Positions 1 to 34,582 of a DNA stretch of 34,582 nt are shown piece by piece. The first letter of the stretch is position 1. The number at the start of each line of letters is the position of its first letter. The translations under genes were made by a program, and so were the position numbers. The DNA comes from an uncultured Candidatus Melainabacteria bacterium (lineage in GTDB: Bacteria; Cyanobacteriota; Vampirovibrionia; Gastranaerophilales; Gastranaerophilaceae). The notes below the pieces were generated by a model that did no database searches, was not told where the DNA came from, and saw only the letters and a program-made list of their open reading frames with translations. The DNA lies in the NCBI GenBank assembly GCA_946055575.1, contig CAMGGL010000006.1:1-34582 (forward strand), written 5' to 3'.

Positions 1-41
1 GCTAAAGGTATTCTTCTTGCAGGTTTAGAACGTCTTGACAT
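1..41 (-). CDS. rpsG: 30S ribosomal protein S7, 5' end only
   Basis: The first 41 bases, read on the minus strand, start with ATG and translate to [14 protein letters not shown], which fits the basic N-terminus of ribosomal protein S7 (typically MSRR or MPRR). S7 binds the 3' domain of 16S rRNA and nucleates assembly of the 30S head. The A of its ATG is the last base of the rpsL TAA stop (TAATG overlap), so translation is probably coupled to rpsL. The rpsL-rpsG order is that of the conserved str operon. Only 13-14 codons are visible because the window ends here, so the assignment rests on this short N-terminus plus synteny. Confidence 0.85.
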   Translation of the reverse strand, partial: MSRRSKPARRIPL

Positions 42-433
42 TACTTCTTACCTCCTTTTCCTTTAGAATCTTTTTTAGCACCATATTTAGATCTGCTTTG
101 TGTACGGTTAGCAACACCTGCAGTATCTAATGTACCGCGAACGATGTGGTAACGAACACCAGGCAAATCTTTTACACGGCCGCCTCTGATAAGAACAACA
201 CTGTGTTCTTGAAGATTGTGACCGATACCCGGAATGTATGAAGTTACTTCAAATCCGTTAGTTAATCTTACTCTGGCAACTTTTCTAAGTGCTGAGTTTG
301 GTTTTTTAGGGGTTGTTGTGTAAACCCTTGTGCATACTCCGCGTCTTTGAGGACAATTCATTAACGCAGGAGATTTTGTTTTGTCTTGAAGCTTTTTACG
401 TTCAGAACGTACAAGCTGGTTAATAGTTGGCAT
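41..433 (-). CDS. rpsL: 30S ribosomal protein S12
   Basis: This 130-residue protein is full-length S12, the decoding-centre protein of the 30S subunit. It begins MPTINQLVR and contains the conserved [13 protein letters not shown] segment, whose lysine is the classical streptomycin-resistance position and is wild type here. It also has the second decoding loop around [12 protein letters not shown]. The C-terminus is a short basic Lys/Gly tail. The ATG follows an AAGGAGAA Shine-Dalgarno with normal spacing. It is the first gene of a minus-strand str operon and overlaps rpsG by one base. The upstream gap to the divergent acetyltransferase gene is long and contains a hairpin that may lie in its leader. 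Confidence 0.98.
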
Positions 434-477
434 AATTTCTCCTTTTTTATTACCAATTTGCCCTGCCTAAAGCGTTT

Positions 478-501
478 CGGAACCTTGGGCGTCGGTTTCC
501 G
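478..501 (-). promoter_or_regulatory. Hairpin in the presumed rpsL leader
   Basis: On the minus strand CGGAAACC pairs with GGTTCCG across a 9-nt loop (7 bp with one bulged A). It lies about 45-70 nt upstream of the rpsL ATG, in a stretch noticeably more GC-rich than the surrounding intergenic DNA. No T-run follows, so it is not a simple terminator. A leader element controlling the str operon is a reasonable inference, but I do not recognise a named motif. Confidence 0.4.
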
Positions 502-564
502 GCTTTTACTTAATTCGTACTAACCGTCAAATCCAGCACGAAAATTTCGACTAATACATTAATT

Positions 565-593
565 ATTCAACATCAATCGTATAATAAAGTCAA
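565..593 (-). promoter_or_regulatory. Possible rpsL promoter
   Basis: On the minus strand, TTGACT at 593-588 is followed after 17 nt by TTGAAT at 570-565, a weak -10 match (4 of 6). A better -10-like TATTAT (586-581) has no convincing -35. Either would give a leader of more than 100 nt containing the hairpin at 478-501. The exact hexamers are uncertain. Confidence 0.3.
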
Positions 594-629
594 GTATTTC
601 AACTTGTTTATCTTAAAAGTTCTTTATGC

Positions 630-650
630 TAAAATTATTTTGGAGGGGAT
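630..650 (+). promoter_or_regulatory. -10 and Shine-Dalgarno of the acetyltransferase gene
   Basis: TAAAAT at 630-635 is followed by TGGAGGGGAT directly before the ATG at 651. The expected start of transcription near 642 would leave a leader consisting of little more than the GGAGGGG ribosome binding site. Confidence 0.5.
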
Positions 651-1211
651 ATGATTACTGAAAAGGAAAAAATGTTAAATGGAGAGCTTTACAAGCCATT
701 TTGTAAAGATCTTGAGAAGGAGCGTTTTTTAGCAAAAAAACTTTGCATGGCGTATAATCGCTTGATGCCTGAACAAACAGAAGAAAAACAGCAGATTTTA
801 AAATCTTTGCTTGGAAATTCAGGTAATAATAGTATCATTGAACCTGATTTCTTCTGTGATTACGGGTATAATATTGAGCTTGACGGATTTGTATATGTAA
901 ATCATAATTGTGTTTTTCTTGATTGCGCAAAAATAAAAATAGGTTCTGATACTTTTATCGGACCAAATTGCGGTTTCTATACAGCAATTCATCCTATAAA
1001 TTATGAGCAACGTATAAGTGGTTTAGAAAGCGCCAAGCCGATTACTATAGGTAAAGGTGTTTGGTTTGGCGGCGGAGTAACTGTATTACCCGGAGTAACG
1101 GTTGGAGATAGAACCGTTATTGGTGCAGGTTCGGTTGTTGTAAAAGATATTCCCGCAGATGTTGTTGCAGTTGGTAATCCTTGTAAGGTGATTAAGCAGA
1201 TAGATAATTAA
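651..1211 (+). CDS. Maltose/galactoside O-acetyltransferase family protein
   Basis: This 186-residue protein belongs to the left-handed beta-helix (hexapeptide) acetyltransferases of the Maa/LacA/NodL type, which move acetyl from acetyl-CoA to a sugar hydroxyl. An N-terminal helical Mac domain (about residues 5-55) precedes hexapeptide repeats (about 75-180) such as IGSDTFIGPN and IGAGSVVVKDIPADVVAVGNP. The catalytic His is in YTAIHP (H114). Length matches the family (180-200). The ATG follows a strong GGAGGGG. The stop interlocks with that of the convergent aldose epimerase gene (4-base overlap). The specific sugar cannot be told from sequence, so I give no symbol. Confidence 0.9.
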   Translation: MITEKEKMLNGELYKPFCKDLEKERFLAKKLCMAYNRLMPEQTEEKQQILKSLLGNSGNNSIIEPDFFCDYGYNIELDGFVYVNHNCVFLDCAKIKIGSDTFIGPNCGFYTAIHPINYEQRISGLESAKPITIGKGVWFGGGVTVLPGVTVGDRTVIGAGSVVVKDIPADVVAVGNPCKVIKQIDN

Positions 1212-2449
1212 TCCTTTTCTACGCTGAATTTGTATATAATTTCTCGGTTGTAAGTTTCGCCGGGTTTAAGAATACCTTTTTCTACAAAATTCTCGGTATT
1301 TATCGCATTTGGATAGAATTGCGGTTCAATGCAAAAAGACGAACGCTTTTCGTATCTGCTTCCGCTTTTTCCTGCCGGTTGGGCAGATTTGCCGAGATGA
1401 TTTGCTGTATAGAATTGAAATCCAGGCATATTGGTTGAAACTTTTAAAACAATTCCTGTGTTATTTGATTTGACTTTGGCTATTTCAATTATAGATTTAC
1501 CGTCATAGTTATCTATACAGTAGTTTTGGTCGTAACCTGAGCCGATTTTAAGTTGATCAAAGTCTGAGTTTATATCTTGTCCTATTTTTTTAGGTTGCCT
1601 AAAATCAAGCGGTGTATTTTCGACTGATTTAATTTCGCCCGTTGGAACTGCGATTTCACTATTTTGAGTGAACTTTGAAGAATTTGGTAAAGTTATAGTA
1701 TGCTCTAAGATTGAATTTTCTTTAGTGTTTTGAGCTCCGTCAAGGTTAAAATATGTGTGATTTGTAAGGTTTATAATCGTATCTTTATCTGTTTTTGCGC
1801 TATAAATGATGTGTAAATTATTATTGTTGTCAAATTTGTATGTAACTTTAGTTTCTACATTACCCGGATAGCCGCTTTCCATGTCGGGTTTTAGATATGT
1901 GAACTCTATTCCGTCAGGGAGAGTTTTTGCTTTCCAGTTTTTTGTGTCGAAACCTTGAGTTCCTCCGTGTGAATGTGTTTTTCCGTTATCTTTATTACAT
2001 TCTAAAGAGTATTCTTCATTATTGAGTTTGAATTTACCACCATTGATTTTATTTGCATAAGGACCTATAGTTCCTCCGGCGTGACCTACGGGAGAGTCTT
2101 CGTAAGGTGTAACATTGTTGTAACCTTGAGTTACATCTACAAGATTACCGTTTTTGTCTGGTACTTTTATGGATGTAATTGTAGCGCCAAATGTTGATAA
2201 ATCCACACTTGCCCCGTTTTTATTTGTTATTGTATATAACGTTGCCTGCTCTTGTGTCTTTTTGATTGTGCCAAAACTTTTTTGCGTTATTTTAATTCCG
2301 TCAAAATCTGTACCGTCAGATGTCTGACTAACTTTTGTGAAGCTGTCATTAAGCGGTTGTCCTGTTGAATAAACTTGATTTTGTACAACTTTTTGAGGAA
2401 TGTTTTTGTTTATATTAAACATAATGTGTGGGTTGAAATCTATTGGCAT
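1208..2449 (-). CDS. galM: Aldose 1-epimerase (galactose mutarotase)
   Basis: GalM-type mutarotase interconverting alpha and beta anomers of galactose or glucose. The fold begins around residue 65 (QATLYTITN). Catalytic residues are visible: H161 in HSHGG, H231 in NHTYFNL, D307 in GSGYDQNY and the general base E375 in FCIEPQ. The usual IGRxANRI motif reads IGPYANKI. At 413 residues it is longer than the usual 330-380 because about 60 polar, Asn/Gln/Ser-rich residues with no signal peptide precede the domain. The start is supported by AGGAGT before the ATG; a TATAAT lies at 2473-2468. It converges with the acetyltransferase gene, another sugar-modifying enzyme. Family assignment is firm; the substrate is inferred. 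Confidence 0.92.
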   Translation of the reverse strand: MPIDFNPHIMFNINKNIPQKVVQNQVYSTGQPLNDSFTKVSQTSDGTDFDGIKITQKSFGTIKKTQEQATLYTITNKNGASVDLSTFGATITSIKVPDKNGNLVDVTQGYNNVTPYEDSPVGHAGGTIGPYANKINGGKFKLNNEEYSLECNKDNGKTHSHGGTQGFDTKNWKAKTLPDGIEFTYLKPDMESGYPGNVETKVTYKFDNNNNLHIIYSAKTDKDTIINLTNHTYFNLDGAQNTKENSILEHTITLPNSSKFTQNSEIAVPTGEIKSVENTPLDFRQPKKIGQDINSDFDQLKIGSGYDQNYCIDNYDGKSIIEIAKVKSNNTGIVLKVSTNMPGFQFYTANHLGKSAQPAGKSGSRYEKRSSFCIEPQFYPNAINTENFVEKGILKPGETYNREIIYKFSVEKD

Positions 2450-2566
2450 AAATACTCCTTTTTTACAATTATAAATAAAAAAAATGTTAAGTCTATAATG
2501 CTTAGGGTTTTATTTTGGGTTTTAAAATTAAAATAATTCAATGTGGAGTAATTTTTTCTGTTATGT

Positions 2567-2572
2567 TATAAT
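2567..2572 (+). promoter_or_regulatory. -10 element of mlaE, leaderless geometry
   Basis: Perfect TATAAT ends exactly 6 nt before the ATG at 2579. Transcription would begin at or beside the A of the start codon. No Shine-Dalgarno fits between, and no good -35 is visible. Confidence 0.65.
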
Positions 2573-2578
2573 TTACCT

Positions 2579-3388
2579 ATGATAAGTTTACAGAAATATT
2601 TAAAACAATCAGCGACATATAAAGTCTTTTCTCACTTTATGCTGTTGTTTTCTGATTTTTTGGATACTGTAGGTAAAATTGCTCAAATAGGTTATCATGT
2701 GCTGAAATGTATTTTGAGGGGTGAAATAGACAAAAAAGAACTAATAACTCAATGTGACCGATTTGGCGTGAGTTCTTTGCCGATTACTCTTTCAATTGTT
2801 GGGATGACCTCAATTATTGTAGCATCTCAAGTTGCACATGAGATGGTGAAACAGGGTGGCAGCGGCTTTGTCGGGTTACTGATGACTATTCTGATTGTAA
2901 GAGAAGTTGGTGCGATAATGTCAGGTTTTGCAATAACTTCTATGATTGGTTCATCTCTGGCGTCAGAATTGGCTACGATGCGAGTAACAGAACAAGTCGA
3001 TGCAATTGATGTTTTAGGTGTTGATTCCATAAGATATCTCTTTGTCCCGCGAGTTTTATCGGGAATGATTATGATGCCGTTTGTTGTAATAGTAGCATCT
3101 GTTGTCGGAGTTCTGCTCGGTGCTGTTACTTCGGATTTATTTGCAGGGCTTACGTACAGGGCTTATTTTGATTCGGCATGGCTCGGATTATATATGAAAG
3201 ATTTGGGGGTATGTCTTTTAAAAGCAATGACTTTTGGTGCAACGATTTCCTTGATAAGTTGCACATGCGGATATTTTGCGTCAGGCGGGGCAAAGGGTGT
3301 AGGGATTGCAACAACAAAAGCCGTTGTATGGTCTTTTATAGCCATCGTTGTTTGGGATATGGTTTTTGCTATTTTATTTTTCTTTTAA
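2579..3388 (+). CDS. mlaE: MlaE-type ABC transporter permease
   Basis: This 269-residue membrane protein is an MlaE/YrbE permease, which moves phospholipids between inner and outer membranes in Gram-negative bacteria (TGD1 in chloroplasts). About five hydrophobic segments are visible. The family signature runs from about residue 125 to 160, with ASELATMRVTEQVDA and a following VPR. The gene lies 19 nt upstream of its ATPase partner. A periplasmic MlaD/MCE partner is not adjacent and must lie elsewhere if it exists. TATAAT sits 6 nt before the ATG and there is no Shine-Dalgarno, so the mRNA is probably leaderless. Lipid transport is inferred from the family. Confidence 0.92.
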   Translation: MISLQKYLKQSATYKVFSHFMLLFSDFLDTVGKIAQIGYHVLKCILRGEIDKKELITQCDRFGVSSLPITLSIVGMTSIIVASQVAHEMVKQGGSGFVGLLMTILIVREVGAIMSGFAITSMIGSSLASELATMRVTEQVDAIDVLGVDSIRYLFVPRVLSGMIMMPFVVIVASVVGVLLGAVTSDLFAGLTYRAYFDSAWLGLYMKDLGVCLLKAMTFGATISLISCTCGYFASGGAKGVGIATTKAVVWSFIAIVVWDMVFAILFFF

Positions 3389-3407
3389 TTTGTGAGAAGG
3401 TATTGTT

Positions 3408-4127
3408 ATGAGTATTGAAGTTAAAAATTTAATAAAAACATTTGATGAGCGAACTGTTATAAACGATATATCATTCAAGGTTAATGACGGTGAAATTCTT
3501 GCAATTGTCGGGTTCTCGGGTTCTGGAAAGAGTACTGTTTTGAAACTGATTTGTGGCTTAATTCCTTACGATAGCGGAGAAGTCCTTACATCTAACGGCG
3601 ATATTGCTATGGTTTTTCAATATTCTGCATTGTTTGATTCGTTGAATGTCGCTGATAATATTTCTTTTGCGCTTAAAGAACGTAAGGATTTAAGGAAAAA
3701 GTATACACCTGAGCAGATTAAGAAAATTGTTTCGGAAAAATTAGAACTTGTAGGGTTAAAAGGAATAGAGAATAAATTTCCGTCAGAATTGTCTGGAGGT
3801 ATGCAAAAACGTGTGAGTTTTGCAAGAGCGATAGTTACCAACCCGGATATTATTTTATATGATGAGCCGACGGCAGGTTTAGATCCGATGTCTTCGACCT
3901 TGATTGAAGACTATATTGTAAGTTTAAAGCGCGAACTGAATGCCGCATCAATTGTTGTAACTCACCAAATGTCAACTATTACCAGAACTGCTGACAGAGT
4001 TATAATGCTATATGACGGAAAGATTGTATTTGAAGGTACGCCGACAGAGCTTTTAAAACAGGATACCCCGTATACAAAGCAATTTGTGACGGCATCTTTG
4101 GAAGGTCCGATGCAAATGCAGGCATAA
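3408..4127 (+). CDS. mlaF: MlaF-type ABC transporter ATPase
   Basis: A 239-residue ATP-binding cassette protein that powers the adjacent MlaE permease. Visible motifs are Walker A GFSGSGKST (35-43), Q-loop Q71, signature LSGGM (128-132), Walker B ending YDEP (151-154), D-loop AGLDP and switch His H186 in VVTHQ. The C-terminus carries the extension past VFEGTP seen in MlaF/TGD3-like ATPases. The ATG follows GAAGGT with short spacing, and the gap to mlaE is 19 nt, consistent with one transcript. The aminotransferase gene follows after 23 nt in the same direction. Confidence 0.92.
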   Translation: MSIEVKNLIKTFDERTVINDISFKVNDGEILAIVGFSGSGKSTVLKLICGLIPYDSGEVLTSNGDIAMVFQYSALFDSLNVADNISFALKERKDLRKKYTPEQIKKIVSEKLELVGLKGIENKFPSELSGGMQKRVSFARAIVTNPDIILYDEPTAGLDPMSSTLIEDYIVSLKRELNAASIVVTHQMSTITRTADRVIMLYDGKIVFEGTPTELLKQDTPYTKQFVTASLEGPMQMQA

Positions 4128-4150
4128 ATTGAAAGTTAAAGGAAGTAAAT

Positions 4151-5398
4151 ATGAATATGGAAAATTTATTTAATGAATTTGCAATGTCTTTAGACACATA
4201 TATTATGGTAAAGTTAAAGGAAAAAACGGCACAACTGTCAGAAACTTTAGCTAAGAAAAATCGTGCTCCGATAATGTTATCAATGGGAGCGCCGACTGCC
4301 AATCCGCCGTCAGCATTAATTGATAAACTGAAAGAATTTTTAACGGAGGATAATATTCATACGTATTCCGTAACTCGTGGAGAAGCTTATTATAGAGAAG
4401 CCTGCGCTCAACGTATGTTTGACAGATTTGGTGTTGAACTTGATGCTAAAACCGAAGTGTTTTCCTTGTTGGGTTCTAAGGATGGACTTGCTAATTTGAT
4501 TAGATTTCTTATAAATCCTAAATATGATGATTTGGAAAAAGATATTATTTTAATTCCTGATCCGGGGTATGCTTCTTATGGACAAATGATAAAGGCTTCA
4601 GGTGGTTTAGCTTATCCTATACCTTTGACTAAGGCAAACAATTATCAACCTGATTTAGAAAATGTTTTTGAATGTATGGTTGCAGAAGGCTTGGATACTG
4701 CTAAAGTAAAGGCTGTTATTATTAATTACCCTAACAATCCTTTGGGTGCCGATATGACAAGAGATTATGCAAAATCCGTAATTGATTTTTGCAAAAAATA
4801 TAATTTGTTGTTAATTTCTGATGCCGCGTATTGCGATGTCTATTACGATGAATTGAAAAAACCGTTTAGTATTTTAGAACTTGACGGAGCAAAAGATGTT
4901 GCGGTTGAGTTATTTACTCTTTCAAAACCTTATGCGATAACCGGTTGGCGCTTAGGCTGGATGTGCGGAAATTCTGATGTTATATCTCGTTTTGCTAAGG
5001 CTAAATCAACTATTGATAACGGTATTTTTAAAGCATTACAAAAAGCATGTGCATACATTATGACTTCACCTGAGGGTGATGATTATATAAAGAGCGCAAA
5101 TGCAGGATTTAAACGTAAGCAGTCAATTATGATAAAAGGATTAAGAGAACTTGGCTGGGAAATTGATGATGCAGATATCCCGAGTTCAACCTTTTATTTG
5201 TGGCTACCAATTCCTCGAAAATATGAATCTTCGTATCAATTTTGTGAAGATATGCTTGAAAAGTCCGGTATTGTAATTGTGCCGGGTGATGCTTTCGGTA
5301 AATACGGTAAGGGCTTTTTCAGAATATCTTATGTATGCTCAGATGAAAAACTCCAAGAAGTTATAGACAGGATGAAAGCTGACGGTTTCAAATACTAA
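4151..5398 (+). CDS. PLP aminotransferase, class I/II, LL-DAP aminotransferase-like
   Basis: A 415-residue fold-type I aminotransferase. The PLP Schiff-base lysine is K259 in LSKPYAITGWRLGW. Other cofactor contacts are the GSKDG phosphate region (109-113), the Asn of NYPNNPLG (192-199), and D224 and Y227 in SDAAYCDVYY. The GSKDG segment resembles the GSKEG of LL-diaminopimelate aminotransferase, which makes LL-DAP from tetrahydrodipicolinate in one step in cyanobacteria, chlamydiae and some anaerobes. DapL is thus a plausible but unproven identity; an aspartate or alanine aminotransferase is the alternative. The ATG follows AAAGGAAG and the gene is third in the mla operon, a context that does not indicate function. 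Its stop overlaps the convergent gene by 4 bases. Confidence 0.85.
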   Translation: MNMENLFNEFAMSLDTYIMVKLKEKTAQLSETLAKKNRAPIMLSMGAPTANPPSALIDKLKEFLTEDNIHTYSVTRGEAYYREACAQRMFDRFGVELDAKTEVFSLLGSKDGLANLIRFLINPKYDDLEKDIILIPDPGYASYGQMIKASGGLAYPIPLTKANNYQPDLENVFECMVAEGLDTAKVKAVIINYPNNPLGADMTRDYAKSVIDFCKKYNLLLISDAAYCDVYYDELKKPFSILELDGAKDVAVELFTLSKPYAITGWRLGWMCGNSDVISRFAKAKSTIDNGIFKALQKACAYIMTSPEGDDYIKSANAGFKRKQSIMIKGLRELGWEIDDADIPSSTFYLWLPIPRKYESSYQFCEDMLEKSGIVIVPGDAFGKYGKGFFRISYVCSDEKLQEVIDRMKADGFKY

Positions 5399-5910
5399 TT
5401 AATCGGGATGGAAACCCCTACATTAATACTTGTTGTAGATGGGTCAACTTTTGTTGGATCATATATTTGTCCTTCTACAAATACAGAGGCCTTTCCAATT
5501 TTTTGAGAAAAACCTGCGTAACATCCTACGGTAGTTGCGTTATCTCCGTTGTTATAGTTTACCTTTGTTGCAACATAAGGCGTTGCATAGAATTTTGTAC
5601 TATCGCCTATCGGAACGGTAACCGTGCAAGGCTGAAAGCGAAATTGAACGGTTTTTGAGTTTTCCCCGATATTATTTCTTACCCTAAAGCCTCCGGAAAG
5701 CGGACTGTCACCGTAGTTGTAAGATCCTTTAAAATCAATGACGGCACTAAATGGTTTATTATTAAAACCGCAACCAACTCCTGCATAAATCCCTAAATTA
5801 CCATTTCCGACTTTAAAACTGTTATCAATTCCTGCTGTTGAAAAATTTGACCCATCACATTGTTGATATGATGAAGCAGAAAATTTTGTTGTTACATCTC
5901 CAAATCCCAT
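5395..5910 (-). CDS. Hypothetical beta-strand-rich protein
   Basis: A 171-residue protein I do not recognise. It is rich in Gly, Asn, Thr, Tyr and alternating hydrophobic residues, with repeated strand-like segments (for example NLGIYAGVGCGF, FYATPYVATKVNY, ASVFVEGQIY). This resembles an outer-membrane barrel or porin fragment. There is no signal peptide and no terminal aromatic residue, so export as a classical barrel is not supported. Four Cys are present. The start is supported by AAAGGGGAT before the ATG. The gene is transcribed toward and overlaps the end of the aminotransferase gene. Confidence 0.7.
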   Translation of the reverse strand: MGFGDVTTKFSASSYQQCDGSNFSTAGIDNSFKVGNGNLGIYAGVGCGFNNKPFSAVIDFKGSYNYGDSPLSGGFRVRNNIGENSKTVQFRFQPCTVTVPIGDSTKFYATPYVATKVNYNNGDNATTVGCYAGFSQKIGKASVFVEGQIYDPTKVDPSTTSINVGVSIPIN

Positions 5911-5966
5911 ATTATTATCCCCTTTGTATATATTAAGTATTTATTTCTTGAATAATTGACAATAAA

Positions 5967-6001
5967 AATAACAAAAGTTACAAATTGTAACCTTTGTTAT
6001 T
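5967..6001 (-). terminator. Intrinsic terminator after the M49-like gene
   Basis: A 15-bp stem (one G-U pair on the minus strand) with a 5-nt loop: AATAACAAAGGTTAC against GTAACTTTTGTTATT, followed by TTTTATTG in the minus direction. It lies 20 nt past the peptidase stop and separates that gene from the next minus-strand gene. Confidence 0.85.
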
Positions 6002-6020
6002 TTTTTTATTTTATTTAAAT

Positions 6021-7751
6021 TTAATTTTCTGCCAAAAGCTTATCTGCAAGTTCGGTTTCTAACGTTCCGTTTAATGCTTTTGATACTTTTTGGAGCTTTT
6101 GTGCGATAAGTTCCATATTTTCTGTCCATATAAAATTTTCATTTACGTATTTTTCGGCTTTGTTGAAATCTCCGTCTATTTGAATTCGGATAATCTCAGC
6201 AAGCATTTCTTTTGCTATTGGGACTATTTTGTCAATGTTAATATGGATTTTCCCGTCTGCGGTAATATCATATCCTCCGCGTTGGGCAAAATATTTATTC
6301 TGCATAACTGTTCTTACTCTGTGGGCTTGAGATAGTGTCGGTTTAGACTTAAGAAAATTATCAGCCATAGTTGTAACGATAATTTGAAGTCTTTGTTCCT
6401 GTGTATACATTCCAAGTTCAGTAAGCAAATCTACAAATGCTAATGCACCCATATCAGCTTTGTTTTCTTCTATTATATTGCGGTACTTGCCGAGAGCTTC
6501 GCTGCTACCCTTTGGCCCAAGTGAGTGTGCGTTTTCATGCCCGATAGTAAACCAATGGTCTGCTTCATCTAAATAATATTTGTGTTGTTCTGGATCTAAA
6601 ACAGCATCAAGTCTTTCTTGTAATTTTGACATGTCACTAATAAACCTGATTTGTCTGTGATAAACATTGCGACGTCCGCCACCAATTGAAAGTGATAATT
6701 TATCGGAATTTGGTAAATTTTCTGCAAGGGTAATTCCTCCCCTGTATTCTCCGACATCACCCGATGCCATTACCATATCAACGTCAACCATTGTTTGTTT
6801 AGCATCGGTATCAGTTGAGATTGTTTGCTCATATTCGTTTTTATATGGCATATTATCTGCTAATGTCGGCAGATATTTTTTTATTGCCATAAGCGCTTCT
6901 GTTCCTTGTTTATTTACAATTCCTACTCTTCCGCCTAAAAAGTCTTTTGGAATAGGTGTAATATTGTGTTTTTTCAAAAGCTCTGAAAGTTCTTCGTTTT
7001 CAACTATTGAACCGGTCATTTCATCTTCATAGTTTTCTCTTGTTATAGTGAATTCCAAAGGCGTATCTTGTAATGTTGCCCATTTTTTATCCGCGTAAGC
7101 GTCAAGCATAGGATCTGCTGTTCTTAATGCTTTTGCCTGTAATCTTAAAAACTCATTAAAATCTGTATTTGTTGAAACAAATGCCGCCTTATCAAGTTCA
7201 TCCGCCATTTTTGAGAAGTCTTCTTTGAAATAATCAATGTAATCAATCCCTTTTAATTCGTTGTTATCTCGAACAACCATTGAGCGCTGAGTTAAGATTT
7301 GTCTTACTTCTTCTATCTTATTGTCGTTTAACATATTTAACAGTATTGAGTGAAATTCTTCTTTAGAAAGGTCTTCAGGATAAACCCCTTTTCCGGGTTT
7401 TTCATCCAAGCCTTTTATAAGTCTGATAGGGTTTGACATTGTATCAATGGCGTTAATTCCTTTTTGTGCATCAAACAAAATTTTTGTAAGCTCTGCTTGC
7501 TTGTTACCTTTTTTTATTTCTTCTTCTAAGAATTCTTTTACTGCAAGATTGTGCGGATTATCAATTTGCATGTTGATTTTTTCTAAAATGGCTGCAGCTT
7601 TTACCAGATGCTTAAGAGCGGTTTTATCCCCTTCTTCGAGTGATAAATATTCAGGCGCATCCGCTTTTAAAAATTTTTTAGTAATTAAATAATCTTTATG
7701 AGTACGTTTTTCAAGTTCTTCGATTGATAAATTAAGTTCAAATGTTTCCAT
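6021..7751 (-). CDS. M49-like zinc metallopeptidase (DPP III / NUDT3-type domain)
   Basis: A 576-residue protein without signal peptide, so probably cytoplasmic. A zinc-binding HENAH (H405, E406, H409) in IGHENAHSLGP is followed by EENKAD (428-433), the arrangement of gluzincin peptidases of the dipeptidyl-peptidase III superfamily. The SLGP and EExKAD segments most resemble, from memory, the DPP III-like domain of plant NUDT3 and bacterial relatives. Classical DPP III has a six-residue HExxGH; here it is the five-residue HExxH. The N-terminal 200 residues are mostly helical. The ATG follows AAAGGAGA. It has its own promoter (TTGTCA-17 nt-TATAAT) and terminator, so it is likely monocistronic. 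The substrate is unknown. Confidence 0.7.
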   Translation of the reverse strand: METFELNLSIEELEKRTHKDYLITKKFLKADAPEYLSLEEGDKTALKHLVKAAAILEKINMQIDNPHNLAVKEFLEEEIKKGNKQAELTKILFDAQKGINAIDTMSNPIRLIKGLDEKPGKGVYPEDLSKEEFHSILLNMLNDNKIEEVRQILTQRSMVVRDNNELKGIDYIDYFKEDFSKMADELDKAAFVSTNTDFNEFLRLQAKALRTADPMLDAYADKKWATLQDTPLEFTITRENYEDEMTGSIVENEELSELLKKHNITPIPKDFLGGRVGIVNKQGTEALMAIKKYLPTLADNMPYKNEYEQTISTDTDAKQTMVDVDMVMASGDVGEYRGGITLAENLPNSDKLSLSIGGGRRNVYHRQIRFISDMSKLQERLDAVLDPEQHKYYLDEADHWFTIGHENAHSLGPKGSSEALGKYRNIIEENKADMGALAFVDLLTELGMYTQEQRLQIIVTTMADNFLKSKPTLSQAHRVRTVMQNKYFAQRGGYDITADGKIHINIDKIVPIAKEMLAEIIRIQIDGDFNKAEKYVNENFIWTENMELIAQKLQKVSKALNGTLETELADKLLAEN

Positions 7752-7786
7752 TAAAAGTTCTCCTTTTAAAATCTTATATCTGAATA

Positions 7787-7815
7787 ATTATAGCACTTGT
7801 TGCAGTATGTGACAA
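7787..7815 (-). promoter_or_regulatory. Promoter of the M49-like gene
   Basis: On the minus strand TTGTCA (7815-7810) and TATAAT (7792-7787) are separated by 17 nt. Transcription would begin near 7780, giving a leader of about 30 nt with AAAGGAGA. It starts just past the rlmH stop. Confidence 0.8.
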
Positions 7816-7818
7816 GAC

Positions 7819-8304
7819 TTATTTATGGTAAGTTTCACCTTTTATTATTTTAAAAGCTCTATATATCTGTTCAACAAGTATAAGTCTTGCAAACTGATGC
7901 AGAAATGTCATTTTTGAAAAGCTTAATTTGAAATTCGCTCTGGATTTAACATTTTTTCCTGTTCCGTGAGAAGAACCGATTATAAATACAATTTCTTGTA
8001 CTCCGTCGTTTGTCAATAAATTTATTTTATTGGCAAATTCTTCGCTTGATAATAATTTGCCCTCTATTTCCAATGTTATAACATAATCTAAGGGCTTTAA
8101 ATGAGATAAAATCTTTTCACCTTCTTCATTTAAAATTCTCTCTGTTAAATTCTCGTCTTTAACGTCAATTGCCGGAATTTCAAGAATTTCAACCGAAGCG
8201 TAGGGCGTAAGTCTTTTTAGAAATTCGTTAATCCCTTCTTTTAAAAACTTTTCTTTAATTTTACCGAGTGCAATTATTTTAATTTTCAATTTTTGAATTA
8301 TCAC
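7819..8304 (-). CDS. rlmH: 23S rRNA pseudouridine-1915 N3-methyltransferase RlmH
   Basis: SPOUT-class methyltransferase that methylates pseudouridine 1915 in helix 69 of 23S rRNA on assembled ribosomes, using S-adenosylmethionine. The trefoil-knot cofactor site is visible as IIGSSHG, and the C-terminus ends in the diagnostic LILVEQIYRAFKIIKGETYHK pattern. The open frame begins with GTG at 8304, overlapping mscS by 26 nt. A TTG at 8289 would start the protein as MKIKIIALGKIKEK, closer to the family's usual N-terminus and length (156 residues), so the start is uncertain. No strong Shine-Dalgarno marks either. It is probably co-transcribed with mscS. Confidence 0.93.
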   Translation of the reverse strand: MIIQKLKIKIIALGKIKEKFLKEGINEFLKRLTPYASVEILEIPAIDVKDENLTERILNEEGEKILSHLKPLDYVITLEIEGKLLSSEEFANKINLLTNDGVQEIVFIIGSSHGTGKNVKSRANFKLSFSKMTFLHQFARLILVEQIYRAFKIIKGETYHK

Positions 8305-9100
8305 TTTCTATATATATTGAACGAGACGGAAAAGCAAAATCAATTTCATTTTCTCTGAATTTAGAAATGACGGCTTCTAAAAATTCTCCTCGTACTTTTA
8401 AAAATTTATCATAAGAACCTGATTTTACATAACCTCTAAATCTTACATTTATGGAGCTATCCCCCAAATCGTGCACAGCAACGGTAAATTCGTTATGAAT
8501 TTCTTTATGGTTTATTGCAATATCTTTTAAAATTTCACGTGCTTGCGTAATTTTGTCGTTATTTGTCGCATAAGTGACCCCGAAAGTTACATTTATGAAT
8601 CGTTTCTTAGCTCTTGAAACATTTGTAATAACAGCATTGGCTGCAACATTGTTTGGAACGTTTATTAAGAAGTTGTCCAAATCTCTGATTTTGGTTGATC
8701 GAATGTTTATATCTTCGACATAACCTTCTATACCATTAATTTTAACATAATCTCCAATCTTATATACATGATCGGAAAGTATTTCAAGGCTCCCGAATAT
8801 ATTTGCAAGAGCATCTTTAGCCGCCATACCTACAGCAATACCGCCAATTCCAAAACCTGCAAGTATTGATGATACAGAATAACCTTGACTTTGCAAAAAA
8901 CCGGTTAATGCTATAAATATTAATACAGCTTTTAAAAGCTTCATTATTATCGGCATAAATCTTAGTAGCGGGGAGTTTGTTTCTGTATTCCTTATTCGTA
9001 TTCTAATTTTATTATCAACTATATCTATAACTTTGAATAAAATAATTAACAGTATAAAATTTATTCCAAGTGCAATTAATCCTTTTTCCCAGTTTGGCAT
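8279..9100 (-). CDS. Small MscS-family mechanosensitive channel
   Basis: A 273-residue inner-membrane channel that opens under membrane tension during hypo-osmotic shock. Hydrophobic segments lie at about 8-29 and 50-70. The pore-lining helix (about 76-105) has the Gly/Ala-rich packing of MscS (ILAGFGIGGIAVGMAAKDALANIFG in two parts). The soluble beta domain follows with GDYVKINGIEGYVEDI. The ATG has AAGGAGAAG in front and TATAAT at 9127-9122. It is divergent from slt and overlaps rlmH at its 3' end. Confidence 0.93.
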   Translation of the reverse strand: MPNWEKGLIALGINFILLIILFKVIDIVDNKIRIRIRNTETNSPLLRFMPIIMKLLKAVLIFIALTGFLQSQGYSVSSILAGFGIGGIAVGMAAKDALANIFGSLEILSDHVYKIGDYVKINGIEGYVEDINIRSTKIRDLDNFLINVPNNVAANAVITNVSRAKKRFINVTFGVTYATNNDKITQAREILKDIAINHKEIHNEFTVAVHDLGDSSINVRFRGYVKSGSYDKFLKVRGEFLEAVISKFRENEIDFAFPSRSIYIESDNSKIEN

Positions 9101-9121
9101 ATACTTCTCCTTGTTGTTTAA

Positions 9122-9127
9122 ATTATA
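9122..9127 (-). promoter_or_regulatory. -10 element of mscS-rlmH
   Basis: TATAAT on the minus strand, 21 nt before the mscS ATG, leaving room for the AAGGAGAAG ribosome binding site. The -35 is weak. Confidence 0.55.
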
Positions 9128-9179
9128 ACTTAAAAATGTAAATATTTGATAAAAATTTTTCTTTGATTAAAAAATTTGC

Positions 9180-9185
9180 TAAAAT
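9180..9185 (+). promoter_or_regulatory. -10 element of slt, leaderless geometry
   Basis: TAAAAT ends exactly 6 nt before the ATG at 9192. No Shine-Dalgarno precedes the start, so a leaderless mRNA is likely. Confidence 0.55.
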
Positions 9186-9191
9186 AGTCTT

Positions 9192-11186
9192 ATGTATGTG
9201 TTCAAAAAAGATAATAATCTGTGGTATAAATTTGCAATAATATTGTTATGTTTGCTTTTGGGTTTGTTTTTTGCAAAAATTTATCAACCGCCATCTAAAA
9301 CGTACAAAATTTATGAGAGTGCATTAAAAGATTATGATAACGAAAATTATTCGAACGCTTATTATTTGTTTTCAAAAATCAGTTATTCTTCAAATTTGAA
9401 GCCTATAGCTATTTTTCGTCAGGCAATATGTGCTAAAGTCTTGGGTGATAAAAATTCGGAGTTGAAGGCATATCAACTTTTGTTTAGGTTTTATCCGAAT
9501 TTCAAGTTAAGCCCGGAGGCTCGTTACTTAGCTGGTCAAATTTTGATAGATGATAATCCGCAATTAGCATATAAGTATTTTAATCAGGTTACAAAATCAG
9601 ATATTGATGAAGATTTTAAAATAGCCTCAGAATATTATAAGGCTCGAATAAATGCCTCAAAAATACGCTACTCAAATAAAATATTTTCACGTAAAAAAGT
9701 TGCGGATGTTGAAAAAGCCTATCGGAAATACTTACAAGTATATCCTGATGGACGTTTGGCGCTATCAGTTGCCACTAATTGGCAAAAATTTAACCCTAAC
9801 ATGAAGTCAAAAGATATTGTTCTTGTAGCAAAAGCCTATTATTTTGCTAAAAATTATAAAGAGTCGAATGCCGGACTTGCAAAAGCCAAAAAGGAAGATA
9901 GCTGGGCGGTTGCAGTTTCTAACTCTCTGGCTTTGTTTGATTACTCAAAAGCAAAAAGCTTAACAGAAGAAGGTGTTGCTAAGTTTGCAAATTCTGTTGA
10001 AAAAAGTGATTATAAGCGTGCTGTAGATGATTATCTTAGCATGTTTGAATTAAAAGACAGATATAGTAATGTCTCAAAATTATTTTCTATGGCAAAGGGT
10101 AACGGGAAAGATTATTTGTGGAAATTAAAATGTGATACCTCTCCACAAAAAGACAAAGCCGCTTGCTATAGTGAATTGTACTCTAACTATCCTGAAAGCG
10201 AATATGCTCAAGATGTACTGTTGCAGATATTCATGGCTGAAATTTTGCAAAAACAGTATGCTACAGCACGTCAAACTGCAAGAAGTTTTATGACTAAGTA
10301 TCCTGACTCTTCTTATTCTCCGTTGGTTATGTTTTGGGCTGGGAAAATTGAACAAAAATATAATAATTTTGAATTGTCTTCAAAATACTTTAATGACATA
10401 ATAAACAGGTATCCTGACAGTTATTATTCCTATAGGGCATATTGGATAATTAAAAATGTCGAAAATTCTGTTATTTCTGCTAACTTAGATTATAAACCCG
10501 TGATATATCCGTATAAATATCCGAATAAAACTGATATTTTATATTCTTTAATGCAGGTCAAAGATTACGATATGCTAATTAAATTTACAAACGATGAGTT
10601 TATAAAAAGCTGGGTTGAATATGAACGCGGAAATTATGCAGAATCAATGGTTGTTGCTCGAGATGCTATGGCAAAGATTACTTTAAAACCTGTAAAAACT
10701 GATTTGAGATGGCGGCTTGTATATCCTCAAAACTACTATAAACAAGTCAAAAATTTTTCAAATATATATAAAAATAATGACGCATTGATGATGGCAATAA
10801 TTAGAGAAGAAAGTTCATTCAATCCGCAAGCTCAAAGTTCTGTAGGAGCAATAGGTTTGATGCAGTTGATGCCTTCAACTGCTCATGATATAGGCTCAAA
10901 ACACGGTTTTGAATTTAATACATCATCATTAGTTAATCCTGAATTAAATATAAAACTGGGTAATCTTTATTATTCAACAATAAGAGGAATGCTTGAAAAT
11001 AAAGATGTGTCGGCTGTTGCTGCATATAACGGCGGTATTGGAGCTGTATCAAATTGGAAAAGCAATCTTAAGTATAATGATACCGATGAATTTGTTGAGC
11101 AAATCCCTTATGATGAAACTAAAAATTATGTAAAAAAGATCTTTAAAAGTTATTGGAATTATACAAGAATTTATCAGAACCGTTAA
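9192..11186 (+). CDS. slt: Soluble lytic murein transglycosylase (SLT) with helical repeats
   Basis: A 664-residue periplasmic enzyme that cleaves peptidoglycan glycan strands to 1,6-anhydromuropeptides. Residues 12-29 are a signal anchor. A long tetratricopeptide-like helical region (about 35-470), with units such as SYSPLVMFWAGKIEQKY, is followed by a C-terminal family-1 SLT domain (about 525-655). The catalytic Glu is E540 in IIREESSFNP. GAIGLMQLMPSTA and AAYNGG are the further family motifs. Size and layout match Slt70-like proteins. The spoIID-like gene follows after 53 nt, so both peptidoglycan enzymes may work together in septal or envelope remodelling. Confidence 0.93.
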   Translation: MYVFKKDNNLWYKFAIILLCLLLGLFFAKIYQPPSKTYKIYESALKDYDNENYSNAYYLFSKISYSSNLKPIAIFRQAICAKVLGDKNSELKAYQLLFRFYPNFKLSPEARYLAGQILIDDNPQLAYKYFNQVTKSDIDEDFKIASEYYKARINASKIRYSNKIFSRKKVADVEKAYRKYLQVYPDGRLALSVATNWQKFNPNMKSKDIVLVAKAYYFAKNYKESNAGLAKAKKEDSWAVAVSNSLALFDYSKAKSLTEEGVAKFANSVEKSDYKRAVDDYLSMFELKDRYSNVSKLFSMAKGNGKDYLWKLKCDTSPQKDKAACYSELYSNYPESEYAQDVLLQIFMAEILQKQYATARQTARSFMTKYPDSSYSPLVMFWAGKIEQKYNNFELSSKYFNDIINRYPDSYYSYRAYWIIKNVENSVISANLDYKPVIYPYKYPNKTDILYSLMQVKDYDMLIKFTNDEFIKSWVEYERGNYAESMVVARDAMAKITLKPVKTDLRWRLVYPQNYYKQVKNFSNIYKNNDALMMAIIREESSFNPQAQSSVGAIGLMQLMPSTAHDIGSKHGFEFNTSSLVNPELNIKLGNLYYSTIRGMLENKDVSAVAAYNGGIGAVSNWKSNLKYNDTDEFVEQIPYDETKNYVKKIFKSYWNYTRIYQNR

Positions 11187-11226
11187 AAATCCTACGTTTG
11201 GTTTATTACAATGAAAAAGAAAGTGA

Positions 11227-11232
11227 TAAAAT
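11227..11232 (+). promoter_or_regulatory. -10-like element before the spoIID-like gene
   Basis: TAAAAT ends 7 nt before the ATG at 11240, with no Shine-Dalgarno. This suggests an own, nearly leaderless transcript in addition to any read-through from slt. Confidence 0.4.
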
Positions 11233-11239
11233 AAAAAAT

Positions 11240-12106
11240 ATGAAAAAGATATATATATTACTAACATTTTTGGTTATCGGTTTATTTTCAACAAATCCAA
11301 GTTATGCCATAAAAATTGGATTGATGACTCAGGTAAATGAAGCCGGTGTCGGAACAAACGTAAACGGTCGTCTTATTGATGTGAATACAAATAAAACGGT
11401 TTGCACAACTGACGCGATGAAAGGGTATGTATTAGTACCTTATAAAAATGAAATTGCTATTAAAAGTGGTGGAAAATACTATGCTTTAGGTACAAATTCA
11501 GTTGTTTTACGCCCTGATACCTCAGGTTATGTCAGCACAAAAGGTAAGTGGTATCACGGAAAATTGATGATTAAAAACACCAATGGTACGCTTACTGTTA
11601 TAAATGATGTTGACTTAGAAAATTATATAAAAGGTGTTGTCCCTTCAGAGATGCCATCAAGTTGGCATTATGAGGCATTAAAAGCTCAGGCGATTGCAGC
11701 AAGAAGTTTTGCACTTGCAAATCTTGGGAAACAAGCAAAACACGGGTATGATTTAAAAGATAATACCGAAGATCAAGCCTATGGAGGCGCCTCTGCTGAA
11801 ACGAATATTACAAATAAAGCGGTTGATGAAACACATGGGCTTGTCCTGACTTATGATATGAAGATTATTTCAGCCTATTATTTTGCCTCAGCGGGTGGAA
11901 TGACCTCAACATCTGTTTGGGGTGGTTATGCACCTTATTTGCGTTCGGTTCCTTCATTTGATGACGATATGGGTAAGAATGGTCATGGTGTTGGCATGTC
12001 GCAGCATGGTGCTAATAATTTGGCAAAACAAGGTTATAATGCCTATCAGATATTGCAATATTTTTATCAGGATGTTAAATTTGCCAAGTTGAATAATGAA
12101 ACATAA
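11240..12106 (+). CDS. SpoIID/LytB-domain secreted protein
   Basis: I place the start at 11240, where MKKIYILLTF opens a clear signal peptide cleaved after about A23 (SYA); the open frame upstream to 11153 overlaps slt and lacks signal-like sequence. The mature part holds a SpoIID domain: NYIKGVVPSEMPSSW (E137 matches the catalytic Glu of SpoIID), then LKAQAIAARSFA, SAYYFASAGG and GHGVGMSQHGA. SpoIID enzymes cleave denuded glycan strands; LytB stimulates the amidase LytC. At 288 residues it is short: only about 12 residues join VPSF to GHGVGMSQ, where B. subtilis SpoIID has a longer segment. Following slt, a cell-wall role is likely. Confidence 0.9.
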   Translation: MKKIYILLTFLVIGLFSTNPSYAIKIGLMTQVNEAGVGTNVNGRLIDVNTNKTVCTTDAMKGYVLVPYKNEIAIKSGGKYYALGTNSVVLRPDTSGYVSTKGKWYHGKLMIKNTNGTLTVINDVDLENYIKGVVPSEMPSSWHYEALKAQAIAARSFALANLGKQAKHGYDLKDNTEDQAYGGASAETNITNKAVDETHGLVLTYDMKIISAYYFASAGGMTSTSVWGGYAPYLRSVPSFDDDMGKNGHGVGMSQHGANNLAKQGYNAYQILQYFYQDVKFAKLNNET

Positions 12107-12192
12107 TCCGCTGAAAATCAGGTGTTTGCCAGACTTTAAGTTCATTTTTTAGAGTATATCTGAATAATATCCATAAATATTCTTTAAAACCC

Positions 12193-12220
12193 TTGACACG
12201 AGTGGAAAAAATGTTATAAT
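12193..12220 (+). promoter_or_regulatory. Strong promoter of the HU gene
   Basis: Perfect TTGACA (12193-12198) and perfect TATAAT (12215-12220) are separated by 16 nt, with an extended -10 TG at 12212-12213. Transcription from about 12227 gives a leader of about 58 nt ending in a near-perfect AAGGAGGT ribosome binding site. This is the best match to a vegetative sigma promoter in the window. Confidence 0.92.
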
Positions 12221-12284
12221 AAATTTGTCGATTACATAATTCTGCGGAAGATGGTGCCGTAGGAAAGGAAGAAGGAGGTTCATA

Positions 12285-12557
12285 ATGAACAAAGAAGAAT
12301 TAGTAAAAGAAGTATCAAAAAAAGCAAAAGTTTCACAAAAAGCTACTGCTGACATTTTATCAGCTACATTAGAAACTATCCAAAAGACAGTTTCTAAAGG
12401 TAAAAAAGTTACATTAGTTGGTTTTGGTACTTTTGAAGCTCGCAAAAGAGCAGCAAGAACTGGTAGAAACCCTCAAACAGGTGCAACTTTAAAAATTGCT
12501 GCTAAAACAGTTCCTGCTTTCTCAGCTGGTAAAAAATTCAAAGAACTTGTTAAGTAA
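12285..12557 (+). CDS. hup: DNA-binding protein HU
   Basis: A 90-residue histone-like protein that bends and compacts DNA as a dimer. It begins MNKEELVKEVSKKA and contains the family signature GFGTFEARKRAARTGRNPQ (about 46-64), including the arm region with the intercalating Pro. Length is exactly that of HU. The ATG follows AAGGAGGTTCATA, the strongest ribosome binding site in the window, behind a perfect promoter. It has its own terminator, so it is expressed alone, probably at high level. IHF is an alternative but the sequence looks like HU. Confidence 0.97.
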   Translation: MNKEELVKEVSKKAKVSQKATADILSATLETIQKTVSKGKKVTLVGFGTFEARKRAARTGRNPQTGATLKIAAKTVPAFSAGKKFKELVK

Positions 12558-12579
12558 TTTAATTACTATATAGGTTTGG

Positions 12580-12607
12580 AAAGCGGTAATCTTTTGGTTA
12601 CCGCTTT
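12580..12607 (+). terminator. Intrinsic terminator of the HU gene
   Basis: A perfect 10-bp stem, AAAGCGGTAA against TTACCGCTTT, with an 8-nt loop and TATTTTG after it, 23 nt past the HU stop. Confidence 0.88.
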
Positions 12608-12660
12608 TATTTTGCCGATATTCTTTACATTTGCTTGAATATTCCTGTTGTGCGTGCTAG

Positions 12661-12666
12661 TATACT
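12661..12666 (+). promoter_or_regulatory. -10 element of the LysM-GH13 operon
   Basis: TATACT at 12661-12666 would start transcription near 12673, leaving a 20-nt leader with GCGAGG before the ATG at 12693. The -35 is not clear. Confidence 0.45.
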
Positions 12667-12692
12667 ATTATGAATGGGTAGCGAGGTATTAA

Positions 12693-13352
12693 ATGAAAAG
12701 TTCTACAATAAGAAGATCAACATTATCAAGGGAATCAATTGAAGTTATAGAAAATCTTTCAAAAGAACAAAATTCGGATAATTCTATCGGAGAATATGTA
12801 CGACCTGAAGATACGGTTCAGGTTGAAGAAACTCAAAACAGTAAAACTCAAGAAATTGATTTACTGTGGCAAAATTTTAAACCTGCGCAGTTTAATACTA
12901 ATTCTCCTATCGCTTATATTTTGATAGGTTTTTGTGTTGGATTTTTGGTTTCGGCATTTTTAGGACTTTCTATTAGTGCTTATTGTATTAAAACAGGAAA
13001 AATTCCAAGCGGTATCGTTAATGCTGTATATTCAATGCCGCAGTCTCAAAATACTATTGAACAACAGGCAGAGGAAGCTCAAAATGATATTGAAAACAGA
13101 ATTTCAGTTCCGACGGAAGATGATACTGAACAAACAGTAAATCATCAAGATAATTCTGAAACTGAACCGACTTTTGATAGCTCCAAGATGAAGAAATATA
13201 TTGTAAAAAGCGGTGATACCGGAGAAAGTATTATTAAACATTACTACGGTTCTTATTCTTCTGAAAAAGCAGAGTTAATAATGAAAGCCAACAATTTAAA
13301 AACTCTTGACAGAATTAACATTGATCAGGAATTACTAATTCCTGTTGAATAG
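12693..13352 (+). CDS. LysM-domain membrane protein
   Basis: A 219-residue bitopic protein. A polar, acidic N-terminus (1-65) is followed by one membrane segment (about 70-97, rich in Phe, Leu and Ile), an acidic Gln/Glu/Thr linker, and a C-terminal LysM domain (about 168-218): KYIVKSGDTGESIIKHYYG and DRINIDQELLIPVE. LysM binds the GlcNAc of peptidoglycan, so the C-terminus is expected in the periplasm and the protein would link membrane and wall. The ATG has GCGAGG in front. The secreted GH13 gene begins 9 nt after its stop, so the two are co-expressed. The precise role is unknown. Confidence 0.85.
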   Translation: MKSSTIRRSTLSRESIEVIENLSKEQNSDNSIGEYVRPEDTVQVEETQNSKTQEIDLLWQNFKPAQFNTNSPIAYILIGFCVGFLVSAFLGLSISAYCIKTGKIPSGIVNAVYSMPQSQNTIEQQAEEAQNDIENRISVPTEDDTEQTVNHQDNSETEPTFDSSKMKKYIVKSGDTGESIIKHYYGSYSSEKAELIMKANNLKTLDRINIDQELLIPVE

Positions 13353-13361
13353 GATTTTATT

Positions 13362-14909
13362 ATGAAATTACGAAATTTCGCAGCAATATTTTTTGTTTTA
13401 GCGTGTACATCATTGTCGGCGTCTGCGCAGAATGATGCTTGGCAGAATGATTTACGTACAAAATTTTTGAATAATGATACTCGAATAATGGAAATAAATA
13501 TTCGATCTTTTAATGCGAAAGATGTTAATGAGGACGGGTTTATACAAGAAAATATGGGTGAAGTTCGCGGAACATTTCTAAATGCGATAGAAAGGCTTGA
13601 TGAACTAAAAAATCTGGGTATAAATACTATCCATGTTTTGCCTGTCACTCCAACCGGTAAATTAAAAGCATTGGGAACAGCAGGAAGTGTTTATTCTGCA
13701 GCATCGTTTGATTCAATAAGTGAATATTTAATTGATAAAAACTCCCCGTTATCAGCTCAAGAGCAGGCTCAGAAATTTATAAAAGAAGCTCACAAACGAG
13801 ATATTAGAGTTATATTTGATGTTCCTGCTTGTGCTTCTTATGATTTATACTTGCAACGACCTGATTTGTTTGTTTCAGGAGTCTCTGGAGAACCTGTCAT
13901 TCCTTCGGATTGGACGGATGTAAGGCTATTATCTGTAGGTAGCGAAGATAAAATTGATGCAAATGTCTTTAATTTGTATAAAGATTTTGTAAATTTTGCG
14001 ATAAATCTTGGAGTAGATGGAATTCGTGCGGATGTTGCTCATTCAAAAACCGCCGCATTTTGGAAAGAATTAATTAATTATTCAAGAGCGATTGATCCTG
14101 AATTTCTTTGGCTTGCTGAAGTTTCCGATTCTTGGTATGAGCCGATTTCTCAATCTGCAGTATTCACACCATATGATAAACTTTTGGACGCCGGATTCGA
14201 CGGTTATTACGGTTCATTTTTTAATATAAAAGATTGGAAAACCTCGAAAGAATTATATAATCAGCTTAATTTTACGTTTAAGGACTTGAAAAAATATAAG
14301 GGTAACAAAAGTGTTATAGGTAGCTTTACAACACATGATGAGGTTAGTCCTATCCTTTTAAAAGGACCTGCATTGAGTGATATGATTATATGGCTAAATG
14401 CAACTTTGCCTGTAAATTCTTATTTTGTAGACGGGTTTCAAACGGGAGATAATTATCTTTACGAGAATGCAAATAAACTTGCTCCTGAAACAAATACTGA
14501 TGATGATATGTATTTTATGCATCGAGGAAAACTTGATATATTTAATCTGTCACGTAAACCGGGTGGAGATAATATATCGTTAAAAAATGATTTCCTTTTA
14601 GGAAATAATGTTAAACAAAGTATTTTACCAGTTTTGAATGAGGGAGCATATACTCCATTGAAAACAAATCATCAGGATGTATTTGCTTATATGTATTCAA
14701 ATAATATTAAAAAAGTTGTGACTATTGGTAATTTAGATTATGAAAATTCTCAAAAAACAGTCGTAAAAATTCCTAAGTTTAATTCTAAAACTCAAAATTT
14801 ATTACCTATAAAAATTTCATCAATGCCTGATGCTAAAGGTGGTAAAATCTACTTAAATCTTGCACCCGGTGAAATTGTTGTGTTGATAATTCACGAGTTG
14901 CTTTTATAA
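13362..14909 (+). CDS. Secreted alpha-amylase family (GH13) enzyme
   Basis: A 515-residue GH13 protein with a signal peptide (MKLRNFAAIFFVLACTSLSA, cut near A22), so periplasmic or secreted. The (beta/alpha)8 catalytic residues are present: nucleophile D224 in GIRADVAHSK, acid/base E253 in LAEVSDSW and D326 in FTTHDEVS. Region I is atypical: DVPACAS instead of DVVxNH, so the usual subsite -1 His is absent. The GIRADVAHSKTAAFW region and a Cys-containing region I recall the GlgE maltosyltransferase group, but the protein is shorter and secreted. The specificity (starch, maltodextrin or transfer) cannot be set. It is the second gene after the LysM protein; a 15-bp hairpin follows. Confidence 0.85.
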   Translation: MKLRNFAAIFFVLACTSLSASAQNDAWQNDLRTKFLNNDTRIMEINIRSFNAKDVNEDGFIQENMGEVRGTFLNAIERLDELKNLGINTIHVLPVTPTGKLKALGTAGSVYSAASFDSISEYLIDKNSPLSAQEQAQKFIKEAHKRDIRVIFDVPACASYDLYLQRPDLFVSGVSGEPVIPSDWTDVRLLSVGSEDKIDANVFNLYKDFVNFAINLGVDGIRADVAHSKTAAFWKELINYSRAIDPEFLWLAEVSDSWYEPISQSAVFTPYDKLLDAGFDGYYGSFFNIKDWKTSKELYNQLNFTFKDLKKYKGNKSVIGSFTTHDEVSPILLKGPALSDMIIWLNATLPVNSYFVDGFQTGDNYLYENANKLAPETNTDDDMYFMHRGKLDIFNLSRKPGGDNISLKNDFLLGNNVKQSILPVLNEGAYTPLKTNHQDVFAYMYSNNIKKVVTIGNLDYENSQKTVVKIPKFNSKTQNLLPIKISSMPDAKGGKIYLNLAPGEIVVLIIHELLL

Positions 14910-14925
14910 GAAATAAAGATTAAAG

Positions 14926-14960
14926 TAAAATCCTAAAACATAATTTGTTTTAGGATTTTA
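14926..14960. terminator. Bidirectional terminator between the GH13 gene and ftsH
   Basis: A perfect 15-bp stem (TAAAATCCTAAAACA against TGTTTTAGGATTTTA) with a 5-nt loop lies between two convergent genes, 17 nt after the GH13 stop and 24 nt after the ftsH stop. The A-rich and T-rich stem ends can serve both strands. Confidence 0.85.
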
Positions 14961-14983
14961 GCTTATTTGTATGAAATTGAGTT

Positions 14984-16888
14984 TTATGCTCTTTTGTTTT
15001 TTACATTTTCCATAATGTTTTCAAATTCTTTTTCATCAATTGTTTCTTTATCTAAGAGTTCTTTTGAAATTTCTTCAAGCATGTCCCTGTTTTCGGTTAA
15101 TAATTTTTTAGCCAGATCATATCTTTCGTCAACTATGCGTTTTATTTCCTGATCGATTTCAAAAGCAACCTGTTCTGAGTAGTCCCTTTGGTGCCCGAAA
15201 TCTCTGCCCATGAAAACATTTTCCTGATTTTTCCCGTAAGCCATCGTTCCGAGTTTTTCAGACATACCCCAAGCTGTAACCATTTTTCTTGCTAAATTTG
15301 TAACTTGAATTAAATCCTGACTTGCGCCTGTGCTTACATTATCTAGTCCGTAGACAATTTCTTCCGCAGCTCTGCCGCCCAGTCCTGATGTAATTTCAGC
15401 AAGGAGCTTAGCTTTACTTGTATAAACGCTTTCATCTTTTGGTCTTGCCCAAGTAACACCGCCAGCCATACCTCTAGGAATGATTGATACTTTATGAAGT
15501 TCATTTCCTTCAGGTAACAGTTTATGTAATAGAGCATGACCTACTTCGTGATAAGAAGTCAATTCCCTGTCAGCGTCAGTTAAAACACGGCTTTTCTTTT
15601 CTATACCCGCAATAACTCTATCAATAGACTCATCAACATCTTTCATTGTGATTTTTGATTGATTTTTTCTTGCTGCAAGCAAAGCGGATTCGTTAAGAAG
15701 ATTTTGCAAATCAGCTCCCGTAAATCCAGGAGTACGTTTTGCAAGAATTTTTAAATCAACATCTTTATCCAATTTTTTATTTTTAGCGTGAACTTCTAAG
15801 ATTTTTTCTCTGCCTTTTACGTCTGGAGCGTTGATATAAATCTGCCTATCAAATCTTCCCGGTCTTAAAAGAGCATTATCCAAAATGTCAGGTCTATTTG
15901 TTGCCGCAATAACGATAATATTAGTGTTTGCGTCAAATCCGTCCATTTCAACAAGTAATTGGTTAAGAGTTTGTTCTCTTTCGTCATGTCCGCCACCAAG
16001 ACCGGCACCTCTTTGTCTGCCGACAGCATCAATTTCATCAATAAATATAATGCAAGGTTGATGTTTTTTTGCCTGCTCAAACAAATCTCTTACGCGGCTT
16101 GCACCAACACCGACAAACATCTCAACAAAATCAGATCCTGAAATTGAGAAAAATGGAACACTGGCTTCACCTGCAACAGCTTTTGCCATTAAGGTTTTAC
16201 CTGTCCCCGGAGGTCCTACCAAAAGTACACCTTTTGGTATTTTCGCTCCTAATTTCATATATTTTTCGCCATTTTTTAGAAAATCGACTATTTCTTCAAG
16301 TTCTTTCTTTTCTTCGTCAATACCTGCAACATCATTAAAAGTTGTTTTTACTTTTGAATCTAACAACATTTTAGCTTTACTTTTACCAAATGACATTGCT
16401 TGAGTACCGCCGGCTTGAATTGCTTTTATCATAATTCCCAGTGATATAACCGCAAATAAAATTATTATAAATGTACCTATGCTTCCTGCAATCTGATTTG
16501 ATTCGGGGGCTTTACGCACCGTAATATCAGCACCTGATTCGTTTAATTTTGTCATTAACTCCTCATTATTTGCAGGAATTTGAACTTTATATTGTTGTAA
16601 CGGTGCTTGCTGATTCTTATTGTCAGGAGTCAAAAATGGAGATACCGTATTTTTTTGTTCTTTTTCTTCCACTTTTTTTTCTGTTTTTTGCTCTTTTGGT
16701 ACAGCAATGAGCATATCATCATATTTCTCAATTTTTACAAATTCTTTATTCTCAAGTTTTTGTAAAAAATTTGTATATGATATTTCAGTTGTTGATGTGG
16801 TCGGTCCGCTTTTTAAAATGGTCGAGATAAAGACCATAACTATAATAGCTAATAAAACGTACATCCCCATAGCTTGATTTTTTTGCAT
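14984..16888 (-). CDS. ftsH: ATP-dependent zinc metalloprotease FtsH
   Basis: A 634-residue membrane-anchored AAA+ protease that degrades misfolded or unassembled membrane proteins and selected regulators. It has an N-terminal membrane helix (about 8-26), a periplasmic segment with a Lys/Glu-rich stretch, and a second helix (about 134-158). The AAA domain shows Walker A GPPGTGKT (225-232), Walker [10 protein letters not shown] and the second region of homology [18 protein letters not shown]. The protease site is HEVGH (447-451). The short C-terminus ends KNKRA. The ATG follows GAAAGGTTAG. It has its own promoter and is monocistronic, with a shared terminator downstream. Confidence 0.97.
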
Positions 16889-16928
16889 ATAACTAACCTT
16901 TCAAAAAATATTAAACTTTTGCTATTAA

Positions 16929-16957
16929 ATTATAACCTAAACAGGTTTAAAAGTGAA
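16929..16957 (-). promoter_or_regulatory. Promoter of ftsH
   Basis: On the minus strand TATAAT (16934-16929) has a weak -35 TTCACT (16957-16952) 17 nt upstream. The leader would be about 35 nt and includes the ribosome binding site. Confidence 0.65.
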
Positions 16958-17007
16958 TGGTAAACTTGCCATATTCAATCCGGAGTTATTAGTTTGAGTA
17001 TTCTGAC

Positions 17008-18252
17008 TTAAATACAAGCAATGTAATTATCAATTTCTTCAGTAGAGTTCATCTCTGTTGTTGTAACCAAAATGTTTTTATTGTTTAGTTTTATACCGCC
17101 CAAAATCTTATTTTCTTTTAATTTTGAGAGAAATTTATCCGCATCCTCAACTTCAATAGTAAATTCATTAAAGAAGTTTTTGTTTAATGTTTTAATACCT
17201 TTAGCTGCTAATTTCTCAGAAAGATTGTGGGCATTTTTGGTTGACAGATAACTGGCTTGTTTAAAGCCTTGTTCTCCCATTACTGATAAGTAGAGGGTTG
17301 CGCACAGCCCTACTAATGCTTGATTAGAGCAAATGTTGCTGGTTGCTTTTTCTCTTTTTATGTGTTGTTCTCGGGTTTGAATTGTCAAACAAAATGCTTG
17401 TTTACCGTCTTTGTCTGTTGTTCTGCCTGCAAGTCTTCCGGGTAATTGCCTCATGAATTTTTCTTTGCATGCCATAAAGCCTGCCGTTGGGCCTCCAAAA
17501 TTCATTGGTATCCCTAATGTTTGAATGTCACCTACAACGATATCCGCACCATATTCTGCCGGGGGGGTTAATAATGATAATGTTGAAATATCGCAACAAA
17601 CGACAAGTAAACAATTTACAGGCTTGATGTCTAAAATTTCTCCATAGTAATCCGGTGTTTGAACTAATACGCATGCATATTCTGCAGTACCATCAGGTAT
17701 ATCGTCAACCCAATCAACAACAATAGATTGTGAATATGTATAAGTTTTAATAATTTCTTTGTATTCGGGGTTAAGTGAATTAAGTACACAGACCTTGTAT
17801 TTTTTAGATATTCTGCATGCCATAAGTATCGCTTCTGCACAAGCCGTTCCTGCATCATAAACAGTAGCGTTCGCAATGTCCATTCCCGTTAATCTGCATA
17901 TCATTGTTTGAAATTCGTACATGACCTGTAATGTTCCCTGAGAAATTTCAGGTTGATACGGAGTGTAGGCTGTATTAAATTCAAATCTGGATGCGACCTG
18001 TGAAATACACGCCGGGACGAATTTGTTGTAAATACCGCCTCCCATAAAGTTTGCATAATCTGCAACATTCATATTTGCAAGACCTTTTACTCTTTTTTGA
18101 GTTTCAAGTTCGCTCAGAGCATTTGGAAGATTTAGCTCTTTCATTCTTACGCTTTGCGGTATTTGTTTAAACAAATCTTCTACTGTATTAATACCTATAT
18201 CAGAGCACATATCTTTTTTTGTGCTTTCGTTATGTACTAAAAAATTTTTCAT
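17008..18252 (-). CDS. gcvPA: Glycine dehydrogenase (decarboxylating) subunit 1, P-protein alpha
   Basis: The N-terminal half of split P-protein, which decarboxylates glycine and passes the aminomethyl group to the lipoyl arm of GcvH. Recognisable features are MNVADYANFMGGGIYNKF near residue 60, YTPYQPEISQGTLQ near 95, GIPMNFGGPTAGF near 255 and the TREQHIKREKATSNICS segment near 300. At 414 residues it is slightly shorter than the usual 440-450. The PLP lysine of the complex lies in subunit 2, whose gene (gcvPB) is not next to it: ftsH follows. It starts 1 nt after the gcvH stop, so translation is probably coupled. Third gene of gcvT-gcvH-gcvPA. Confidence 0.95.
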   Translation of the reverse strand: MKNFLVHNESTKKDMCSDIGINTVEDLFKQIPQSVRMKELNLPNALSELETQKRVKGLANMNVADYANFMGGGIYNKFVPACISQVASRFEFNTAYTPYQPEISQGTLQVMYEFQTMICRLTGMDIANATVYDAGTACAEAILMACRISKKYKVCVLNSLNPEYKEIIKTYTYSQSIVVDWVDDIPDGTAEYACVLVQTPDYYGEILDIKPVNCLLVVCCDISTLSLLTPPAEYGADIVVGDIQTLGIPMNFGGPTAGFMACKEKFMRQLPGRLAGRTTDKDGKQAFCLTIQTREQHIKREKATSNICSNQALVGLCATLYLSVMGEQGFKQASYLSTKNAHNLSEKLAAKGIKTLNKNFFNEFTIEVEDADKFLSKLKENKILGGIKLNNKNILVTTTEMNSTEEIDNYIACI

Positions 18253-18253
18253 A

Positions 18254-18646
18254 TTATTCCAATTCTTCTTTATAGTCTGTGTATGTCAATAATTCTGATG
18301 TTTCAGTTTTTTCATCCGCAGTCGGCCGAATTTTTACCAGCCATCCGTTTCCCCAGCAATCTTCATTAAGACTTTCCGGAGCATCAACGAGTGCAGTATT
18401 AACTTCTGTGATTTCGCCGCTGATTGGCATATAAATTTCAGATGCTGCTTTAACCGATTCAATATTTGCAAATGCGCTACCTTTTTCAAACTTGTCACCT
18501 ATTTCAGGTAATTCCAAAAACACAATATCGCCAAGCTGATCAATTGCATAATCAGTTAAACCTATTGCATATTCTCCTGAATTTGCACCTTGTTTTGTTA
18601 TATATTCGTGTGATTTTGTACATAAAATTTCATCAGTAAAACTCAT
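18254..18646 (-). CDS. gcvH: Glycine cleavage system H protein
   Basis: A 130-residue lipoyl carrier that shuttles the aminomethyl group between P, T and L proteins. The lipoylation lysine lies in ANIESVKAASEIYMP (about residue 65), in the expected hairpin. The GDIVFLELPEIGD and SGEITEVN segments are typical. The ATG follows AAGGAGAAA; the gene lies 20 nt after gcvT and ends 1 nt before gcvPA. Length matches the family. Confidence 0.97.
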   Translation of the reverse strand: MSFTDEILCTKSHEYITKQGANSGEYAIGLTDYAIDQLGDIVFLELPEIGDKFEKGSAFANIESVKAASEIYMPISGEITEVNTALVDAPESLNEDCWGNGWLVKIRPTADEKTETSELLTYTDYKEELE

Positions 18647-18666
18647 TTTATTTCTCCTTATATTTA

Positions 18667-19767
18667 TTAAACATGATTTCTTTTTTCTACAAACGGTCGT
18701 TTAACAATTTGTGCATCGTGCAATTTTTCTCTTATCATAACTTGAACTGTAGCACCGATGCAAATTTCTTTGTTATTTTTAACATAAGCTAATGCAATAT
18801 TTTTCCCTGTACTTGGGGATACGCAGCCGCTTGTTACAATGCCGACTTTTTCACCTTTAAAATATATATCATAACCGTGTCTTGCAATATTTTTATCTAA
18901 CATCACAAGCCCGACAAGTTTCTTTTCAACACCGTTTAAAGCCTGTTGTAAGATTACATTTTTCCCGTTATAATCAACTTTTTTATCTTTTGGAACTGAC
19001 CATGAAAGCCCAGCTTCAATAGGAGTTGTATTTTCATCCAAGTCGTTTCCGTATAAGTGTAATGCTGCTTCAAGCCTCAATGTATCACGCGCCCCGAGTC
19101 CGATTGGCTTTATCCCGTATTCTTGACCTTTTTCAAGTATTTTATCCCATAAAAATTCAGAGTATTCGTTTTCAACAAGCAGTTCAAATCCATCTTCGCC
19201 GGTGTATCCTGTGCGAGAGGCAAGTAACTTTATCCCCTCAATGACTGCAGGTTTGATTGTAAATGATTTTTGACCTTCAATGTCATAGCCCATTTTCTTA
19301 ACTAAATCTATTGCCTTAGGACCTTGAACTGCTAATAGTGAATAATTATGTGATTGGTTATCTATTTTTACATCCAAACCTCTTTTATTACGTACAATCC
19401 AGTTTAAGTCTTCGTCAATTCTTGATGCGTTACAAATTACAAGATAATATTCAATACCCAGTTTGTAAATTATTAAATCGTCAATTAAACCGCCGTTCAA
19501 ATTAGGTAATTGGCAATAAACAGCTTTTTCGTAATCAAGTTTTGCAATGTCTTGCGGAACAATTTTATTAAGAAATTTTGTTGCATCCTTACCCGATATA
19601 AAGACTTCACCCATGTGTGAAACATCGAATAGACCTACTGTTTCTCTAACAGTTTTATGTTCATCAATAATTGATGTGTACTGAACTGGCATATGCCAGC
19701 CTGCAAAATCGACCATCTTTGCGCCAAGTTTAACATGTTTGTCATGCAGGTAAGTTTCTTTAACCAT
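18667..19767 (-). CDS. gcvT: Aminomethyltransferase (glycine cleavage T protein)
   Basis: A 366-residue T protein that releases ammonia from the H-protein-bound intermediate and makes 5,10-methylene-tetrahydrofolate. Visible motifs are FAGWHMPVQY near residue 20, FDVSHMGEV near 47, the folate-site acid in the TGYTGEDGFE stretch near 195, GLGARDTLRLEA near 225 and GIVTSGCVSPS in the C-terminal domain. The ATG follows GAGGGGG. It is the first gene of gcvT-gcvH-gcvPA. No glycine riboswitch fits in the 81-nt upstream gap, which instead has a TTGACA and a palindrome. Confidence 0.97.
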   Translation of the reverse strand: MVKETYLHDKHVKLGAKMVDFAGWHMPVQYTSIIDEHKTVRETVGLFDVSHMGEVFISGKDATKFLNKIVPQDIAKLDYEKAVYCQLPNLNGGLIDDLIIYKLGIEYYLVICNASRIDEDLNWIVRNKRGLDVKIDNQSHNYSLLAVQGPKAIDLVKKMGYDIEGQKSFTIKPAVIEGIKLLASRTGYTGEDGFELLVENEYSEFLWDKILEKGQEYGIKPIGLGARDTLRLEAALHLYGNDLDENTTPIEAGLSWSVPKDKKVDYNGKNVILQQALNGVEKKLVGLVMLDKNIARHGYDIYFKGEKVGIVTSGCVSPSTGKNIALAYVKNNKEICIGATVQVMIREKLHDAQIVKRPFVEKRNHV

Positions 19768-19791
19768 TTATAAATCCCCCTCTGTAACTCC

Positions 19792-19821
19792 ATTTTTTCA
19801 CGTTATTCATCGTTTTGTCAA
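19792..19821 (-). promoter_or_regulatory. Probable gcv operon promoter
   Basis: On the minus strand a perfect -35 TTGACA (19821-19816) is followed after 18 nt by a weak -10 AAAAAT (19797-19792). Transcription would begin about 20 nt before the gcvT ATG. Confidence 0.45.
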
Positions 19822-19840
19822 TCAAATATGTAGTTTGATT
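19820..19840. promoter_or_regulatory. Inverted repeat at the gcv -35 region
   Basis: AATCAAA and TTTGATT form a perfect 7-bp dyad separated by 7 nt and overlap the first bases of the TTGACA. It may be an operator for the gcv operon. It also lies 8 nt past the stop of the upstream gene, so a weak transcript-end hairpin is the alternative; no T-run follows. Confidence 0.4.
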
Positions 19841-19848
19841 AACTCATT

Positions 19849-20136
19849 TTACAGGTTTTCTTTTATAAATTTGTGAGCCTCTATCACATCATCAAAATCT
19901 ATTGGTGCCGGACCGTCAATTATTTCAAGTGGTGAATGCTTTGTGGCTTTTTTATTGTAATTAAGTATAATTTCCCCAAAATCCTTATTGCATTTTTGAC
20001 ATTGTAATTTACAAATTTTTATATCATTTTCATTGCGAATTTCTGTTAAATCATCAATCGTAAATTCATTTTTGCATCTTGAACAGCAAAGCCCTGAAAA
20101 CAGTATTCTAAAGTCCTTTTGTGTCAATTTTTTCAT
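19849..20136 (-). CDS. Small zinc-ribbon-like protein of unknown function
   Basis: A 95-residue protein I do not recognise. Two Cys pairs, CSRC near residue 18 and CQKC near 51, sit in a spacing typical of a zinc ribbon. The C-terminus (IDGPAPIDFDDVIEAHKFIKENL, in part) looks like an acidic loop and a helix. No signal peptide or membrane segment. TAAAAT lies exactly 6 nt before the ATG with no Shine-Dalgarno, so the mRNA is probably leaderless. It is upstream of gcvT in the same direction, but a promoter between them argues against a shared role. Confidence 0.75.
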   Translation of the reverse strand: MKKLTQKDFRILFSGLCCSRCKNEFTIDDLTEIRNENDIKICKLQCQKCNKDFGEIILNYNKKATKHSPLEIIDGPAPIDFDDVIEAHKFIKENL

Positions 20137-20142
20137 ATCATT

Positions 20143-20148
20143 ATTTTA
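20143..20148 (-). promoter_or_regulatory. -10 element of the zinc-ribbon gene, leaderless geometry
   Basis: Minus-strand TAAAAT (20148-20143) ends exactly 6 nt before the ATG at 20136; no Shine-Dalgarno lies between. Confidence 0.5.
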
Positions 20149-20244
20149 TATTAACTTTTGTAAATTTTTCAACTATTTGGTCTAATTATTGTTATTTTTC
20201 TTAAAATATTGGGATTAATATACATGTAACCAAAGGAGGTTATG

Positions 20245-20337
20245 ATGGCTATTAATCTGATTTTATTTGGATTTATCGTGTACACAGCGTTGATTGTTGT
20301 GCCGAGCATCTGGGAAGAATTAACTACTGAATCATAG
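20245..20337 (+). CDS. Small single-pass membrane peptide, 30 residues
   Basis: A short reading frame behind a perfect AAAGGAGG (20232-20239). The ATG at 20245 is 5 nt from the Shine-Dalgarno; another at 20242 is only 2 nt away. From 20245 it encodes MAINLILFGF, IVYTALIVVP, SIWEELTTES in three tens: one hydrophobic helix (about residues 3-20) and an acidic C-terminus, ending in TAG. The quality of the ribosome binding site, compared with the leaderless neighbours, argues for translation. A possible -10 TAATAT lies at 20216-20221, and a hairpin with T-run follows at 20356. I do not recognise the family; size and shape recall small membrane subunits or type I toxin-like peptides, but nothing supports either function. 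Confidence 0.55.
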   Translation: MAINLILFGFIVYTALIVVPSIWEELTTES

Positions 20338-20355
20338 TAAGTTGATTTAACCGGA

Positions 20356-20380
20356 GAAAAATTTTAAATTTTTCGTTTTT
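20356..20380 (+). terminator. Possible terminator after the small membrane peptide gene
   Basis: GAAAAATT pairs with AATTTTTC (8 bp, 3-nt loop) and is followed by GTTTTT, 18 nt past the TAG. The stem is AT-rich and weak. Bases 20422-20438 hold another 7-bp dyad, CGCTTAT/ATAAGCG with a 3-nt loop, without a T-run. Confidence 0.45.
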
Positions 20381-20493
20381 GACATTTAAGAGAGTTTGAG
20401 CAGTTTTTAGTGTTAAATATACGCTTATTTGATAAGCGGTAAGTTTGTTGTGCTTTAATTAGATGTTCAAACGGTTTATAATGTAAAATATTT

Positions 20494-20517
20494 TTCTGAA
20501 ACAAGTTCAGAATGACA
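20494..20517. repeat. REP-like palindromic element before mnmG
   Basis: TTCTGAA, 5 nt, TTCAGAA forms a perfect 7-bp dyad continued by TGACA. The reverse complement reads TGTCATTCTGAACTTG then TTTCAGAA, which matches from memory a palindromic fragment dispersed between genes in diverse bacteria. Only one copy was noticed here, so its repeat nature in this genome is inferred. Confidence 0.5.
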
Positions 20518-20526
20518 ATTTTGCAC

Positions 20527-20532
20527 TATAAT
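20527..20532 (+). promoter_or_regulatory. -10 element of mnmG, leaderless geometry
   Basis: Perfect TATAAT ends exactly 6 nt before the ATG at 20539. This supports 20539 rather than the upstream in-frame ATG at 20512, which would lie upstream of the transcription start and abut the palindrome. Confidence 0.65.
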
Positions 20533-20538
20533 ATAGTT

Positions 20539-22422
20539 ATGAATTACTTAAAAAACACATTTGATATAATCGTTGTCGGGGCAGGACATGCCGGTTGTGA
20601 AGCTGCTTTAGCGTGTGCAAAATTAGGAATGAAGGTGCTTTTATGCACACTTAATGTTGATAATATTGCGCTGCAACCTTGTAATCCAGCAGTTGGAGGC
20701 CCTGCAAAATCAACTTTAGTCAGAGAAATTGATGCTTTGGGCGGGGTAATGGGAGAAGTTACAGATGCTACGTATCTGCAAATGAAAGTTTTAAATTCTT
20801 CTAAAGGTCCCGCAGTAAGAGCCTTGAGAGCTCAGTCCGATAAGGCTGAATACTCCAGATATATGCGAAATTTAATTGAAAGTAATTCAAATATTTACTT
20901 GAAACAATGTTGTATTACCGAGTTATTAGTTGAGAATGATACTATTGTCGGTGCGGTAGATGAATTTGGTATAGAATATTCATCAAAAGCTGTTGTACTG
21001 ACAACGGGCACCTCGCTTGAAGGTCGGATTTTTGTAGGATTACGTTCATATAGTGCAGGCAGACTTGGAGAAAAAGCAGCAATTGGATTATCAGAGTCCT
21101 TACACAAACTCGGGATTCAAACTAAAAAACTTAAAACAGGTACGCCTGCAAGGATTGATAAAAGAACGATTGACTATTCAAAAATGACATTTCAACCAGG
21201 AGATGAGGAATTAAGCTTTTTTTCGTTTAAACCTAATCGCCCGATAAGAAAAACTTATCCTTGTTATTTGACAAGAACAACAGAGGAAACTCATGCAATA
21301 ATCAAAGCAAATCTTGATAAATCGCCGATGTTTCAGGGCTTAATACATGGTGTAGGTCCAAGATATTGCCCGTCAATTGAGGATAAAATTGTACGTTTTG
21401 CCTCAAATCCGTCACATCACATTTTTATTGAGCCTGAGGGACTTGGTACTTATGAAACATATATTCAAGGTTTTTCGACGAGTTTACCTGCTGATGTGCA
21501 GGAGAAAATGATTAGAAGTTTGCCGGGACTTGAAAATGCTCATATAATTAAACCTGCTTATGCTGTTGAATACGATTATGTGCCTGCCGTTCAAACTACC
21601 CATTCTTTAATGTCAAAAAAGATAAAAGGTTTGTTTTTTGGAGGCCAAATTAATGGTACAAGCGGTTATGAAGAAGCTGCAGCTCAAGGATTAATTGCAG
21701 GTATAAATGCGTTTAACTATCTTAACGGTTCTGAAATGCTTGAATTATCAAGAAGCTCATCTTATACAGGAACATTGATTGATGATTTGGTGACAAAAGA
21801 TATTCAGGATCCATATAGAATGTTGACATCTCGTTCTGAATATAGATTATTACTACGTCAGGATAACGCTGATGAACGATTAACTCCAATCGGGTATAAA
21901 ATCGGGCTAATTGATGATGCTCAATATGAAATATATAAAAATAAACAAAGATTTATAAAAGAGGAAAAAGAAAGATTAGACGCTTTAAAAATTCCTGCAA
22001 ATGATGAAGTTAATTCAATTTTGGCAAAATATGAAGAACATATTGAGCGAGGAATGAGAGCTTCTGAATTGTTAAAACGACCTAATGTGACATATAGAAT
22101 TTTGCAAGAACTTGATGAGGGCACACGCTTATTGAATGTTCCAAAAGACGTCTTTGAACAGGTAGAAGTTATTATAAAGTATGACGGTTATATAAAACGT
22201 CAACAGGATCAGGTGGAAAATGCTGATAAGCTTGAGAAATTTAAAATACCTGAAAATATTGATTATTTCAATATTGATCATATTTCATCAGAAACAAAAG
22301 AAAAACTTGATAAGATTAGACCTAAAACTTTAGCTCAAGCGGCTCGGATTGGTGGGGTAAAACCTGCAGATATTTCTATTCTGATGGTCATGCTTGATAG
22401 AAATACCGTTGCTAGAAAGTAG
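20539..22422 (+). CDS. mnmG: tRNA uridine 5-carboxymethylaminomethyl modification enzyme MnmG
   Basis: FAD-dependent MnmG (GidA) works with MnmE to install the cmnm5 group on wobble U34 of tRNAs. From 20539 it is 627 residues (MNYLKNTFDIIVVGAGHAG), the usual size, with the dinucleotide-binding GAGHAG near residue 14. CNPAVGGPAKSTLVREID near 48, KTGTPARID near 200, FGGQINGTSGYEEAAAQG near 370 and the TSRSEYRLLLRQDNAD segment near 430 are all diagnostic. An ATG 27 nt upstream is in frame but is disfavoured because the TATAAT lies between the two. The 3' end overlaps the convergent formyltransferase gene by 11 bases. Confidence 0.97.
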   Translation: MNYLKNTFDIIVVGAGHAGCEAALACAKLGMKVLLCTLNVDNIALQPCNPAVGGPAKSTLVREIDALGGVMGEVTDATYLQMKVLNSSKGPAVRALRAQSDKAEYSRYMRNLIESNSNIYLKQCCITELLVENDTIVGAVDEFGIEYSSKAVVLTTGTSLEGRIFVGLRSYSAGRLGEKAAIGLSESLHKLGIQTKKLKTGTPARIDKRTIDYSKMTFQPGDEELSFFSFKPNRPIRKTYPCYLTRTTEETHAIIKANLDKSPMFQGLIHGVGPRYCPSIEDKIVRFASNPSHHIFIEPEGLGTYETYIQGFSTSLPADVQEKMIRSLPGLENAHIIKPAYAVEYDYVPAVQTTHSLMSKKIKGLFFGGQINGTSGYEEAAAQGLIAGINAFNYLNGSEMLELSRSSSYTGTLIDDLVTKDIQDPYRMLTSRSEYRLLLRQDNADERLTPIGYKIGLIDDAQYEIYKNKQRFIKEEKERLDALKIPANDEVNSILAKYEEHIERGMRASELLKRPNVTYRILQELDEGTRLLNVPKDVFEQVEVIIKYDGYIKRQQDQVENADKLEKFKIPENIDYFNIDHISSETKEKLDKIRPKTLAQAARIGGVKPADISILMVMLDRNTVARK

Positions 22423-23362
22423 TCCTGACAATATCATTGATGTATTTTTCTGTTAAAATTCCCGACTTATATAGTTTTAAGTTTTTAAATTTAATTGCTT
22501 TTCCGTCTTTGCATAATATCGTTAATGATTTTGTTTTAGCATCTTTGTGTATGATATTTCCGGCAATTGCCGTATTATCATCATTTTCAATAATTTTAAA
22601 GTCGTAAGGATTTACGACAAAGAACTTATCAAAGTGTGTTATATATGTAGGTAAAAACGGGTGTAATGCTCTAATTGTTCTTGATATTTCATCAGATGTC
22701 TGATATTTGAAATCAAGCATTTTTTCATTCCCTGAAATATTAGGATAATATGTTGCATATTTTTCATTTTGTTTAATTGGAGTTATTATTTTAGTATCCA
22801 AATCTTTAATTAATTCCGTAACCATTTTTCTGGCCGTTATTGCAGAACGTTCCCGAAGTTCCTTTGAGGTGTCGGTATCAAGTATTTTTATTCTTTCTTG
22901 AGCAAGAATTGCTCCGCTGTCATAGTTTTCATCAAGCAGATGTAAAGTTACTCCGGTTTCATTTTCTCCGTTTAATATTGTCTGTAAATACGGGTTTGGA
23001 CCTCTGTATTTCGGTAATAGTGACGGATGAACGTTGATTGTTGCAATTTTTGGAATATCAAAAGTATCTTTTCTTATTCGTTCTTTCCATGTTCCAACTA
23101 TAACTAGGTCAACATTCAAATTGATTAAAAGCTTTCTAAACTCTCTGCTGTTTGCTGATTTCATTCTTATTTGGTTTAACTTTAATTGTTTAAGTAATGA
23201 AACTTCAGGCAAAGGATTAAAGGTATCTTGTAAAAGTAACTTTATCGGATTTGAGTTAGTTTGTTCATACCTAAAAACTCCGACAATATCTGCTCCGGCG
23301 TCAATTGCCCCCAAAACAATATTTGCTAACATTAATCCCTTACCTAAAATAACAACTCTCAT
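22412..23362 (-). CDS. Formyltransferase family protein, methionyl-tRNA formyltransferase-like
   Basis: From the ATG at 23362 this is a 316-residue protein with a Rossmann-type start (MRVVILGKG) and an N10-formyl-tetrahydrofolate transferase domain. The catalytic triad is N110 and H112 in INVHPSLLPKYRG and D148 in ENYDSG. A C-terminal domain begins near 210. It resembles Fmt, which formylates initiator Met-tRNA, but has GPNP where Fmt usually has GAAP and is not next to def, so it may be a paralogue acting on another amine. Upstream in-frame codons to 23398 are disfavoured: TATAAT lies exactly 6 nt before 23362. The 3' end overlaps mnmG. Confidence 0.85.
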   Translation of the reverse strand: MRVVILGKGLMLANIVLGAIDAGADIVGVFRYEQTNSNPIKLLLQDTFNPLPEVSLLKQLKLNQIRMKSANSREFRKLLINLNVDLVIVGTWKERIRKDTFDIPKIATINVHPSLLPKYRGPNPYLQTILNGENETGVTLHLLDENYDSGAILAQERIKILDTDTSKELRERSAITARKMVTELIKDLDTKIITPIKQNEKYATYYPNISGNEKMLDFKYQTSDEISRTIRALHPFLPTYITHFDKFFVVNPYDFKIIENDDNTAIAGNIIHKDAKTKSLTILCKDGKAIKFKNLKLYKSGILTEKYINDIVRTTF

Positions 23363-23368
23363 GATTTG

Positions 23369-23374
23369 ATTATA
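23369..23374 (-). promoter_or_regulatory. -10 element of the formyltransferase gene, leaderless geometry
   Basis: Minus-strand TATAAT (23374-23369) ends exactly 6 nt before the ATG at 23362; no Shine-Dalgarno lies between. Confidence 0.65.
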
Positions 23375-23440
23375 AAATAAAAAGTATATCAAATTCAAAT
23401 TTGATATACTTTTTAATGTTTATATTATTATTTGAAATTT

Positions 23441-24268
23441 TTATGCGTTAGCATCCATATCGTCTAATACTGCTCTAACTTCAGCTTGAGCTGTTTTTAG
23501 CTGATCATAGTTTTTGTATATTTCTCTGGTTTTATTTCCTGAATAGTTGATTGAATTTGTAAAACTTGCAAGAACCAAAAGCCAAGGAGCAAAGTTTAGT
23601 GTACCTTTAGCAAATGATTTTACTACCGCAGGAGCTTTTTGTGCATATTCTGCAACTTTATTGATTACTTTATTATTGTTAAGGAAGTTTTTGCCTTTAA
23701 CCAATAGTTTTAGAGTGTTTCTGTCTACTTTGGCCGGTAATTTTTGAGCAACTTTTGCTAATCCTGCACGTCCTAATAAAACGGCTGATGTTGCAATAGC
23801 GAGATTGCCGATTGTTGATAAGAACGGATGTTCTTTGTTAAAGTTTGATAATGTTTCACTTTTTTGATCAATTTTACGTTTTGCTCTAAGAGCTAAGTCA
23901 AATACGGCAAATGCTGCTGTACCCAGTATTGCACTTTTGCCAAATTGCATAAACTTAATACCTCTGGCTCTGTCAGCAACAAACTTTTCAATTCTGCTTA
24001 CATTTTTTGGAGTAATATTCTTTGGTATATTTACCAAAACAGGATTTTGAATATTAGCTAAAGCTGATACAATTGGTATTCCGTAATATAACAAATTTTG
24101 TTTCCTGTTGTAATCTTTAGCATTGTATTTTTCATCAGCCTTTTTCAGAGCTATCTGTTGAAGCTGTTTGTCATTTAAATTTGCAAACGCAATCATACGC
24201 TCCATTTTCTCTTGCTTTCTGTTTCCAAAAGATTGAACATTGTTCTGTGAAACCGAATTTACCTGCAT
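23441..24268 (-). CDS. Hypothetical membrane protein, probably lineage-specific
   Basis: A 275-residue protein I do not recognise. It begins MQVNSVSQNNVQSFGN, a polar Asn/Gln/Ser segment ending in FGN, without a signal peptide. The body is basic and helical, with Lys-rich stretches and hydrophobic segments at about 108-128, 150-170 and 222-242 (the last FAPWLLVLASF). The C-terminus is a charged helix ending DDMDANA. Membrane association is likely; function is unknown. The ATG has GTAGGTG in front, and TATAAT at 24300-24295 with a weak -35 TTTACT gives a short leader. It is divergent from mtaB. Confidence 0.75.
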   Translation of the reverse strand: MQVNSVSQNNVQSFGNRKQEKMERMIAFANLNDKQLQQIALKKADEKYNAKDYNRKQNLLYYGIPIVSALANIQNPVLVNIPKNITPKNVSRIEKFVADRARGIKFMQFGKSAILGTAAFAVFDLALRAKRKIDQKSETLSNFNKEHPFLSTIGNLAIATSAVLLGRAGLAKVAQKLPAKVDRNTLKLLVKGKNFLNNNKVINKVAEYAQKAPAVVKSFAKGTLNFAPWLLVLASFTNSINYSGNKTREIYKNYDQLKTAQAEVRAVLDDMDANA

Positions 24269-24275
24269 TTAACAC

Positions 24276-24293
24276 CTACACTTTCTACACTTT
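24276..24293. repeat. Tandem 9-base repeat in a leader
   Basis: Two exact head-to-tail copies of CTACACTTT (plus strand) sit between the -10 and the start codon of the 23441-24268 gene. Confidence 0.7.
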
Positions 24294-24294
24294 G

Positions 24295-24323
24295 ATTATA
24301 CACATTTAAAACCGAAAAGTAAA
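24295..24323 (-). promoter_or_regulatory. Promoter of the hypothetical membrane protein gene
   Basis: Minus-strand TATAAT (24300-24295) with a weak -35 TTTACT (24323-24318) 17 nt upstream. Between it and the ATG lie two tandem copies of a 9-base unit (24276-24293). Confidence 0.6.
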
Positions 24324-24380
24324 TTTTTTTGCTATAATTACAAAATATGTACACAAATATTTACAATTATATTTCTTTTT

Positions 24381-24386
24381 TATAAT
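24381..24386 (+). promoter_or_regulatory. -10 element of mtaB, nearly leaderless
   Basis: TATAAT ends 8 nt before the ATG at 24395, so a leader of 0-2 nt is expected. A second TATAAT at 24333-24338 lies upstream and could give a longer leader containing a 12-codon frame (24347-24385). Confidence 0.5.
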
Positions 24387-24394
24387 ATAAGAGA

Positions 24395-25684
24395 ATGAAA
24401 AAGTTTTATATCCATACAATGGGTTGCCGAGCTAATCAGTTTGAAGGCGCTATTATTTCAGAAAATTTAATAAAAAACGGGATGCAAAATGCTGAAAATA
24501 TTTCAGATGCAGATTATTTTATACTTAATTCCTGTAGTGTAACCCATAAAAGTGATAATGAATCATTGTATCATTTACGGGCGGCAAAGCATAAAAATCC
24601 TTGTATTATAACTGTTGTCACCGGTTGCATGGCTCAATTGGAAAAGGCAGAACTTTTGAAAAACGATTTTATAGATATTGTTATCGGAAATGATGAAAAA
24701 CTTAATTTGTACGATTATTTGATTTCGGATACTCAGGTTTCTGCAAAAGATGTATTAAAACTGGAGAATTTTACAGAAGTTGAGCTTGTCGATACAACAA
24801 AAACAAGGGCAAGTTTAAAAATTCAAGACGGGTGTGATAACAGATGCACATACTGTATCATCTGGAAGGCTCGGGGAAAAAGTCGTAGTGCTCATTTAGA
24901 ATTTATAATAGACCAAATTAATAACTTTTCTAAAAATGGATTTAAAGAAGTCATGTTGACGGGTATTCATATTGGTCAATGGGGAAAAGAGTTTGGGTTA
25001 TCGCTTTTAGATTTATTAAAAGCTATTGAAGATAAAACCTCAATTCAAAGATTTCGTTTAGGGTCGTTAAATCCGCCCGAAATAACAGATGAAATGCTTG
25101 ATTTTCTAAAAAATTCTGATAAATTTTGTCCACATTTTCATCTGTCTTTGCAGTCTGCAAATGACAAAACTCTACGCTCGATGAACAGATTTTATAAGAC
25201 AGAAGACTATCTTAATTTGATTGATAAAATCAATTCAACATTTGAATTGCCGTTTATCGGAAGTGATATTATTGCAGGTTTTGCAGGAGAAACTGATGAA
25301 GATTTTGAAATTACTCGTAAAAATTTGGAAAAATCAGGTTTAACTCAAATTCACACATTCCCGTATTCAATCAGAAAAGGCACAGTCGGTGCGGATTTGC
25401 CCGAACAAAATTCTGATGAGGTTAAAGTTAACCGTGCAAATATCATTAAATCAATATCAAAATCTAAATATGATGATTTTGTAAGTAAAAATATTGGTCG
25501 AAAATTTGAAGTTTTAATTGAAAAACATAGAGATAAGCATACAGGAAATCTAAAAGGAATAAGCAGAAATTATCTGACTGTTCAAATGGTTTCTGATAGA
25601 GAAGATTTGTACAATTCTTTACAAACAGTAAAACTCGTAAAATATGAAAAGGGATGCTTGTTTGCAGAATTATTAAGTGAGTAA
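24395..25684 (+). CDS. mtaB: tRNA (N6-threonylcarbamoyladenosine-37 C2) methylthiotransferase MtaB
   Basis: A 429-residue radical-SAM methylthiotransferase that converts t6A37 to ms2t6A37 in tRNAs reading ANN codons. The N-terminal domain carries the auxiliary cluster cysteines C11 (MGCRANQFE), C47 (NSCSVT) and C78 (TGCMAQ). The radical-SAM cluster is C147, C151 and C154 in DGCDNRCTYC. A TRAM domain closes the C-terminus (about 365-427). MGCRANQFE and the length fit MtaB rather than MiaB or RimO. The start is not preceded by a Shine-Dalgarno. A strong hairpin follows the stop. Confidence 0.92.
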   Translation: MKKFYIHTMGCRANQFEGAIISENLIKNGMQNAENISDADYFILNSCSVTHKSDNESLYHLRAAKHKNPCIITVVTGCMAQLEKAELLKNDFIDIVIGNDEKLNLYDYLISDTQVSAKDVLKLENFTEVELVDTTKTRASLKIQDGCDNRCTYCIIWKARGKSRSAHLEFIIDQINNFSKNGFKEVMLTGIHIGQWGKEFGLSLLDLLKAIEDKTSIQRFRLGSLNPPEITDEMLDFLKNSDKFCPHFHLSLQSANDKTLRSMNRFYKTEDYLNLIDKINSTFELPFIGSDIIAGFAGETDEDFEITRKNLEKSGLTQIHTFPYSIRKGTVGADLPEQNSDEVKVNRANIIKSISKSKYDDFVSKNIGRKFEVLIEKHRDKHTGNLKGISRNYLTVQMVSDREDLYNSLQTVKLVKYEKGCLFAELLSE

Positions 25685-25691
25685 AAGTATT

Positions 25692-25730
25692 AAAAAGCGC
25701 CGTCTGAAATTTCTCAGACGGCGCTTTTTT
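25692..25730. terminator. Strong bidirectional terminator between mtaB and secY
   Basis: A perfect 16-bp stem, AAAAAGCGCCGTCTGA against TCAGACGGCGCTTTTT, with a 6-nt loop and flanking A and T runs. It starts 8 nt past the mtaB stop and lies 15 nt past the convergent secY stop, serving both. Confidence 0.95.
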
Positions 25731-25744
25731 GTTATATTGCTTAA

Positions 25745-27094
25745 TTACATATCTTTTAAGAAAGATTCGTAATTTCTTGCCAACAAGTGAGTTTTTACTT
25801 GGTTAATTAAATCAAGAGCAACACCAACCATAATGATTAATGACGTTGCCCCAATCCCTTGCAAAGTTTGAATTTTTGTAAAATAACTTGCAAGTGATGG
25901 TATTAAAGCGATTATACCCAAACCTACAGCTCCGATAAATGTTGTTTTTGTTAATATTTTATCTAAAGCGTCTGCGGTAGGTTTTCCAGGTTTTATACCC
26001 GGAATTGAAGAACCGTATTTCTTCAAATTATCAGCAATATCTTTAGGCTGCATATTAGGCATAATTGAAGCGTAGAAAAATGTTAATGCAATAATCAATA
26101 AAACATACAATACGTAATACATAATACCGCTTGCACTAAAATATTGATTTAATGTTACGATTATATTTTTCAAAGCAACAGAATGAATATTCGCCTGACC
26201 GACGAGAGCTAATATCGTTGAAGGGAAAAGTAAGATTGCAATCGCAAAGATGATAGGCATAACGCCACCCGGATTAAGTTTAAACGGAATAAATGAATTC
26301 ATACCGCCATAAATTTTGTTACCGATTTGTCTTTTAGGATTTACAATAATAACTTTTCTAACAGCTTCTTGCATAATAACGATAAGTACCATAGCTAAGA
26401 AGAAAATTACAAGCAAAGCAACTAATCCAAGCATTAATCTTGAGCTAACCTTGATAATCTCAGCGGTCTTATCTGCATATACAGGAATTCCTGAAAGTAT
26501 ACCGCAAAAGATTATCAACGATCCACCGTTGCCGATGCCGTTTTCGGTTATCAATTCCGATATCCACATTACAAGTACTGCACCTGATGTAAGTATGCAA
26601 ATTGAACTTACATAAAATACTATCGGGTTAACTTGCGAAATGACAGCTCCCGGTAGTTGGTGCAAATACAACATAAATATGAATGCTTGGAATATAGCAA
26701 GTATTACTGTAAAAATACGAGTATACTGTGATAATTTTCTTCTCCCTGCTTCACCTTCTTCTTTCTGAAGTTTTTCCAATGACGGAATAACGACAGAAAC
26801 AAGTTGAACAATAATTGAAGATGTAATAAACGGTCCAATACCCAAAGCAAGTACTGATACAGTTCCTAAAGCACCACCGGAGAATAAATCCAAAAATCCG
26901 ATGATATTATTACCGCTGTTTGAAGCAATAATTTTTTCAAAGACTGTAGCATCAATACCATATAAAGGCATTTGAACCCCAAATCTCCAAACTGCAATCA
27001 TCATCAACGTGAAAATAATCTTTTCTTTAAGACCAGAAGCTTTCCACATTGATGCTAAATCTTCAGGTGTAGGCGCTTTAATACCTTGTGCCAT
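25745..27094 (-). CDS. secY: Protein translocase subunit SecY
   Basis: A 449-residue, ten-helix channel protein of the Sec translocon. Visible family segments are the plug and TM2 region (NSGNNIIGFLDLFSGGAL in part), FITSSIIVQL near residue 85, ITENGIGNGGSLIIF near 185, GGVMPIIFA near 275 and PGKPT near 372. The ATG shares its A with the rplO TAA stop, so translation is coupled. It is the last gene of the rpsE-rpmD-rplO-secY unit: adk and map, often next, are absent and a terminator follows. Confidence 0.98.
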   Translation of the reverse strand: MAQGIKAPTPEDLASMWKASGLKEKIIFTLMMIAVWRFGVQMPLYGIDATVFEKIIASNSGNNIIGFLDLFSGGALGTVSVLALGIGPFITSSIIVQLVSVVIPSLEKLQKEEGEAGRRKLSQYTRIFTVILAIFQAFIFMLYLHQLPGAVISQVNPIVFYVSSICILTSGAVLVMWISELITENGIGNGGSLIIFCGILSGIPVYADKTAEIIKVSSRLMLGLVALLVIFFLAMVLIVIMQEAVRKVIIVNPKRQIGNKIYGGMNSFIPFKLNPGGVMPIIFAIAILLFPSTILALVGQANIHSVALKNIIVTLNQYFSASGIMYYVLYVLLIIALTFFYASIMPNMQPKDIADNLKKYGSSIPGIKPGKPTADALDKILTKTTFIGAVGLGIIALIPSLASYFTKIQTLQGIGATSLIIMVGVALDLINQVKTHLLARNYESFLKDM

Positions 27095-27543
27095 TATACT
27101 AACTCAACCTTTCCGCCTGCGGCTTCAATTTTTTCTTTTGCTGATGGAGTAATGTAAGCAGCTTTTACTGTTACAGCTGATTTGATTTCTCCGTTACCTA
27201 ATACTCTTAAACCAACACATGTTGGATGAATTGTAAGTTTTTCTCTCAAAGTTTCTAATGAGATTTCTTTAAGTCCTAAAGCGTCAATTCTGCCAACATT
27301 GATTTGAGCATAATTAAGTTTTGAATAAACTTGAAATCCTTTTAATTTAGGAAGTCTTCTGTAGGCAGGCATTTGTCCGCCTTCAAAACCTCTTTTTGAA
27401 GAGTTACCGGATCTTTGACCTTCTCCGTTGTGACCGCGACAAGATGTTTTACCGTGTCCTGAAGAACGGCCTCTGCCAACTCTTTTAGATTTAGATGTAG
27501 AACCTTCTGCAGGTTTTAAATCTTCTAATGTTATATTTGCCAT
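27094..27543 (-). CDS. rplO: 50S ribosomal protein L15
   Basis: A 149-residue L15, a late-assembling 50S protein. The Gly/Arg-rich N-terminus (RVGRGRSSGHGKTSCRGHNG) and GFEGGQMPAYRRLPKLKGF are diagnostic. The ATG follows GAGGAAAT. The stop overlaps the secY start by one base. Normal length. Confidence 0.98.
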   Translation of the reverse strand: MANITLEDLKPAEGSTSKSKRVGRGRSSGHGKTSCRGHNGEGQRSGNSSKRGFEGGQMPAYRRLPKLKGFQVYSKLNYAQINVGRIDALGLKEISLETLREKLTIHPTCVGLRVLGNGEIKSAVTVKAAYITPSAKEKIEAAGGKVELV

Positions 27544-27593
27544 TTTTATTTCCTCTTTTCTGTACTTTAAATTAATTACTAATAATTGGGCAA

Positions 27594-27785
27594 CTATTTA
27601 ACAATTTCAACAAGATGTGAAACTTTGTTTACCATACCCATAATTGTAGCGCTTTCGTTATGTTCAACGATTTGGTCTTTCTTTGTTAAACCAAGACCTC
27701 TAACAACTCTGCGCTGAGTTTCAGGTGTTCCGATTAAACTTCTTACGAGTTTAATTTTTACTGTATTTGATTTTTTATCTGCCAT
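27594..27785 (-). CDS. rpmD: 50S ribosomal protein L30
   Basis: A 63-residue L30. The core VKIKLVRSLIGTPETQRRVVRGLGL is typical, and the C-terminus ends at GMVNKVSHLVEIVK. It lies between rpsE and rplO as in most bacteria that keep it. L30 is absent from typical cyanobacteria as far as I recall, which would be a difference from the photosynthetic sister group. Confidence 0.96.
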   Translation of the reverse strand: MADKKSNTVKIKLVRSLIGTPETQRRVVRGLGLTKKDQIVEHNESATIMGMVNKVSHLVEIVK

Positions 27786-27817
27786 GATTTTATTCCTTAT
27801 TTTTATAAATTATCTAA

Positions 27818-28483
27818 CTAGTTTAAAAGTTCTGCCATTGTCAAACCACGTTTTTTAGCAACATCATTAAATGGTGTTAATGCTTTTAATGCTTCTATAG
27901 TAGCATTAGCTGCATTTAGCGGAGATTTTGAACCTAAAGATTTTGAAAGAATATTTTCAATACCTGCAAGTTCTAATACTGAACGAACAGCACCACCTGC
28001 AATAATACCTGTACCTTCAGAAGCCGGTCTTAACATAACAGCACCTGCCCCTGATTTTCCTGTAATTGGATGAGGTATTGTTGTTTTGAAGATAGGAACT
28101 GTGATAACATTTTTTCTTCCGTCAGCAATTGCTTTTTGAATAGCAATAATAACTTCAGAAGCTTTAGCACAGCCGATACCGACTTGACCTTTTTGGTTAC
28201 CGACAATAACAATTGCACGGAAACTTAATTTTTTACCACCTTTTACAACCTTTGTTACACGGCTGATTTGAACAACTCGTTCAGTCCATTCTGATTGAGG
28301 TTTTTCTTCTGTTGTTTCTATTTTTTGTTTTCTGCCGCGACCTTTTCTTCCTCTTGCAGGTTTTTCTTCTGTAACTACAGTATCTTCAACTGTTTCGGAA
28401 ACTGTTGCTTCAACTTCAGCAGATTCTGATTTAACTTCTTCTGCTGCTGTTTCAGTTACGTTTAATTCTTCATTGTTTTCCAT
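27818..28483 (-). CDS. rpsE: 30S ribosomal protein S5 with N-terminal extension
   Basis: S5 helps translational accuracy and the mRNA-unwinding entry tunnel. The core starts near residue 64 ([19 protein letters not shown]) and shows [10 protein letters not shown] and [14 protein letters not shown]. At 221 residues it exceeds the usual 160-175: the first 60 are low-complexity, with an acidic Glu/Val/Thr part followed by a basic [11 protein letters not shown] patch. The ATG follows AAAGGT. It is first in its transcription unit, whereas the usual upstream neighbour is rplR; here a flavoprotein gene lies upstream. Confidence 0.97.
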
Positions 28484-28536
28484 TACTTTTTACCTTTCTT
28501 GTAATTTTACTTCTAATTAAAATGTTTTGTTATTAC

Positions 28537-28609
28537 CGGATTGGGTATCCGATTATTTTAGAATACGCCAAAAAATAAAGCTTTTTAAGGCTATTTGGAA
28601 ATCGTATTC
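28537..28609 (-). promoter_or_regulatory. Structured leader of the rpsE-secY operon
   Basis: The leader between the promoter and the rpsE ATG is about 145 nt. GAATACG (28561-28567) pairs with CGTATTC (28603-28609), and inside it CCAAA (28568-28572) with TTTGG (28594-28598), leaving a 4-nt bulge. A separate 5-bp hairpin (CGGAT/ATCCG) occupies 28537-28551. This may bind a ribosomal protein for autoregulation; I do not recognise a named motif. Confidence 0.45.
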
Positions 28610-28633
28610 GAACTTTTAACTTCTGACAAGCTA

Positions 28634-28662
28634 AATATACCATAACCGGTATATTGTGTCAA
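28634..28662 (-). promoter_or_regulatory. Strong promoter of the rpsE-rpmD-rplO-secY operon
   Basis: On the minus strand a perfect TTGACA (28662-28657) and TATATT (28639-28634) are 17 nt apart. An 8-bp dyad, AATATACC and GGTATATT with 6 nt between, fills the -10 and most of the spacer (28634-28655), which looks like an operator. Confidence 0.88.
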
Positions 28663-28691
28663 GTCTTGTGTAAATTTAATCTTCGGGTAAT

Positions 28692-29849
28692 TTAAGTAAA
28701 TTTCTCTGAAATAGTTTTAGCTGCAATATAGCCTGTAGACCAGCAGTTTTGGAGGTTGAAACCTCCGCAAAATCCGTCAATATCTAATATCTCGCCACAA
28801 AAAATCAAATTTGGAAATTTTTTTGCTTCCATTGTTTTAGAATTTATTTCCTTTAAATCGATTCCTCCCGCGGTTACGACTTCACCGTCAGGAACTTTTG
28901 CTTTGATTGTAATTTTAAAATTCTCTAATTTATCAATTATCAAATCACGCATTTTTCCGTTAATTTTATGTGCTGGAGTTTGCAAATCTATGCCAAGATT
29001 ATTTAAAATATACTGCGCAACAGCTTTTGGCACATATTTACCAAGCTGATTTTTTATCTCTTTATGCGGATTGTCATTTAAAGACTCTTGAAGGTTTTTT
29101 AAATTTGCAAGTTGTAATGTTAAATCATAAGGCATACTATCTCGAGCTTTTAGTGATGATATTTTATAAATTAACGGACCGGAAACACCCTTATGGGTAA
29201 ATAAGATATCTCCGGTTAGATTTTTATAAATCACATTTTTTATACTTGCACCCGCAAGGTTTGAAAAATCTTCCTCTGTTACTAATCCAACAAGAGATTG
29301 AGTTGGTTCAATAATTTCTATTCCTTTTATAATGTTAAAATTTGCGTGTCCACCTGTTGCAATAACGACAATATCAAATGCGTAAGAAGATTTATTTGTT
29401 TGTATTTTATAACAATTATCGAGTTTATTAACAGAGATAACTTCTTCTTTTATAATCTTAGCTTTTGTAATAGCATTTAAAAGTTTTTGTCGAACCTCTG
29501 CTGATGAATTTGAGGTCGGGAAAATTCTGTTATCTGATTGTGTATAGGTTTGAATTCCGATTTTTTCAAAAAATTCAACGGTATGAGCAACTCCAAATCT
29601 TGAAAAGACAGAGTATAAGAACTTCTCGCCACGCGGATAATTTTTTGCAAGTTCTTTAAAATCATATTGAGCGTGTGAGATGTTACAGCGCCCGCCTCCG
29701 GTTGGCAAAATTGTGCGTAAAGGTTGTCCTTTTTCAAAAATTGTCGGGATAATCCCAAAATCAAGGAGAGTTCTTGCACAAATACATCCTGCAGGCCCTG
29801 CACCGATTATTGCAACCGATTTAGTATTAAAAGTCGACTCTTGTGCCAT
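28692..29849 (-). CDS. NAD(P)/FAD-dependent oxidoreductase, HI0933/BaiN family
   Basis: A 385-residue flavoprotein of the HI0933/YhiN/BaiN family. The FAD-binding GAGPAG is at 16-21, the family hallmark TGGGRCNISH at 50-59, a central VIATGGHAN near 165, and the C-terminal GGFNLQNCWSTGYIAA near 361. BaiN is implicated in reduction of bile-acid double bonds in gut clostridia, but most members have no known substrate, so I claim only the family. The start overlaps the end of folK by 23 nt, so the two are co-transcribed. Confidence 0.9.
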   Translation of the reverse strand: MAQESTFNTKSVAIIGAGPAGCICARTLLDFGIIPTIFEKGQPLRTILPTGGGRCNISHAQYDFKELAKNYPRGEKFLYSVFSRFGVAHTVEFFEKIGIQTYTQSDNRIFPTSNSSAEVRQKLLNAITKAKIIKEEVISVNKLDNCYKIQTNKSSYAFDIVVIATGGHANFNIIKGIEIIEPTQSLVGLVTEEDFSNLAGASIKNVIYKNLTGDILFTHKGVSGPLIYKISSLKARDSMPYDLTLQLANLKNLQESLNDNPHKEIKNQLGKYVPKAVAQYILNNLGIDLQTPAHKINGKMRDLIIDKLENFKITIKAKVPDGEVVTAGGIDLKEINSKTMEAKKFPNLIFCGEILDIDGFCGGFNLQNCWSTGYIAAKTISEKFT

Positions 29850-30333
29850 ACAAAAATACCATTTCAGGGTTTTCTAAATCATTGTGCATCTCTATGATTG
29901 TTTTATGTAAAACGGGGTGAACAAAATCCGCATTTAATTCCATCATCGGTACAAGTGTAAACGCTCTAAGATGTACGTATTTGTGCGGAATAACCAAATC
30001 TTCTTCATTTACAATGTCTTTGTTATAAAACATTATATCTATATCAATCGTTCTGTCTTCATAATTGGAAGTCGTTTTTTTCTCTCTGCCCAGTTGTTTT
30101 TCAATTCTTTGACAGGCTTCAAGAAGTTCTTTTGGGGAATACTTTGTTTTTATCTCAACAACAGCATTAACAAACCATGTTGATGTGTTCATATTCCACG
30201 GCTCTGATTCGTAAAATGCAGATGAACGAACAATGGTTATATTTTCATCAGCACCAAGCAGGCTTGCCGCTTGTTGAACGTAGCCTATTCTGTCCCCTTT
30301 ATTTGAACCTAAACTTAAGTATGCTATTGCCAT
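29827..30333 (-). CDS. folK: 2-amino-4-hydroxy-6-hydroxymethyldihydropteridine pyrophosphokinase
   Basis: HPPK transfers pyrophosphate from ATP to hydroxymethyl-dihydropterin in folate synthesis. The 168-residue protein shows YLSLGSNKGDR at the N-terminus, SAFYESEPW near residue 39, IEKQLGREKK near 90 and the signature DRTIDIDIMFY near 107, with the Mg-binding aspartates. TAAAAT lies exactly 6 nt before the ATG and no Shine-Dalgarno is present, so a leaderless mRNA is likely. folB and folP are not adjacent. Folate supply would feed the T protein and formyltransferase in this window, but that is general metabolism. Confidence 0.96.
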   Translation of the reverse strand: MAIAYLSLGSNKGDRIGYVQQAASLLGADENITIVRSSAFYESEPWNMNTSTWFVNAVVEIKTKYSPKELLEACQRIEKQLGREKKTTSNYEDRTIDIDIMFYNKDIVNEEDLVIPHKYVHLRAFTLVPMMELNADFVHPVLHKTIIEMHNDLENPEMVFLYGTRVDF

Positions 30334-30339
30334 AATCTG

Positions 30340-30345
30340 ATTTTA
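30340..30345 (-). promoter_or_regulatory. -10 element of folK, leaderless geometry
   Basis: Minus-strand TAAAAT (30345-30340) ends exactly 6 nt before the folK ATG at 30333. Confidence 0.5.
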
Positions 30346-30364
30346 TAAATTTTTGTTTCTAATG

Positions 30365-30393
30365 TCAACATGTCATGTTATTTGTTGTATAAT
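30365..30393 (+). promoter_or_regulatory. Promoter of waaA, nearly leaderless
   Basis: TATAAT (30388-30393) has a weak -35 TCAACA (30365-30370) 17 nt upstream. The ATG at 30403 is 9 nt beyond the -10, so the leader would be only a few bases and there is no Shine-Dalgarno. Confidence 0.55.
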
Positions 30394-30402
30394 TTCTGTA
30401 TT

Positions 30403-31698
30403 ATGATTACATATTCTATTATTTTAATTATTTTACTATTGCTGGTTGTATCAATGTTTAGTGAATTATTTTTGTATGGCTTGATATCAACCTTATTATT
30501 TATTATTCTTTTGCCGTTTTATTATATTGTCAGAGTTTTTAACGGTAAATTTCTATACGGTTGGAGAGAAAAGCTTGGATTTTTTAAAAATCCTCACTTA
30601 GGCGACAAAGTTATCATGTATCATGGGGTTTCAGTCGGTGAAGTTATTGCGCTGGAAAACTTGATAAAAAAAACAAAAGAAACTTTCCCTGATTATAAAA
30701 TAGTCGTAACAACAGGTACTAAAACAGGTCAAGAAATTGCATTAAAGAAATTTTCAAAAGTTGCTGATTTTATTACATATTTCCCATTTGATATTCCATT
30801 TTGTGTAGATTCTTTTTTAAATAAAGTAAAACCAACAGTTGTTCTTATTGCAGAAACAGAACTATGGCCAGTATTTTCATTTTTATGTAATGTTAAAAAT
30901 ATCAAGCTTTATTGTATAAATGGAAGAATGTCTGATTCTACATTTAAGTTATATAAATTATTTGCTCGATTTTTCAAAATGGTTTTGTCAAAATATACAA
31001 AAATTCTTACTCAAAGTGAAATTGATAAGAATAAACTTATTGCAATTGGAGCTCCTGTTGAAAAAACTGAAGTTATGAAGAATTTAAAATTCGATATAAA
31101 AAAATCGAATGAACAGGTTGAAATTGGACAAGAAGGTTTCAGGGTAATTATAGCCGGCAGCACTCATAAAGGCGAGGAAGAAATTATCCTGAATATATTT
31201 AAGGAAAAACAAGAAAAATATAATGACATAAAACTTCTTTTAGTTCCAAGACATACAACCCGTTTACCTCAAATTATTCCGTTGTTAAAAGATTTTAAAT
31301 ATGGTTTTCGCTCTAAAGGTGATACTTTTAAGGATTTTGATATTGTTGTATTGGATACAATGGGCGAACTCGGTAAAATGTATTCTATATGTTCCTTTGC
31401 TTTTATTGGCGGGAGTTTTAATAAAACAGGCGGGCATAATCCATTAGAGGCTACCGTGTATTCAAAGCCGACGATAACTGGCCCGTCTATACATAATTTT
31501 AGAGATATTTATTGGTTATTATCTCAATCAAAAGCAGGTAAAATTGTTAAAACGCCTAAAGAATTGAGTGAATATATAGAAATATTATTGTCGGATAATG
31601 ATTATTATAAACAAGCCTGCGAAGATTGTTCTAATATTTTTGACGATCAGCAGGGGGCACTTGATGTTGTTATTGATGAATTGAAAAATGTTCTTTAG
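30403..31698 (+). CDS. waaA: 3-deoxy-D-manno-octulosonic acid (Kdo) transferase
   Basis: WaaA (KdtA) adds Kdo to the lipid A precursor at the inner membrane. From 30403 it is 431 residues, near the family's 425, with a membrane anchor at about 3-40. GVSVGEVIALENL near residue 75 carries the catalytic Glu. TTGTKTGQEIA, FPFDIPFCVDSFL and AETELWP near 150 are diagnostic. The C-terminal glycosyltransferase half includes IAGSTHKGEE and GGSFNKTGGHNPLEA. An upstream in-frame ATG at 30370 is disfavoured since it precedes the TATAAT. The gene indicates a lipid A-Kdo outer membrane. Confidence 0.94.
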   Translation: MITYSIILIILLLLVVSMFSELFLYGLISTLLFIILLPFYYIVRVFNGKFLYGWREKLGFFKNPHLGDKVIMYHGVSVGEVIALENLIKKTKETFPDYKIVVTTGTKTGQEIALKKFSKVADFITYFPFDIPFCVDSFLNKVKPTVVLIAETELWPVFSFLCNVKNIKLYCINGRMSDSTFKLYKLFARFFKMVLSKYTKILTQSEIDKNKLIAIGAPVEKTEVMKNLKFDIKKSNEQVEIGQEGFRVIIAGSTHKGEEEIILNIFKEKQEKYNDIKLLLVPRHTTRLPQIIPLLKDFKYGFRSKGDTFKDFDIVVLDTMGELGKMYSICSFAFIGGSFNKTGGHNPLEATVYSKPTITGPSIHNFRDIYWLLSQSKAGKIVKTPKELSEYIEILLSDNDYYKQACEDCSNIFDDQQGALDVVIDELKNVL

Positions 31699-31713
31699 AA
31701 AAATTATGTAATA

Positions 31714-31743
31714 AAAAAGACTGTCAAATCTGACAGTCTTTTT
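31714..31743. terminator. Bidirectional terminator between waaA and metK
   Basis: A perfect 13-bp stem, AAAAAGACTGTCA against TGACAGTCTTTTT, with a 4-nt loop, 15 nt past the waaA stop and 20 nt past the convergent metK stop. Confidence 0.92.
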
Positions 31744-31763
31744 GTTGTTTGTATATCTGAATT

Positions 31764-33038
31764 TTATATACATCCGCAGCCACAAGAGCAAGCTTGGGAT
31801 TTTAAAGATTCTGCTTTATCTGTTTCTTCCCAAGGAACATTGATATCCAATCTTCCCATGTGACCGTATGCTGCAAGTAGTTGATAGAATTTACCGCCAT
31901 TTTTAGCCGGTAGATTTCTTAAATCAAACTTGTTGATAATTCCGGCAGGAGTTAAGTTGAAATTCTTAGAAACAAGTTTAGAAATTTCATCATCTGAAAT
32001 TTTACCGGTTCCAAATGTATCAACCAATATTGATAAAGGTTCAGCAACACCGATAGCGTATGCCAATTCAATTTCACATTTATCAGCAAGACCTGCTGCA
32101 ACAATATTTTTTGCAACATAACGTGCAGCGTAAGCTGCAGATCTGTCAACTTTTGTAGGATCTTTTCCTGAGAAAGCTCCGCCGCCGTGTCTTGAGTAAC
32201 CGCCATAAGTATCAACTATGATTTTACGACCTGTTAAACCTGAGTCCCCTTGAGGTCCGCCTATTACGAAACGTCCTGACGGGTTGATTAGAATAATTGT
32301 ATTTTCATCAGGTTTAATAGCTTCATTAGCAAAAACATTATCGATAACAAATTCTTTTAAGTCACGTTTAATAATATCTTGAACTTTTTGGTTATCAGAT
32401 TCACCGTTTATTGATGGATTATGTTGTGTCGATAACAAAATTGTGTGTATTCTTGCCGGTTTACCGTCTACATATTCAACAGTTACCTGAGATTTACCGT
32501 CTGGTCTTAAATATTTTAAGATTCCTTGTTTTCTTACTTGAGCTAATCTGTATGATAGTTTATGAGCAAGACTTATCGGTAATGGCATCAATTCTGGTGT
32601 TTCATTACAAGCATACCCAAACATAATACCCTGATCACCTGCGCCGATGTTTTCGGTTTCGGTAACAGATGTATCAGCATTTGATTCTCTTGTTTCGAAT
32701 GCCTTGTTTACACCGCTGCCAATATCAGTAGATTGTTCATCAATACTTGTTAAAACAGCACAAGTATCAGCATCAAATCCGCCTGAAGTAGAGCCCGTGT
32801 AACCGATGTTTTTAATTGTGTTTCTAACGACTTGTGGAATATCAACGTAACAATCAGCTGTAATTTCGCCGCATACTAATGCCATTCCTGTAGTGACTGT
32901 TGTTTCAGCAGCTACTCTTGAATGATTATCTTTTGTTAAAAATTCATCCAAAATTGCGTCTGATATTTGGTCACAAACTTTGTCGGGGTGTCCTTCCGTA
33001 ACTGATTCAGAAGTAAATAAAAAATTTTTTGGTGTCAT
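31764..33038 (-). CDS. metK: S-adenosylmethionine synthetase with Cys-rich C-terminus
   Basis: MetK makes S-adenosylmethionine from methionine and ATP. Diagnostic segments are [20 protein letters not shown] near residue 7, [12 protein letters not shown] near 133 and the phosphate-binding [19 protein letters not shown] near 285. At 424 residues it is somewhat long, and after the usual end region ([14 protein letters not shown]) the tail carries C417, C419, C421 and C423 alternating with Ser or Gly, ending in Ile. The ATG follows TAAGGAGAAA. A promoter about 70 nt upstream and a GC-rich stem define a possible regulatory leader. Monocistronic, with terminators on both sides. Confidence 0.97.
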
Positions 33039-33049
33039 CTTTTTCTCCT

Positions 33050-33108
33050 TAATTTATTTTCTCCGCCGGTAAGTCTTTTAATTCCAACCCGGCACTCCAT
33101 TTCCTTAT
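33050..33108 (-). promoter_or_regulatory. Possible structured 5' leader of metK
   Basis: Between the promoter and the metK ribosome binding site is a leader whose middle is more GC-rich than nearby intergenic DNA. On the minus strand GCCGG (33093-33089) pairs with CCGGC (33069-33065) across a 19-nt loop, and purine-rich GGAG segments flank both arms. It does not match any SAM riboswitch class I can recall by eye, and could be protein-bound or functionless. Confidence 0.35.
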
Positions 33109-33137
33109 AGTTTATTGCAAAGTTTTTTTGAAATCAA
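33109..33137 (-). promoter_or_regulatory. Probable metK promoter
   Basis: On the minus strand TTGATT (33137-33132) and TAAACT (33114-33109) are 17 nt apart, a moderate match. Transcription would begin near 33102, giving a leader of about 65 nt. Confidence 0.5.
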
Positions 33138-33176
33138 ATAATATTTATATATTTATAAATAAAAGTTAATAAAAAA

Positions 33177-33207
33177 GGGAGAAAAAGTTATTAAAACCTT
33201 TTCTCCC
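33177..33207 (-). terminator. Intrinsic terminator of the S74 surface protein gene
   Basis: On the minus strand GGGAGAAAAGG pairs with CTTTTTCTCCC (11 bp with one G-U pair), followed by TTTTTTATT, 20 nt past the stop of the S74 gene. Confidence 0.9.
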
Positions 33208-33227
33208 AGTATTTTTTATTTATAAGC

Positions 33228-34582
33228 TTATTGAGCTTTTAATTTGTTAACTCTTGTTGTCAAAGACTCAACTTGAGCTTTTAAACTTGAATTTTCGTGT
33301 TCAAGTTTTGAAATTTGAGTTTCGACATTGGTTGTTCTTTTTACTAAAGCAACAAGTCGTTTATCTAATTCTTTAACCGCATTAATTGCAGCATAGAACA
33401 TTTCATCCCATTTAATTCTTAAATAACCGTCCTCACCTTTAACTACGGAGTTAGGAAATACTTTTTGCAATTCTTGGGCGATAACACCAACTTGCGGCTT
33501 TTTATCTTTATCATTTTTAAATGTAAAATTATAAACATTTATTTTGCGCAAATCATCCATACCGATAGTGCTTTTTGCTCCGATATCTTTCAATCTGCGA
33601 TCAGAAAGTTTTGTAGGATATAAGTTTACACACCTGGTATCAAAAGCGTAGCTACTGGAATCGGTTGCACATGTTGCGAAATATTTTCCGCTACCAGTTC
33701 CAAATCCGTATAATCTGTACTTTGGACTACCTGTCGGAGTATTTCTATCATGAAAATGATATAATTGAGAACCAACGGTAAAATATGGTCTACCTCTAAC
33801 AATGAGGTTACCATTAATGACAGTCGTTGTATTGGATCTGCTGCCATTTTCAATGTAATAAAAACCTGTAGATGAATAATCTCCTGCAGCAGTAGTATTG
33901 CGACCTGCTTGATTTGAATTAAAATTGTTCACGTTATGTATTTCTAATACCGCATCCCCACCGTATCCTTTAGGTCGGCTACCGATATATGTACGCTGTT
34001 CAGTATCTTCGGAACTCAATACTTTTAAATAATTTTCTGATGAAGTTCCTCTCTGAGGGCCGGAATTTGCACCAATACAGGTTTTATTTGAGGAGTTTGT
34101 TAGTTCTGAACAAGCATAATATCCAATTGCTGTGTTATTAATGCCTTTTTGTAATTTGTTAAGAGCATATGTACCGATAGCTATGTTATGCTCACCATCG
34201 GTTAAATTTGCCAATGCCTTATATCCGATTGCGGTATTCTTACTAGAGCTTTGGTTGGTTGGTCCTGCAAAAGCCCCTATAAATGTATTGTTATCACCAC
34301 TACCTGCTCCTGAAACACCATAACCTATATATGTGTTTTCTTTGCCTGTAGAATTGCTGCCGGCATAATAGCCAATAAAGGTATTGCCTGTTGAGTTATT
34401 TTTCATTCCGGCATTATAACCGATTGCGGTATTACTTTTTGCGGTGTTAGTTTTCACTGAATTTAATGCGTTATAACCAAGAGCTGTATTGTATGTTGAA
34501 GTTTGCAGTTTAGACAACGCATCATAACCGATAGCCGTGTTATTCATTGCCGGTTCAGAGGAATTAGAGTCTATATTTTGAT
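33228..34582 (-). CDS. Surface protein with YadA-head-like repeats and S74 chaperone domain, 5' end missing
   Basis: The frame stays open to the window edge; the Met at 34547 is followed upstream by in-frame codons for QNIDSNSSEPA without a stop or ribosome binding site, so the N-terminus is missing. Numbering from that Met, residues 3-165 hold ten repeats of about 16-19 residues of the form NTAIGYxAL or NTFIGxxAG, like the left-handed-roll head of trimeric adhesins. A beta-rich middle follows. SDRRLKD (S315, K320) and PQVGVIAQELQKVFP mark a peptidase S74 intramolecular chaperone, which trimerises phage tailspikes and then cuts itself off. The end (393-439) is a coiled coil. Probably a trimeric surface or secreted fibre; no phage genes are adjacent. 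Confidence 0.88.
   Translation of the reverse strand, partial: QNIDSNSSEPAMNNTAIGYDALSKLQTSTYNTALGYNALNSVKTNTAKSNTAIGYNAGMKNNSTGNTFIGYYAGSNSTGKENTYIGYGVSGAGSGDNNTFIGAFAGPTNQSSSKNTAIGYKALANLTDGEHNIAIGTYALNKLQKGINNTAIGYYACSELTNSSNKTCIGANSGPQRGTSSENYLKVLSSEDTEQRTYIGSRPKGYGGDAVLEIHNVNNFNSNQAGRNTTAAGDYSSTGFYYIENGSRSNTTTVINGNLIVRGRPYFTVGSQLYHFHDRNTPTGSPKYRLYGFGTGSGKYFATCATDSSSYAFDTRCVNLYPTKLSDRRLKDIGAKSTIGMDDLRKINVYNFTFKNDKDKKPQVGVIAQELQKVFPNSVVKGEDGYLRIKWDEMFYAAINAVKELDKRLVALVKRTTNVETQISKLEHENSSLKAQVESLTTRVNKLKAQ

Follow-up and report, generated by a model that had tools for sequence, protein, structure and literature searches.

A probable single-pass membrane microprotein of about 30 residues, almost unchanged in sequence across a family of Gastranaerophilales

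Does a frame of only 30 codons, lying in an intergenic gap and left out of the annotation, encode a protein, and if it does, what might that protein do? The question arises in a 34,582-nt stretch of DNA from an uncultured Candidatus Melainabacteria bacterium (hereafter the window), where a gap of 375 nt (20137-20511) separates a 95-aa gene on the minus strand from mnmG on the plus strand. A sequence-only reading had placed in this gap a gene for a 30-residue membrane peptide behind a perfect Shine-Dalgarno sequence, and the layout is as it described: AAAGGAGG at 20232-20239 is followed by ATGATGGCT, and the ATG that stands 5 nt after the Shine-Dalgarno sequence, at 20245, opens a frame that translates as (M)MAINLILFGFIVYTALIVVPSIWEELTTES and ends with TAG. 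The product has 30 residues and is hydrophobic, with a proline at position 20 and an acidic tail, and the single hydrophobic helix that had been claimed for it is returned by structure prediction (see below). The features of the locus are as follows.

19849..20136, minus strand: zinc-ribbon protein gene (95 aa, four cysteines), head-to-head neighbour, divergent from the microprotein gene
20211..20230, plus strand: conserved GGGATTAATATACATGTAAC block, probable -10 promoter region, suggested by the upstream alignment
20232..20239, plus strand: Shine-Dalgarno sequence AAAGGAGG, read from the sequence
20242..20244, plus strand: extra in-frame ATG directly upstream of the conserved start, seen in the window's genome alone among those read
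20245..20337, plus strand: microprotein gene, MAINLILFGFIVYTALIVVPSIWEELTTES and TAG, supported by frame conservation, flanks, homologues and the AlphaFold2 helix
20356..20385, plus strand: weak A/T-rich hairpin 3' of the microprotein stop, its role as a terminator unsupported
20512-22422, plus strand: mnmG (PF01134, E 3.6e-160)

We find that the frame is almost certainly a real, unannotated protein gene. It is open in all 41 congeners compared, and the other five frames contain stops in 25-41 of the 41. Mean pairwise identity among these congeners is 92%, 99.8% and 57% at the first, second and third codon positions, respectively, and directly 3' of the stop it is about 31%, versus 82% in the ribosome-binding stretch. 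The earlier argument that such a frame is unlikely by chance is borne out by the number of amino-acid changes per pair of congeners, which is 1.19 as observed and 9.67 as expected under randomly placed substitutions. Across 47 members that share one core (46 distinct coding sequences), dN/dS has a median of approximately 0.018, and of the 28 sites at each codon position, 9 vary at the first, 1 at the second and 27 at the third. Selection thus acts on the amino acids, not on the DNA or RNA, and it is extreme purifying selection. We also looked for the opposite pattern, that is an unconserved frame with no codon bias and with stops, and the outcome favours a gene. Identity of the microprotein is 90-100% within the genus, versus mostly 83-95% for MnmG and roughly 47-66%, again within the genus, for the zinc-ribbon protein. 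A peptide of about 30 residues is therefore more constrained than the core tRNA-modification enzyme encoded next to it, and yet nothing in Pfam, NCBIfam or the PDB matches it significantly. In a protein of this size, constraint of that degree implies that an important, fixed interaction is being maintained. Together with its near-universal presence in the clade (below), codon-level selection strongly supports the view of this locus as a real gene for a small membrane peptide; microgenes with a strong Shine-Dalgarno sequence can be real in these genomes, and annotation should keep them.

The start codon can be assigned by comparison with relatives. In the window's genome, and in no other that we read, the frame begins with a tandem ATGATG (20242-20247), so that the Shine-Dalgarno sequence is 2 nt from the first ATG (20242) and 5 nt from the second (20245); relatives have a single ATG. 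Because the relatives lack an ATG where the window has its first one (they mostly have ATC there, and most read TTATC-ATG), it is the second ATG, at 20245, that is conserved as the start. The ATG at 20242, only 2 nt from the Shine-Dalgarno sequence, is probably not the main start. The mean of 82% given above applies to the 16 nt 5' of the ATG, versus 44% further upstream. Immediately 5' of the Shine-Dalgarno sequence, the GGGATTAATATACATGTAAC block aligns with GGGTATAATATA of other genera, and at 20214-20219 it reads ATTAAT where several other genera have TATAAT in the upstream alignment. This block is a probable -10 promoter element, which would leave a short leader; a generic promoter scan made no call at this block. 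The weak terminator-like hairpin that had been noted after the TAG did not survive scrutiny, since it scores z +1.6 relative to shuffled sequences, 195 of 200 of which fold at least as well, and a pattern scan for terminators lists none on the plus strand. The earlier remark that the neighbouring genes are leaderless holds for the two immediate neighbours, which have no Shine-Dalgarno sequence at their first listed start, but it is not general, because about 10 of the 31 other listed open reading frames in the window have a match of at least 5 nt at normal distance.

How widely is the microprotein distributed? With the peptide as query, matches at E up to 1 were obtained in 64 of 98 relatives, most of them strong. 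With a first profile, 342 of the 383 genomes from the order Gastranaerophilales (the gut "Melainabacteria"), and 284 of the 306 good ones, gave a match, nearly always as a single copy. We then used a wider profile, an alignment of 39 diverse members, on a phylum-wide draw of genomes, and it matched 147 of the 151 genomes of the window's own family and one of 188 genomes outside it, there inside a 369-aa frame. In a scan of GTDB species genomes, 145 loci match, and the 80 that were kept are mostly titled Gastranaerophilales or Melainabacteria MAGs or gut bacteria. In its own family, the microprotein is near-universal and mostly single-copy; four well-assembled genomes of that family are without it. 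A second family of the order also carries it, making two in all. There was no match at significant E in the other sampled families of the order or in the rest of the class, the profile did not find it in about 180 other genomes of the phylum, photosynthetic cyanobacteria included, and none was found 5' of the zinc-ribbon genes that other families and orders carry. At the sensitivity of these profiles the microprotein is clade-restricted, and because models of 31 positions lose distant relatives, absence elsewhere is weaker evidence than presence. One weak match from a further family within the class (L148; E 0.011, VLELMLFGFIFYLIFLLVP...) looks similar but has no clear ribosome binding site and was set aside as a chance match. 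Two matching records, titled Fusobacterium sp. CAG:439 and Muribaculaceae bacterium, have Gastranaerophilales-like sequence and are probably mislabelled or contaminated bins. In addition, one viral-classed contig from IMG/VR (L276) holds the microprotein gene and the zinc-ribbon gene side by side; given that the zinc-ribbon gene is carried too, this is probably bacterial flanking DNA and not a phage gene. By eye, toxin-antitoxin-like genes lie nearby on the same contig.

Searches of known families returned no significant Pfam, NCBIfam or PDB match to the microprotein, and no Rfam family in the locus. The Pfam scan covered 14 members at E up to 10, a range in which most matches weaker than about 0.1 are lost to the HMMER filters. 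The Pfam matches at E 0.006-0.07, fungal ATP synthase protein 8 among them, as well as PHROG matches (E 0.002-0.16), were rejected as being at chance level for such hydrophobic peptides, and there is no convincing phage family among them. Literature searches on small proteins of Melainabacteria and Gastranaerophilales turned up no relevant work; the peptide may be an unnamed entry in published small-protein catalogues.

To describe the peptide, we examined the 39 diverse members, every one of which has Tyr13 and Pro20. By weighted frequency Leu5 is present in 88% and Glu or Asp at position 24 in more than 90%; position 9 is occupied by Gly, Ala, Ser or Cys. Along the helix, conservation shows a helical moment (permutation p = 0.008, a moderate value from one alignment), and the helix face that carries it consists of G9, Y13, L16, P20 and E24. 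AlphaFold2 models a single helix at residues 2-29 (mean pLDDT 93.8), and we predict one transmembrane helix at about residues 3-23. As read from the sequence, the peptide has the general features of single-pass small membrane proteins, namely a length of at most 50 residues, a single hydrophobic helix and conservation as a coding frame. None of the 39 members has Lys or Arg before Pro20, and most have one after it, so by the positive-inside rule the predicted topology is N-out/C-in; the N-terminus, which is acidic or neutral, would then lie outside, and the tail, which varies, in the cytoplasm. In the window's own genus the peptide carries no positive charge, and its predicted topology therefore rests on the relatives. 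At nine loci in five genera the microprotein is longer, at about 50 residues, and has the conserved tail ...SEEFKxxYFxHL...NSYGK, which may point to the partner.

Downstream genes of the microprotein differ among genera and are often on the other strand; by eye, we take those found elsewhere to be bioA-like, rsmH-like, cysS-like, tdk-like and uvrA-like genes, among others. Because they vary so widely, the microprotein is not tied to one operon and appears monocistronic. Based on these data, we propose as the probable explanation that the gene encodes a monocistronic single-pass membrane microprotein of an orphan Gastranaerophilales family, which serves a fixed membrane partner as constitutive accessory subunit or regulator. 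A role as subunit or regulator of a membrane complex is plausible. The conserved face (Leu5, Gly9, Tyr13, Leu16, Pro20 and Glu24) would dock onto an integral-membrane protein that is always the same, leaving the tail on the cytoplasmic side, and the microprotein would stabilise or tune this partner as KdpF, CydX and AcrZ do theirs. The partner would be a housekeeping membrane machine found across the clade, for example ATP synthase, Sec, an envelope-assembly complex or FtsH. A more ambitious version, which we offer only tentatively and do not expect to be correct, is that a universal membrane machine, for example ATP synthase or the Sec translocon, gained a clade-specific and probably essential helix subunit when these Gastranaerophilales families arose, which would mark a lineage-specific rebuild of that machine in non-photosynthetic relatives of cyanobacteria.

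The gene content of the family narrows the choice of partners. CydA is absent from all 60 family genomes examined, so cytochrome bd is not an obligate partner and the microprotein is not CydX. A NuoH-type subunit is present in 30 of the 60, and genomes without NuoH (G051, G054, G057 and others) keep the microprotein, so neither complex I nor a membrane hydrogenase is an obligate partner; identity with a small subunit of these complexes (NdhP/NdhQ type) was rejected as an obligate role given that half of the relatives lack NuoH. ATP synthase subunit a (AtpB), found in 59 of 60, is compatible with ATP synthase as a candidate partner and gives no discrimination. In the mechanism that we favour, the partner would be neither cytochrome bd nor a photosystem, and complex I and membrane hydrogenases would not be obligate partners. 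To identify it would be to uncover a lineage-specific component of a membrane machine among non-photosynthetic relatives of cyanobacteria.

Several known small subunits resemble the microprotein in general form. CydX is likewise a single helix of 30-40 residues in which a few aromatic and Gly positions are conserved; an acidic residue follows the helix, and annotation often omits the protein. However, it is a cydAB operon gene with the motif YxxWxxGx15E/D (PMC4325964), whereas the microprotein has G-x3-Y-x6-P-x3-E/D and stands alone, and with a different motif and no cytochrome bd the identity was rejected. In KdpF of the K+-transporting ATPase (PDB 6hra chain D), a helix of 29 residues, GYLVYALI resembles GFIVYTALI of the microprotein, but the microprotein has no Pfam or NCBIfam match, the profile comparison gives 9%, reached by 4 of 40 shuffles, and the neighbours of the microprotein are mnmG and the zinc-ribbon gene, not kdp genes. 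Finally, one study (PMC7267776) describes AcrZ, the AcrB accessory peptide, as a small single helix that acts on a large membrane protein. AcrZ has no meaningful sequence similarity to the microprotein (2% in the profile comparison) and serves as a model for how the latter may work.

The conserved face could result from self-association instead. A helix that forms a homodimer or small homo-oligomer and works alone, for example in organising lipids or conducting ions, would need no larger partner, and a conserved face of the form small-x3-Tyr could pack against itself in the product of a monocistronic gene. Nevertheless, the invariant Pro20, the near-invariant Glu24 at the membrane border and the near-zero amino-acid change suggest a large fixed interface, and we consider a self-sufficient helix unlikely.

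Another explanation starts from the neighbouring gene, with which the microprotein might form a two-gene module in which the divergently encoded zinc-ribbon protein is tethered to it or regulates it. The microprotein gene is usually head-to-head with this gene, and the order persists in two families and at most of the 80 named loci, upstream of which we read 75 distinct zinc-ribbon proteins on the opposite strand. The family, to which the protein at 19849-20136 and loci L150-L190 belong, has four conserved cysteines and a conserved C-terminal 'DDV(I/L)DAHxF' helix; it has no significant Pfam or NCBIfam match, and the AlphaFold2 model of the window's member (pLDDT 85.8) surrounds the cysteines with three strands and has a helix at the C-terminus. 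Three findings argue against the module and make it quite unlikely: several genera (G152, G144, G147, G224, G172 and G164) keep the microprotein without a detectable zinc-ribbon gene, the zinc-ribbon family is present across the class, including where no microprotein is seen upstream, and its sequence evolves much faster. The zinc-ribbon gene is a conserved but separable neighbour, and the link is genomic. Further along the minus strand, the window carries an FtsH-type AAA protease gene (14984-16888) beside genes for the glycine cleavage P-, H- and T-proteins (14984-19767 in all). In other bacteria, small membrane peptides are known to target FtsH.

A short hydrophobic peptide behind a strong ribosome binding site might also be a type I toxin or a signalling peptide, an option that the sequence-only reading had listed. 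We regard this as very improbable, because the peptide is mostly single-copy, almost invariant under strong purifying selection and carried by nearly the whole family, there is no Rfam match in the locus and no positively charged tail in the genus, and no phage family is convincing.

The faint likeness to small photosystem or cytochrome subunits that had been pointed out was also followed up. PsbM is a short single helix with a VPS-like stretch and GF...VP-like spacing, and PsbM and PetL score highest among the 20 single-helix peptides of a comparison panel. In the profile-profile comparison, the microprotein matches PsbM with 26% probability over 15 columns, a value equalled by 2-4 of 150 column-shuffled PsbM profiles and thus at the level of the best shuffles; PetL (31%) and PsbT (15%) fall in the same range. 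The PsbM model PF05151 has no match in the window's genome or in a second one (G064) and is clear in four photosynthetic cyanobacteria, and the Pfam scan of 14 members gave no match to small photosystem or cytochrome/b6f families (PetL/PetN/PetG, PsbM and others). In addition, the microprotein family is absent from the sampled photosynthetic cyanobacteria and from other class members, and published Melainabacteria genomes are without photosynthetic machinery and lack photosystems, cytochromes and quinones (PMC3787301). A relict of a PsbM/PetL-type subunit is hence scarcely credible; the identity is rejected, and the microprotein is not a photosynthesis remnant.

Equally hard to credit is a regulatory leader peptide, attenuator or conserved non-coding element, for which a short frame with a strong Shine-Dalgarno sequence upstream of mnmG might speak, given that selection is at the amino-acid level, the locus has no RNA family in Rfam and no stable hairpin, and the downstream gene differs among genera, which also led us to reject an mnmG leader peptide. 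The part of the gap 5' of mnmG contains an inverted repeat, CGCTTATTTGATAAGCG, at 20422-20438, which received a terminator-like call on the minus strand only.
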